DNA from: Symbiodinium natans
Lineage: Eukaryota; Sar; Dinophyceae; Suessiales; Symbiodiniaceae
Assembly: GCA_905221605.1 (NCBI GenBank)
Contig: CAJNDS010002105.1
Span: forward strand, 310,001 to 374,000
Direction of reading: 5' to 3'
DNA: 64,000 nt
In this document: one piece after another, positions 1-64,000 of the stretch
Layout of the letters: each line of letters begins with the position of its first letter
Numbering within the stretch: position 1 is the stretch's first letter
Made by a program: the position numbers and the translations under genes
The notes under the pieces: generated by a model
Told to the model about the DNA's origin: nothing
Database searches by the model: none
Seen by the model: the letters and a program-made list of their open reading frames with translations, nothing else

Positions 1-830
1 AAAGTTTGTGGTGTTGTCCGACCGCACCCTTGACGAAATGGCACGGACATCGGTAGGTCGCTCGGGGAGGGACCCTGTGCACAGCTTCGAGTAGAGTGCC
101 CTGCCCACTCCCCTAACCGCCCCTACACCGCCGTGCGTATCTTTCGCGTCTGCCACAACAAGCACATGCATGCCGTACCCTGTAACCCTCCCCAAGTCGA
201 GCTGACGCAGCTTAAACACGCATGAATTAGAGGCGAAGCAAGTTGGATCGGGGAAAGAAGAGCATCAAAGTTAGCAAGCCCCTTGGCACAACAGCTCCAA
301 GACAACGGGCCTCGCGGTCCCCGGCCAACCTCTCCCCCTCCGAACCCGAAATTTGCGGTCCAACTGGATCCTGCCCGCACCGCTTTGGAGGAGCCGCAAT
401 CCCATGCCGCAGGGGGGTCCAGCCTTAGCTGAGACCATGTCAAAAAGCAGGAAAAAGGGCAACCTTTCTACCCTAAACCCCCTGAAGCTCTCCTAACTCC
501 TGAACTCATGACGTGTGCAGCGCTGCATCAAGCTGACATATGACTTTGGCTTTCCTTCGTCTGCGATGCGCACGCTGCATCCCGCGTTGGGCCGGCCGGG
601 CTGCCAAGGCAGCGCGCGCAAGCGCTTTACCCACACTGCCCTGGGGAAGGTGCACGAAGGGGACAGCGTACTCCTAAGCTCTGCACTCCCGCAGCCGGGC
701 TGTCAGCTCTGTTCGCGATGGAGAGATCCAGCCCCTCCTTTTGCCATGACCCCTCCTTTTGGCTGGAGCTTCCTCGGCCATCTCCGCGACCAAGTCGCCC
801 GGCTATCCTTGGCTCCTGAAGGGGTTTCCA
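1..830. other. No supported gene at left edge
   Basis: Open frames exist on both strands but none shows convincing protein-like composition or a recognisable motif. A short stretch near 370-412 resembles one near 59076-59122 (both contain CCTGCCCG, ACCGCTT, GGAGGA and ATGCCGC in the same order), which may be a dispersed repeat or the remains of related exons. Confidence 0.3.
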
Positions 831-839
831 TTGGAACTC

Positions 840-1263
840 TGTTTGCGGAATCGTTGGGATGGAGCGCCTTTTGGCGCCTTCAAGTACTTCGGGTCGAAAA
901 ACAGTTGTTCCAGACTCACGGAGGGAGGCTGCCTGAAGAAGTCGCCAGTACCCACAAAACATCCAAGATGAGCATACGGCAAAGGTGGGCATCCGGTCCA
1001 TGCATCGGAACCGTCGGATGGGCGAGCTTCCAGTCTGCTCTGATCACGTCGTCTTCCCCCAAGTTCGGAGCCCTCCTTCGAGCCTCTACAGTGACAGGGA
1101 TTTCCTCAGAAGACTTTCCAAGCCAAAGAGCTGCTAGTCGACTGTAAGTCGCTGTAAGTTCTTCCCGTTCTTCACGACGAAGAAAAAGGAGAAGAGCCTC
1201 AAGAGCCTGCTCCAGAGCCTGCTCTGAAACGCCTGTTCTGAGAAACTCCTCAAATTGCCCCAA
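840..1263 (-). CDS. Exon(s) of an unknown acidic helical protein
   Basis: The minus frame from about 1263 down to 1010 encodes a strongly protein-like helical segment rich in Glu, Leu and Arg (for example QALEQALEALLLF followed by REEREEL), then a basic-acidic tail. A second open stretch at about 930-840 contains FRPEVLEGAKRRS. There is no ATG at the upstream edge (the first codon of the open frame is TTG), so this is probably an internal exon with a splice acceptor nearby. I recognise no family. It may continue the minus-strand gene series that dominates the window. Exon ends are approximate. Confidence 0.45.
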
Positions 1264-1510
1264 GTCTCATGCACTCGACGAAAAGGCGACGAGACCAGCT
1301 TTCGAAGACATGTTTCATAGTGGCCATGGCTGCACCCGTTGCTGCTTTGGCTTAGTCACTTAGTCCTGACCAGGTTCTTGCGGAGGAGAGCTGAATCGTT
1401 GTGAAAACCGCAGACACTGCTTTCGGGGAGGCAGGGACGAGGAAGATGGGCCCTTGCTCCGCCACAAGTGCGATTGCAGAGCGCGCTGAAGACAAAGTTG
1501 CGGGACATGG

Positions 1511-1557
1511 TGTGCAGATGTGTGCAGATGTGTGAAGATGTGTGAAGATGTGTGAAG
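1511..1557. repeat. 10-bp tandem repeat
   Basis: Almost five copies of TGTGCAGATG/TGTGAAGATG in exact 10-bp register, with a single C/A variant separating the first two copies from the rest. Confidence 0.9.
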
Positions 1558-1664
1558 CCCGAGGGTTCGAAGTTGGGCTCTGGCTTCGGGAATGCCACGG
1601 GGCAAGCGATCACGGGCAAGCTCGATCTGAGCCTAAGTCCTCGAAGATCGCAGAATGTAGCTAC

Positions 1665-1790
1665 TCCTCTCCTTTCTTCCCTCCTGTTTTCCCTCCTTTC
1701 TTCCCTCCTTTCTCCCTTCCTTTCTGCCCTCCTGTCTCCCCTCCTTTCTCCCCTCCTTCTTCTCTTTTCCTCTCTTTTCGTCTCCTGCGT
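1665..1790. repeat. Pyrimidine-rich degenerate tandem repeat
   Basis: Polypyrimidine tract on the plus strand made of variants of CCTCCTTTCTTC. On the minus strand it is a polypurine tract. It lies in probable intron or intergenic DNA. Confidence 0.8.
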
Positions 1791-1799
1791 CTAGATGAG

Positions 1800-2430
1800 A
1801 TATACTTGCTGTTCATCCTTACTTCACTTTCGTCATCCACACCTTTTGCATTCTTGGTGTGAGCGGAGGCTTGGGCCCCCCGGCACGCTCAGCTGCTCCT
1901 CCACCCTGGCCCTCTCTGACCGCTCCGTTTCGGGTGCCTCAGAGAGGAGTCGAGGACAGAGAATCCAACAGAGCGCTGTTTGAAATATCTCTTGGGAATC
2001 TGAGGCAATGCGTCGCAGGTGTCCCATGTGTCCCCATGTGCCCTTCTCACTCCTTCTCACTCCTTACGTTCCTGTCCCCGTTTGGGCCCTGGCCTCAGAT
2101 GCTGGTGCAATGTCTGAGCTTCCTGCAACTTACAATCACTTTCATCAGTTCTGACATCACTCATGCAGACTCACTCGCTGCATTTGTGCAGTGCACAGCC
2201 CGTGAGAGCACATGTCCTGAAGGTAAATTCGACCGTTTCCTTGGCTATGCGGCTTGGAGGAAAACATGATGCAACGGGCCGGTAGGCTTCTGTGATGCAT
2301 AAAGATCAATCTGAAGCTCGATTTGCTCTTGGCTCTATCGTTCGTCAAGATTCCCTGCCGCGTGCAGCAAACAAGACTGCATGCACCAAGAAACGCATGA
2401 TACACAGGCCTCGTTGATGTAGCCAGAGCT
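1800..2430. other. Mostly non-coding; weak exon candidate
   Basis: The only protein-like stretch is on the minus strand at about 1950-1880, with an acidic-basic run (SEAPETERSERARVEEQL). It is too short to call with confidence. Nothing else is supported. Confidence 0.25.
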
Positions 2431-5152
2431 GCTCACATTGTCTTGTTTTCACCCTCGATGCCCTGAGACCAAATGGCCCGCCTTCTTCTGCTTGATGATC
2501 TCAACCGTATCTGTGGCCTTGGAGAGAAGTCGACGGTAGGCCTCCAGGGACGCACAGGAAGAACAAAGGACCACTCTCTGCAACTTCTTCTCTGCCATCC
2601 CATCACCCGAATTACACTCCCGAAAAACGCACCAGTCTGCAGTCACCGCTCTTGGACAACAGGATGCAGCATGCGCACCCAAACACAACCTAACATTTAT
2701 CTGGCGTATTGAGATTTTGCTAACAGCGCCCACCTCTTCAGTTGTTTGTGCTTCTACCACGTTGTCCTGCCACGGCACACCAAGGGACATCTTGATGTCC
2801 ATGCTGGTCCATGCTTATGATTGCAGCAGTCCTCTGCAACCTGAGCCGACACTTCACCAGCATCTTTGTGCTCTTCATTGGTCACATCCTGTTGCCGTAG
2901 TTGGACATCAAATTGTATAGAAGTGGGAAATAACAATGGGTCCACGCTCCTCGTCTGCTTGGGGCTTCCTGACGATAATTGGCTGTTGCAAGGTGCTCTG
3001 CAGAATCGCAATCTCTTCCTGCAGAGAATGGGCGGTTCAACGATGCTGTGAAGGTACTGCCCTTGATTGCACTGGATTCACTGGATCATTTGTCCCGAAG
3101 AGTAGTGCAATCAGCGTCGATCTCCTGATGTGCCGGTCTCATCTCTGAAGCATGCAAAGGCTTTGCCAAAGGCTTTGCAAAGGAAGTGGTGAAATCTCTG
3201 ATCAGCCTGAAACTTCTGCTGCCTCTCGACCGGATCGGCGCTGACCACAACCTCTTGGATTTGCATGAAGCTTTCCTCGTTGTCACGGGTAAACACGCTT
3301 GCATCGGTCAGATGAATCGAAAGGGCCTGTACTAACTCATGCACACATCCACCAAAGTGCAGTGAGGAGTCTGATCCTCCCAACTTTTGATCCTGGTCCT
3401 GCGGACGAGGAAGGCCGAAGCAGACTAGCTGCCCATGATGCTGCGTAACGGCTTTGGGTCCTTGCGTGTATCCTCTAACTTGAGAATGCCGTTCCTCACC
3501 TTCTTTTTCCCTGGCTTGTACCAGCATGGGTGATGGACCGTTCCAATTTGTGAAATGCAAGAGAAAGGGGGATTCATATCAATGGGACAGTAGCACCACC
3601 CGGTCGATTGAACGTACCTCAAGAGCATCGAATGGAGGCAACACGGCAAAAAAATCGGACGCGAGAAGCATGGCTCTGGACGCTCTGGACCACCGAGGCC
3701 ATGGCTGTAGGCCAGGGAAACACTCTCTGCAAGCAACTCATCTTCTAGCATCAGCTGTGCTAGAACTGCTTGCATCTGCTTCACCACAGCCTCCACAACG
3801 AGCAACGACCATCTCAGTGTCTAACTTCGACAAAGCCGGCCTCGCTCACGAGAAGGTAAGACGGATCCTTGCAGACAACACATCCCGTTTGTGGTCAGAG
3901 ATTTCGGAGCACCAGCACACTGTAGATGTACTGGGACAGCAACATCAGCGGGCGGGATTCGGATCTTCTTGCTCTTGAACTTGGCACAAGAAGCTACATG
4001 AAGATATGCGAAGCTCGATCTCAGGCAGGATGCCACAGAGTTGGATCACCCTCGCAGTCGTCAAGCCGTCGCCAAGCTGCAGCTGCACTGTTGAAGAACA
4101 GCTTGGCTTTCGCAACCGCATCTTCCAAGGACTGTGCAGGCGACAAGGCGGATGCCAAGGCCAATGCCAGCTGCATGCCAGTTTAAAAATCGGCGGACAA
4201 ATCGGGTCACCCCTGATGGATGCCAGTGTCGCCTCCAGCTTTCGGCTGCTGATGGCCTGAGTACAGCAAGGAACGGACCAACAACAGTAAGGAACTCGCA
4301 CAAGGACAACTTACCAAGTCCACCATTTGCATCATTTGTGGGGCCGCGACCAGTTTTCCAGACAGGACTTGTGCCTCCTCTTGCTGAGACGAAATGATTG
4401 AAAGGACCTGCCGGAGCATGAGAGCAAACAGGAGTGGAAACAGGAGTGCAAACAGGAGAGCAAACAGGAGAGCAAACAGGAGAGCAAACGGGAGACTGAA
4501 GTAAAAAACGATTGTTGCACAGCAAACCCTTGAAGTGTTGGCCTCCGCTGCCTTATTTCCAGTGGAGTTCCTTCTTTTGTTTTGAGGGACAGTTTGCTTC
4601 ATCAGCTCCATCTTGTGAATGTCGCCTTTGATCTGCTCCACATTGTCCTGTAGCAGGAGGGCATCCGAGTTTCCTGAGTCTACTGCAATACTTCAGAAAT
4701 GGGGTAAAAGATGAGACGGTGCTCAAAAAATGGCCCGGCGCCGGTCTAAGGAGGAGAGCCGTCAGACTCGTACTCTCAGCTGAATTTCGGGATTTCAAGA
4801 AGAAACAAAGCCCCCAGCATGCCGCTTCCAACGCCGCCAACAAACTACACAAAAAACCCTGGAAAGCCTTCCCACACCAAAGCCTTGACATGCGCAAGAA
4901 GACCCTTTCAAAATTCTCGATCCCCCAACATCCCCAACGTGGGCTTTTGCAAAAAAAATGCACATGAGGCCTGGCAGCGAATCGGGGTAAACCACAAAGA
5001 CAGCAACGTCTTGAAATTCTTGAAAGTTCCAGCACAGGTACGGCTTGTGAAGTCTACAGGCTCTCTTCCTCTTCTTCTCCTTCTTCTTCTTCTTCCCCTT
5101 CCCCTTCCCCTTCCTCTGCCTCTTCCTCTGCCTCTTCCTCTTGTTCTACAGG

Positions 5153-5185
<33 letters not shown>

Positions 5186-7930
5186 GTGCGGTCCCTGAGA
5201 TCGGCGATCTGGTCGTCAATGTCATGGAATCTGACGGGGTCGGCACAGTGCAAACGACACCATGACAAATGGGAGCCAACTCCCTTCTTACTGGCACCGC
5301 CTCTTGGCAGCTCTTTCCGCCTGGCGCCTCGCCAATCACAAGCAAGAGGAACATTGCAACGCATTGGCTTTGGGAAGCCTTGAACGTTGAGGATGTTGTG
5401 GCCTCCCCTCTCGTCCCAGACACGCCCACCCAACTCTAGCATCCTGGGTACCCCTGACCAGCCTGTTTAATGCTGATTTACGAGGGCAGCTGAGCTCCTG
5501 TTTAACATCTCCAACTTCTGCATCTCTATGCCAAGACAGGAACCTTCATGCAATTGGCACTGCAGATATTCTCCGGTGGTGAACCAACTGCGATGCGAAC
5601 CGAACCACACCAATGAAGATCCTTGTCCTAGAACAGCTGATGTTCAATGTCGTGCTCATGTTTGGCCGTGATTTGCCTGACCCAGATAAGGGTTGTTGTT
5701 GGCTCATTTCTGGGGCTCCTTGCACTCTTCCATACTCCTCCATTTGAAAGTGAATAAACGAGATGCCTCAGTCTTTCCTGTCGCTTTTCCTCCTCCTCCT
5801 GCTGCACCTCGGATGTGAAAGCTCCACTTGAAAAAACTGCATCGTCTCGCGACCTTGATAGCCTGGTTGCTCTTTGAAGGACTTCCTCCGCGATCTTCCT
5901 CTTTGCTTCCCAATGTTCATCAACACGTTGCCCGAACTTCTGCTGAAAGCCTAAGCAGGTTGACATGGCATACAAACGCTTTGCAAAACACGTCTCCAGA
6001 TGGGCGTTCGGTAGCAAGTGACCATTTCGACCAAGACACAGCTAATCGTAGAGAACAAAGACATGTCCTGGCATCTTGTTGGGCCGATCTTGCATAAGGG
6101 GCATGACGTTGCATGATGCAACATGCCTCGCAAGATGCTTACACAGCTTAAGGATGAAGTGTCCTTCTTCTCGATGCCGCTCTTTATCCCACGGAGCCCT
6201 TCCTGAGAGTCTACGAGTCAGCGGCTCTGAATTGGAGTTGTCGATCGATTTCTGCCATCCTGCTAGATTCCATAAAGAAAAAAACTCTCTCTGACTTCGA
6301 AACTCCACAGAAACAGCCCCACAATCATTCTTGAGGCCAGCGACCAGCTGGGATGCCAGTATCCTTTGCTTGTCGAGCGCTTCAAAATGCTTCAAGCCCA
6401 CACGAAGGATTTCGAGATCTCACAGCCAAGAGGCTTGCTCGATTGTGCTTCGGTCTCGTCCAGCTCTGCGGCCTGAGAACCCCTTTAGCTTCTTTAGCCA
6501 AGCTTTCCAGGGGCACAAGAACACAGTCCTCCTCAACTCCCTGCTTCTTCCGCCGTTGAAACCAATTGTTCCTGAGCACTGCAGAAACACAAAAAAAAAA
6601 AAAAAAAAAACGCTGGGAGGTCACGTGTTTCACGTGTTTCACGTGCTTCCTATGATCAAGGCAAGGTTCAACTCCTCTGTCAGTCTCACCCGCGCGAGCT
6701 CCTTCCATTCGTACATGATTCCTGGGAAGATAATGGCTCTGCCAAACTCCCCTTGTGATGCGACATACGCTAGCAGATTTCATGTGTAAGAACCTTTGAC
6801 ACAACATTTTGGCTGCAGACTCTTCGATGTGAGCCACATACCGAAGCTGTGCCAACTGGAATCGCGCAAGATGTCTGCAAAAAAGGCTCGGTTTGTTGCA
6901 GCTCTTCCGGCATTGACCTCTGTCTGCAACATGGTGCCGCTATGTGCCGCTCTGCAAAACCTTCCGACTCCGAGGGCCGAGCTTGCTGCTCGATTTTGCT
7001 GTAGTCCGTTTCTTGCACGATGTCGTCAATGTCCTCAGAAGAGTCAACTATACCCAACTCCGGACAACTTCCAAGGGCGGAAAACCACGCAACCAAGGCA
7101 AGCAAGGCGCATGGTAGTTTATGTTCAAGAAGCCATCGACACTGTCATCGTCGCTGGGATCTGCCACACGCGTGCACCATTCTCGGGTTTTCTTTTGGGT
7201 CTGTATTGAAAGTGTCTTTTCTGAAAATTCCTCAAAGAAGCCAAATGTCAAAAAACAATCCAGAAACCATCCAAAAACCCTCGGACTCTTTTGCGGAACC
7301 ATCACCACACCTGCCCGGCCGGAACCATCCTCGCTCGAGTCCTGGCACTCCAAAACGGTTGTATGTTTGCCTAAGAAACCAAAGAGGCTTCACGAGCGCA
7401 CTGCGAGTCACTGGGACCTACATGGCCCACGGACCTTTACACACCGAAAGAAGCGAATGAGCAAAATCTGGAGTTCAAACCACGCTTCGCTCATCCCAGC
7501 CAGAACAACGGTAGCAGTTCCGTACCCCATCCTCTTCATCTTCGGAATGCCTAGGGAGCCAGCAGCTTCAATGCCAGCGGCATGGAGTGACAGAGGCATA
7601 CCATGACATGGGAAAGCCACTGGAAGGCCACTGGAAAGCCTGCGCCAAATTTGCAGCAGCGGTGCACTTCGCCCTCCATCCAGCCAGGCATTCCAGCCTG
7701 CACTAGGCACACCTCTCGGCACGCAAATCGGATCCTGGCAGTCGAGAGGCCAGCTTCTTCGTGAACTTGGCCGCCGCTGGCGGTTCCACGGTCTCCTGCG
7801 GCTCTGGCCGCTCCACCTCCTCAGGCAGCAAGTTAGCACGGGATGCATGATTCCAACACCAACAAACTCGAACTCTTGTTGCTGAAACCTTCTGCTAGCA
7901 CGAAAGCTATTTAATGTCTGACATGACAAC
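2430..7930 (-). CDS. Multi-exon coiled-coil protein gene (candidate)
   Basis: A series of minus-strand open segments with strongly protein-like, charged, helical composition suggests one or more spliced genes. From 5' to 3': 7840-7720 (contains EEVERPEPQETVEPPAAAKF), 7200-7110 (VADPSDDDSVDGF), 7065-6990 (SSEDIDDIVQETDYSKIEQQ), 6400-6290 (GLKHFEALDKQRILASQL), 5960-5745 (VDEHWEAKRKIAEEVLQ and a QQEEEEKRQERLRHL coiled coil), 3830-3700 (VVEAVVKQMQAVLAQLMLED), 3420-3180 (VHELVQALSIHLTDASVF), 3035-2925 (LQEEIAILQSTLQQP) and 2545-2450 (LEAYRRLLSKATDTVEII). Frames change between segments, as expected for exons. I recognise no enzyme domain. A cytoskeletal or scaffold role is only a guess from the coiled coils. 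Whether all segments belong to one transcript is unproven. Confidence 0.45.
4423..4494. repeat. 12-bp minisatellite, six copies
   Basis: Six head-to-tail copies of AGCAAACAGGAG with few substitutions (TGGAAACAGGAG, TGCAAACAGGAG, and a final CGGGAG). Confidence 0.9.
4500..5600. other. Intron-like DNA with CT-rich microsatellites
   Basis: No convincing exon. Contains a CTT/CCTTCC-rich tract at about 5060-5150 and a (CT)n run at about 5150-5175. Confidence 0.5.
6591..6645. repeat. A20 run followed by three CACGTG boxes
   Basis: A run of A at 6591-6610 is followed by three CACGTG palindromes at 6622, 6631 and 6640, spaced exactly 9 bp apart (TTTCACGTG unit). It lies between candidate exons. No regulatory role is shown. 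Confidence 0.6.
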
Positions 7931-8125
7931 CAGATTTTGCAGCGTCGATTTCTGCAAATATAAAAGACTCACCCTCTCACTCTCAGGTTTGCGGTCGAAC
8001 GAAGACACGAAACAACATTATGAAAGCAAGTAAAAGCAGCCACAGCATTGCTTCACTTTCTACATCAGGAGCTGCAGGTTCAAAAATGTTGAGAAAGAAG
8101 ATAGCATGCATGCACGCACTCCCGC

Positions 8126-8145
8126 GCAAACAACAAACAAACAAA

Positions 8146-8193
<48 letters not shown>
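8126..8193. repeat. (CAAA)n then (CA)n microsatellite
   Basis: About 25 bp of CAAA repeats run directly into about 44 bp of AC repeats, in non-coding DNA. Confidence 0.95.
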
Positions 8194-8199
<6 letters not shown>

Positions 8200-8489
8200 C
8201 ATATATCCGTAAGCTCATGGCACTTTGAGTAGCAGACTGACCATTAACTACTCACAACCTCTGCAAAAGTCATGGTTTTCGGTCCTCGAGATGCATGAGG
8301 TTCAAGACTTGCAGCCCCTATATAATGGTTCATGAACCTATCATTCTCTAAACCAGATAATTGTGGCAAAGACCTCATATTGATGCTGATGTACTAGCCC
8401 GTGAATGAATATCTGGGGTTACTTGCTTGGAGATCTATCTTCAGGAACCATCACAAGTATCAGGATCATCACACCCTGTCAATCAATCT

Positions 8490-8780
8490 CTTTCCCGCAA
8501 CATGTCGGTATCCTTCGCTTCCTTCGGTGATGCTGGAGGTGCGTTGCCTGGTGATCGGGGCAGACTTTTGCAACAACTGCATCATAGACCCTTGTGCCAG
8601 GCTGCTAGAAGCGTCCGAGTCTGCACTGCTCGAATCCACGACGACCTGCGCCATCCCGAAACCCCAAGCTGGCAAGCTGACGGCAGCCGTTGCAAAGGCC
8701 GAGGCACAAATCAGCCAAGGATCAAACGACTGTCTCAGTTGTTCCAGGTTATTGCCTTCGTCTTCATGTGTTGTCGGGAT
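8490..8780 (-). CDS. Exon with a probable transmembrane segment
   Basis: The minus frame contains an acidic lead (EDEGNNLEQLRQSFDPWL), a hydrophobic stretch (ICASAFATAAVSLPAWGFGM) long enough for a membrane helix, then an Ser/Asp-rich hydrophilic tail and QGSMMQLLQKSAPITRQR. The composition is convincingly protein-like, but no ATG or stop in the right place defines a complete gene, so I read it as one exon of a membrane or secreted protein. It lies upstream of the coiled-coil exon series on the same strand and could be its 5' part. Family unknown. Confidence 0.45.
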
Positions 8781-8899
8781 CCAGAATATCAGGCTGAAGT
8801 GGCGCGTGCTCATCAAAACGACTGCGAAAACAACTCCTTGAAATCCTCGGCTCGAAGCGAGATTCTCAAGCTTCGACGGAGAACTTTGCTTTTCGTTCG

Positions 8900-9330
8900 A
8901 AAGACTCAAGAAGAAGGCAAGTGGGGCGCTTGAGGCCGTGGAATGTTTTGTGAAATCAGTATTAGTTGGAAAAGTGCAAAACTCGATGTTTTGGCATTTG
9001 AGCTTCTTGGAGGGGTCTCGAGTCTCACAGCTTTTTTGTATGGTTCAGAGAGCAATATACTCGAGATTCATCCTTTTCCGGTTCTTGTATTCTCAATCAG
9101 GTGTTCGAAGGAGTACTTTTCGATGTTGTCCTGTTCGCTGTTTTCTAGTGTGTTTTCTGTACGAAGTAGGCATTCATGGTTTTTGTCGGTGTTTTGAAAA
9201 TTTACGTCAGCTGGCAAAGGGACTACTCGTCGACACGTGATTCGTCGACTTTGCCTGCTTGGGGGTTTTGAGGTTAAGGGTGGAAGTGTTTTGGGCGTGC
9301 CTTTGGGCTTCTCGGGTGTAAGGTTTGGGG
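8900..9330. other. No gene seen
   Basis: T-rich sequence on the plus strand with only short, low-complexity open frames. A TTTGGG-rich stretch lies at about 9250-9355. Confidence 0.4.
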
Positions 9331-9339
9331 TTCAGGGCG

Positions 9340-10428
9340 GAAGTGTGTTGGGTTTGACGTCATCATCGTTCGACCATGGATGCTCTGCATTGGTGAACTT
9401 GGAAATTTCAATGGCGTCTCGTGTGCACGAAGACTGGCTTTCATCTGCACAAGATTGAATCTTGCAGAGGTTCACTTGGAACACATCCGTGTAAAGCTGC
9501 ATGCCTGGATCGAATGTGTGCACACAGAAACTTTCTGAAATCTTCCGCTCGACACCTATGATCAGTTGGAATTTGCTGTGTTCCGTAAGCCATGAGAAAG
9601 GAAACAAAACAAGTTCACGTGTCATGTTTGCTTCGCAGGGCATGGTTCGAAAAAACACGTAGCACCCTTTTTTGGTTTTTCTGGGGAGAGCACCCGAAAC
9701 CAAATTGCCGTTTGGGGAGTGTTGCTTAGTCGCTCGTGCTCTTTCTGTAGCAACACACACACGTCTGACCGCTCCTCCTCCTCGTCCTTGCTACCGGGAT
9801 GGAAGATGCGGCCAGCCAGCAGGTCTTCGATGCCTTCTTGCAGCCCGTGGGCTATTGCAAGGAGCTGCGCCTCTTTCAGAGCACAAACGATTCAAAAGGT
9901 TGTCAACACACAACTCTGTCTTCTGGCTCTCATGACAGAAAAAGCGGGCACGGTCTTCAGTCGAAAAATAGGGGTTTTAAAGGGGGCAGCATGCTCTGGA
10001 CTCCTGCTCCTTGGTGCGCCCGCTCATGACGGGAGAAAGAATTTCCAAGTCACTCCTGAGCAAGACTGGAAAGCGACCGCAGCCCGCAGCAAGCTCCGAT
10101 TACGTCTCTGTCTACGTCCGTCTACGTCCGTCTGCGTGCATCTACGCCAGTCTACACCAGTCCACGTCAGCCTACGTCAGTCTACTGTCTACCCGGGTCC
10201 TTCTCCCTCTGGAGCCTTCGCCGCGAAACTTTATGTCAACCATTTCCTGTCGCTCGAAAGCTCTTTTGCAACTACGAGAAGCTCATGTTTCCAAATCACC
10301 ATCACAGTGCCAAAGATGCAGGACACATCGCTTTCAGGAAAAAGCTGTGTGAACGCTTGCACCCTGCACCTTAGAATATTGAATGGGCCACTGTCGAACA
10401 CTTCAAAGAAGGCCGTCCGTGTCGCCAT
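9340..10428 (-). CDS. Three-exon candidate gene, unknown protein
   Basis: Three minus-strand segments read like consecutive exons. Exon A starts at an ATG at 10428 (MATRTAFFEVFDSGPF) and continues to about 10235, with a hydrophobic stretch around SCIFGTVMVIWKHELLVV. Exon B, 9884-9763, encodes an acidic helix (ALKEAQLLAIAHGLQEGI, then EDLLAGRIFHPG and DEEERS). Exon C, about 9680-9340, is an uninterrupted segment with CYVFFRTMPCEANM, LTEHSKFQLIIGVERKI and TDVFQVNLCKIQSCADES. The frame changes between B and C, so an intron is needed. No known domain is recognised. The 65-codon first exon with an ATG is a plausible protein N-terminus. Confidence 0.5.
10111..10190. repeat. Exact 10-bp periodic repeat
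   Basis: Eight consecutive 10-mers related to TCTACGTCCG, with substitutions (TCTACGCCAG, TCCACGTCAG, CCTACGTCAG) but no loss of register. Confidence 0.85.
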
Positions 10429-10889
10429 GGATCGCGTCCGCCGCACTCTCCAGCACAGAGATGCCAAGGGCAGGGAAGCCCCGCCGACGCCGAAACCGGG
10501 CATCCTCAGCGGCCACAGCCACCATGAGCAGTCCACCGTCACACACATGCTCGGACAAGATCGGAATGCAAGGAGCGAAACAAGCTATCTATAAAAAATG
10601 ACCAACGCTTTCAGTCATGCCACAATGCGATACAACACTCAGTGTGCCAGTTCGGAGTGGGTTTGGGGTGCTTTGGACTGCAGCAAGTTTGGTTGCAGCA
10701 AGGCACACTAGAGTCACTAGACTCACTAGAGGTGCCGTGGCGTGCAGATGAGGTCTTTGGATTTCACTTTCGCTTTTGGTGTGGCTGGCGGGCCCGCGCC
10801 TAACACGTGGGGTCAACTTGGTGGCACCTTCCTCGATTGTCGAGTTCAGGGCGTATCCGGGCAACCCTTACACCTCCCTGGCCTAGCTG

Positions 10890-11395
10890 GGGCTACGGTT
10901 GTTGGGTGGAGAGCAAGAAAATGGAGCTGCCAGGCTGCTCCCATCGACCTGGGCGATGCTGCAGCAGTGTTGCCCTGTGGGGTCATTGGTACTTCATCTG
11001 AGCCGTGCAAATACCTTACTTCCAAGCCATTGCTTCTGAACAGTTGACACACAATGCACTGTAATCCAGACACTGAATTGCAAAATAAGCTGCAAACATG
11101 CCCCTTACAACTCTGGATGCCGTTGGCCGCTGCAGAAAGCACCTGGACTCAAGCTGCCAGCCATGGCGCAGTTGCCGCAATCCTGAGGAATCCGCAACAT
11201 GTCACGCAACATAGCAAACAACATGACACCCAACATGGCACGACAGTCATCAAGCGAACCCTTAGCCCTCTTGTGGTGCAACCGAAGAAGCTTTGCAGCA
11301 AGGTGCTGGGCTGGAAGCTTGAGGTGTGAACGAGCGTTGGCATAGAGCAAGGGCGTGAACTTGATGTCACCCAATGCACTACAAGGTATCGTACA
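10890..11395 (-). CDS. Two candidate exons, unknown protein
   Basis: Minus-strand segment 11395-11250 encodes LGDIKFTPLLYANARSHLKL and a basic helix (AAKLLRLHHKRAKGS). Segment 11025-10890 encodes FRSNGLEVRYLHGSDEVPM. Both look like real coding exons. They sit downstream of the alpha/beta-hydrolase on the same strand and could be its neighbour. No function is recognised. Confidence 0.4.
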
Positions 11396-11503
11396 TCGTA
11401 AGCACCTATGGCAACTACAGACTACTACCTCATGTTGGTGACCATTTTGCCTCCAGCGTTCAGGTGCTGTGAAGTCTTCCGCACGACTGTATCGGCCGTT
11501 GCG

Positions 11504-11559
11504 CCACATTCTGGTCCACGTTCTGGTCCATGTTCTGGCCACATTCTGGTCCACATTCA
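11504..11559. repeat. 12-bp degenerate repeat (CCACATTCTGGT)
   Basis: About five copies of CCACATTCTGGT and close variants, one of them one base shorter. Confidence 0.8.
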
Positions 11560-11639
11560 GCACCCAGACGCATTTGTGTCAGTTCTCGTACGACGCGGGC
11601 GCTGCAGGAGATGAGTAGGGATGTAAGTTGGGGCAACTT

Positions 11640-12752
11640 TCACTCGCTGTAGCCCTTGACGTGCTTCTTGCGTAACTTGTCTCGGTTCACCTCAGGGAGG
11701 TCCAAGACCTCCGCTCTGGCTCTCGAGCTGAGCAGCAGCTTGAGCCGGCGATTGCCTTTAGGAGCAAATCCACCATCTTGACGAAGCATAGGCTCGACTT
11801 CAAGGCCAAGACAGTGAGGTAGCGGTGGCCCACCATACTCAGAGATGAGCCAAGCCCGCAGTACCTGGTAAGCCAAGATCCGGCTGCAGTCAAACATGTG
11901 ACCGCATGCTCTTACCATGCAAACCGTGAGATTGGAGGTCGTAGCGGCCGCTTCCTGGTGTTTTTCAGCTATGGCTGAAAAGTGCGCAGTAACTGCGGGA
12001 TCTACGTTGCGGTCCGCCAGCCCATGCAGCCACAGGACAGGCGTGCTTCGATGCACCATGGCCCTCACGCCAGCTTCGGTGTCCAAGCCCGCTTGCTCGA
12101 AGCGCTGGCCTCCACGAGCAGACGATGCAAGCGCAACGACACCCTGCACCTCACAGCGCAACGCTGCAGCCCACACAGCGGGGCCGCCAAACGAGAAGCC
12201 AATGAGAACTACCGGCAGCGGGCCGTAGCGATCTCTCATGAAAGACACAGCTGCCACCACATCATCCGCTGCAATTTGCAAGGAGCGGAGGTGCTTTAGC
12301 CTGCGCTTCGGCCACGCCACACCACCGACGCAATGACGCCAGGAGATTTGAAGGCAGGCACAAATTGGGCCATTTTGGCCATTTTGGCCATTTTCACGGC
12401 CCATCGGCTCTCCCATCGGCTCTCCATCAAAGTCCAGGTTCACACCGCTGGCGAAGCTGGCACCAAGCCGGGCGTAGATGGAGTTGCGAGCAGCTCTGGA
12501 TGTCCTTTTTGTCAGAGGCAAACCCCGGTCGGCCACATCGACCCCTGGACCCATTCCACCATTGCTTCCTGGAGCCATGATCAGGATCTGTTCAGGCTGC
12601 CTCCTCGGCGCGTACACGATTCCGGGCACTGCGCCCACTGCCCCTGAAGAGAGCGGAATCTCCACATCCGCCCCATACTGCCAGATGTTCGTCTGTGTGA
12701 TCTGTGGCCCTCGTCTCACAGGAGCAGCAGCTGATGCAGGTCGGCGGGCCAT
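11640..12752 (-). CDS. Alpha/beta-hydrolase (dienelactone-hydrolase/KANL3-Tex30-like)
   Basis: An uninterrupted 370-codon frame. I start at the first ATG (12752, MARRPASAAA); the frame is open further upstream but has only non-ATG codons there. Alpha/beta-hydrolase signatures are in order: strand QILIMAPGSNGG (about residues 55-66), nucleophile elbow GFSFGG with Ser187, acid turn HGLADRNVD with Asp247, and CGHMFD with His285, giving a full Ser-Asp-His triad. The spacing fits small-molecule esterase or dienelactone-hydrolase-like proteins; the substrate cannot be told. Residues about 102-133 are an odd low-complexity insertion (repeated GEPM, then NGQ) between beta3 and the ISWR segment, which may be retained intron-like or expanded repeat DNA. 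The C-terminus is basic (KKHVKGYSE). No intron is needed elsewhere, so this could be a retrogene. Confidence 0.8.
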   Translation of the reverse strand: MARRPASAAAPVRRGPQITQTNIWQYGADVEIPLSSGAVGAVPGIVYAPRRQPEQILIMAPGSNGGMGPGVDVADRGLPLTKRTSRAARNSIYARLGASFASGVNLDFDGEPMGEPMGRENGQNGQNGPICACLQISWRHCVGGVAWPKRRLKHLRSLQIAADDVVAAVSFMRDRYGPLPVVLIGFSFGGPAVWAAALRCEVQGVVALASSARGGQRFEQAGLDTEAGVRAMVHRSTPVLWLHGLADRNVDPAVTAHFSAIAEKHQEAAATTSNLTVCMVRACGHMFDCSRILAYQVLRAWLISEYGGPPLPHCLGLEVEPMLRQDGGFAPKGNRRLKLLLSSRARAEVLDLPEVNRDKLRKKHVKGYSE

Positions 12753-13074
12753 TGCTCTGAAAATCACCAGCACATTGCCGGCACTGACTAGAACTTCGGC
12801 CGCATTCTGCACCCAACGCCCATCCCTAAACCAAATACTGGGGAGGGTCTTCCGATTCTTCCTCGATGGGGGTGGATGAACGGTGAAGGTTGGTCTGTGC
12901 GGACTTACTGAAGCCTTGGAGGTCAGCAAACGATTCGAAATTGGCTGGGACTCAGACTCGGGTTGATGACACAAAGGGTCTCCGAGAGTAAGCCCTGGAT
13001 ATCATTTGAAATATCCTTGACCAAAAAGGACGCCCCGAGATGCTCCGCTGAGGCCTCCTGGTTGCTTGTGTGTA

Positions 13075-13183
13075 CGTGGGTAGTGGGTGGGTTAGTGGGT
13101 GGATTAGTAGGTGGATTAGTGGGTGGGTGGGCGGGTGGGTGGGCGGGTGGGTGGAAGGGTGGGTGGAAGGGTGGAAGGGCGCG
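13075..13183. repeat. G-rich GGGTGGATTAGT/GGGTGGGC repeat
   Basis: The plus strand carries many GGG or GGGTGGG tracts spaced a few bases apart. First come GTGGGTGG-ATTAGT units, then GGGTGGGC units, then GGGTGGAA units. It has quadruplex-forming potential on the plus strand. Confidence 0.85.
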
Positions 13184-13429
13184 TTTTAAAGCTCTGGAGC
13201 TTGGCGCTGTGACCGGTCTTGCTTAGCAAGCAGTTGGGGCACAGGAGACTGCGCAAGAGACTGCTCAATAGAGGGTTCGTTCTGACGTGTCTGCCAGGTC
13301 TGCTAGGTGACATGCTGCGTTGGCTTGGGACTGCACTGCGGCAGGGCTGTAGCAAGACCAGGTCGCTTTGTACAGGCGCTCTCAGCCCCATCCGCCACCT
13401 CCTTTCGTCCAACCTTTGGAGGTTGGCGG

Positions 13430-14225
13430 TCTGTCCTGTGATCTGCCACCAAAACCTCCACCTCGCGCAAAAGACACGGCTGCAATGCCAATATGGTCTA
13501 TACACATCTATACACGGTCGACTTCTCTGAAGGGCCTCCACCACCTCCTTTGCCCCCGTAGTATCCTCCTGCACATTGATGGCTTCGGGCTTTTGGTTCT
13601 TTCCTAGTGTTTCCTGAACCTTGGCAGTGTCCTCCACCTCCTCCTCCTCCCTGCGCATAGTATCCACCTGCTGCATGCAGTGTGCCTTGCTGGCTTTGCC
13701 TTGGAGCCTGCACAATTCTACAAGTCTTCTACACCAACTTCATCAACTGAGGCCACACACCACCGCCACCGCCTTGACCATAGAAGCCGCCTGGCTCAAG
13801 AAGAGCGAAAAGGAAGCCAGACCGACATATGAGCTTGCCTTGCAAAGCGATGGGCACATCATGACACAGCCTCCGCCGCCCTGCGCATAGTAGCCACCTC
13901 CTCCGCCGTCTCCTCCCTTGGAGTAGTAGCCGCCTCCTGCTTTAACAACACAAGCACAAGCATGAAGGAGGCCTCCTGAAATATGGCACGGCCATGCCTC
14001 CTCCACCTTGCGAGTAGTAGCCGCCGCCACCACCACCCCCTTTTTGAGAGTAGTAGCCGCCTGCCAGACACCACAGAAGAGCAAACGCAGGTTTCTCTTC
14101 AGTCAGCCGAGGCCTCCGTCGCCTCCCTTGCCTCATGAAATGGCGACTGCATGCTTGACACTGCCACAGTCAGCGTGCGCACCACAGAGCCTTGAGAGTA
14201 GTAGCCCCCGCCGCCGCCCCCGCCC
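13430..14225 (-). CDS. Gly/Tyr-rich protein: cluster of micro-exons
   Basis: On the minus strand at least eight short segments encode the same module, GGYY or GGFY next to (K/Q)GGGGG runs: about 14215-14195 (GGGGGGGYYSQG), 14065-14010 (AGGYYSQ then KGGGGGGGYYSQGGGG), 13930-13870 (GGGYYSKG, GGYYAQGGGG), 13800-13775 (GGFYGQGGGGG), 13680-13625 (AGGYYAQGGGGGGG) and 13570-13535 (AGGYYGGKGGGGGP), ending with an RGG-type piece at about 13470-13430 (ARGGGFGGRSQDRPP). Segments are separated by roughly 60-120 bp of non-module sequence, so I read them as tiny exons. RGG and Gly/Tyr-rich low-complexity regions occur in RNA-binding proteins and in secreted structural proteins; which applies here is unknown. 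A further copy lies near 18085. Confidence 0.5.
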
Positions 14226-14281
14226 TTCCCATAGTACCTGCCAACTGCACCCTTGGCACCTTCCTATCTGCCAGAGACGTG

Positions 14282-14391
14282 ACACACACACACATACCAA
14301 ACACATACACGAACCAAACACATACAGGCACCAAACACACACACACACATACCAAAAAAACACACACACACACACAACAATAAAAATAAAA

Positions 14392-14429
<38 letters not shown>

Positions 14430-14480
14430 AAACACACACCAAACAACAAAAACACACACACACACACACACTACTATATG
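14282..14480. repeat. (CA)n with interruptions
   Basis: CA repeats mixed with ACCAAACACATAC units and A-rich interruptions, next to the Gly-rich exon cluster. Confidence 0.95.
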
Positions 14481-14679
14481 GCTTGACATGAACTGCTGCT
14501 ACGAACACCCGACCGACCACCTGACCACCCAAGAGGAGTCAAGACGAGAAAAGTAAGGAAGAGCATGCTTGCTTACATCAAGCGCAAGCTCACATCGCCT
14601 TAGTCAAAGGGAGTCTTTGGCTGATTCCTGGAAAATTGCATACGTCGGCATGCGTCCACACCGATATCCTCAGGACACA

Positions 14680-15600
<921 letters not shown>

Positions 15601-15990
15601 TGACTGATTGTGATTGTGTGGAATTGGCCTTGCCTGGATATGTTTGTAACGAAGAGATGAAAGTTTTTTACCATGTGTGCCAGACCACAGGAATGGCACA
15701 CGAAAACGATATGAGATCATCCTTCAGGGGTAAACCTTCGGCCGCTGCTGCTACGCCAGACACGAAGGAAGGACGTAGCACGAACTGAGATGAGGATGAA
15801 TGAAATGAATGTCCCGCCCGCTGCCCACAACCGGGCCCAGGCGCAGACAAGCAGGTACGTTTTCCTGGAGTGTGGGGAGGAGCTTCGATGGGCACCACCC
15901 CCCCTCTGCCCCCCTGCAAGTGGTTGGCTGTGAAGCCTTTCCAGGATGAACATACCCTGTTTCCCCACACACACACACAGACAGAAAGGG

Positions 15991-16510
15991 ACACAGACAC
16001 AGACACAGAGACACAGAGACACAGAGACACAGAGACACAGAGACACAGAGACACAGAGACACAGAGACACAGAGACACAGAGACACAGAGACACACAGAC
16101 ACACAGAGACACAGAGACACAGAGACACAGAGACACAGAGACACAGAGACACAGAGACACAGAGAGACACAGAGACACAGAGACACAGAGAGAGACACAG
16201 AGACAGAGCACAGAGACACAGAGACACAGAGACACAGAGACACAGAGACACAGAGACACAGAGACACAGAGACACAGAGACACAGAGACACAGAGACACC
16301 AGAGACACAGAGACACAGAGACACAGAGACACAGAGACACAGAGACACAGAGACACAGAGACACAGAGACACAGAGACACAGAGACACAGAGACACAGAG
16401 ACACAGAGACACAGAGACACAGAGACACAGAGACACAGAGACACATAGACACAGAGACACAGAGACACAGAGACACAGAGACACAGAGACACAGAGACAC
16501 AGAGACACAC
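15991..16510. repeat. Octanucleotide array (ACAGAGAC)n
   Basis: About 520 bp of an 8-bp repeat with occasional 2- or 4-bp slips, starting and ending in CA repeats. Its period of 24 nt gives eight-residue peptide repeats in every frame; these are not genes. Confidence 0.97.
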
Positions 16511-16545
16511 ACACACACACACACACACAGAGACACACACACACA

Positions 16546-16835
16546 GGAGAGAGGGAGGTCAGCCAGAGATTGTTGTACAATGGTACACTGACTGGAGATG
16601 ACTGGAGAGACCTCAGTACAGGAGAGACCTCAGTATAGGGGAATCCCATCGGGACTCCTGGAAAACATTGCAGGTACATGGAGCTGGCCAAACTCCACAT
16701 CCCCTGATGCTTCATAGCTTCGTTGGATTGGGTAGAAGCATCAGGCCCAATCCCCCTGCGGGAAAATTCGACTCATGCATAAGCTCTCAGCTCCAAGCCC
16801 CTTAGCTTAGAATCAGGGTTTACACACACACACAC
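16546..16835. repeat. 290-bp direct repeat, copy 1
   Basis: Nearly identical to 17573-17862 at a fixed offset of 1027 bp. I see one substitution (G at 16818 against C at 17845). Both copies begin GGAGAGAGGGAGGTC and end in TTTACACACACACACA. Inside is an inverted repeat, CCTGATGCTTC at 16703-16713 and GAAGCATCAGG at 16735-16745, able to form an 11-bp stem, and a short tandem GGAGAGACCTCAGTA. Confidence 0.95.
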
Positions 16836-16889
16836 CCTCCTACGAGGGGAGACACAGTGCATTCCAAGGCCACAAGAGATATGCTGCAC

Positions 16890-17180
16890 GCACACCCTCC
16901 GAAGAGGGAAAGTCCTGGTCTTGTACCTTTGTCACCGGTGAGTCCTCCGCCATAGGCCCGTCACCGCCATAGGCCCTCCTCCTCCAGCACCGACCTTGAA
17001 ATCCTAGTGTCGTCGTCATCATCGTCGTCAGAGACCTCCAGCTGCCATGACAGGCCCAGGAGCGTCCGGGAGATCCCAGCTGCCACCGCCTTGACCCAAG
17101 GCACCTCCCATCATCGTCGTCGTCGTGGAGGACCCCCAGCTGCCACAAAGGACCCAGGAGCATCCAGGAGGCCCCCGCTG
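16890..17180 (-). CDS. Gly-rich exon candidates inside the duplicated region
   Basis: Minus-strand segments at about 16990-16900 encode AYGGDGPMAEDSPVTKVQD followed by an acidic piece; around 17100 the frame contains GGALGQGGGSWDLPDAPG. The glycine-rich style matches the micro-exon clusters on either side, so these may be further exons of the same gene. Weak. Confidence 0.3.
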
Positions 17181-17394
17181 TCCACAGCGACCCAGAGCAC
17201 CTCTACTTTTAAAGAAAGAAAACGTTCTATTTGCAACTGAGGGGCAACCACCGGAAATACGACTCGGGTCGAGACCCACGAATAGAGAGTTAGACCACCT
17301 CGTCTATGTCTCACGACTGGGCTTACGACGCCCTTCAACAATTTCCGGTTCCGCCCTTATTGGCGACTTTGAGCTTCAGCCGTGGCTGGTACCT

Positions 17395-17397
<3 letters not shown>

Positions 17398-17437
<40 letters not shown>
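17398..17437. repeat. (GA)n microsatellite
   Basis: About 40 bp of pure AG/GA repeat. Confidence 0.97.
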
Positions 17438-17439
<2 letters not shown>

Positions 17440-17572
17440 CCGCTCATAGCACTGGGTGCCTACCAAGGCTCATCTGGCACTGAAGCCTCTCTGTTTACTT
17501 GGGTGATCCCCATCCAGGAATCAGGCAATGCCCAAACGGGTAAATTGCCCTTGAGCGACGAAGCCCACACAC

Positions 17573-17848
17573 GGAGAGAGGGAGGTCAGCCAGAGATTGT
17601 TGTACAATGGTACACTGACTGGAGATGACTGGAGAGACCTCAGTACAGGAGAGACCTCAGTATAGGGGAATCCCATCGGGACTCCTGGAAAACATTGCAG
17701 GTACATGGAGCTGGCCAAACTCCACATCCCCTGATGCTTCATAGCTTCGTTGGATTGGGTAGAAGCATCAGGCCCAATCCCCCTGCGGGAAAATTCGACT
17801 CATGCATAAGCTCTCAGCTCCAAGCCCCTTAGCTTAGAATCAGGCTTT

Positions 17849-17862
<14 letters not shown>
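17573..17862. repeat. 290-bp direct repeat, copy 2
   Basis: Second copy of the 16546-16835 unit. The left flank here is CACACAC before GGAGAGAGG, and the right end runs into a longer CA array, so both copies sit between CA tracts. Confidence 0.95.
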
Positions 17863-17879
<17 letters not shown>

Positions 17880-17959
17880 AGCACACACAACACGCAACAA
17901 ACAGCACACAACACACCATCAGACACCTCTTTCAAAAAGAATCCTGCCCGAAAGATCAC

Positions 17960-18110
17960 GGCAAAGGGCACCCGCCGCCACCATCACCGCCTTTGCCTGC
18001 AGCGTGCTTGCATGTGTTGAAGATCTCTGCATCCACGAGATGCAGCAATTATCTGCAATTACTCAAAACCGAACCTTTGCCACCATAGTAGCCGCCGCCC
18101 CCTCCTTTCT
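17960..18110 (-). CDS. Gly/Tyr-rich micro-exons, upstream copy
   Basis: The minus strand encodes GEKGGGGGYYGGKG at about 18110-18068 and GKGGDGGGG at about 17998-17970, the same module as the 13.4-14.2 kb cluster. If one gene, the CA and octanucleotide arrays and both 290-bp repeats lie in its introns. Confidence 0.45.
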
Positions 18111-18339
18111 CCCCTGAGGCACGCGGGACTGGGATCATCTGCTTTGACTTGGTGCTCCATGTGACAAGCCTTGATAAGCTGTGACCCAGGCCTCGAGGAC
18201 TGTCGCGAGCATCGCCTGAGCCTGGCAACGCTTCCATCTGGGCAGGCTCTCTGCAAAACACGCCTGAAAGCCAGCTTTTTCATGGCTTGAGCGCTCCGCC
18301 CATGCCCTTTCCAACCCATCTCTTGGCCGACATGGCCGC

Positions 18340-18703
18340 TGCAGTTTGTGCCTCGACGATAAGAGGATAAGAGTCTTGCTCGTCTGTCGATTCTACAGCA
18401 TATTGCACTCGGGGCTGCGGCGGATGCACCTTTGCCACCACCACCTGAAGCGAGGAACATGTTGCAGCATGCTGCCTTGTGAAAGCCCGTGTAAGCATCA
18501 GCAACACGGCGCCATCCGTGCCCAACCCGACCTTGATCCTTCTTCGTCAGCGCCACGTTGGCTTTGACGATATCCTTCGCAATGTCCTCTACCGTGTAAC
18601 CTGTGCAACGGCTGGGCAGGCAGAATGGTCTGCGGACAACTCTCACATTGCCTTCTGGTACACCACCCCTGTCAGGTACGGCACCAATGATGATGGTTTT
18701 CAC
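18340..18703 (-). CDS. Exons of an unknown protein, possibly 5' part of the Gly-rich gene
   Basis: Minus segment about 18703-18520 encodes TIIIGAVPDRGGVPEGNVRV and TVEDIAKDIVKANVALTKKD, a convincing soluble-protein stretch. About 18430-18340, in another frame, encodes RVQYAVESTDEQDSYPLIVE and AQTAAAMSAKRW. A frame shift between them implies an intron near 18450-18510. No family recognised. They lie directly upstream of Gly/Tyr-rich exons on the same strand. Confidence 0.45.
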
Positions 18704-18769
18704 CTTGGGCCGCCGTCTGTTGTCCCACCACTACGTCCACGAAGCCCTTCCAGATTCAACGTAGCAAAA

Positions 18770-18840
18770 CATAGCATAAACATAGCATAAACATAGCATA
18801 GCATAGCATAGCATAGCATAGCATAACATAATCTGACATG
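18770..18840. repeat. (CATAG)n repeat
   Basis: ACATAGCATAA units followed by about six CATAG pentamers, decaying into CATAA. Confidence 0.9.
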
Positions 18841-18974
18841 ACATAACATAAAGTTCAATTTTGAAATTAGCGAGCTTGTTATACGCAACATTCAGTTTTT
18901 ACATCGCTATGTTGAAAACTGATTATGGTTTAACGATGAGGATACTGCGTTAACTATAACAGTTGGTCTTTCTT

Positions 18975-21060
18975 GTATTGCCCTGAAAAACCAAAAAATG
19001 ACGAGGCTGCAAAACTGGGCTGTTGCAGGGTTGCTTCTTCGCAGCGGGCAGCAAAAAAGAAAGATGTGCCGCTGTACACGTTCACGACACGCGTCAAGCC
19101 GACAAATGCAGAGTCAGGGTTCTCATAAATTATGAACTCACACACATGGATGTATCCTTGAAATCATTCTTCTGCCATGCTCCGTTCCTTCCCTTCCCTC
19201 TTCGCTGTGTCCTTCATGTGAGCGACGTGCAGCATTTCGAAACCCTGAACTGGCATAGCTTGGAGGCGGGACTGTGAACGTCAATGTCATGGGACGCTTT
19301 CCTCACCTTCGGAGTTTTAGAAGTAGGGTTAGCGCGATTGCGCGCGAAATTTCAAAAAAGCATGTACGGCCTGTCTGCATCCAGACTGCCTGGCTATCTG
19401 CTCGAACTCCTCCCCCATTACCGTAGGCTTGCGACACGGCTGTAGAAAACACATCGACGCACGCATCAAAGGTGTGGGGCAGCCACGGGCGTCCGTCCCA
19501 TCAACAAATACAGGGACTCATGCTTTCGAATGGCATGCTGTTGCTGCTGTGTCTGGGCCCTTGGCAACCGACTTCAAAGCGGTGATGGACGAAATCTGGC
19601 CAAGAAATGTGCTATGCTTGGAGGTCGCTGGGTTAAGAAAACAGTCACTTGGGGACCGGTCTGTGCCGCAGCAGAACTCAGCAGAGCAAAGCTACGCAAA
19701 GCTGTTGCCTTTGGAGGCTCTTGGACAGTCTTTTCATCCGTAGCCAACATGTGCCAGCTCCTCAACCGAAGCACTTTGCCGCAAATGGGATAGTTCAACA
19801 ATGTTAAGATTCGTTAAGGCTCTTGCCCAATACTGGCTTCGCTCAGATGATCACGCCAGTCCATGACAGCTGAAATTGCCTTCATCCAGGTCAATGCTCG
19901 AATGTACTGGTTAGCATGTTGAAATAACTTGTACTTGAACCTGGGAGATCTGCTCCATGTAAGAGTCCGCTTTCGGCGACCAAAGAAAGGCCTCGCATAT
20001 TTACCCGGCTTCTCCCACATGTTCCGTATGTCCATGCTAAAACCCTGCTAAATCCTGCTAAGCATGGGGTGTCATTTGCCTGAATTGTCACATCAAGGCG
20101 CCGCGTTAGAACTTTCCGCCTCCACCAGTGTCACATCACATCAAGCGCTTCTCGAATAGAATCCAGCCAAGGAAAGCCTTACGGAGTACTCCTTGTTGAA
20201 GACCTCCATGATCTGATTCACAGACTTCTCCTGCCAAATGAAATGACTCGAGGCTCAAGTGAACATGAGTCACATGTGTGTGCCTGCCTGGTCAGGAGTC
20301 AAGTTCCAGTACGGGTATAGCAGGTGGTCGCACCTGAAAGGTCGTGCTTGCAGCCTCACAATATCCCTCGAGAACATAAATGCACAACTCACCACAGGAA
20401 AAACACCCTGCAGCCATCCAGCCTTTTGCTACTAAGGGATGCATCCTTACATCATTGGTCGCATTTGCTGGTACTCACACATGCAAAGAAACCCCCCATG
20501 AAACGAAGCCGAGCTGTTGTCCCCCTCAATCTTGGCAGCTATTTCGTCCAAGGCCTATCAGGATCAAAATGTGTCGAAACGACCCCCGTGGCTTCGTATA
20601 GACCATGCAGCGTCATGCACCTGAACTTTTTCGTCGGCCGGCTCTGTTTGGGCACTGCCTCAAGGATCTGCGGGACCCCAGAGCGCATCAACAGCAATCG
20701 CAAGTTTCTTTCTTGGCAAGCGATTTGCAGTGGTGCTCCTGCCCCAGCTTCGCAAGAGACTGTAACTTCGTTGTGATTTCAATGTCATCTGCTTTTCATG
20801 AAAACATGGCGAAGTCTTTCTGCAGGACATGGCCGTTCAGCTTTCCAAACGCTCAGAATGCTCAATGAACTGACCGATGCACAGCGGCTTACCACACCCA
20901 CCCACACACACACACACGCACCTTGTGGCGTGGAAGGACACTTTTCCGCGTCTTGTTTGCTCAGTCTGCGAACAAGTAGTTCAGATCTGCGAACTGTTGA
21001 AGTCTTTGTACATGGCGTCGATGTGATCAAGTTGTTCAACGTTTGCCAATGCCGTTTTCC
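18975..21060 (-). CDS. Multi-exon gene, unknown helical protein
   Basis: Consecutive minus-strand exon-like segments: about 21058-21000 (ALANVEQLDHIDAMYKDF), 20990-20935 (ELLVRRLSKQDAEKCP), 20795-20700 (ADDIEITTKLQSLAKLGQ, EHHCKSLAKKETC), 20235-20160 (SVNQIMEVFNKEYSVRLSLA), 20035-19814 (MDIRNMWEKPGKYARPFF, then ANQYIRALTWMKAISAVMDW), 19790-19600 (ATDEKTVQEPPKATALRSF) and 19145-18975 (MCEFIIYENPDSAFVGLTRV). Each is short, soluble and charged, typical of dinoflagellate exons. Splice sites were not individually resolved and no domain is recognised. The 5' end may have been displaced or truncated by the repeat-rich DNA beyond 21.1 kb. Confidence 0.45.
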
Positions 21061-21378
21061 AGCTGGGCAACGAACCGAGTGACATTTTAATCCGACGCCG
21101 AGAGCGACCTTGATGATTAGAGCTAATTCTGGAATCCAAGAACTTAAGGAAGTTTTAAAAACATCTTCTCCGTCCTACCAAGCTAAAAACGGCAGGTCGA
21201 TGGGGGGGTAGAGATATGATAAGCCCCTCAACCTGCCTCCTTTTGCCTTTGCCTCAAATTACCCAGCTATGAACGAGTAAACCTGGGTGTGCAAAATCTG
21301 CTTCTGTTAATCAGAACACTAAGCCAAACAAAGCAGAATCAGGAAAACCCAAAAAGCCCAAACAAAAAGCAAGAAACC
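21060..21378. other. Non-coding flank of the retroelement
   Basis: No exon seen. Contains an imperfect hairpin around 21190-21238 (GGCAGGT ... ACCTGCC) with a G7/C4 pair inside. Confidence 0.4.
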
Positions 21379-22016
<638 letters not shown>

Positions 22017-22501
22017 TTTTTGCATTGCACTCACTGCCAGAATCAGCATGTGGACCTCTGATCACTTTGGATCCTCGGCAAGTCGGCTACTCTGTATCCG
22101 CCTTGGGAGCTCCAGCAGTCTTTGCTAGTTTGTACTTCACGCCCCTCGGGGCTGCTGAAGATTGTTGTGCACAGCTATGTTCGAGTATGTGGAATGCATC
22201 CGCCCCTCGGGGCTGCGATAGCGCTGTGCTGGCTGGGCACCCTACGACCGCTTCCTACTGGCTCACCTGCACCCGCGACTGCAGCAGTGCCGGCTGGCCC
22301 CTATGTTGTGTTGCAGGCTATCGCTGTACGCTAGCTGAGTTTGGTGTGATTAAGGCGGGCAAGGATGATATAGAAGGTCTCACCCGCCTTTGTTATTTCA
22401 CAGTCCGGCCTTTTGGACTTCGGGAGGATCGCTTCCTCCAGATTGCCAGGTCTCACTACCTGCTATACTGAATCTGCTTTGGCAGAGTACTGAAGGATGT
22501 T

Positions 22502-22518
22502 CAGGAGGAAACCTCCTG
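22502..22518. repeat. Single hairpin CAGGAGGAAACCTCCTG
   Basis: Perfect 7-bp stem with AAA loop in the element's 3' region. The same CCTGAAGCATTGAA-like sequence follows it as follows the 22938 copy (CTGAAGCAATGAA). Confidence 0.95.
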
Positions 22519-22937
22519 ACCTGAAGCATTGAAACAAAGAAGAAATCGGAGCGGGCAGGGAGGCCGCCTCCGATATCAAGTACTCATCCCTGCAAAAGGG
22601 TGAAGAGTAAGCGCGGCTACCCCGACACCCTACTGTGAGTCACTGCGTCCAGCACCCACGCACCAGCTGTTTAGCGAGCCGTACCTCTGGTGAGGCCGAC
22701 ACTCAGCGTTCCCGTCTAGTGACGTCTCACACAGGTAACGCTAGACAACTGGCAGAGGGCCGTAGGCAGAGCTCACCATGGCGGCCTTGCCCGTTCCAAG
22801 TAGAATGCCCAAATTTGATGCAGGGGAGCTGAGCTTGCGAAGCCTGGCCTGGGACGCCTTTCGCGGCTCCTGGGGCCAGCGCTGCGACAGGGCAAAACTT
22901 CACGCCTGGTCGAGAAGATGTGGAGCTAAGGATATGC

Positions 22938-22952
22938 AGGAGGAAACCTCCT
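22938..22952. repeat. Single hairpin AGGAGGAAACCTCCT
   Basis: Perfect 6-bp stem with AAA loop, in the element's 3' region. Confidence 0.95.
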
Positions 22953-23123
22953 TATCTGAAGCAATGAATCAATAGGTTCAAGATAACGGTAAGATAGAAT
23001 TAAGAAAATTAACAAAAGTGCATGACAACTAGAGTAGATCAAGATTGCCAGCTTGCTGACTGAAAAGAGAATTAATGATTGTAGTTTGCCTGAAGCGCAA
23101 GCTGCTCACAACAGAAAGTTCCA

Positions 23124-23411
23124 TCAAGTGCGGGCATGCATGCTGGTGCCAACGAGATGATTAGCTGCAAGCAATGCTATCTTGAGAGCACTCCCTGCCT
23201 GATTGTTCAGAGCATCGGTTGACGTCAGCCAAATGCAGCCTGCATCGCGAGCGGTGTGCTCGGCATGGGGTAGGTGGATGGGATCTCCATTGTGCAACAC
23301 AGTCTCAGGCAAGATTTCTTCCTCATAGCCGCTGATGGTCACAAAAAGCCATCTGCTATTGTTGCAAGGCTGGACAAGTGATATTGCAATCCCTTGCTGG
23401 AGAAGCTCCAT
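23124..23411 (-). CDS. Retroelement ORF6, unknown 95-aa protein
   Basis: Starts at ATG 23411 and is open for 95 codons. Soluble, acidic mid-part (SGYEEEILPETVLHNGDPIH) and a C-terminal alanine/leucine stretch. No domain recognised. It is the last frame on the element's strand, 240 bp after ORF5, with a hairpin at 23464-23476 just upstream of its start. It could be a real small protein or a remnant. Confidence 0.4.
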   Translation of the reverse strand: MELLQQGIAISLVQPCNNSRWLFVTISGYEEEILPETVLHNGDPIHLPHAEHTARDAGCIWLTSTDALNNQAGSALKIALLAANHLVGTSMHART

Positions 23412-23463
23412 TGCACTTTAATGTATGAAGAAGGTCTCAAGAACATGAAATTCGAACAACGTG

Positions 23464-23476
23464 GGAGGAAGCCTCC
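23464..23476. repeat. Single hairpin GGAGGAAGCCTCC between ORF5 and ORF6
   Basis: Perfect 5-bp stem, AAG loop, 53 bp upstream of the ORF6 ATG on the minus strand. Confidence 0.95.
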
Positions 23477-23623
23477 TAATGAAAGAAATAGAGACACTAG
23501 TATCAACCTCTGTGCTAAATGGAGTTCTGCCATACTTATGCATGGTTTAGCTGAGAGTTGCACCTTCAAATGTGCCGATTTAGGTGTTGAAAAGTGTACA
23601 GGGAACCGGCAGGTGCAAGAAGG

Positions 23624-23649
23624 GGAGGAATCCTCCGGAGGTAGCCTCC
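23624..23649. repeat. Double hairpin 2 bp after ORF5 stop
   Basis: Two abutting 13-mers, GGAGGAATCCTCC (23624-23636) and GGAGGTAGCCTCC (23637-23649), with different loops (AAT, TAG) and the same stem. The stop codon of ORF5 is at 23654-23652. Confidence 0.95.
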
Positions 23650-23651
23650 AC

Positions 23652-24206
23652 TCAGACTGTGAGTCCTGCCGAAATTGTGGTCCACTGTGCGATCGCTATG
23701 TTCATTTCCGCATCCTCTGCAAAGAACTCATCACGCACCTGCCCGACCTCTTGTTGATACTGAGCGTCAAGATGCGGAGGAAGCATACTTGACGTATACC
23801 GGATAATGTGCGTCTCACGATAGAAGCTCTCGAGTTCGGTGAGGATCACGCTGTAGTACCACGTTCCTTGGGTGGTGGGAAGCTCGGTGAACCTCATCAG
23901 GCTTAAGTATCGTAGGCTGATGCTCCGCAACTTTTGGCGCCGGGACGCCTTGATTTCACGCCATTCATCATATCCGGGCAATGACTGTACTGCCCAAAGT
24001 AGTGTCTTCATCCTCTCTGCTTGGAGCACCTCATGTGCATAGTTCATGAACTGAGCGAGGATTTTCACCTTGTGAGTGTTGAAATACTCCGCAACCCTTG
24101 TGCTGGTAGTCTCGGAGGAGATGTTCTGGTCTTCTGCAACTACCTGCTGGTGCACGAGAGCAACCAGGAGCGGAGTGAGCGCTTGCACCAAGCTAGTGCT
24201 CTCCAT
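23652..24206 (-). CDS. Retroelement ORF5, unknown 184-aa protein
   Basis: Open frame starting at the first ATG (24206, MESTSLVQALTPLLVALVHQ). The N-terminal hydrophobic helix could be a membrane or signal segment. It continues with an all-helical, tyrosine-rich body (AEYFNTHKVKILAQFMNYAH, SLRYLSLMRFTELPTT, SVILTELESFYRETHIIRY) and an acidic end (VRDEFFAEDAEM). It is intact and codon-like throughout, which argues for real coding. No family recognised. A double hairpin abuts its stop codon. Confidence 0.55.
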   Translation of the reverse strand: MESTSLVQALTPLLVALVHQQVVAEDQNISSETTSTRVAEYFNTHKVKILAQFMNYAHEVLQAERMKTLLWAVQSLPGYDEWREIKASRRQKLRSISLRYLSLMRFTELPTTQGTWYYSVILTELESFYRETHIIRYTSSMLPPHLDAQYQQEVGQVRDEFFAEDAEMNIAIAQWTTISAGLTV

Positions 24207-24544
24207 TGGAAACACAGGTGTTGATGGCTGATTTCGAGGTGAGAATGGCTACTGCCAACAGAAGTGTGAATCGGTTTCTTATGGCAGGCAGGCAGTGACC
24301 ATTGCTAACAAGCATGCAAGGGCTCTAGCTGAAGGCTGCACAGCTCAGGAACTAGGAACTGCAGAAGGAAGTGCCTGCCACTGCTTGTGGACTTCGCGAC
24401 GCCAAGCTCACCTGGGCAATGTGCAGGTAGAGGGTGGGGGAACTCCTCTTATTGCATGCAAAGAGAGACAACTCGTTCAGGCTGTATCAAAGTCTTTGTT
24501 GCCTTAAGCAGAGGGCGTACATGCTGTCTACTTTAAAATGAAGT

Positions 24545-24570
24545 GGAGGAAACCTCCGGAGGAAGCCTCC
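24545..24570. repeat. Double hairpin downstream of ORF4
   Basis: GGAGGAAACCTCC at 24545-24557 directly followed by GGAGGAAGCCTCC at 24558-24570, 60 bp past the ORF4 stop. Confidence 0.95.
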
Positions 24571-24630
24571 CACTGCGAAAGTAGACCACAGCAGAACGAA
24601 TTCGGTACAGGTGAAACTGCTGAAGACGCT

Positions 24631-26628
24631 TTAGAAGGGCAGAGACTTGCCTGTGTGCCGATCTATGACAGTGCTGATGTGGGACAGGTCAATGGGTCCA
24701 CGCGTCAGCAGTACTCCATTCTTCGCCCGACGCACTTTGTGTCCACTGTCGATCAAAGACGGCAGGTGGATCCAAATCTCCACTGAGGAGTCCTCCCTGA
24801 ATCCTGCAGTTTTGGTTGGTGACAAAGACATATGTATGTCACGTCTTTGCATTCTGCGCAGCTGAGAGGAGCGAATCTGGTGCCAGGCCCGCCAGCTCGT
24901 CCCGTGGACACCCCACTCAGGTGTTGTTGAGGAGGTCAGGACCTCATGCAGTTGATCGTCTTCCAGTGGGATGTCACGACCATGGCCCTGTAAGGCTCTG
25001 ATGTAGATTTCCCCGTCTTCCTCTGAGATCATCTGCTCCATGCGGACCTTCTGTGAGGTTTCCAGTACTCGCCGTACTTCATGAACTGTCACTTCAGCCC
25101 GCCAGAATTGCCTGGAATTAAGAAGGCTCTTCAGATTGGCATAGCCAGCAGTGTCTAGCGACATGCCATACTTCGCTGGGTCATGTCTGAGAGCTTGTGT
25201 GAGGAGCTTGCCTATCATCTCTCGTCTGGTTTCGTGAGCGCCCCGTCCAGAGAGCTGATCAAGATTAACATCCAGATCTGCTAAACTCGGTGATCGCTGA
25301 GTTGCTGGCTGCCAGGCGTGCTCTCTTCTGCCTCCCTCTTGATGCTGTGGGACTTCTTGATGAAGTGGGTCCTGTAGATCTGTGCCTGCGGGATCAGCAG
25401 CTGGTGACCAGATCCCCCAGGATTCATCACTATCATCTTCGGGCTGGTGCAAGGAGGTCGGCAGAGCGCTTTGGTCAGAGGCCATTGCCTTGTTTCCTCT
25501 CCAAGGAGGAGCTGCGGCCTGCCAGGTGGAGTTAACATCATCTTGAAAGGCAGCTGATCCCTTGGCATGTTGGGAGGAGGATCTTGGTGGATTTCTGTAT
25601 GAACTCGGCTCCTCCGGTCTTTCCCTCGCAATGCGTTGAATTGGGGCAGCTTCCGCAAGGGGATTCCAGCCAGTCTGCACATAGGTCCCCAAAGGCAGTG
25701 AGTCTGTGATGTGAAGCAACAGCGCCTCGAGCTGGACGTAGTCTTCCCTGAGAATGTACTGATCCGTTGCTTTGGAGCCACGGAGAGATCCTGCAGCCTG
25801 GTCGAATGACACTGCTAATTTGGCCGCAACTGCTCGTAGAGATTTGTTGCCTTCCTTCAAGATGGGAAACCATACATGCGTCACATATGACTCCGCCTTG
25901 CGCTCATGCTTGCCGGAATGGATGTAGACTCCTGGGTAGCCCTCGAAATATTGTTCTCCTTGAGAGGAATCCCGGGACGGTTGCAGCTTTCCTAAATACA
26001 GGATCGAGTAGAGCGACTCCAATTTTGTCCCATGATAGCCCACTCTGTCATCCGTGCCGGTGCGTCTCTGAACAACATCTCTTATGGGAAAGCGCACCCA
26101 GTCTTCCTGCATGACAGGATCTCCCAACTTTGCAGTCAAATCTGAGTTGCTCGGACCTTTACGCGTTCTCAGAAATGTACGGATAAATATTTTGGCCTCC
26201 TCCATGACATCCTTAGTCGGATCCAGTTGTTCACGCTCCTTGTGACGCTTGGTCCATGCATAGCGGCTCTGGACATGAGTGCTGGTGTTCCAGTCTGATG
26301 CCTGCCCACTGGCCCTCCGATCAAAATCAGGAACCAGAAAGGAGAAGGATTCAGCTTGTTCTGGAGTTCTTTCGGAGGAAACCTCCGCGGAGGAAACCTC
26401 CGCTCTCGGCAGGAAAGTGACAGGCTGTGAGGACGGAGCTGCCTTGGCCTTCTTGCCTCCTCTGTTGTGATTCGGCTTACGCCGGGCCTGGCGCTGTGCG
26501 TCCCGCCAGCTCAGTGGTTCCTTGCCTTGTTGCTCTCGCCTTCTATTTAAAGCCTCAAATTCATCATTCGTCAAATCACGCTCCATTTTGAGGGCCTGAT
26601 CATATTGGCTTGAGAGAAGCTTCGGCAT
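24631..26628 (-). CDS. Retroelement ORF4: ART-like segment + Tpt1/KptA 2'-phosphotransferase
   Basis: 665 codons from the first ATG (26628, MPKLLSSQYDQ); earlier codons in the frame lack ATG. Residues about 471-665 match the Tpt1/KptA family (NAD-dependent RNA 2'-phosphotransferase): LTQALRHDP (R481, H482), IYIRALQGHG (R544), WGVHGTSW (H575-T577), RRDIHMSLSP (R595) and NGVLLT (about 637). By my alignment all four catalytic Arg/His positions of the family are present. Residues about 196-240 contain a second HGT (VGYHGTKLESLYSIL, then GYPGVYIHSG), a pattern seen in ADP-ribosyltransferase-fold proteins, so the protein may carry two related folds. Residues 1-75 are basic with GGKKAKAA. A Pro/Gln/Ser-rich linker separates the halves. 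Residues about 76-86 (AEVSSAEVSSE) are encoded by an in-frame double hairpin. The substrate is unknown. Confidence 0.8.
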   Translation of the reverse strand: MPKLLSSQYDQALKMERDLTNDEFEALNRRREQQGKEPLSWRDAQRQARRKPNHNRGGKKAKAAPSSQPVTFLPRAEVSSAEVSSERTPEQAESFSFLVPDFDRRASGQASDWNTSTHVQSRYAWTKRHKEREQLDPTKDVMEEAKIFIRTFLRTRKGPSNSDLTAKLGDPVMQEDWVRFPIRDVVQRRTGTDDRVGYHGTKLESLYSILYLGKLQPSRDSSQGEQYFEGYPGVYIHSGKHERKAESYVTHVWFPILKEGNKSLRAVAAKLAVSFDQAAGSLRGSKATDQYILREDYVQLEALLLHITDSLPLGTYVQTGWNPLAEAAPIQRIARERPEEPSSYRNPPRSSSQHAKGSAAFQDDVNSTWQAAAPPWRGNKAMASDQSALPTSLHQPEDDSDESWGIWSPAADPAGTDLQDPLHQEVPQHQEGGRREHAWQPATQRSPSLADLDVNLDQLSGRGAHETRREMIGKLLTQALRHDPAKYGMSLDTAGYANLKSLLNSRQFWRAEVTVHEVRRVLETSQKVRMEQMISEEDGEIYIRALQGHGRDIPLEDDQLHEVLTSSTTPEWGVHGTSWRAWHQIRSSQLRRMQRRDIHMSLSPTKTAGFREDSSVEIWIHLPSLIDSGHKVRRAKNGVLLTRGPIDLSHISTVIDRHTGKSLPF
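26373..26402. repeat. Double hairpin inside ORF4 coding sequence
   Basis: Exactly two copies of CGGAGGAAACCTCCG (15 bp each, 30 bp total), each a 6-bp stem with AAA loop. The length is a multiple of three, so ORF4 stays open and gains two AEVSS units. Confidence 0.97.
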
Positions 26629-26828
26629 TGCAATGGGCCAATGAGCGAACTTCAACCAAGCAGCTGGTGGGTGTCCCTACAGAGGAGAAGGCTATTCACA
26701 AATCCTCAAACCTGAAAGAGAACCCGGACAGGGGAGTTATCCTAGGAAGGATGGAGTGGTTGCAGCTCAGAGGGTGAGTGACTGAACTTGCTGTAATTCT
26801 GACACGCGTAGGCCGCCGACCGTAGCAT

Positions 26829-26854
26829 GGAGGAAGCCTCCGGAGGAAGCCTCC
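26829..26854. repeat. Double hairpin between ORF3 and ORF4
   Basis: Two identical abutting GGAGGAAGCCTCC units in the intergenic gap, about 200 bp upstream of the ORF4 ATG on the minus strand. Confidence 0.97.
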
Positions 26855-26986
26855 CGAGCTATGCAATGCGAGTGCGTGCATACAGGCTGGGCTATGATGC
26901 AGTGATAGCAGAGGCTTTTGACTCCCTGGTGCTGAAGACATCTCACACGAGGACTGATTAATACAGACCATCTAGGAAGCTATGTA

Positions 26987-27388
26987 CTAGTACGGATTCT
27001 GAGCAGGCCGCCGTTGTGCTCTTGGCCTCACACTGCTCGACGATGGTCCTGGTAGCATGACTCTGATGCCTTGGTAATGAAGAGTCCAGGTCAAGTAGTC
27101 CATCCGTTCAGAGAGAGCTTGGGTGTCGGACAGACGATAGAGACGCTCGATGTGAGCTCCATAGATCTGTGCACTCTGAGCGAGCTGAGTCACCTCTGCG
27201 CTCAGTTGCCGGACTTGCCCATGTAGTCTGACCTGATCCCGTTGCATTTCCTCGATGAGGTGAGCTTGAGCATCTATAAGCTTCTGGGCTTTGCTTAGCG
27301 CAGTATCCAGCTCCCAAAGTGCCACTCGATCAGCCTCCGTAAAGATCCAGCCCTCTCTGGCGTACATGCGTTCAGCTCGGTATGACAT
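26987..27388 (-). CDS. Retroelement ORF3, 133-aa coiled-coil protein
   Basis: ATG at 27388. The centre (about residues 27-75) is a heptad-type helix, with ALWELDTALSKAQKLIDAQA, LIEEMQRDQVRLHGQVRQL and SAEVTQLAQSAQIYGAHI. The C-terminus is basic and Ser/Arg/Pro-rich. Size and layout resemble small coiled-coil oligomerisation proteins such as LINE ORF1-type chaperones, but there is no RNA-binding domain I can name. It lies 183 bp after ORF2. Confidence 0.6.
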   Translation of the reverse strand: MSYRAERMYAREGWIFTEADRVALWELDTALSKAQKLIDAQAHLIEEMQRDQVRLHGQVRQLSAEVTQLAQSAQIYGAHIERLYRLSDTQALSERMDYLTWTLHYQGIRVMLPGPSSSSVRPRAQRRPAQNPY

Positions 27389-27571
27389 TGGCTCTCTACT
27401 AGCCAGCTATAGGATTGATTGCGCGAGCAAGAAAAGCTGCTGTGATAGAAGAGATACAGATGTTGCTGGGAGAGGAAGGCAAGCTGAGAGACAATTCGGC
27501 GCTTATTGAAGGCAATGCAGATTTTTTTGCCTCTATGTGAAAGGATCTTCAAGCTGAAGGTGCTCTATGAG

Positions 27572-28408
27572 CTAGCTGCTGCCGGATGCCTGCTTTGCAA
27601 GCGACTTAGCTGTTGGACTACGCTGAACGCTCCCTGGCCTTAGTGAACCTTCAATGGCTGCCCAGACTGCATTGTCCGTGAGTCCGGACAGGGCTTGATG
27701 GAACTTACCTTTGAGATGTTGGAGTTGGACCTGGATGTGAACTCGAACTGGGCCACCTGTCATCTTCTCGACGATCGGACGTGATGGCATGAGCCTGGAG
27801 ATCAACTGTGGGTGCTGCGCAAGCTCCTCCAAGCACGTTTTGAGCAATTGAACGACGTCTTCTGCGGGGACTGCCCTTCGAGCAGTGTCATGCACCGTCT
27901 TGTCTTGCTCACTGCTCCACTGCTGGTAGACAAAGGCTGGAGCTTCGGTGTCCTTCACACGTACCACCCAACCCTCTTTCTCCGCATCCGCTAGCACGTC
28001 TTCTTTAGTCTGAATCTGCTCTACTCTTTCTAAGGTCTGCTCCAAGACCAATCTCATGGCTCGAGTTCTGAATGGAGTAGACAGTTTCGAAGCGTCTTTG
28101 GACTTCTCCGCATAGATGTTCGGTAGAATGGACAGCTCACCGGTGGTCAGGTACATGACCCAGCTCAGTTCCTGCTGAAGTGTATTCAGCGAGTCCTCAT
28201 GGTTGATGGACAGCCTGGTTAGGGACTGTAGGACTTTCTCATTTGAAGCGCCCCGGCCAGTGCCCCGACCCCTACCTTTGGCTTTCTGCTTTGGCAGGTT
28301 CTTCGGTTCAGCCTGTCTGATCTTCTTGGTTGGAGAATCATCTTCATCCGGCTCATCCGCACGCTTGGATTTGGAGGGTGCTGACGATTGTGCAAAGGCC
28401 TGCCTCAT
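27572..28408 (-). CDS. Retroelement ORF2, RG-rich gag-like protein
   Basis: 278 codons from ATG 28408, only 16 bp after the stop of ORF1, which suggests coupled expression or trans-splicing of a shared precursor. The N-terminus (about residues 12-56) is highly charged, with SKSKRADEPDEDD, PTKKIRQAEPK and GRGRGTGRG, typical of nuclear import and RNA binding. The remainder is helical (LEQTLERVEQIQTKEDVLAD; VVQLLKTCLEELAQHPQ) and ends VRVHIQVQLQHLKGKFHQAL. No zinc knuckle is seen. A nucleic-acid-binding, gag/ORF1p-like role is inferred from position and composition only. Confidence 0.6.
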   Translation of the reverse strand: MRQAFAQSSAPSKSKRADEPDEDDSPTKKIRQAEPKNLPKQKAKGRGRGTGRGASNEKVLQSLTRLSINHEDSLNTLQQELSWVMYLTTGELSILPNIYAEKSKDASKLSTPFRTRAMRLVLEQTLERVEQIQTKEDVLADAEKEGWVVRVKDTEAPAFVYQQWSSEQDKTVHDTARRAVPAEDVVQLLKTCLEELAQHPQLISRLMPSRPIVEKMTGGPVRVHIQVQLQHLKGKFHQALSGLTDNAVWAAIEGSLRPGSVQRSPTAKSLAKQASGSS

Positions 28409-28424
28409 GGCTACCTAGCTGAAT

Positions 28425-31400
28425 CTATACTCGTACATAGAAGGCCAAGTAAGAACCTCGACATATTTGATCCGAGAGGAGCATGGTGCGTCTTGGCGAT
28501 TCACTATCATCAGCTAGGTACGCTACGCCCTCTCTCCAGAATCCCGCTCTGTAATGTCCAGAGTTCCAGTCTTCACCGATATGAATGATAAATGCATAGA
28601 GGCTAAAGGACACTGCTTCTGTTGAGGTTCCGTTATCTAGAAACATTGGCATCTCAAGAACTGTGTCCAGCGCTTGTGGGCGGGAAGTTTTGATTTGCTG
28701 ATCAAATCTTTGAATTTGTAAGCAAATTAGTCTTGTATCTGGAAGCAAGGCAAACACACTACCCCTGTTCGTCCATTGTGTTACTGATTGCTGAAGAGTC
28801 GAGAGTCCATCCGGCGGCTCGGGTAGATACAGAATCAAGCCACCTTTTTCCTCAACACTTATGCGTTCCTCCGGTGCTGAGATATGAACTCGCGCCTCCC
28901 ATTTATCTGAGGAAAGATCCGGGATCCGCTGAGAGATATGCAACAGAAATTGAGATGCGTCCTCCTGCCTGGGTCGTAATCGCCATCCTGCTAGCAGCGG
29001 ACGAAGATGTCGCAACCTCCGAACATCCGCATGAGAGGATCTGCCATTCAGGGAACCTATTTCCGTTAGGATGGAATTTAAGGAAGGATCTGGGAACAGT
29101 CCGTCTGACAAGAGAGAGAGAAGGATATGAACGACCGTGTGTGCATAGCACAGTTGATGCGGATTATGATAAGCTAGACGCCAGGCAGCGTCTTGCATGG
29201 AAGCTGTGGGAGATGCAGTGGTTGAACGACCCGAGACGCGTGCAGTGTATGTCAGCGAAATAGCTCGGCTGCTGGAGGAAGCCTCCTGGGAGGAAGCCTC
29301 CCTGCCTCTCACCTGGCCAATTGGAGGATCCGCACTAAAGAGATCTGGCAGTTCCATAGGATTGGCACAAGCTGCACTCATGGCGTATGTCTGAAGCAGA
29401 ACCACACATTGCTCTGCATGGCGAACTGGAGCATCTACCACAATGCGACAGTACCTACATTCTTCTTTTTTGTGCAGGAGGCGCTTATGCGTTCGCATGT
29501 TGGCAAGAATGGATGCCGAAGATTGTGCCCAGAAAGCAGGATGGGCTTTCTGAATGTGCTGTTTCACTCCTTTGTGGCCAACAATGTATTGCCCACAGAG
29601 ACTGCAGTTCGTTAATAGATGCTGAGTGACATGTCTCTTTTTTAGTAGAAGATCAGGATCCTTCTTAAGTTGTTCCTGCACGCTAGACTGATAGATCATG
29701 GCTATGCTTTCTGAGCTAGTACAGGATTTGGCTCGTTCTTTCAGCTCGTGCAGCTGAGGGCAAATGCCTGACTCCACATGTCTGCGAAGTTGATGCATTG
29801 TGCGCAACTGCCTGTTGCATGCCGCACATTGCGGAAGTCCTTTGCAGCTATGCACAGTGACCTGAAATTTTGGGCCTAGCTGATTCGCACGCTGTCCTCC
29901 ATGCTTCACCAGAGTATGTTGCTGAAGACCCTTAGCGCTGGAGAATTGCCGATCGCACAGAGAGCACGATACCGCCTGATCTGCCTCAGTCAAGTCTAAA
30001 TGCATGCTTTGAAGCTCCAGTTGCAGCGCAACAATCCTACCTCTAAGTCCCAGATGCCACTGTCTGTTCTGATCCGGGTTGGACTTCTGAAAGGCATCTA
30101 GTGCGTCTTGATAGTTTTTCATCTGGCTGATCAAAACTGCTTGAGGAGATTGAACCTTGTATTGCTCGAACAGAGTCTTCGTGTCAATATGGCTGTAGTG
30201 CTGATGTTGCTTAAAGATGGATCTTAGCATCCTAGAGTATTTACTCTGAAGCTTCTGAAGACCTGATGAGGTGACGCCAGTGGCCACAAGCCCATGCAAG
30301 AGTGAGGATTCCACATAGACCCTCCAGATCTCCAACTTCTTTGAAGCCTCCAAGGCCTTAGTGGAGCAAAGGATGTGTCGAAGTAGCTCAAACTTGCCTT
30401 GAGCTTGGGCGATCCTATAGTCAACAGTCTGGTCTTTGTAGGATCCATAGCTGAGCTGCACCCCTAGATATGTCAGTTTGTGATGAATCGGAATCTTATG
30501 TCCTGAGGGAAGGACGATGTGCAACTGCTTCTCTTTGCGCATCGTGTGCTTTTTGCGAAAGATGGACTGCTGAGTGCCCTGAACCATTAGCAAGGCTTTG
30601 GACTTCGCTGGATTGACTTCCAGCCCCACGTCCTCAAGAGACTGAAAGAGAGCCTCTATTCTGTGCAGGACTTTCTGAAGCTCAGGAAAGCTCGAGAAGG
30701 TTTCCTGGAGCAGGAAATCGTCTGCAAAGACCGTTAGGATTTCCCTAGCTTGCTTGCTATCTGGGCCCCATTTCTGCTCCATTCTGCTCATAACTAGAAG
30801 TGTCAGCGCAGACCACAATGCCGGGGCTAGCTTACAACCTTGTTTGATTCCTGAAGAAGTGGGAACTTGAATCTCTAGTCCACCTGTGCCCATGTTGTAG
30901 GAGGTCTCACTGTGTAGTTGAACTACCAGTTCTTTCGTAACAGGGTCTGTTCCCAGGCGATCCAAGGCAGCTAGCAGCTCATGTCTATTAACAGAATCAA
31001 AAGCTTTGCTCAGATCAACCGAAATAGTGAGTGCCCCTGACAGCTGAGCCTGCCTAGCTCCACGTTGGGACTTGTGCAGGTCCCTGCGATGCTCTTGCCG
31101 GAGCTGCTGCGCGAAATCAAGGTGCTGACATGCTTTCGCGATAGCGTCCCGCACCCCCCTCTGCCGAATGTACGCAAATTGAGGCTGAAGCTGTGAGCTC
31201 ACCTGCAATGCTGGTGCAATGCGAGTCTTCACTGCGCCTGCTAGCACTTTGCCTGGCACGCTGATGACTCCTATGGGCCTCAAGTTTTTCATGGCAGTGG
31301 CTGGCTTGCCCGGCTTGGGGATCCATGCAATTCGAGGATCCTTTAGATAAGGGGAAATTTCTGATTGGGACACCTCAGAGTTGATTAGACCTGCTATTTG

Positions 31401-33245
31401 TTCGTGGGCGTCAGGACCTAGACTCTTCCAAGCTGATACTGGGGCTGAGGTGCTAGGGACTGCTTTCCCCACTGGCACTGTCTTGATTTGCGAGGATACC
31501 TGCAAGGCGGTGATTGCTTTTCTGGGCACAGCGGCAACTGAGTGCAAAGGAGGACTTTTGGAGAAGATTTTACTCGAGTATTCGCGCATAGTTTTTAGCG
31601 AGGCTTCCGTATCAAGCGGCTCACCTGCTTGATCCCTTAGGTTGACTCTCTGCACTGGGCGCCACGGAGCAAGTTTCCTGAGAGCATGAGCTAGTTTGTG
31701 GGATTGTTGCCGTTTATCTTCCTGGGCTTGTAGAAGCAACTGCTCTTGCTTCTCTAGCTTTCTTTGTTTTTGCTGTTTTTTGAAAGCCCGCGCCTCCTCT
31801 TTGATGTCCTCCACAAGCTTCTGGCAGTCTGGATTATGCTCGGTTCCAGCCCGCTTGTGCGCCTGGATTTGCCGCACTTTCTTCCAATATTCCTGATGAA
31901 TGGGACCTGCTGCTGGCTGAGACTTGCGTGGAGGAGGATAGTGCTCAGCTGATACACGAACCATCACTTCATCCAGTTCTTGCCAAGACGGTCTCTCTTG
32001 CATTGTCCTCACCACTGATTCAGTCAGACGATGTGAGTATGCAAGCCAGTTGTCATCTTTCCGCCGAAAGCTCGCATCCAGGGCTGTGGCATCAAACGGC
32101 CGTGGCTTGCTGGGTATAGGACTGTAAGGAGGAATGAACAGAGTAGCCCGCACTGGAAGATGTTTTGGTCCATCTCTGTAGGCAGCCACAGGAAAGTTCT
32201 TATCAGAGTAGGCCTCCTTGGATCTCCTCCGAGCATCGTGCAGTCTGACCAGCATAAAATCGATCTGAGAGGAATATGTGCCATCACTGTTAGTATACGT
32301 GCTGCGATGGCCAGAAGCCCATGTGTTCAGCGCAGTGAGTCCACAGGATTTGCAGAGCGAGGGCAGTGTCTTCACATCCGCATTTGCAAACCGTACTCGA
32401 TGAGGCACACTTGGTCCAATATGAGGACGTTCAGTCACCGCATGCGCATTGAAATCCCCAGCCACAATCAAGAAATCACGTTGCGGGACTCTCTGTATAC
32501 GATTTTCGAGCTGTGTCATCACGTCCTTTCTCCTGCCTCTGTTTTCCGTCTTCGAAAGCTTTGAATCCCAGACGTGCTGGTACAGGTTCAGGAGATGTAT
32601 TCTGGATCTCTGCCACGGGATCATGACGTGCTGCAAATGCCCTGGAACAATGGAAGTGCTGCGAATTTCTGAAAGAGGAGCCAATGAGCTATGCACCAAG
32701 ACAACCAGGCCAGCCTTGTGTCTGCTTGTTGAGCCACAGGTTAAGACTGACCACGGGCCTGAGCTGTAGACCTGGTCCTGCTGCCAATGCGATTCCTGCA
32801 GGAAAACGATTTTGATGTTCTTGTACTCTGTTGTTGCCAAAAGGGCCAGAATCTCGTTCCAAACTCGGCTTGTAATTGAGCCTGCGTTCCAAGTAAGGAC
32901 TTCCATGTCAAATTTGTGATGGATCTGTCTGCTCGGTTGAAAAGAACGCCTCTCCGCTTTCGCAGGAGACGCGAATTGTCCTTCGTGAGCTCCTAGAGCC
33001 TGAGCTGTCAGAAGACGGCCTTTATAAAGTGCTGCTCCCTTCGCCAGGGCAACTTTACAAGCTCTTTGGTAGCTTCGCTTGCCGGTTTTGTTCATGGTTA
33101 GCTGACTTCGCTGCGCATGCTGCTCAGCTTCATCGGGGGGCGCTACTTCCCGAAACCCTCGATTCTGATCCATGGCTGGACCCTGGGACTTGGGACCCAG
33201 GCACCCAAGAAAGCTCGCTACGGCTACGAGAAATAAAATCCTCAT
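28425..33245 (-). CDS. Retroelement ORF1: AP endonuclease-RT-zinc fingers-USP fusion
   Basis: 1606 codons from ATG 33245 (MRILFLVAVASF, a signal-like start; MDQNRGFRE shortly after is an alternative). The frame is open further upstream only because (GTT)n has no stops. Endonuclease, residues about 114-350: LTWNAGS, LQESHW, VAGDFNAH, QIDFML. Reverse transcriptase, about 620-960: WIPKPGK, LRPIGVIS, SVDLSKAFDSVNR, SGIKQGC and FADDF (about 840). Four Cys/His fingers, about 1093-1275 (CSLCDRQF..H..H; CAACNRQL; CSLCGQYI; CRYCRIVV). C-terminal USP (C19) domain, about 1350-1606: QLCYAHT with Cys1366, RQEDASQFLLHI (the usual QxDAxEFL), LQIQRF, SGHYRAGF with His1564, then LADDSES and a final YLAFYVRV. 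This supports a non-LTR retrotransposon polyprotein carrying a probably active deubiquitinase-like domain. Confidence 0.9.
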   Translation of the reverse strand: MRILFLVAVASFLGCLGPKSQGPAMDQNRGFREVAPPDEAEQHAQRSQLTMNKTGKRSYQRACKVALAKGAALYKGRLLTAQALGAHEGQFASPAKAERRSFQPSRQIHHKFDMEVLTWNAGSITSRVWNEILALLATTEYKNIKIVFLQESHWQQDQVYSSGPWSVLTCGSTSRHKAGLVVLVHSSLAPLSEIRSTSIVPGHLQHVMIPWQRSRIHLLNLYQHVWDSKLSKTENRGRRKDVMTQLENRIQRVPQRDFLIVAGDFNAHAVTERPHIGPSVPHRVRFANADVKTLPSLCKSCGLTALNTWASGHRSTYTNSDGTYSSQIDFMLVRLHDARRRSKEAYSDKNFPVAAYRDGPKHLPVRATLFIPPYSPIPSKPRPFDATALDASFRRKDDNWLAYSHRLTESVVRTMQERPSWQELDEVMVRVSAEHYPPPRKSQPAAGPIHQEYWKKVRQIQAHKRAGTEHNPDCQKLVEDIKEEARAFKKQQKQRKLEKQEQLLLQAQEDKRQQSHKLAHALRKLAPWRPVQRVNLRDQAGEPLDTEASLKTMREYSSKIFSKSPPLHSVAAVPRKAITALQVSSQIKTVPVGKAVPSTSAPVSAWKSLGPDAHEQIAGLINSEVSQSEISPYLKDPRIAWIPKPGKPATAMKNLRPIGVISVPGKVLAGAVKTRIAPALQVSSQLQPQFAYIRQRGVRDAIAKACQHLDFAQQLRQEHRRDLHKSQRGARQAQLSGALTISVDLSKAFDSVNRHELLAALDRLGTDPVTKELVVQLHSETSYNMGTGGLEIQVPTSSGIKQGCKLAPALWSALTLLVMSRMEQKWGPDSKQAREILTVFADDFLLQETFSSFPELQKVLHRIEALFQSLEDVGLEVNPAKSKALLMVQGTQQSIFRKKHTMRKEKQLHIVLPSGHKIPIHHKLTYLGVQLSYGSYKDQTVDYRIAQAQGKFELLRHILCSTKALEASKKLEIWRVYVESSLLHGLVATGVTSSGLQKLQSKYSRMLRSIFKQHQHYSHIDTKTLFEQYKVQSPQAVLISQMKNYQDALDAFQKSNPDQNRQWHLGLRGRIVALQLELQSMHLDLTEADQAVSCSLCDRQFSSAKGLQQHTLVKHGGQRANQLGPKFQVTVHSCKGLPQCAACNRQLRTMHQLRRHVESGICPQLHELKERAKSCTSSESIAMIYQSSVQEQLKKDPDLLLKKRHVTQHLLTNCSLCGQYIVGHKGVKQHIQKAHPAFWAQSSASILANMRTHKRLLHKKEECRYCRIVVDAPVRHAEQCVVLLQTYAMSAACANPMELPDLFSADPPIGQVRGREASSQEASSSSRAISLTYTARVSGRSTTASPTASMQDAAWRLAYHNPHQLCYAHTVVHILLSLLSDGLFPDPSLNSILTEIGSLNGRSSHADVRRLRHLRPLLAGWRLRPRQEDASQFLLHISQRIPDLSSDKWEARVHISAPEERISVEEKGGLILYLPEPPDGLSTLQQSVTQWTNRGSVFALLPDTRLICLQIQRFDQQIKTSRPQALDTVLEMPMFLDNGTSTEAVSFSLYAFIIHIGEDWNSGHYRAGFWREGVAYLADDSESPRRTMLLSDQICRGSYLAFYVRV
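29274..29301. repeat. Double hairpin inside ORF1 (finger-USP linker)
   Basis: GGAGGAAGCCTCC at 29274-29286 and again at 29289-29301, separated by TG. It encodes Glu/Ala/Ser-rich residues (REASSQEASS) in the linker just before the USP domain. Confidence 0.95.
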
Positions 33246-33261
33246 CTTGGGCCAGAATCTT

Positions 33262-33771
<510 letters not shown>

Positions 33772-34205
33772 TTAAGGAACTTGTCAATATCATGGCTGGT
33801 CATGGGCCACTTCGAAGAGTTCCTGCTTGTCTTTTGGTTTTGCTTGCATGGCATATGTTACAGCACTGCACCACGGAGCGGGTCACAGAGGAGCCGGTTG
33901 AGGGTGGGACTTTTGCCTTTGTAGGCCCCTTTGCCGCCTCTCCTGGTGTCAGTCTAGGTCGTCCGTCTTGTTTGCAGAGGAGTTTTTGAGTGAATCGGCG
34001 GTATGGGAAAGACAGCCTGGCTGCATAGGCAACGAAGCCAAACCTCAGCACAGGCGAGACAGAGCGAGAGTGAGAGCGAAGGGAGGGAGAGAGAGCGAGA
34101 GAGATAGCAAAAAAGCAAAGGATACAGAGAGAGAGAGAGGGCGAGCAAACATGTCCCTCCGAACAGCCCGCATCGACTAGGCTGCAAGCACCTTCGCTAT
34201 GTCTT
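33772..34205. other. No gene seen; purine-rich tract
   Basis: Host flank right of the element. A GA-rich tract lies at about 34050-34145. No convincing exon. Confidence 0.4.
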
Positions 34206-34208
34206 CTA

Positions 34209-35530
34209 TCACATCTTTTGCCTCACTAGTGGCCTGCCACCAGGCATGTGGCACATGTACACTCTTGACATTCGACCGACCTTGTCCGACAGTTCCAATC
34301 GGAGGTCGGTGCAGCAGTACTTCTTCGCCATGAGCCGGCAGGCCTTCAACAGCTTTTGCATCTTCATTGGCTGAGCACAGGCACCGGCAGTCATCACCTG
34401 CAGGTCTGCAAGCAGCTCGCCCAAAAGCTGGGTTCGGAAGACCGTCTCTGCCTCAGAGCTGCAGCAAAAACAAGGGGCAGACGACCAACATATGCGACCT
34501 TATCCCTTGCACAGAAAGCTCACACCCTGAGACGACCTGAGGCACTCACTAAGTTTTCGGTGGTCAAGTCACCCTGTCCGATCCGAGCTGAAAGAAACAT
34601 ACAGATAAGTGACGATGCCGGCCTCCAAATATAGCCCTCGCGCCCTTGCCAGTGCCGCGACACCTGGTGACAGCCCCACTTGCCTGAAGCAGACCAAGAC
34701 TAGGCTACACCTGAGGCAAGGGCTTGCCACGTCGGTGACTTCTGGGAGGCTTTCGCCAGTGAGCGTCGCAATCTCCGTTCGGAGCGCATCTGAAAATCCA
34801 CAAGGGGAATGCACAAAGGGCCTCTAGTGCTGCAGTAGCCAAAACAGTCCCACCCGGGGCAGCACATGAACAGAATAGGATCCCTAAAGAACCTCTTTCT
34901 CTGCTTTCATCTTTTTGCGACTCAAAGCTCCAAAGACAGGAGCCGGCAGTGCTGCTGCGCGCCGTAGACATCACGATCACCGGCGCTGCCGGCCAGCACC
35001 TGCAACCAGAAGGAACAAGAAGGAACAAAAAGGCAAATGGGAGGCACTCAGAGAGTTCAAGACAAAATCAACCTGTCGGCCTGTCGGGCGCAAGTGATCT
35101 TGATGGCCCAGCATGAGTCCTGGGGAGACAAACCCAACGCCAGCCACTGCATTAAGTACGTTCTTGCGACGTGCACAACGTGCACTACGAGAGGTTCTGG
35201 GATCTTGGCATCGCAAAAGACGCCCAGAACATTCCGCAACGGAACCACTGAAGCATCCAGTGAAGGACTGCTTTTGGCCATCATGTAAGACTTCCTTGGG
35301 TGCAATTCTCGGCCAAAAAAATCACCGGGCAAGTGTCACATTTCAACATGCCGCACATGATGCAGGTAGCGCTGCGGGCAGGTCTCTCATCAGCAAACAT
35401 GATGTCGTAGGTAATTTCCTCGCGACAAGAAGGTGCTATGATTTCTCTGTCCACTCTAAGAATAACGCCCTGGTGCGCACGTCCGCTGTCACTTTGGGCA
35501 CTGAAGTCAACGTCTGCAGGCGTGCCGTTT
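34209..35530 (-). CDS. Multi-exon gene, unknown protein
   Basis: Minus-strand exon-like segments, 5' to 3': 35530-35330 (PADVDFSAQSDSGRAHQGVI, VDREIIAPSCREEITYD, FADERPARSATC), 35310-35075 (SSPSLDASVVPLRNVLGVF, PEPLVVHVVHVARTYLMQW), 34800-34690 (SDALRTEIATLTGESLPEV) and 34440-34209 (LLGELLADLQVMTAGACAQP, MQKLLKACRLMAKKYC, RLELSDKVGRM). All have normal soluble-protein composition. Frames differ, so introns separate them. No domain recognised. They follow the AtuA-like gene on the same strand and might be its 3' continuation or the next gene. Confidence 0.45.
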
Positions 35531-35539
35531 TAGAAAAGT

Positions 35540-36035
35540 AATGTCTGTGGAAGGTCCAACAGCCAAGTGACATTCACACCAGCATTCTTGGAGCGTACCA
35601 CCTTCGCCAGGTCTCCGAGTTTGTGACTGCTAGCCGCACCTCCGGTTGTGGAAAGATGTGGGTGGTGAGCTAATGATTACACTCTCTAAGCGATGCACGC
35701 CACCCCGCAGGCTTCACGGACGACTCCCAGTCACTGTAGGCCTGCCACTCTAGCAGCAAAGGGCTAGCAAGGGGAAGTACGTGGACTCAGCGCAAGATCT
35801 CAAGAGCAGGAAGAGTGCATAAGAGTGCTCAGTGCGCCCAAGTCCAAACAAGCCTCTTCCGACGAAACAATGGGAGCGTCATCCCAAGGTAGGAGTGTGG
35901 CCTCCACGTCCTGTCGAGCACGGCTTTGGAACATATTCTGTAACATATTTGTTCACGGCTCATGGCACCACAAATCCTGCACTGAGCCATCGCTGTGCCG
36001 TACTTGGATTGGGAAGAAGTCGCGCCTTGGCGCGC
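35540..36035. other. Intron or intergenic DNA, no exon supported
   Basis: No reading frame with convincing composition. Confidence 0.4.
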
Positions 36036-36229
36036 ATGGCATCATGGCATTGCCGCTTCTATGTTATTCGAATGTGCTGCAGAGTGGCAACAGCACGTCA
36101 TCCAACTCGAGGAGATGGTGAATTGTGTAATCCTCAGAGCGGCTAACAAGTGAAGTCTTGCACACCCAAAAAAGCCGAAGCATGACAAACCCAAAGCTTG
36201 GCACCGTGCTGCTGCGACGCTTCCGTGGC

Positions 36230-37700
36230 ACTGCCAGGTCTGAATCGCCCGTGCGTCCACTTGCAGCCCGGCACTCGCCGCTTCTGCGGTGCTTGCGACC
36301 ACCTCGCGGCACTTCAGGAAGCCCAGGCCATCCAAACCTGCAGCGACGAAGCGAACGGTCAGGTCCTCATGGGAGGAGAGGCTCCTGACATACTCCTCCA
36401 CTTCTTTCAGAATCTGCGGCCACCGTGATATAAAGCTCGGGTCTCTAGTGCCGCAGAGAGTTAGAACTCCCTCGTCGCCAAACTGAAGGTCGGAAGGCGA
36501 GAATGGAAATGCAAGGTTCCCAGCTGTAGCTTTCCGGCCATCAAAGCCCCAGTGCAGCAACGTGGCACGAAGGAGAGCTAAATGGGATCTATTCCGCTCT
36601 AAACCGCCTCCAGTGACTGTGATCACAATGCCGAGCTCCTGCTCGCCAGAGTTCAGCACTGAATCCTCCACACCGTTGCGGCCGAACACTATCACCCCGT
36701 TGCCTGCTTCCACGTCAGGAAGGTCGGGCGTGTCAGGAAGGAGGTCAATGGCCACTGCCCGAAAGCCACGCACCTTGGCACCTTCAGCGAAAGTAGGCAG
36801 GGACGCTACAGAAGCTTCATGCACTTACACTATCTCACCGAATACATTTCACATGCAAACAGTCGCAACAGTCACAAAACCTGAGGACCCAAACTCGCAA
36901 AGAGCTTCATATCGGGCCTTCAAGCTTGACCGTGGGCGGAATCCTTGTCAGTCTCGTGCCCTTGACTTCCACAACTCGACCATGCTGTTTGAATACTGCT
37001 TGCTTGGTGTTCAGCACGCCGCCCGGTAGACCAAAGACGTGAGGGTGGCTCTTTTCGTAGAGTGTGTGCGCAGCCACGCTCAGGGTCGTGGCTTGCCTCT
37101 GAGGGTTCGGTGCCCAGAACCGGGCAGCGCCTTGTTTGTCCAATTCCGCAATGAGACAGTCGCTCCCGCTTCCAGGCACCTGCAACTGTTGAAATTACTG
37201 AAGTCACTGAAATTCACTGAAATTCACTGAAAGTGGCACTGAAACAACAAGCGCTAAGGCGACACTCCTCTGCTCCGCTCACACAAGTTGCTGGCCAGGT
37301 TCTGTCGCAATTGCGCCACACTCCAGGACTTTGGCTGCGTGCAGCGCAGCTGATGCTGGAAACCCACACCGCACGGGTTCAGCAGCGAATACAGCAGGGT
37401 CATAAGCTCGTCCACATAGCCTTGGCTAGCAACCTGGCATCGTGCAGCTCTGACTTACGCTGTCTTGTTTAACCAGGTTGCACTATGTCGGCGTGCCCCA
37501 ATGCCGACATGATGGGTTCCAGGCCCATCTGAGGCAGGAGATCAGGTGCTAGTTCTATGCAGTGGCACGTACGCGCGTGCGCTCCGCTCACAACGAGTTT
37601 TTGTTTGGAGTCTGTCCACCCGAGATGGCGCTTGTGAGGCTCGGGGATGCTGCTGAGGCCCTTTGTGCCTGAATAACAAGACATGAAACAACTAACAACA
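36230..37700 (-). CDS. AtuA/DUF1446-like protein gene (multi-exon)
   Basis: Exons on the minus strand match the acyclic-terpene-utilisation AtuA (DUF1446) family. Segments: 37680-37475 (PDLLPQMGLEPIMSALGHAD); 37360-37260 (AALHAAKVLECGAIATEPGQ, with the family's ECGA); 37180-36918 (VAAHTLYEKSHPHVFGLPGG ending TVKLE); then 36781-36230 (GAKVRGFRAVAI, EQELGIVITVTGG, LLHWGFDG, TAGNLAFPFSPSDLQ, GTRDPSFISRWPQ). Joining 36918 to 36781 across a 136-nt GC-AG intron gives KLEGAKVRGFRAV, the expected family continuation, which fixes this junction. An upstream exon at about 38060-37920 (LAGRTMTSLGPMNP, TEDLRGLSAEVDEAYLAY) probably belongs to the same gene. Family members act in isoprenoid or related acyl catabolism; the precise reaction is not established here. 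Confidence 0.65.
36782..36917 (-). other. GC-AG intron in the AtuA-like gene
   Basis: 136 nt beginning GCCCGATATG and ending GCTGAAG on the minus strand. Removal restores the conserved KLEGA motif in frame. Both ends sit in AAG|G contexts (exon ...GAAG, intron ...GAAG then G), a repeated junction style typical of dinoflagellate introns. Confidence 0.7.
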
Positions 37701-38109
37701 ACAAAGAATTTTGAGAGATTCATCACCCTCCCCTTTTTCAAGAACCCCTTTTCCGCCTCCCATCTCTTCTCCCTCTTTTTTCAATGTGTGCAGGCACACT
37801 CAATGCGGTGCTTCCCCCAGCCTGGGCCACAATCACTGAGCCTCCCAAACATCCCAGGGAACTTCGCAGTGTACCACATGTGTACAACTTCTGACTCTGA
37901 CTCGCATACAGATGGGCAGAGTTAGATAAGCTAGATATGCTTCGTCCACTTCCGCACTGAGGCCTCTCAAATCTTCGGTGCTGATGGGGTTCATCGGGCC
38001 GAGGGATGTCATTGTCCGCCCCGCCAATTTCGAAGGGCAAATCTCGCTTCGAACCTCAATTGGGACTCGGTCGGCGCAATTTTCCTCCACCACTGCACAA
38101 CATAACACA

Positions 38110-38700
38110 ACACATCACTTGGCGCAAAAAGTCGCCCCCCAAATTTCAACAATTGGGGCACCTGCCGTCGCTATGGGTTGCACCATGCCCAACCTCGAGC
38201 GCACCACGCTACAGCCCAATGTCACATGGAGCAAGAACCCTCAGTGCAACACAAGGCATTTGGAGTTTGGAGTATCGGATGCTACCGTGTTTATCGACAT
38301 TTTGCACGGAGAACGTGTCCATGTTCAACCTGCCAACCTACTGTCATGCTAGGAGGTGCTGGGCTCGGGGAAAAGAGGCCCCTGCTCGGACATGATCGCT
38401 CGAACTTCACGGGCAAGCAGCTCAACCTTGGACAAGAGAATCGCATCTAAACTTTACACCTTTCTCATTCAAAGACGTTGATTCCGTTGCCTGGTTGTCG
38501 GTGCCACATCCGCCAGCTGAGCCCACAATCAATTTGCAAGGCTGGCCCATAGCTGCCTAGCAACGTGCTCATCCAGTCTATCCCCAACAGCCCGGGCAAG
38601 ATGCTCCGACGGTTTCCCACGCCTGCTGAATCACACCCTTCAGCATCAGGCGAAGGTCTCCTTATTCACACAGCTTCGCCCACGCCTGCCCACAAGTCTC
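38110..38700. other. No supported gene
   Basis: Short open frames on the plus strand only, with no motif and mixed composition. Confidence 0.35.
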
Positions 38701-38719
38701 TAGATACTGCAGCGCAGCA

Positions 38720-38906
38720 CTTATTCGAGCAGGTGTCGCAGAACATGGTTCAGCGCCGTAAACGATGTGCGGGTGGCCAAGTAGTAAGGTCCTGGATCCT
38801 CGGTTCTTGCAGGCCACAAGTTCTCAAAAAGGAGGGAATTAGCAGCAGAGCGGGTTTGAGACATGATGGATGACTGCTTCATTCCGGGCCACAATGGAGC
38901 CAGCAT
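38720..38906 (-). CDS. Possible exon, unknown protein
   Basis: Minus frame with APLWPGMKQSSIMSQTRSA, NSLLFENLWPARTEDPGP and FTALNHVLRHLLE. Reasonable soluble composition but too short to assign. Confidence 0.3.
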
Positions 38907-39123
38907 CCACTGCTATGAGGTTGAATGCATGGTCACCTTGTAGCACTCGCATTTTCACTCCAGATGCACTTCTCTGCTCAGAAGTCCAAAGTCATCAGAA
39001 GCTTGAGACTTACGGCTTGCAAGAGGAAATATGACGGGAAGGTCGATGTACGTTGGTCATGTAAGGCAATCCGCCGAGGCCTCGGGCCGAAGGTGTAGTG
39101 AGAACAGGCACCCCATTCCACAC

Positions 39124-39210
39124 GCCCCCTCCCCCCCCCCCTCCCCCCTCCCCCCCCCCTGCCCCCCCTGCCCCCCCCTCCCCCCCCCCCTCCCCCCCCC
39201 CCCCGCCTCC
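39124..39210. repeat. Poly-C tract with single T/G interruptions
   Basis: About 87 bp that are more than 85 percent C on the plus strand (CCCCCCCCTCC-type units), directly before the telomere-like repeat. It is a G-run on the minus strand. Confidence 0.95.
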
Positions 39211-39242
39211 CTTTGCTTGGGGCTGCGGCTCAACTTTACGAA

Positions 39243-39354
39243 TCCCTAAACCCCAAACCGTGAACCTTGAGCCCTAAACCCTCAACCCTAAACTAGCCCT
39301 CAACCCTAAACCCTAAACCAGAAACCCGGAACCCTAAACCCTAAACCCAACCCT
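39243..39354. repeat. Interstitial telomere-like CCCTAAA repeat
   Basis: About 110 bp of CCCTAAA units and variants (CCCCAAA, CCCTCAA, CCCGGAA), the complement of TTTAGGG-type telomere DNA. Confidence 0.85.
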
Positions 39355-39689
39355 TATGGGGTCCAGCGACTTGGGCGCTAGGGAATCACCATGCTCACGC
39401 GGATATGCGCTGGGGCGGGCCGAGGCGGGTCGTGCAGCGTTAAGATTATGTAATTGCGTTATTCTGGTTTGAACCCTGGATTGCTCTTGATCCTGGTTTG
39501 TCGAAAACCTTGTTTTTGTCAAAGATGCGTTGCTGAGCGTTTTTGAGGTTTATGAGCCCGCATAAACCCAAGAGAAGGTGCATCAACTTACTCTGTTGGT
39601 TGACGTGTAACAGGTTGTGGCAAAGCAGTAACACACCAAAAGCAGAAACGAAGGACACTGCAAACCATGCGGATGAGAATATGTCTGTG

Positions 39690-39712
39690 GATGTAGAGTT
39701 GAACTCTACATC
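39690..39712. repeat. Perfect 23-nt inverted repeat
   Basis: GATGTAGAGTT, one G, then AACTCTACATC: an 11-bp perfect stem with a single-base centre. It lies in non-coding DNA. Confidence 0.95.
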
Positions 39713-39799
39713 TACATACAACAAAAAGATCATCCCTACACTAGACTCGAGACCATACACCCTGAACTCTGGCCCCCACTCCACGCAAGAAGTAACTTG

Positions 39800-40780
39800 A
39801 AGCCGTTCTGCAAGTGGGTTCTTCTACTTTTTTTGTCTTTCGCTCAGTTTCACTCTCAGTTCTTGGTCACACTTCAGAAGACAGGGAACGAGAAGGTTCC
39901 AATCGCATATATGGGTGGGGAGGGAACGGGGGGCTGCCTCCTGCCCCAACGCGCAAATTAAGCTTAAGCAGAGAGGAGGACTTCCAAACGCATTGCGTTT
40001 GCAAATGGGATGGGATGGGAGGACACCTTGCAGCGCCCCCAATTCTTTTCCCAATTCTTCTTAATCGTCGGCCTAAGCCCTCCGTTTCGGTGCTCCAAGA
40101 AGCCCCCCTAGATTCGCCTCCTGCTTCTCGGTCTCCAAATTTTTTGGGCACCCCACAAAAGCCTCCCTAAGGCCCTTCTAACCTGCCCCTAAATTCCTTA
40201 CCCTTTAGGGCCCTAAAGCCCTTAAGCCCTTGAGCCCTTGAAGGCCTTAAGCCCTCTTTGAAGACCCTCTTTGAGGACCCCAAGGTCAAGTATTAAGTCC
40301 CCCTTCACTCCTCTCAAGCCCTTCGCCTTCACCTTTAATTAACCCCCCTGAACTGAAACCAGTTTTGCCCCAAAAGTGTCCGAAGAGACACATCATGTGC
40401 TACAGGTCAAACACACAGGTCAAATCAGGTGAGTTTGGCCTCTCTGAATTTCACCCTACCTTTCAGAATGGAGTCAGCGCAACGTGTGGTCAACAAACCA
40501 AAACTCAAACCTGCGCAATGAGGAGATGTAGCAATAAGTCCTGAGCTCCTCACGGACTGCCGCATCGAATGATGCCTGTGCTGCAAGCGGTTGTGGCTGA
40601 CGGCGGATCGGTGTTTTGCTGCCAGCCTAGCCGACTCGCGCCGAGCGGCTTCAGGAAATCCGTATCCCAGGATTGCCGTTGGTGCCAGGATTCGAAATTT
40701 GCTCGTGCTGTCCGTGTAGCCACGAATGCTAAGACGTGCGGCAAGCTTCCGGGCCTCGGGACGATCAAGGATCCAGGAAC
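39800..40780. other. Non-coding DNA with a CCCTTAAG-like repeat
   Basis: No exon supported. At about 40160-40300 the sequence is made of CCCTAAAG, CCCTTAAG, CCCTTGAG and GGCCTTAAG variants, which may be a degenerate telomere-like or palindromic repeat. Confidence 0.45.
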
Positions 40781-40794
40781 GAGAACAGCATCAA

Positions 40795-42020
40795 GGAGAA
40801 GAGCTTTCCTTCTTCAGTATGACCGGGCCGAAGCAAGCAGGGCTGTTCTCGTTCAACAACCCTGTGACTGTCAACTCATTCTTTCGACTCGTGGAGAAGC
40901 GCGTTCTCTCAGTTCCGGGGAGCATCTGAATTTCGCAGCCAAGCCACGTTTGGTCGATTGGCTCGGAAAAGTCCATACAGCATTGGCAAGGAACCCACAG
41001 GTCTGTGCATCGCTGTAAATCTTACCCTATAATTTGGGACGTCTTAGTGCTGGCCGCTGCCAAGCAAGCTCGTGCTGTGCTTGTGTTCACAGGTGTCCAT
41101 CGCGGGGATATTTCGAATATTCCGAACTGCAGAACCAAAAACTTCAGATCAGGACCGTGACTCGAGACTCCCACCATCAGCAAGCTACTCCCGCCTGTGA
41201 GATCAAAGAAGGTAGTGTCGTTACCTTCAGAAAGACCAGAAAGATTCTCTCATGCACATCGACATGTTCGCTGGAATACATCCAGGCAGCCGACAAAGCA
41301 TGATTGTCTCATGTGGCTGCCATGTCTCGACACTTCTGCCATTGACCTTGGCAGGAGCAGATCCCACAGCCTCCCGAAACTCTCGCTGGACTTGGCTTGG
41401 TCCCGTATGAAGAATCCGACCGTCTTAAAGCAGGCACTGAAGGCATCATAAAGTTCCTGACAGGGAAAACTTTGGGGGCAGCAAAGGATGGGGTAGAGAT
41501 GGAGATTGCACACGAGTCCACGTCCCATCGCCTGCTGCGCGGCTTCGAGCTTCTTGTGCCCCTCGATGGCGAGCACCGCCATGCCTGCAGATTCAGTTAT
41601 CATTCGCTCCAAAACTCCCATGGCCCAAGCCCAGGAGATGCCTGGAGGCCCTGCGCTTGGAGCGACAAGGGAGTGGGCCCCACTTTGAGCTGAAGCTGAG
41701 CAACCGTTGAAAGTGAGACTATACGCAATGCTCAGGTCCCAATTTCCCCGAGTCACATGAATACTCGACCCCGGACGGTGCCTGTCTACTGTGCTTTTGG
41801 CTCCGTCTAGTTAACGATGCCTCGTCCAGCAGCCACATTTCAGCTGCAGAAACAAATGCCCAGATGTTGCTGAGGCCGTGAGCCCAAGCATCCTATGTAC
41901 AATCTGGGAATGCGGCGTGCTATGCACAAGCAGTCTCCTGCGAGAACGAGCCCGCTCGGCTCGTGTTTCGGCTAGTATTTTGGCTAGGTTGCCCGGACGC
42001 ACTGGGAAACAAGCTGAAGC
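40795..42020 (-). CDS. Exon series, unknown protein
   Basis: Minus-strand segments: about 42000-41920 (GNLAKILAETRAERARSRRR), 41640-41510 (WAMGVLERMITESAGMAVLA, EGHKKLEAAQQAMGRGL), 41460-41300 (ELYDAFSACFKTVGFFIRDQ, SSESFGRLWDLLLPR) and 40945-40800 (CEIQMLPGTERTRFSTSRKN, TVTGLLNENSPACFGPVIL). They read as helical soluble exons of one gene on the general gene strand. No domain recognised. Boundaries approximate. Confidence 0.45.
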
Positions 42021-42419
42021 TGTTGAGCAAGCTTGCACGCGCGGCAGCTCCGCTTTTTCGGTCGGTCATGAACTTGACCTGCAAAAAAGCCAAGTTGCCG
42101 AGGGGCAGAGGAGGGATGAGGGAAGAGGGCGAGGCGGCGAGGCGGCGAGGGACGCGGACAACAAAGTAAGAATGATGGACATGATGACTCGCCAAGCAGC
42201 AGGATCATGGCAAACACATGTGTTGTATTGTGCTGTTCCTTGTATTTCCTCTCATGTTTTCGCCAGGAAGTTCATGAAGCCTTGCTTTCACCAATGTCAC
42301 ACTAGTGCTGGCAGTGCCGCCTTGATCATGGCAGAGGACCGGCGCCTGTTCATTGCCCTGAGCGGACTGAAAACTCGGTTCTGAAGCGCTCCACAAAGAG
42401 AAGTATCTGAGGTATCTTC

Positions 42420-43000
42420 TCACAAGGCACCGTGCAATACTGTGCAGTAGGCCGCAAGCTCTCTGCCGACCTCGGACCGCCGCTTCTTGATGTCGGCAGC
42501 CTGAGATGAAGGAACTCTGCAGAACTCTGCAGTTGGCTCTGCAGTTGGCTCTGCAGTTGGCTCTGCAGTTGGCTCTGCAGTTGGCTCTGCAGCTCCGCAG
42601 TCGCTTGCACTCTGAGTCCCTCGCATCCAATTGAAGGCCCAAGCGCTTTGAGGCTTTCAACAGCGAAAGAACCCTCGCAGTCACGAAGGATCCACAATGT
42701 CAAAGAGGAACGGACTCACGAGGCCGCCACGACACTAGCTTTGATCCGTTCGGCAAACCCAGCCCTTCCAGGGAGCCTGACACTCGAGCTCCATAAGCAA
42801 GACTCAAAAAGCCATACGCGGCTCCCAACAAGACCAACCGCTCCCATCCGCTCCCACCTGCGTGGAGTTTGATGGCGGTCAAGGCCTGCCAGCTCTGCAT
42901 TTGGCACCACTGGGCTCTCAAAGACTTGCTTCTTCTTGTGCTGCCCAGCACTTTCTGTTAGCGAGTTCTGAGCCTGGAGCCTACACTGCCTTGAGCCCCA
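42420..43000 (-). CDS. Exon candidates, one with an EPTA repeat
   Basis: Minus frame about 42630-42430 encodes GAAEPTAEPTAEPTAEPTAE, then SSQAADIKKRRSEVGRELAA. The non-repeat part is helix-like, supporting this frame over the alternative LQSQ or CRAN frames. Segment 42860-42710 (WERLVLLGAAYGFLSLAYGA) is a weak membrane-like exon candidate. Confidence 0.35.
42533..42592. repeat. Five exact 12-bp repeats TTGGCTCTGCAG
   Basis: Five perfect head-to-tail copies, preceded by shorter AACTCTGCAG copies. Inside a probable exon on the minus strand. Confidence 0.97.
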
Positions 43001-43009
43001 GCATAACAA

Positions 43010-43430
43010 CCTACAGAGTTTTCGGGCTGTAAGGTCGAAGGGTGAGGGGTGGCCCCGGGCATAACGACCTTAACCCTCTTGTTTAAGGTTTGTGTCGGTG
43101 TAGTTTAGGGCAGGCTTGTCTTTGGGCTGTGTGCGTGCAGTTTCACGGTAGGTTGTCTGTGAGGAAGACCCCAACAAGGACTTGGGACCCCATCATTTGC
43201 AAGCACCTTGCCAAGTGCTTGGTTGGGTTCAAGCTTGGGGCTTGGCTTTGTCATATAGCGGGGGGGAAGGGGGGTTGTGGCTGAGCTGATGCTTGATGCA
43301 AACGTGCCCGGCCAGCCCCCTCCCCCCCGCCCCCCGTGCTTTGCTCGGCTCACAAGTCTTGTTTGTAAAGCGAGGGGATGTGTTCATAAACAGACATATT
43401 TTGGCTGGGTCGGCTGTGAGTGCCGGCCAG
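43010..43430. other. No gene seen
   Basis: G-rich and C-rich short tracts (for example near 43260 and 43318) and no convincing exon. Confidence 0.4.
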
Positions 43431-43439
43431 AACAACATG

Positions 43440-43612
43440 GCTTGGCTCTGGCCCTGGCTTTGCCTTTGGCTTTGGCCTTGGCCTTCTCCTTCGGCTTCGG
43501 CTTGGGCTTTGCCTTTCTCCTTCGGCTTCGGCTTGGGCTTTGCCTTTGTCTTTGCCTCGGCCTTGGCCTTGGCCTTGGCCTTGGCCTTGGCCTTGGCCTT
43601 GGCCTTTGCCTT
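43440..43612. repeat. GGCTTT/GGCCTT hexanucleotide repeat
   Basis: Hexamer array, pure GCCTTG at about 43560-43605 and mixed TTCGGC/TTTGCC before it. Gives dipeptide repeats (AK, AL, FG) in all frames. Confidence 0.9.
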
Positions 43613-43719
43613 TACATTGCGGAGGAGTGGGGTGGGGGGTGGGCGAGGCGTTGCTTGCTCCCACGATCGAGCTGCGAAGAAGTGAACAGCACACAGCATG
43701 AACAAAGCTGTCTGACCAC

Positions 43720-43900
43720 TCTAGGTCCCAACGGCCCCACTTCCGCGTCGAATTTCTTGCCGAAGTCTGCCCAAGTCGCTGAGTTTCAAAGCGCTCTCGC
43801 TCATCAGCCGCGGCCGCTGGAACGCACCCTATCGGACCCTTGTCGCGTTGATCGTTGTCTGGAAGTCCCACAAGGCTGATGAGATGCTCCGGGATGGCAC
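43720..43900 (-). CDS. Ambiguous exon; both strands open
   Basis: The minus frame encodes EHLISLVGLPDNDQRDKGP and AAAADERERFETQRLGQTS, which looks coding. The overlapping plus frame at 43848-44192 is also open (SHKADEMLRDGTKERNELF, then QLVVGPFFRREEIFTGEVAT). I prefer the minus strand because of the regional gene direction, but cannot decide from sequence alone. Confidence 0.3.
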
Positions 43901-44399
43901 GAAAGAAAGAAATGAACTGTTCTGCGCAGACTCTCTCTGGGTTCTTCGATGCTTGCAAAGGTTTGGCTTGGGTCAAAGGCTGGTTCGCGGTGCAACCTGG
44001 TTCCGCACAACCCAGCTTGTGGTCGGCCCATTTTTCCGAAGAGAAGAGATATTCACCGGTGAGGTCGCCACCTACTCATCGCCGTTTGCCATGGCTTGGC
44101 TGTCACTTCTGGTGGTATGCTGGTGGCGCACTTGGTGGCGCCAGGGCCGGGGGCCCAGCTCATTCTGGGCATCAGCTACCGAAGGCCGTTGATTGACCCC
44201 CGGCCCCCACTGGCATACGTGTGCGGCATCTTTGCAGGATTTATCCGAGGGTGCTGCTGCGTCAGCACCACGGCCAGAAACAGCAAGACATGCTGAGCAA
44301 CTACTTCAAGAGCTAGGTATCGAGGGGCAACCTGCCAACACTCCATGGACGCAGCAAGATGCAACCGCACGGGCGCACCCCCAATCGGGTTTCCGGCAT

Positions 44400-45180
44400 T
44401 CCGAAAGCCTCTCACACGACAGCATGCTCAAAGCCGAGATGCTGATCCGCTTGAATCGAACTGTACTGCAAGGTGGCGAGCCGTCTGCAAGGTCTTCTGA
44501 AACTTGCTCTGCAAGCTTAATGTCGGAGGTGCACTGGACGGTCTCCTTCCAGCGCACAAAGATCCAATCACCATCAATCTTCATGAACCATAAGCCATAG
44601 CATGCGCCCGCGTTTGCTGTCCTGGCTGCCATCGGTTGTGCGCCCTGGGGGAGCTGCCACTTCAGAGGCGCTCGCAGAAAAAAATAGACACGGACAACAC
44701 AGGCCACTCCCACCTCGTCAGACATCCTCCTCGAGATCCGTCTAGAGGTGCTAGGATCTTGGTACCTGGTCTTTCGACTCCAAGCAGCATCCGGAGCATC
44801 TTCAGAAACCTCACTCAGAAGCAGCTGCTTCTTCGGTGTTCTTGACAGTGTTTGCAGTACTTGCTGGCCTGCAGCACTTCATGCAAGTCTCTCCAAGACC
44901 TGTCACAAGCAAGTAGTGATGTTGTTGCAAAAGTCACCAAGTCAAGTCTGATTTCCACGAGGCTTGGTGGTATACGCAAGTCCAGCTCACGTGCGGGACA
45001 TGCACCTCGTCTTTTTGTCCCACTCTTCGACACCAGAAGCCTCGCTTGGACACGACGTGATCAAGGCAAAAACCCTCTGGGGTCGAACCTGCCTGTATGG
45101 TCAATTGGTCGATCGAGGCCTCTTCGGAAACTCCACTCGGCTGGACCCCTGGCAGACATTGATTGAGCTGTGACAAGGAC
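44400..45180 (-). CDS. Three- or four-exon gene, unknown protein
   Basis: Minus-strand segments: 45176-45000 (QLNQCLPGVQPSGVSEEASI, DHVVSKRGFWCRRVGQKDEV), 44970-44840 (LRIPPSLVEIRLDLVTFATT, LHEVLQASKYCKHCQEHR), 44830-44715 (LLLSEVSEDAPDAAWSRKTR, SRRISRRMSDEVG) and 44630-44440 (GLWFMKIDGDWIFVRWKETV, SDIKLAEQVSEDLADGS). All convincingly protein-like. A plus-strand frame at about 44250-44400 (ETARHAEQLLQELGIEGQPA) also looks coding and conflicts only with weak minus sequence, so a small plus-strand exon cannot be excluded. Confidence 0.45.
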
Positions 45181-45199
45181 GACTAGGATTACTACACAG

Positions 45200-45680
45200 C
45201 ATCAACATACCAAGACACATGACCTTGCTTGCAAGCCCTGGATTCAATGAAGTACCTTCCCTTGTTGGCCACATATGGCCACATCCTAGCGACGGCAGCC
45301 CACTTTGTGATGGTCTCAGGGCCTGAAAATGCCCTGGTTGAGAGCTAGAAAGAAAAGTACTGGATGACGGTGAAATTGGAAACCTGCGTCCCCGGTTGAG
45401 AGCTGGCGATGAGTTGGAACTCAACTAAGGGCTGTACGACCTATGCAGCCAAAGGATTGTGCACATAAACGCGCAGAGGCACCTAGTTCCCGAGGCCCTC
45501 GGGCCTCCCACTGGGAAGCCCTGTACTTGGGCCACTGATGGAACCAGGTAGCTAGTCCATTTTCGGTGGCTTCGCACCTTTTTCCCCACCCTCGGTGTGG
45601 GGTTGTTAGATTCTAAGCTCAACTGTCCTCCGCCCGGATTTCTTCTCCTCGCCCGGTCTACTCCTCGCTCATCCCTAAAT
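45200..45680. other. No supported gene
   Basis: Only low-quality open frames. Confidence 0.35.
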
Positions 45681-45684
45681 TGCC

Positions 45685-45815
45685 CAACCCCACAATGTCC
45701 CTGGAATGCCCAACTCTACAGTGTCCTGGAGTGCCCAAGTGTCCCCGAGTGCCCAGCCCCAGAGTCTCCAGAGTGCCCAACCCCCACAGTCTCCCTGCAG
45801 TGCCCAGTTTTCCTG
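45685..45815. repeat. ~25-bp degenerate minisatellite
   Basis: Repeated GTGCCCAAC-C-CAGTGTCCTGGA-type units, five or six copies with many changes. Confidence 0.7.
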
Positions 45816-46159
45816 GAGTCAGAGTTGCCGGGGATGTTCGAAGTAAAATAATTGCTTTGGTTGCGTTCCTTGTCATGTCAGTGACTGTCTCATAGTCGCT
45901 GAACGAGACCAACATCTTTGTATGATCGTTGTTGTTGCAAACACGTTTTTCTGCTACGACCGTCGTAGGAAATCATGTTCCTGTGCAACAACATGGAGGC
46001 ATCTTGTGGGAAGAAATGTGGCAAGCAGGGTCTAATGATGCCAGACGACGGTTCTTCAGGCCCTCGAACATGTCTGCCAGGAACTGCTCGTACTAAGCCG
46101 GGGCTGCAAAGGTTCCAATGAAACAAAGAAGTTGCTGCAGATACCGTTACCTGCGTTCG

Positions 46160-46297
46160 TTGGTCTGGGCTCAGGGCTCGTTCAGGCAGTGGAACCACCA
46201 AGTTAGGATTGCGGTACATGGCCTCGAAACACATTCGAGTTGCACAGGTGTGCCAAGTGTAGATGACGAAGCCGAGATGCAGACGGCAAGAAGGCAA
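46160..46297 (-). CDS. Exon, unknown protein
   Basis: Minus frame with GFVIYTWHTCATRMCFEAMY followed by RNPNLVVPLPERALSPDQRT. Convincing composition; family unknown. Probably part of the same gene as the exons at 47.1 and 47.7 kb. Confidence 0.4.
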
Positions 46298-46299
46298 AC

Positions 46300-47050
46300 C
46301 TCTTGAAAATCCTGGAAGTGAAGTGCCTGCTGCTTTTCAGCAAGCCTCGGCATCGATGGAAGTCTGCAACAAGAGAAAGAAATTGGCGCAAACATTGAGC
46401 AGAAACTACTGGGACAGGCACGAGACATGCAGCTCCGACAAGGATGGCGACATGCCCTGCCCATGTACTCATGCCACAATGCGTGCATCACTCATGCGGC
46501 AGCCTGCCTTGATGACCGGAGGCATGGAAGCATACCGCTTCTGCTTCTGACTCCGCTGCTTTCGTCGAACCTCCCATGGCCCTTCCCCCTGCCCTTCTCG
46601 CACAGCTCCCATTCCCATGTCTTGCAAAATGCGCCAGCCTCTGCCTGCCCTCGAAAACAGAAGCTGGAATGGACTGAATGAAAGTGCCGACGGTCGATCA
46701 GCTTGCGGTACACACTCCTAGTTCGTGCGAGACCAGGAAGCACGATAAGGCACGATTAAGCACGTACAGTTGCCAAATGCCCACAAAAGGCCTCGCAGTG
46801 TCGGCCGAGAGCGACGCGCCTGGCAGGGAACAGAATCTTACAGGCCCGACACGCTCACAGAGTTTCACCCAGCTCTGTTTTGGATTGGCTCAGGCAGGAT
46901 GGCGCCTAGCAATGCAGCATCAGCAAAGAGGCCAATCAGCGAATCCTTGCTGCACCCGCCCGGCAGAGAAGCTCCCAAACAACGATGCTTGGCTTCCCTT
47001 TGGGTTACGTTACTCCCTTTTCACGTTTGAATAGAACGTGGTTTGAGCAG
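46300..47050. other. Probable intron, no firm exon
   Basis: No segment convincing enough to call. Confidence 0.3.
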
Positions 47051-47815
47051 AATTGGGTTTCGGGCCTCAAGCTCGGCCCTGGTCTTTACAACGAGCAGCT
47101 CGAATTCGGTCACAACTGTCGATATGTTGTGAGTGATTCTTTGTAATTCTGTTCTCATCTGGTCTGCGACAATCTTCACTTGTGGAAGAATCGGTTTTAG
47201 GGTCAGCTGTCACCCGTTAACGGGCCCATCGACTAAGCTTGAAATCGATTCAAAGTGCGGATGTTTCCGTGCAGCCATGATCCGGCCTTGCAAGCACCTC
47301 AAGTACAAAAAGCAGGAAAATGGCGCGGCTTCGTCGAAACAGCATTCACAACAGAGACGCTCCTGAAACCTGCTACGTGCATCCATGAGGACTTGGAACA
47401 ACAAATATCTTGCCGCAGCGCAGAACAGCAATGTATGAAGGGGCATCTTGAAGCGAAATGTTGTCACAACTCCCCGATGCTCCCACTCCGCTCCTCGCCC
47501 ATCTGCAGCCGCACCTGCACCAAATCACATGCTCGCACACCTCTGCATCGTTTTCACGCCTACGATGCTTCGGAGCAGAGTAACGGCAAGGGGCACCTCA
47601 CACCGAGCGGTCACCCCGTGTTCAGCATACCTGCGGCCAAGACGTCTGAAGCATCACTACGACCTGCCATCATCCTCAACTCAGGATCCCGCAAGGAGAA
47701 GACTTTGTTCAAGAAAGGCTCCCATTCTTCCTGTAGCTGTAGAACCTCACCATGCAACGGCATGCGACGACAAATGATCTGTCCAGTCAAGCGGCTGCCT
47801 CCTGCATGTGGGACG
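47050..47815 (-). CDS. Two helical exons, unknown protein
   Basis: Exon at about 47815-47630 encodes RLTGQIICRRMPLHGEVLQL, QEEWEPFLNKVFSLRDPEL and MMAGRSDASDVLAAGMLN. Exon at about 47215-47052 encodes QLTLKPILPQVKIVADQMRT, ELQRITHNISTVVTEFELL and VVKTRAELEARNPILL, a long amphipathic helix likely to form a coiled coil. Neither shows a catalytic motif. An intervening segment (about 47330-47240, LRCLQGRIMAARKHPHFESI) may be a third exon. Confidence 0.5.
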
Positions 47816-48031
47816 AGCTAGTAAACTGATCTCGTTCATCGCACCTTTTGACAGGAGAATGGTTTGGCAGAGGTGAAACTGCCTGCTCGACCAACTTGTC
47901 TTTCCTGGGGCATGGGGGAGACTCCTCGGGCACTCCTGCCTGGCCCTGTGCCAAAGGGCCAACGGCCAACGCTGACAGATTCAGTTGGGCACAGAACCAA
48001 AATCAATACCTTCTCACACCGACCAGGTGAA

Positions 48032-48123
48032 ACATATACATATATATATATATATTTACATATATATTTTTCTTGTTTATTTATTTATATTTATACTTAT
48101 ACTTATATTCATCTTTATCTATT
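48032..48123. repeat. (TA)n / TTTATA microsatellite
   Basis: ATATATAT run followed by TTTATTTATACTTATACTTATAT. Confidence 0.95.
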
Positions 48124-48312
48124 TGGGACCCGGTGCCATGGTAGGGCTTAGAGGTTCGGAGCCCCCCAAACCAGCGAGCACGAAAACGCTGCACTGTACT
48201 AATGCTTTAAGCCCACAAGTGTAAAAAAAAAATGCACTGTTCCAAAAAACCCTGTCTTTTCAAGCTAAAGCAAGCAAAAATGCTGTACTTTCCCAAAAAA
48301 CCCAAAACAACC

Positions 48313-48340
48313 AAAGTTTAGAGACCTTGGACGCCAAATG
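48313..48340. repeat. 28-bp direct repeat, copy 1
   Basis: Begins AAAGTTTAGAGACC and ends GCCAAATG. Identical to 48466-48493, both preceded by CCAAAAAACCCAAA-like sequence and followed by a GTCTAC/GTCTGC and GGTTTTTTGG. The wider units (about 150 bp) are related. Confidence 0.95.
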
Positions 48341-48465
48341 GCCTGGGTGTCTACCAACTTTGGTTTTTTGGCTTGGACAGTACAGCATTTTGGCACTATT
48401 TGCTTTAGAAACATTGGCTTTTTGGACAGTACATCACGTTGGAGGCCTGAGACCCAAAAAAACCC

Positions 48466-48493
48466 AAAGTTTAGAGACCTTGGACGCCAAATG
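48466..48493. repeat. 28-bp direct repeat, copy 2
   Basis: Perfect copy of 48313-48340, offset 153 bp. Confidence 0.95.
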
Positions 48494-48539
48494 ACTTGGA
48501 GGTCTGCAAAATGTGTTGTTGGGTTTTTTGGGGACAGTA

Positions 48540-49670
48540 TCCGAGAGATTTTGATAGGATTCCATACATTCAATAGAGGCTCTTATTTTCATAGGGTTCC
48601 AATAAAGTTTCATAGGGTTCCTAATGATTTTTAATGAGGCTCCTACTAATGTAATCAGATGCCTATCGTTCACATTATTATTTGTAGAAGTCCTATTGGT
48701 TTCATATTAATGGGATTCGTAGTAATGTTAATCGGGTTCTCATTCCTATTTAAAGGGATTCCAATTGGCTTAGGCTCATATTGGTATAGCGGTGCTCCTA
48801 TTAATCTTGCTGAAGGAGTTTTATTTTGTACATAGGAGTCTCATTTTCATAGGATTCCTATGAATTATCACCGGGGTCTTTTTAATTTGTTAAGGGTTCC
48901 TATTCATTGTCATGGCCTTCCTAATAGCTTTTTTCCGGCTCCGATAAATTTCGATAAGATTCCCATGCTTCCGACTATTTTCATAGGATTCCAATAAAGT
49001 TTGATCGGATTCCTAATTATTTTGATAAGGCTCCTACTCATGCAATAAGATCTCTATCAATTTTAAGAGGGCTCTTATTCATGTTACTCGGCTTCGAAAT
49101 CATTTTCACAGGGGTCTCATTCATTTGAGAGATATTCCTATTGGTTTAGGCTCATACTCATTTTGGTAGGGTTCCTATTTTTTTAGGGTTCACTTTTTTT
49201 TATAGGAGTCCTTTTGGTTCCTATTATTTTTGTAGGATTCCTCTTCAGTTTAATAGGATTCCTGATTGGTGGATTCGCATCAACTTGAATAGGATTCCTA
49301 TTTATGTTAATAGGCTTCCTATTGACTTTATACGGTTCCGATGAATTTTAACCAGGTTCCTGAGTATTTAAATGGAGGATTCCTATCTATTTCTGTGTAA
49401 AGGATTCCAATACATTTTCATAGTGTGCCTATGTATTTTAAAAAGGCTCCTACAAATCTAAGAAGGTTCCTATCATTTTTAAATAGGATTCTGTCATGTG
49501 AATAGGGTTCCTATTGAATTTAATCGTATTACGGGTTCTCATTCATTTTAGCGGATGTCCTCTTCATTTTAATAAGATTCCGATGAAAACCAGCCGAACC
49601 CTATGAACCCTATTAAATTTGATAGGAACTATTCAAATGCATAGGACTCCTATTTAAAGTCATAGCATGC
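48540..49670. repeat. AT-rich degenerate satellite (ATAGGATTCCTAT-type)
   Basis: About 1.1 kb of AT-rich DNA that breaks into diverged units of roughly 25-32 bp built around ATAGG(A/G)TTCCTATT and TTTTAATAGG. Words such as AGGATTCCTAT, GGGTTCCTAT and AGGCTCCTA recur throughout. No open frames of note. Confidence 0.8.
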
Positions 49671-49679
49671 AATCCACAA

Positions 49680-50280
49680 TCTCGAGCAAATTGTTCAGGT
49701 CGCTTCTGCTGGAGTCTTTATGGGAGGACTCCCCCCTTTTAAAGACGACTGCGCATTGCGGATCTTTTGGGGGGGGGAGAGTGTGAGTACGAAGAATAAA
49801 TCGTTGTATTTGTTCTAAAGCGTGGGCGCATGGGGGGGGTAGTATTATTTATTTGTGTATTTGTTTGTTTATATCTCTATCTTTCCATTGCGACACGAAG
49901 ATTACATGCACGGATTCTGACCGTAGGTGCACGACTGAACTTTCTGCAAGTGGCTGCCCACCACTTCTTTGAAAGACCTGTCCAGCTGACGCATGGAATC
50001 GTGCGTGCAACTTTACGATGTCTATGCACGTCTTCATTACCGGAACAGCGCCTTGCCAGAGGGACCGAAAAGGCCCCGTGCTGCCGCGCCATTTCCTCCA
50101 GTGCGAACTTGGGTTAACTTGGAGCGCTCGGGACGCTGGACTTATGGACCCCTCCCAGTCCTCTCGGTGCACGCAGACTCGGAGCAAGAATCGGACGAAT
50201 CCTGACCTTGCTCAGCAGCCAAACAAATTCGTTGCTGCACCGCTGGGCCGCTGGGCGGGAAGAAGCGTCCAGTCGAAAGT
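49680..50280. other. No firm gene; weak minus-strand exon
   Basis: The minus frame at about 50030-49870 (MKTCIDIVKLHARFHASAG, SSVVHLRSESVHVIFVSQWK) is a possible exon. GGGGGGG tracts occur at about 49769 and 49831. Confidence 0.3.
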
Positions 50281-50289
50281 CAACTCACA

Positions 50290-50740
50290 GCACATTTTTC
50301 CGCTGCTCGTAGATGGCATCAAGCTGTGAACTCAACTGGCTGTGCGGGATTTCCCGCATGCCCGTGCTTCTCCTCCTTGTAGCAGCAGCAGCACATTAGC
50401 AGCCTCCTCGTAGATCTGAAGCTCCTAGCAGCGAGCAGCCATTCAAATTGGTTTGAAACGCTGAAGTTCCGTTTCAATCTTGCAGGTGTCGTCCTTGTAC
50501 TCGGAGTAGCTCAGCTTTGCACAGCCTTGCACGAGGATCACAAGAGGATCACAAGAATCAAGGACGTGCATAGAGAACCAACATCATACAAGTTGTGGTT
50601 GTTGCTTCCAGCGCACTCTTGACATGTCTTACTGGCACATCACAGTTCAGCACAGCCATCTGTCGCGTGCCTTGGCAAGGGCAGTGAAGTCCTTGATGCA
50701 TACATCCAAAGCATTCGATGCCTCAGCCATGTACCTGAGT
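50290..50740 (-). CDS. Small helical exons with visible donors
   Basis: Minus segments: 50737-50655 (MAEASNALDVCIKDFTALAK, then ARDRWL), about 50510-50480 (YSEYKDDTC followed by GCAAG, a GC-type donor), and 50340-50292 (HSQLSSQLDAIYEQRKNV followed by CT|GTGAGT, a strong donor). They form a helical-protein exon series. No family. Confidence 0.45.
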
Positions 50741-51189
50741 CAGAAGGATGCTGTCCGATGTAACTTGCACCACTTGTTCGGTCAACCACCCATTCTGTCG
50801 CGATATGCATGCCTAGCCACTTCCTGAAGCTGTCTGGTCCACCATTGATCGCAAATATTGTGCAGTACGCCTCGTCTTGCAAAGAACACTGCTAGCGGCG
50901 AGTGGAAAGTGCGCGAAACAGCTCAAACACATGATTTTGGATCGACGCTGAGTCGGTGAGAAAGGTCTTCAGGCGTGGGGGGAGCGTCCGAAAAGAACAA
51001 ATGGCAAGGGCGCACAGGTCACGCGGGCCGCCGTGGATGACGTACTCTAGATCATCGGGTGCCCCTGCGCCGTGGCGGGCTCGACCCCCGCATCGGACAT
51101 GCTCGCCTCATAGCTTGCACCAACTGGCCAGCGACGTTGTCGACGAACGCCCGTCGCAGCAGCAACCGTTCCAAAGCGCCCCGGCGACT

Positions 51190-51330
51190 CAGTAATTCCC
51201 CGATTTAAGAAACTGGATTCAACTCGATTCAGGAACCGCGATTCAGGAAGCCGCGGTTCAGGAAACCAAACGATTCAGGAAACCCGCTTCACGTGATTTT
51301 AGGAAACGGCCCGATTCAGGAAACTAGGTG
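51190..51330. repeat. GATTCAGGAAACC degenerate repeat
   Basis: About seven units of CGATTCAGGAAAC(C) with 14-22-bp spacing (GATTTAAGAAACT, GATTCAGGAACCG, GGTTCAGGAAACC, GATTTTAGGAAAC, and so on). Confidence 0.85.
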
Positions 51331-51339
51331 AGGGTGGGG

Positions 51340-52240
51340 GGTGGGGCGGGGGAGATGATAATGTTCATGTCACAGGTGCTGTCAGAAAACTTTGCGACTC
51401 CAGAATCTGCAGCTTCCGAATCCGCTCTTTCCTGTTTTCCGGACCCATCCAGTTTCCCAAATCGGGGCTTCGACCGATTGCGCTGCTGACCGGACCAGCA
51501 TCGCAGGTCTGGCCGAGCCCTTGCTCCCACAGCGCTGTTAAGCGAGGGGAACTGCATCCAACCGTGGCTATGAGCCGGAGGACCCGGACAGTCGGCACAC
51601 CGTGATGATGCAATGTTCTCTGAATCTCGTCCCGTCTTCTGAATCACGGTTACGTCCAGTTCGGACTCACACGCCATTCATGCTGGTCCTATTGGAGGAG
51701 TTCCGGGCTACTGCGGGTTGCCAAACAATGCCATGGGGCCTTTATTGTCGCCAACAGACACAAGAGTCTTGTGTTGTCACAAGACACGCATTCGCCTTGT
51801 CAGTGGCCTGCAGGTTTTGTCACGGCCCGTGCATCTCGCCCGAGCCCGCGCATGGGTTGGACGCCAAAAAATGCCAAAAAAAAACAATTAACTGCGGTCA
51901 TGGGCACTGCGTCGGCTGGCCGGGCGTCCGCCCAATTAACACACGCCTGCCTGCACTGCTGCGGGGCCCAAGGCGCCGCTTCTCGCAGTTGCTAAGAATG
52001 GGGGCACCACGTTGAGGAAGTGTTGTGGCAGAACGCTGGCAGTGCGTCGAAGGGTCAGCGAAGCAAAGGCCGCTGAAGCTCTCGAGCCGACGTTCCCCCG
52101 CTCCACCGCTCCACCACCGGAAGCCGTCTCCTTGGGCTCCAGTCTCCGTCTCCGGTCACCCCACAACTGCCCAGGCTCATGCTGCCGGTCGAAAGGGGTA
52201 CGCGCGAAGCTGCCTGTGCAACACCCCGGGCACGTCTGCC
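51340..52240. other. No supported gene
   Basis: Open frames on both strands lack convincing composition. Confidence 0.3.
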
Positions 52241-52244
52241 AGAG

Positions 52245-52564
52245 ACACGTACGGTGAAGCCGCCAAGAACACGCACTTGCTCATCAATGAGCAGCGGGGC
52301 AGAATCAAATTTCACTTGTAAGACGGGCTTGGACTGGGCAATGCTGTAGGTGACCCACGGATTGTTATAACATGCATGTACACGTGAACACAATGTGTGC
52401 ACAAGCGCGTGCAAACTCCACGAATCGTGCCTGATAGTCCAGCTGTGAGACATGCTGCAGCACATCCTTTGCCGATCAGAAAAGTTGTTGGTTTTCGCTC
52501 TTTTGTTGTGAAGCACCTCGAGGTCTGGGAGGTTCGGCGGATCCTCTGAGTAGACCTCCATCAA
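52245..52564 (-). CDS. Exon, unknown protein
   Basis: Minus frame from an ATG near 52561 (MEVYSEDPPNLPDLEVLHNK) through RAKTNNFSDRQRMCCSMSHS, HALVHTLCSRVHACYNNPWV and VLQVKFDSAPLLIDEQVRVL, about 105 residues. Strong coding look, with several Cys and His but no clear metal-site spacing. Family unknown. Confidence 0.5.
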
Positions 52565-52779
52565 GGCATCCTGTGATCATCCCAAGAGGTCCCCCAACCG
52601 CTCCCGGCCCCACAATTCAGCAACTTAGCGATGTCCAGCATCCTTGATCTTGAAGAGCGGTGAGATGGTGCCCACGGTGCCTGCTACCCGTCGAATGTAG
52701 TCGCCATCACAATCAACACCTGAGAAGCCACGGCACCAACTGCACCAGCCACAGCTTTCCCCGCATTTTGCTTCCGCTT

Positions 52780-53158
52780 TGCAATCTAAATTGGAGGAAG
52801 CTACGTGTCCAGCACTCGTCTTCCCTCAGCCTGTCCAGGGCTCTCTTGCTGGCCACGATCTGATCCGATGCACCTCAAGATAGCACCAGGCGCTCTTTCG
52901 CACTTTGGCCTACGCTCTTCGCAGCCTTTCGCGCCATCACATGTCACATGTCGGCAGGAGCCTGAAGCAGCAGCAGGCCTCTCGGCCAAAGAAAGACCCA
53001 GGCTCAGCCCAGCCGTGAGCCTGCAGAGAAGCTTCTACATATGCATCTGACAAGGAGGGGCAGTGTATTCCGCCTCGCGACCCGTGCGGAAGTTGATACC
53101 TGACAGCCATGGCATCTGCCAAGTGGACGAGACGAGCAAGGTCAAAACGGATGCTCAA
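52780..53158 (-). CDS. Two exons, unknown protein
   Basis: Segment 53158-53010 encodes MSIRFDLARLVHLADAMAVR and GIHCPSLSDAYVEASLQAH. Segment about 52870-52790 encodes SDQIVASKRALDRLREDECW. Both on the minus strand and probably one gene with the 52.3-kb exon. Confidence 0.4.
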
Positions 53159-53433
53159 AGCCGACGGAGCTGATCGAAACGGACACCCAGGAGACTGTTC
53201 CCGCCTCCGTTGCAGCTCCAGCTGCGAATGTGCTAGACCATGAGGACAATCTGGCTAGCAGAGTTAGGAGAAGAATCGGCCTAGCCTGGCACAAGGACAG
53301 CAGTCCAAGCCTCGTGAAAGCCAGGAAAGCCAAAGCGAACGTCCAAATTAGGGAGCTCCTGAAAGAGCCTGCGATCTTGGAATGGAAGCTGCGAGTTGCC
53401 CATCTCCTACTACGTTTAAGACAAAAACTATGA
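53104..53433 (+). CDS. Plus-strand exon, basic helical protein end
   Basis: A plus-strand frame open from just after a stop at about 53103 to TGA at 53431-53433. It contains PTELIETDTQETVPASVAAP, ANVLDHEDNLASRVRRRIGL, SLVKARKAKANVQIRELLKE and ILEWKLRVAHLLLRLRQKL. The composition is clearly protein-like and the reverse strand is poorer. There is no ATG until 53230 (MLDHED), so an upstream exon or that ATG is the start. This is an exception to the minus-strand gene direction. Confidence 0.5.
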   Translation, partial: QPWHLPSGRDEQGQNGCSKPTELIETDTQETVPASVAAPAANVLDHEDNLASRVRRRIGLAWHKDSSPSLVKARKAKANVQIRELLKEPAILEWKLRVAHLLLRLRQKL

Positions 53434-53517
53434 AAAACACTCCATGAGGCTGCTGGTCACAACCGGCCTATGAGTTGACGTCTACATGGCAGAGAGCGTG
53501 GGCTTCGAAACGATGCC

Positions 53518-53720
53518 ATGGCTTCCACCACAGAAATGCTCTCTGAGCTAGCGTTGGGCCAACACATCCAGAGACAGTTTGCTCTCGATCCAGTGCGCCA
53601 ATGCAGCGGCGCACACACAGAGCTGAGGCTTGTGCACGCTGATACCGAAATCCATCCAGCTGAGATCCTTGACTCGACGATGCCTCGACGGCTCACGAGG
53701 CTCACCCTCTCACCTTTCAC
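53518..53720 (+). CDS. Plus-strand exon, unknown
   Basis: ATG 53518: MASTTEMLSELALGQHIQRQ, FALDPVRQCSGAHTELRLVH, ADTEIHPAEILDSTMPRRL. The first 65 residues look coding; after about 53720 the frame turns Pro/His/Thr-rich and is doubtful. I considered a retroelement RNase H remnant but saw no catalytic pattern. Confidence 0.4.
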
Positions 53721-53955
53721 CCTTCACAAGAGCAAACAATCTACGCACACAGGCGTAAGTGTCACTGCACCCCTGCAAGCCCGCCCCCTCATTCGCGCCC
53801 TGCCCCCCCTAGCCTCGGCGAGGACATGTCAGGCCTTGTTGACGACATGGGCGCACCGGCCAGCTCACACGCATCCAAACAGATCTCTACGAGTGCATAC
53901 AAGGCGCAGGAATGACACCGGGGAAGGCTCTGGCTCCAAGTCCTGAGACTAGACT

Positions 53956-53992
53956 TGAACAGAACTGAACAGAATTGAACAGAATTGAGAGT
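53956..53992. repeat. GAACAGAATT tandem repeat
   Basis: Three to four copies of GAACAGAATT/GAACAGAACT, in the probable intron after the 54.2-kb exon. Confidence 0.85.
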
Positions 53993-54235
53993 CGTACCTG
54001 AGACTCTGCTTCTGGTTCGGCACGGAGCACCTGAAACGCTGTATCTGTAGAGACTGTGAACTCCAAATAACTCCAACGTCCACCAAACAGAGCGAGAGCC
54101 TCTCGGAAGATCTCTTTCGCAGCTTCCACAGGCAGGAAGAGGCAAGGACAGTACCTCTGACTGCATACGACACTTGCGAGTTCAATGTCACTTCGTTCTG
54201 GCTTAGCTACTCTGACGAGCTGAAAACATACGTGA
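53993..54235 (-). CDS. Exon, unknown protein
   Basis: Minus frame with LVRVAKPERSDIELASVVCS, QRYCPCLFLPVEAAKEIFRE, ALALFGGRWSYLEFTVSTDT and AFQVLRAEPEAESQVR. Very strong coding composition, about 80 residues. An upstream piece (about 54370-54280, RQACGGLSELIVPPCLAVQL) may be the preceding exon. No known domain. Confidence 0.5.
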
Positions 54236-54249
54236 TCATACGTGCATGT

Positions 54250-55095
54250 GCCGAGGCAAATACATATCAGTTGCAAGAAAGTATGATTCCGCATGAGCTG
54301 CACGGCAAGACAAGGCGGCACGATGAGCTCGCTGAGGCCGCCGCATGCCTGCCTCACGGTAAAGCTTTGCGATGCCATGCCAGCAAACCTGACGCAGGTA
54401 CTGTGTATTCAACCATGTCCAAATCTGCGAGTCTGTTACTTAAAATCATGATCCAAGCTGTCATTGCTCAAAACATGCGGAACGTGAACACATGTGCTTG
54501 GCAGGCTCACGTGGCTCGGTTTCTGGTAGCAAGGCAAAAGTTCGGAATGGAGGGCTGACACGAGCAGCGTTCACACAGGCAAGTCGACTGTTTTGCTCTC
54601 GCGAACTTCGCCAGGCTCTCTTCATCTCCCCTCGGCTCCTAGGCATACTACCACACCAGATGCCGTGATCCACCTCCATCAGAGGAAAAAATGCATGCGC
54701 TTTATATGTGTTAAGGGTGCATCCGAGCTCAACAACAGCTCTGGAGCACAAAGAGGATCATCGGCCAAGATGTGTGAAACACCTACAGATCCTCGTCAGT
54801 GCTGCCCGGCCAAGCGACTCCTCGCCAAGCCACTCCGCGTGCTGCTTGCTTAGACAGCAGTAGCGCCATTTTTCTGAATCAGCAATGACTCTGAAAGTTT
54901 CGCAAACGGTCCAAATCGTTTCTGGACCCCTCCCTTCCTCACATCCCCACATGATCTTCTGGCATGTTTCTGAAGCTTTCTCCTTGTGCTCCGCATTGCT
55001 CCGCCAAACCCTTCATTTTTGCCCTTCTTGTGAACAGGCCTTGCGCAAACGAGGGCTCCTTTGACTGTACCCCCTTGTGTTTAACATGTTAACAT
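54250..55095. other. Mostly intron-like
   Basis: A weak minus exon candidate lies at about 54700-54610 (FFPLMEVDHGIWCGSM). Otherwise nothing is supported. Confidence 0.3.
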
Positions 55096-55104
55096 GTTTC
55101 AACA

Positions 55105-55857
55105 TCTTGCGTTGACAAAGTCGGAAAGATCATATTCACAAACGCTCCTTCGCTGGTGTGGGTGCAGGTAGACGCAGACATAGCTGAGAAGGACGTCCGC
55201 AGCCTCAGTTGCTGGGTCTGTCAAGGGGACATTATGGACACCCAAAGGATGTAATCTCCCAAAGAGTATCCGCACCTTGCTGCCATGCAGCCCTTCGTAG
55301 AAGACACTGCGCAACCCGTGGTCCTCTGGATCCACGATCACCTCAAGTTGTTACGCAAGTTGTGCAAGCCCGGCCTAGGCCGCGCAAGACGGGTGCAAGA
55401 TCGGGAATTTTGGTGGGCTTCGGCGTGAGGTTTTCAGGGCATCTGCGTGTGCAGGGAGCCTTCTGTTTTGCTGCAGGTGCCAGTGGACTGTATGCTGACG
55501 CCGTTGATGCGGAACGTGTTCCCTGGTTTTGTCTGTGGGTGCAGAGGCGACCTGCACTGACTCGTGGGCCTGTTGTCCATGCAAAAACCATTCGTCTGCG
55601 AAGCCACACATACGGTGCTGCGGACAGCGTCTGAAGCTCCCATCAGGTTCGGGCTTACCAAGCCCCTGAACCCACTGTGCGCACCTTGTGGATAACCTTG
55701 TTAAGGCCTTCCTTCCTTGATCTGTGAACATGATGAATGGCAACAATCTCTCTAACCCATTGAGATCCACACAGCGAATCCAGACCAGGTGACTCTGAAG
55801 AGACAAACCAAGAAACCATGCAATGCCTGCAAAGCCGTCAGACACTACTGAGGCCAC
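55105..55857 (-). CDS. Three-exon gene, unknown protein
   Basis: Exon 1, about 55857-55700: MASVVSDGFAGIAWFLGLSL, QSHLVWIRCVDLNGLERLLP, FIMFTDQGRKALTRL. Exon 2, about 55650-55435 in another frame: SDAVRSTVCVASQTNGFCMD, NRPTSQCRSPLHPQTKPGNT, FRINGVSIQSTGTCSKTEGS (Cys-rich). Exon 3, about 55345-55105: VIVDPEDHGLRSVFYEGLHG, SKVRILFGRLHPLGVHNVPL, AADVLLSYVCVYLHPHQRRS. All are convincingly coding. No family I can name. Confidence 0.5.
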
Positions 55858-55859
55858 AC

Positions 55860-56740
55860 AACCCCCATCCCCTGAAACACTTCAAGAGCTCACGTCGGAA
55901 CATGCACAGCATCTAGTACGACACTCTGTGCCAATTGAGGTCGGAACAAGGCCTTGCCAGAAGCCATAGCACACCTTCAGCAGATTTCCGCAGCATCCCG
56001 CTTCTTTTTCTCATCTTCTGAAGATGCGAAAGCACTGCCCGTCACTATTCCTCACTACAATCCTCGATACTCAGTCAAGTCGCTCCAAGCCCAGCCCCAA
56101 TCTTCAGACCAAGCGCAACCTGAGAGTCTTCGAGCTGAGCTGTGAGAAACGAAGGGGCGCGCTCCTTCTGCCAGATTCCCCAAATATTCTCAAGCTGAAT
56201 TTGGATGCCGCGGAACAAGGTCCCAGCGCTGCACACCGTAGTAGAGAAGAAGGACCACGAAGTAACCCGATTTCAGAGCTCTGATCAGCTCAGTATCACC
56301 AATCTCAGCAGCAGAGCTTGAGGAGGGCTAAAACGCAGTTGGATGTTGCCGCACAGAGAGAATAAACTGAATTGATCTCAATTGAACAGAAAGAATGTTT
56401 TCGATGTTGCAGCATTGCAGGTTCTAGGGCCTCTGTAGGCCTCTAGGGAATGCGCACGTTCGGTACGCCTGGAAGTCCGGCATGACCCGGCTGGGAATTG
56501 CGAGACAGCTGCCGATGAAAGCACCACCAGCAACACCTCAGTTGAACAGTTCCCGAAATTTCCCGAATTGCCGAATCCGCCGAATCCACTGCCGAATACT
56601 GCCGAGTCAAGCCGACAAACATAGAGCTCAAAGCACGTCGGGATACCTGCAAGCCCGCATGTACAGCCAGACCCAACTGCGCCCACAGCTTTTAGAAGCA
56701 GCCATCGGAGCCTCCAAACAAGCACAGCGAAGCGACTGGA
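55860..56740. other. No firm gene
   Basis: Only low-confidence open frames on both strands. Confidence 0.3.
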
Positions 56741-56799
56741 AGCTAGCGCATGAGCCAGGCCTCCAGTGCGCTCGCCGCGTGATGCTGTAGCGCTGTCTC

Positions 56800-57009
56800 A
56801 GGGCCTTCTGTTTGGGGTTGCTGCCTTGGGTGACCCCACTGTTGCCAATGTTTCATGTGCTGTGCTTCCATATCAACTGTCGAAGCCGAGATCAGCCAAG
56901 AGTCTCTCAATCCCAAGCCCAGACAAGACCTGGCCCAATTCTGCCGCAGCCACTGATGATGGACTCCGCTGCGCGCAAGCTGCCAGAACTTCCTGTGGGC
57001 AGCGCGCAC
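56800..57009 (-). CDS. Short exon, unknown
   Basis: Minus segment about 56960-56875 encodes SVAAAELGQVLSGLGIERLL followed by ADLGF. Protein-like but short. Confidence 0.35.
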
Positions 57010-57403
57010 AACTGCTGGGTTGATGGGCAGTAGTAGGATGCAGTAAGTTAAAAAGGCAATAACAAATACAGTTAAGCCTGGCGCAGCGACTCTTCAGGGA
57101 CCGGCAGCAACGCAGCGAGGAGCCCCATCACCGAGCGGAGCGGTGCCTGCGCCGGCGCCTTGCTCTGGGCTTCGTTCGCTTCTTCTCTTGACAAATCTTG
57201 ACAAGCATCTGAAAGCATATGCGCACACAGAATCACACAGAGCACCAGCACTGTTTACAACGCTTTACAACGCCGGTTACGGGCCTGATCTCAGCTGAAC
57301 ATGGCTGCTGGCAGCCGGGCCACCCCACGCAAGCCGTCCAGGCGCCGCAATCCTCGCACCAGCTCCTGCAGCATGCTTGATACGGAGAATTACAAAGAAC
57401 TTG

Positions 57404-57700
57404 TCAGGCACATCTTCTTCCGGCCTCCGAAGTCATTGACGACAGCCACTTCTGATCCAGCGGTGCTGATAGGCGGGAAAAATGTGCGCGACAAAGTGGG
57501 CATTTGCCTCCAGACATGCTCAGATTCCCATGTTGATCTGTCTTCCTGACACATGCCCCCTGCAGTTTCTCTGGCTTCAGAACCTCCACCCTGGACACCG
57601 ATCCTGATTGTCTCTTTGCAAAACAGTGGCGCGGTCGAAGCTTAACGGCGCAGGCGGTGTGAATGAAGTGGGGACATGCCTTGACAGGCAAGCCATGGAG
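57404..57700 (-). CDS. RING/RING-H2-like finger, partial
   Basis: The minus frame contains LPVKACPHFIHTACAVKL, with the C-x-H-x2-H-x2-C arrangement of a RING-H2 core, and further on GGKCPLCRAHFSRL, the final C-x2-C. The ~45 residues between them are long for a RING loop, so an intron probably lies between. The first C-x2-C pair is not visible immediately upstream, so the domain is incomplete here, either on another exon or degraded. If complete it would be an E3 ubiquitin ligase-type domain. Confidence 0.45.
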   Translation of the reverse strand, partial: LHGLPVKACPHFIHTACAVKLRPRHCFAKRQSGSVSRVEVLKPEKLQGACVRKTDQHGNLSMSGGKCPLCRAHFSRLSAPLDQKWLSSMTSEAGRRCA

Positions 57701-58158
57701 TCCATGGAGTCCAGGATTTAGGGATTGCCCATCATCACGCCGAACCTGTATGCAGTCTGAGGAGCCCGAATCGTCACGGATTGGATCTGATCAGATACCA
57801 AGAACGAGCATGTCCCACTACCTTCAATCCATTGCAGAAGAGTTGTACACAAGGTGCAGAGGTCTCGTAGCTGTGCTCGTCTTTATGCAATTTCGTGCTT
57901 CTTCACGGCTAGGCTGCTCAAGGCATCCAGACACACGCTGCAAGTTTCCAAATCATCAGCACCTTCGGGGGCCGACGCACATCGTCTTAATTATGTTTTG
58001 CATTGTTTTGCTCTGCCTTGCTTTTCAGATAAGGAGCTCATGGACGTCCATTATACTCATCGCTGCCCCACAGTTCTTTCCATCCGGCCACGGCCACACG
58101 CATCTACGCTGCACACATCCATAGTGGGCTTTGCTGTTGGCAATATCAAATCATTCGC

Positions 58159-58632
58159 ATGTCCAAGACTGGCAGGCGTTTCTCAGTGGATGTCAGAACC
58201 ATCCCTGCGGCAGAGGAAAAATTGAAAGAGTCTGACTTGAGCCATGAATGGCTGTCAAGGAGTGCGCATCCAGACCATAATTTCACAAATTGCCTTCGCG
58301 ATTGCGACACACTGGCACGGGCAACTGAAACTAACAAGTATCGTGTCTTTCCATGCCCATCATGCCAACCAGCCTGGCAACTGCCGTTGCGGCCACCTGT
58401 CATGACACCGAAACGATTGCAGGCGCGACGCCTCATTGTACGAACAAAACTCACCAGCGCCACAGCAACATTCAACAAATATGGAGCCGACATCCAGCAA
58501 ACATCAAGTCCATGTCCCGCAAGCACGGAAGACACACTCACCAACAGCCTTTTTCACCACCAAGCCAGAAGCGAACAGCCACGTGACCGGAAAAAATCGC
58601 GCCCCAAAAGAGATAGTAAATTCAAAAATTAG
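58159..58632 (+). CDS. Plus-strand 157-aa ORF, unknown
   Basis: ATG 58159 to a stop at 58630-58632. Charged soluble start (MSKTGRRFSVDVRTIPAAEE, KLKESDLSHEW), a CPSCQPAW motif, and a basic C-terminus (ARSEQPRDRKKSRPKRDSKF). The composition favours coding on the plus strand, against the regional direction. The overlapping minus frame is less convincing. No family. Confidence 0.4.
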   Translation: MSKTGRRFSVDVRTIPAAEEKLKESDLSHEWLSRSAHPDHNFTNCLRDCDTLARATETNKYRVFPCPSCQPAWQLPLRPPVMTPKRLQARRLIVRTKLTSATATFNKYGADIQQTSSPCPASTEDTLTNSLFHHQARSEQPRDRKKSRPKRDSKFKN

Positions 58633-59700
58633 AAACAGGCAAATTTAATAAACGCAACAGCCGCATTTAATTTATCAACGACGAGGAAGCTAGAAACCTC
58701 CCACCGTGCGACCCGAGTGTCACTGGCCGGCAATCAAGATGGAAAAATCACATTCAGCAAACACCAAAGCCACCATCAACACAAACGACGTACGCAGAAG
58801 TGATCAGCCGCATGACTAAAACATCACGCCCAAAAGCATAACACCATATACACCCCAGCTTCGGAAACCAAGTCTTGGATGCTTGAGGAGAAACGAACCT
58901 AGCTCTTATTGTTGAAGGCAGCAACACTGACACAACTGGCAAACCGCGAAGACAAGATGCAAACTTCTGTCGTTCAGATGCAACCGTGCCAAACTCCTAC
59001 TTCTGAGATGTGGTGAAGACGACATGCTGACACGGGATTCGTCTGGAGCAAGCAGCCCGCAGCAAACCCCCCCTCTTGGACCTGCCCGAACCGCTTGGAG
59101 GAAGCACAATCCGATGCCGCGAGGTCGATAAATGCCGTCTTGACAAATTGAGACGGCGGGGGTGGCGCCTGTCGAGCCTAGGGCAAGCTTGTCCCGACAC
59201 AAGCAGGCTTGGACATTGAGGCCGCCGGGAAGCTGTGGAGAGCCGTTGCCGCAACATCCGACACCTGCCTTCACCCTTTGCGGTTCCTGCCCCACCCACG
59301 TCGATGCCGTCTCTGCGCCATTCGCTATGCGCGCCCTCTGCGCAGCCTGCACTAAGCTACACTGCAGGCCGGTTAAGTGAGTCAAACAACCTGCAAGAAG
59401 CAACATCTACCTCGACCCAAGTTTTGCTGTGCGTCCCCCATAAACGAATTCAATGCTAGAAACGTCCACATTCAGCAAAACGACGAAGGCAGCATAACAC
59501 CAAGCGTGCAGTCGGACTACCACTACCAAACATACCCCGTTGGGGCAAATTCAACACTAAAACAGAGCCACATTCAGCAACCGACGAAGCCAGAAATCAA
59601 CTGCGCGGTCACTGTTCGACTGCTGACGACACCGCAACGAAATTCAACTTTAGAAAGGGGCGCATTCAGCAACCCAATGCTGATGTCTGCACGTGCGAGC
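58620..59700. repeat. Dispersed CATTCAGCAA / GACGAAG repeat units
   Basis: Related words recur: CACATTCAGCAAACACC (58748), CACATTCAGCAAAACGACGAAG (59467), CACATTCAGCAACCGACGAAG (59570) and CGCATTCAGCAACCC (59664), often preceded by (T/C)TAGAAA or ACTAAAAC. An inverted copy lies at 59770-59787. Confidence 0.65.
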
Positions 59701-59857
59701 GGGTTTGCCCGAGGCTCCTTTGCTGTTTGTTGAGTGTGGCCTTCATGCTTGTGACTGCGTCTGTCCAATTTGCTGAATGTGGCTCTGCTGCTTTTGACTT
59801 TTGGGTGCTGTTTGTTGGCTATTCTATGTTTCTTGAATGTGTCTACTCCCATGGTTA

Positions 59858-61020
59858 TAGAGGCAAATTAGCATCAAGCTGCAAGCTCTGAGCTTCTACA
59901 TGATAAAGGCTGTCCAAGGCACGGATGGAGAAGAATTGCATGATACTGGCGATGAGAACTATATTCTCCCGGACCTCATGCGAAAAATGTGAGAGCATGT
60001 GCTGGCTGCTCCTCCCGCAAAGCTGGGAGCCACACAACGCCACGGACCCGTGAAGATCTCGTAGCTGCATGCTCGGATTCGGTGAGGAGGATCCAGTCCT
60101 GCAAAGCGTTGAAGTTCCTGAGACCCCCGCAGCCCCTGATGCTGTCCGTCCTCATCCCGAACGAGCTCTTGCAGGGCAAGCAAAAGCTGACCTGAAACTT
60201 GACTCTGTCATTCTCTATCCACGTCTATCTTCCACCCCTCCCAGGGGCTCTCAACTACCCGAGCGGCCAGCCACCACCGACACCTCGCGTAGCCGGGCTC
60301 TTGCCCCTCTCTGTGCCCAATGTGCCCAGTGTGCTCACAAGCCAAGGTGCCTTTGACTTTCAGCCTGGCTTGCACCTGCGGCTCACGCGGCTCACGCGGA
60401 CTCACGCGGCTCCCGCCGCTCATGTGACTCATCGCAGCGCTCTTCATGGCAGAGAAAACGAATTTTGGAATGAAATAGGAAGAAAGAGTTAAAAACCATG
60501 AAAGCAAAAGCAAAGGCGAAAGCACTAGGCCATTGGGGTTCCAACTCTTCTCACCAAGATCTCGCTCAGAAAATTCTGCAGTCGCCTTCATGCTGCACAG
60601 CATCCAAGCACGATGGCAGCATTGACGCCGAGCACAAGTAGCATGATTTCGCATGTTCCGTTTCGCAAAGTCAGGCTGCAATCGCCTCTGCAAGGAGTCT
60701 CGCAGGCGATGCTGCAGCTGAAGAGCCTCGCGAATCTTCCGGAGCCTGAGATCAGAGACGAAGTCCTCCGAAGATCCCGTACTTAAACTGGAAAGACAAG
60801 CAGTCTATGATTCTCAAAGCCATCAAAGCCTCGTCCCACCCTCCTCTTCACCTGTGAGCACTGCACTTCTGCACTTGCCACAGTTGACAATGTTGACACA
60901 GGGCAAAACAAGGAAGCGTCAGAGGGCAGAGGGCGCACAATTGCTGCAGTAGGCTTGCAAGTGGTGCAGGCTATCTTCCGGCACCTGGCCAGTTTCAAGT
61001 TTTCCGATACTCACTTTCTT
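59858..61020 (-). CDS. Multi-exon helical gene, unknown protein
   Basis: Minus exons: about 61015-60945 (KKVSIGKLETGQVPEDSLHH, LQAYCSNCA); about 60780-60660 (STGSSEDFVSDLRLRKIREA, LQLQHRLRDSLQRRLQPDF), whose acceptor CTTGTCTTTCCAG is visible just upstream; 60610-60570 (MKATAEFSERDLGE); about 60180-60030 (DSIRGCGGLRNFNALQDWIL, LTESEHAATRSS); and 60010-59858 (SHFSHEVRENIVLIASIMQF, FSIRALDSLYHVEAQSLQLD). The 60.7-kb exon is a coiled coil. Another acidic piece (FVDMEHFVQENAFV) at about 61250-61210 may lie upstream. No family recognised. Confidence 0.5.
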
Positions 61021-61240
61021 CAACACTCTTCTGGGCCGAAACGGAAACACGGGTGAGTCAACACAGGCAGCCGGCCATCTCCCGCGGCATGGATGCAACC
61101 CGCAGGCCAGACTGGAGGAGCAGCTTGTGTGCTCAACATAACATGTTGTAACATGTTGTAACTTGCCCCAAAACACATGAAGAAGACTGTGTCCCCCTCC
61201 CCCCCCCCCCACAAATGCGTTCTCCTGCACAAAGTGCTCC

Positions 61241-62131
61241 ATGTCGACGAACATCTTCCCAAAACTGGAGTCGGGAACGGGCCTCGTCTCACAGGTCTCA
61301 ACATGTCCCAGCCACATCCGCCATCTTGTGCAGAAGTCTGCCTCAGGCTTGGCCAGCACAGAAACATGGCCGCCACCAGCATCGAGAGCGCAGCCTCCAA
61401 GGGTGGGGGAGTGCTTCTTGGCTTCTTACCGCTCATTGCTCCCAACTCCATCCCAGTCCCGAAACCATCGAAAGCCGGCAGGGGGTATGCCATTTTGTCA
61501 AGTTATCCCGGACTTCATGCTTGGACTTGGCACTGGCTTCAAGCGCCGAGGGGCTAGCAACGGACGATTCTGGACGATTGGTGGTCACTTTTTGCTGCGT
61601 AAAGTATTGAAAGTGTGGGGGCGATACGCCGTAGACTCAACGAGCAGAGTGCAATACCACAGCCAAGAAAATCAAGAACCTTGCTTCTCAAGGCTGTTGT
61701 TACTTAGAGACTCAGTGCACATCGAGCAGGAAACCTGCACCCGTGCCGACGGGCGCAGTGTGCTTGAGTTCCTGCCTGTCCTCTGCTGCGAAACGACTGG
61801 TGAATGGAAGCATCCATTTTCCAGTGCGGTTCTTAGCCGACATTTGTACCATCACAAAGGGGATTGTTTGGGTGCAGCGCGTTCAATGCTTCGGGCAGAG
61901 GGAGGCACCATGGAACTCATGGAACTCGCTGTGAAGGGTGTGACATGGTGCAACCGCTTCCTGGCCCAGGATGAGACAAGGAAGCCACTTCGAGCCAACG
62001 AGGGCGAAGATGGGCGAAGATGTAGGAAGATGGGCGAAGGTGTGTCTAGCTCGAACACCAGCAACAGCGCCGCCCCGGCGAGTAAGAGTCCAAAAAGTGG
62101 CCATCTATCAATTCGTAGGATAATCGGATAG
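61241..62131 (+). CDS. Long plus-strand ORF, doubtful
   Basis: Open for 296 codons from ATG. The last third looks more coding (AARSMLRAEGGTMELMELAV, LAQDETRKPLRANEGEDGRR) but the first half is Pro/Ser-rich and overlaps possible minus exons. Kept as a candidate only. Confidence 0.25.
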   Translation: MSTNIFPKLESGTGLVSQVSTCPSHIRHLVQKSASGLASTETWPPPASRAQPPRVGECFLASYRSLLPTPSQSRNHRKPAGGMPFCQVIPDFMLGLGTGFKRRGASNGRFWTIGGHFLLRKVLKVWGRYAVDSTSRVQYHSQENQEPCFSRLLLLRDSVHIEQETCTRADGRSVLEFLPVLCCETTGEWKHPFSSAVLSRHLYHHKGDCLGAARSMLRAEGGTMELMELAVKGVTWCNRFLAQDETRKPLRANEGEDGRRCRKMGEGVSSSNTSNSAAPASKSPKSGHLSIRRIIG

Positions 62132-62351
62132 GGTCCATCCGACAAGGCATAGACCCTCTCCATATCCCCCCACCCCCATCAAATAGACGCCTATCAATGA
62201 CACCACGTAACTTTCGAACAGACCCGTATCCAGAGACCCCTAATCCCAATCCGATAGACCCCAATAATCAAGGCCCTATCCGCGCTCGTAGGTCTTATCT
62301 GCAGGGAGAGATAGACCCTTATGTTTCTCGGATAGGGGTCTATCCCCCGCC
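62101..62351. repeat. GGTCTATC / GATAGACC repeat flank, left
   Basis: Contains many copies of ATAGACC, GGTCTATC and TATCCG in both orientations (for example near 62127, 62259, 62311, 62330). Ends in GGGGTCTATC just before the telomere-like block. Confidence 0.6.
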
Positions 62352-63593
62352 CCCTTAAGCCCTAAGCAAATCCCAAATCCTAAGCAAACACTAAACCCTG
62401 AACAAACTCTAAACCCTACACAGACCCAGCAAACCCTAAAGCCTAAGCAAACCCTAAACAAACCCTGAACCCTAAACAAATTCAAGTTCTAGCCGAAAGA
62501 AACCCTAAACCCTAGTTAAACCCTAAAACTTCAAACAATCCCAGCAAATCCTAAACCCTAAATCGCCACTCTACTTAAACCTTAAACAAACCTCAAACTC
62601 TAAACGAACACTACGCCCTAAAGCAAACCTAAACCCGAAGCAAACCCTAAAACTTTGAACAAACCCTATACCCCAAGGAAACCCTAAACCCGAAACAAAC
62701 CCCAAACAAGCCCCGAAACCCAAGCAAATACTGAACCCCACACAAACCCTAAACCCAAGCATACCCTAAACACTCAACCCTAAACAAACCCTTAACCCTA
62801 CCAAACCCTGAATCCAAAACAACTCTTACGTTCTAGACAAAACCTAAACCCTAAACAAAACCCAAATCCTGAAGCAACCCGGCCTAATCAAACCATAAAT
62901 CCCAAACAAACCATCTACCCAACAAACCCTAAATCCTAAACAAACCCTAGACCCTGAACAAACCCTAAACGCAACAAACACTAAACCCGAAACAAAACCA
63001 AAACACTAAACAAACCCTAAACCCAAAAGAAACATTAAACCCTAAACGAGAAACTTAAACAAGCCCTACACCCTAAGCAAACCCTAAACCCGAAACCTTA
63101 AACGAACAGTAAGCCCTAACAAACCTTATACGCTTAACAGACCCCAAGTCCTAAACAAACCCTGAACCCCACACAAACCTTAATCCTAAAGAAGCCAAAC
63201 CCTGAATCCTAAACAACCCTAAATCCAAAACAAACCCTAAACCCTAAACAAACCGTGAAACCAACAAACACTACCCCGCAAAACAAAAAAAAAAAACAAA
63301 CCCTAAACCTGAACAAACCTTAACCCCTAAACAAACACACCCTATACCCGAAGTAAACCCTAAACCCTAAACAAACCCTAAACGCTCAACAAACCCTATA
63401 CGCTTCGCAAACCCTAGGCCCTAAACAAACCCTAAAGTTTGAGCATACCCTATATACCCGAAGCAAACCCTAAACCCCTATGCAAACCCTCAACAAACCC
63501 CAAACCCTAAACAAACCCTAAACCCTAAACAAGTCCAAAACCCTAAAGACACCTTAAACCCTAAACACCCTCGACCCTAAACAAACCCTACAC
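62352..63593. repeat. Degenerate telomere-like block, ~1.2 kb
   Basis: CCCTAAA units alternate with CCCTAAACAAA, giving mixed 7- and 11-bp periods with many substitutions. The orientation is CCCTAAA on the plus strand throughout. An A9-10 run interrupts it at about 63285. Confidence 0.85.
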
Positions 63594-63710
63594 CGGGGTC
63601 TATCAATAGGGTCCTATGGCCGGTCAGGATAGGTTTGCGAATAGCGGCCTAACCAAAATGCATAGGGGTCTGTATAAGGGTCACTATACGGGTCTATCGA
63701 CGCAAATCAT
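63594..63710. repeat. GGTCTATC repeat flank, right
   Basis: Starts GGGGTCTATC immediately after the telomere-like block and carries further GGGTC, CTATAC and GGGTCTATCG words, mirroring the left flank. Confidence 0.6.
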
Positions 63711-64000
63711 GGGGGCTACTTTCCCGACCTATCTTCGGCTATGGCTCGGGGCCCAGGAGAATAACGAAAAGATTAGACGGTGATGTCACACCGCTCAAGC
63801 CAGCCTCCTGGGCGGACAAGAAAGCCTCCTCCGTCAGGATGCAAAATGGTACACCTTGTAATGTCAGGATACAAATATATGCAAATAACACGTTGTCGCA
63901 TTGCAGAAAATCTGCGCACCCACCACAAGCAACCTCATCTGGGAAATCAGCAGCGCTTCATCAAGATGAGGACCAATCTGATCACGTCTCGCTCCTGCAA
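63711..64000. other. No gene seen
   Basis: Nothing supported to the end of the window. Confidence 0.4.

Follow-up and report, generated by a model that had tools for sequence, protein, structure and literature searches.

A LINE-type retrotransposon of Symbiodinium natans with a complete Tpt1/KptA domain and a conserved ART-like domain in one ORF

The window analysed here, a 64-kb stretch of the Symbiodinium natans genome, contains what is almost certainly an 11.2-kb LINE-type retrotransposon in which an ORF with an ART-like domain and a complete Tpt1 domain lies downstream of the endonuclease-reverse transcriptase (EN-RT) ORF. Enzymes of the Tpt1 family use NAD+ to remove 2'-phosphates from RNA, and the sequence of the element's protein makes it probable that it performs this chemistry too. 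The likeliest reading is that the protein uses NAD+ to repair or protect the RNA of the element itself. Here the chemistry is taken from the family and the role is our suggestion, which we hold tentatively and at somewhat less than even odds. For the explanation as a whole, i.e. this anatomy, Tpt1 chemistry and action on phosphates of RNA in the ribonucleoprotein (RNP) of the element itself, we would put the probability at about 0.45.

The element, its termini and its copies

The element is read on the minus strand; its parts, in window coordinates and in sense order, are the following:

33262..33770, no strand: (CAA)n flank on the 5' side of the element
22017..33261, minus (sense): the whole element, 11,245 bp, a LINE-type (non-LTR) retrotransposon; BLAST matches of the copies run from base 1 to 11244/11245 where the ends are reached
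33246..33258, minus: 5'-terminal DinoSL-like 13-mer (11/13 matches), immediately followed by the first ATG
28425..33245, minus: 1606-aa EN-RT ORF with an APE-type endonuclease (about 32205-32897), a reverse transcriptase (about 30453-31322), a C2H2 zinc finger and a USP-like C-terminus (Pfam RVT_1 5.8e-23, Exo_endo_phos 2.2e-6, zf-C2H2_jaz 3.5e-6)
28428..29192, minus: USP/UCH-like cysteine protease segment that closes the EN-RT ORF (PF00443 E 1.2e-4, 22.2 bits, just below the cut-off of 23.9, when the segment is scanned alone)
27572..28408, minus: 278-aa ORF with a basic N-terminus, no Pfam hit, dN/dS 0.185
26987..27388, minus: 133-aa ORF, no Pfam hit above cut-off, dN/dS 0.370
24631..26586, minus: 651-aa ORF with ART-like domain, variable linker and Tpt1/KptA domain
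23652..24215, minus: 187-aa ORF, no Pfam hit above cut-off, dN/dS 0.228
22504..29301, no strand: region containing all 12 of the window's short hairpins GGAGGAANCCTCC, which frequently come in pairs, inside ORFs or between them
21378..22016, no strand: (CAA)n flank on the 3' side of the element; the two flanks are the only CAA/TTG arrays in the window

The gene order is thus EN-RT, 278 aa, 133 aa, the Tpt1 protein and 187 aa, the first ORF beginning 17 nt into the element. Endonuclease and reverse transcriptase stand in a single ORF and both score above the Pfam cut-off, which was taken as the mark of a LINE; in a self-BLAST of the window with the low-complexity filter on, no repeat pair joins the two ends of the element, i.e. 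there are no long terminal repeats. Pfam gave no hit to a DNA methylase among the five ORFs. Rfam, run over 21900-33400, returned two matches, both scoring far under the gathering threshold, and no ribozyme, and scans of viral and genome contigs found no relatives. A looser hairpin pattern, GGAGGNNNCCTCC, occurs 5-8 times per locus in 13 copy loci and 0 times in 10 other loci.

Ten further copies were fetched in 20 stretches, and 11 more without their 3' flanks. Junctions were read in the first-fetched ten, and only where the BLAST match got to the end of the element. At the 5' end, seven of eight junctions begin at the identical base, with AAGATTCTGGCCCAAG ahead of the ATG, while one copy (L009) lacks the first 23 nt. 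At the 3' end, eight of nine terminate in GCAAAAA, the ninth (L010) having one A fewer, and the sequence that follows is TGTTG in eight cases and TGTCG in one. At three loci, all containing runs of N, the match does not reach the element's 3' end. The last 150 bases of eight upstream flanks contain 14-47 TTG each. Since two of the 3' junctions fall inside other copies of the element, the site preference is for TGTTG-like sequence and not strictly for microsatellites. An exact 12-bp target-site duplication was found in L023/L024, and L009/L010 have about 80 nt of near-identical sequence; at L011, at L027 and in the window pure repeat lies at the ends, so that duplication cannot be judged there.

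The copies have common boundaries, which means that the Tpt1 ORF moves with the element; the retroelement context proposed in the first-pass annotation is thereby upheld. A reverse transcriptase ahead of accessory ORFs is an unusual order for a two-ORF LINE and might hint that the Tpt1 ORF is a host gene, or a chance insertion, next to a LINE. However, independent copies have the Tpt1 ORF between identical termini, together with four other common ORFs, so that this explanation is refuted for this family and scarcely credible.

The DinoSL-like 5' terminus suggests that the template is, or in the past was, a trans-spliced mRNA. Two further hits of this kind to the 13-mer occur in the 64-kb window. 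The 21-base dinoflagellate spliced leader, in the form given in PMC7245778, has 205 exact sites in the genome (759 Mb in 2543 contigs searched), against 0 for a reversed control, which marks the host as a dinoflagellate.

Near-full tblastn matches at 31 loci are free of stops in 8/8, 18/18, 20/21, 21/21 and 10/10 cases for the five ORFs in sense order, counts which overstate the proportion of intact frames, because the copies were picked for a full-length Tpt1 and frameshifted or N-cut copies give no near-full match. Among 21 loci reaching over the 5' half, 13 have no near-full EN-RT match; seven of these contain N and the rest are rearranged or otherwise interrupted. Selection was assessed by pooled pairwise dN/dS of the Nei-Gojobori type, calculated without a tree or standard errors, on 22 copies of the Tpt1 ORF and 9 of the EN-RT ORF, the window included. 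Within the EN-RT ORF the values are 0.091 for the endonuclease, 0.096 for the reverse transcriptase and 0.060 for the USP-like segment. Within the 651-aa ORF, the ART-like domain (residues 178-310) gives 0.075, the Tpt1 domain (454-640) 0.236 and the linker between them (320-450), which serves as an internal control, 0.690, a contrast that should be little affected by the picking of intact copies. Both domains are thus under purifying selection across copies. A protein search, in which the best 8000 candidates were scored, yielded at least seven clusters for 59 sequences of this element's Tpt1-ORF family.

Capture of DNA methyltransferases (DNMT) by dinoflagellate retroelements is already known, as is the presence of KptA in phages and a few viruses (PMC5890265, PMC9503650). 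SymbioLINE-Dnmt and SymbioDIRS-Dnmt3 are Symbiodinium retrotransposons of the LINE and DIRS types with a captured DNA methyltransferase under purifying selection, according to the available part of PMC5890265, and the present element is like them a dinoflagellate retroelement with a nucleic-acid enzyme so acquired and so maintained. It differs from SymbioLINE-Dnmt in that the enzyme is Tpt1 and not a DNMT, is encoded downstream and not upstream of the RT ORF, and is accompanied by five ORFs in all and a USP-like segment. The Utopia/NeSL non-LTR retrotransposons, as presented in the accessible text of PMC4640811, are also LINEs with a cysteine-protease accessory domain, and relatives of theirs target repeats such as (TG)n; here, in contrast, the endonuclease is of the APE type, the protease segment is USP-like instead of Ulp1-like, and Tpt1 is present in addition. 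Among the titles and abstracts listed in searches of open-licence papers, none reports Tpt1 in a retrotransposon. By word search, "retrotransposon" is absent from the available portion of PMC9503650, and "phosphotransferase" and "Tpt1" are both absent from that of a paper on retrotransposon accessory domains.

Two conserved domains in one protein

A minus-strand frame is open over 24631-26655. The first-pass annotation had started the protein at the ATG at 26628, which now appears unlikely. Among the 22 genomic matches that span residues 1-650/651, 19 have frames of just 653-656 aa (two have 704 and the window's own has 681), so that the start is placed at the Met at 26586, which opens the sequence MERDL; the same MERDL start is found in six of seven protein-database clusters, the seventh (P0003) starting later. 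Residues are numbered from this Met, and the first-pass numbers are larger by 14. The subdivisions of the protein, in sense order, are:

25657..26055, minus: ART-like domain, residues 178-310, with H185-G186-T187, Y221, Y234 and Q276; relatives P0008 and L044
25237..25629, minus: variable linker, residues 320-450
24667..25227, minus: Tpt1/KptA domain, residues 454-640, tetrad R467-H468-R515-R581 and HGT at 561-563

The C-terminal Tpt1 assignment is borne out by a PF01885 match that scores 133.7 bits (cut-off 26; E 9.2e-39) and extends from position 2 to the last position, 177, of the profile, and Tpt1s of solved structure match the ORF at up to E 5e-17. The Arg-His-Arg-Arg tetrad was located by alignments, the motif positions being those of PMC6333775. 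Three of the four catalytic residues originally proposed, R481, H482 and R595, were correctly identified (R467, H468 and R581 here). The fourth, R544 (R530 here), was not: the third tetrad arginine is R515 (R529 in the first-pass numbering), which lies in the K-x-R motif. All four tetrad residues, as well as H561-G562-T563, the HGT motif of the NAD+ lobe, are invariant in 22/22 full-length copies compared. Thus a Tpt1 profile hit exists and the copy family has not lost the tetrad, the copies having been chosen as full-length matches. The protein resembles known Tpt1/KptA (PF01885; the accessible part of PMC6333775) in its whole-profile match, tetrad, K-x-R and HGT; it differs from them in bearing an N-terminal ART-like domain, joined through a fast-changing linker, and in being encoded by a retrotransposon.

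AlphaFold2 gave a mean pLDDT of 33.8 for the whole protein on a shallow alignment of 8 rows, and the Tpt1 domain, which is certain by profile, was likewise unmodelled. The sole confident part of that model is residues 1-36 or so (26479-26586, minus strand), predicted to be helix-turn-helix-like.

The HGT motif that had been pointed out at 199-201 is present (185-187 here). It belongs to a second domain which is a real conserved unit: H185, G186, T187, Y221, Y234 and Q276 are invariant in 22/22 copies, and its dN/dS is lower than Tpt1's own. When residues 165-345 of the 674-aa frame were used as query, the seven clusters came up again, together with a distant relative, P0008 (E 1.8e-6). This 1146-aa protein has the ART-like domain (33% identity, E 3e-14) followed by PF01885 at its C-terminus (E 2.6e-13), the order of domains in the element's ORF, and in our alignment it is without the tetrad histidine. 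A genome search brought up another relative on contig C1101 (35%, E 3.1e-28), read as L044. There (C1101:540400-543500), the ART-like relative is followed on the same strand by a LINE endonuclease (L049, PF03372 E 5.7e-11) in what is a separate element. An H, a G, GVY, a Y and a Q are common to the element's domain, P0008 and L044, with H185, Y221, Y234 and Q276 among them. We take the H185/Y/Q276 pattern to resemble the H-Y-E of PARP-like enzymes, with Q where PARPs have E. The suggestion of a second ART-fold domain beside Tpt1 stands for a conserved, HGT-bearing domain and fails for a match to a known ART profile: Pfam gives no hit for it at E up to 10, and a PDB profile search gave chance-level hits to other proteins only. 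AlphaFold2, run on 225 aa with 6 alignment rows, reached a mean pLDDT of 32.9, a value which, with the Tpt1 domain unmodelled as well, carries no weight either way. The domain is accordingly described as a candidate ADP-ribosyltransferase, on the basis of its motifs.

One protein with two candidate NAD+-using domains could also be thought to cap ends. The Tpt1 and/or ART-like domain would then ADP-ribosylate 5'-phosphates of element RNA, cDNA or nicked target DNA against exonucleases, and 2'-phosphate removal would be incidental. Human TRPT1 does ADP-ribosylate 5'-monophosphate RNA, and such caps shield it from XRN1, but ADP-ribose-capped mRNA is untranslated (available part of PMC9458441). 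Moreover, none of 22 copies has lost any residue of the tetrad, which 2'-phosphate chemistry requires in full. We consider end capping the main rival, and unlikely.

Tpt1/KptA elsewhere in the genome

The element is not the only repeat with a Tpt1. A genome search with L043 gave at least 94 matches, in which we distinguish, besides scattered others, a family B with at least 11 near-full places at 94-100%, a family C with at least 19 places of like range at 31-33% identity, its grouping being our own reading, and a family D with at least three places at 41%; one copy of each was read. The tetrad is present in all three of these read members. In the family C copy (L050, C1549:5900-8400), Tpt1 (PF01885 E 2.4e-33) has HAT in place of HGT and runs in frame into an endonuclease-like segment that scores below cut-off (PF03372, 0.011) and is cut by the end of the stretch. 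A 3125-aa frame recurs in four family C places, one of which, read over 2.5 kb, is without N. The very long open frames of the genome (up to 4767 aa) are not taken at face value, since L046 consists of 3737 N in 4000 and the 2399-aa frame at C2202 is thus N-inflated; other long frames may be too.

Two of the 11 near-full family B copies have an RT-like match on the KptA strand, some 4.05 kb upstream of that domain: it is open in C538 and has three stops in C521. The RT-like match of C946, with one stop, is 9.2 kb upstream, and a different RT ORF intervenes. The other eight have no RT-like match close by among the matches listed (best 93 of 617 candidates scored). The RT-like ORF gives RVT_1 at E 0.028, below cut-off, and presumably has a resemblance to RNase H; it hints weakly that family B is DIRS-like. 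The flank of family D was read as N.

Two further loci, L040 and L041, are likely host Tpt1 genes (PF01885 E 1.9e-46 and 2.6e-27, respectively); the L040 frame is without the Arg-His pair, which is perhaps on another exon. The Tpt1 domain of the window is 36% identical to that of L040 and 26-28% identical to three phage KptAs. A protein search with the Tpt1 domain alone gave nothing at E 0.001, and the KptA tree consequently comprises just ten sequences. Its nodes among host and element KptAs have support values of 17-49; the phage group alone, at 98, is well supported, so that the branching points to no favoured answer on the origin of the element KptAs or on the number of captures.

KptA on a mobile or viral genome has a precedent in jumbo phages and a few eukaryotic viruses, where it is tied to RNA repair (accessible text of PMC9503650); ours stands apart in being on a eukaryotic retrotransposon and in that identity over the domain is 25-31% between the element families and the three phage KptAs. 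Such a precedent invites the thought that the protein counters a defence or manipulates the host, reversing or mimicking a host NAD+/ADP-ribose or RNA-cleavage response (e.g. by repair of cleaved tRNA, as proposed for jumbo-phage KptA), rather than acting on element RNA. In its favour, 91 phage records have a tblastn match, every one below 60% identity, and the USP-like segment is possibly host-directed. Nevertheless, Pfam finds no RNA ligase domain among the five ORFs. We know of no defence of this kind in dinoflagellates. This explanation is rather unlikely, and slightly more so than capping.

A structural part comparable to that of ORF1p, in which the protein would be mainly an RNA-binding partner of the reverse transcriptase and its enzyme folds would be kept for binding and not for catalysis, is improbable. 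It would agree with the failure of Pfam to recognise a classical ORF1 protein among the smaller ORFs, and with the missing tetrad histidine of P0008; it is at odds with a tetrad and an HGT that are invariant in every copy compared, and with the tetrads of families B, C and D.

A possible RNA-repair step in retrotransposition

The reading that we prefer, in which the RNA of the element is repaired or protected, supposes that the protein acts on RNA phosphates within the element's RNP. The 2'-phosphates left by Trl1-type religation of cleaved element RNA would be stripped or, alternatively, exposed 5'-phosphates would be capped, and a stable full-length template would reach reverse transcription; the ART-like domain may bind or use NAD+ or ADP-ribose beside Tpt1. 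In yeast without Tpt1, mRNA that has been ligated and still bears the 2'-phosphate is cleaved and degraded (PMC6456296), which is why 2'-phosphate removal could preserve a religated template; the part of that paper at hand does not show that a 2'-phosphate blocks a reverse transcriptase. Several observations count for this reading: the Tpt1 profile match and tetrad, the boundaries common to the copies, the low dN/dS of both domains beside that of the linker, the like order of the two domains in P0008, and the KptA domains that further repeat families of the genome carry, one of them in frame ahead of an endonuclease-like segment. Against it count the dN/dS of Tpt1, higher than that of the endonuclease or the reverse transcriptase, the loss of the tetrad histidine in P0008 and the HAT of family C.

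A broader proposition, which we regard as doubtful, is that dinoflagellate retrotransposition includes a step of NAD+-dependent RNA repair, that several retroelement architectures of one genome acquired Tpt1 and that clearing phosphate or ADP-ribose from template RNA is a general need. The architectures concerned would be a five-ORF LINE with Tpt1 downstream of the RT, a second LINE family with Tpt1 in frame before the endonuclease and, probably, a DIRS-like family, the new ART-like domain being found in the first and also beside the endonuclease of another LINE.

No substrate of Tpt1 has been settled on outside the fungi, and neither E. coli nor the mouse shows a phenotype when the enzyme is lost (available part of PMC6333775). 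A Tpt1 kept by selection on a retrotransposon implies that some phosphate-bearing RNA matters to the element, and because it is so kept, the substrate question becomes testable on one defined RNA. With its many copies, the element is also a system for studying a new candidate ART family. RNA repair would join DNA methyltransferase among the enzymes acquired by dinoflagellate retroelements, and the finding suggests that the way in which such elements copy themselves may include the repair of RNA or the protection of its ends.
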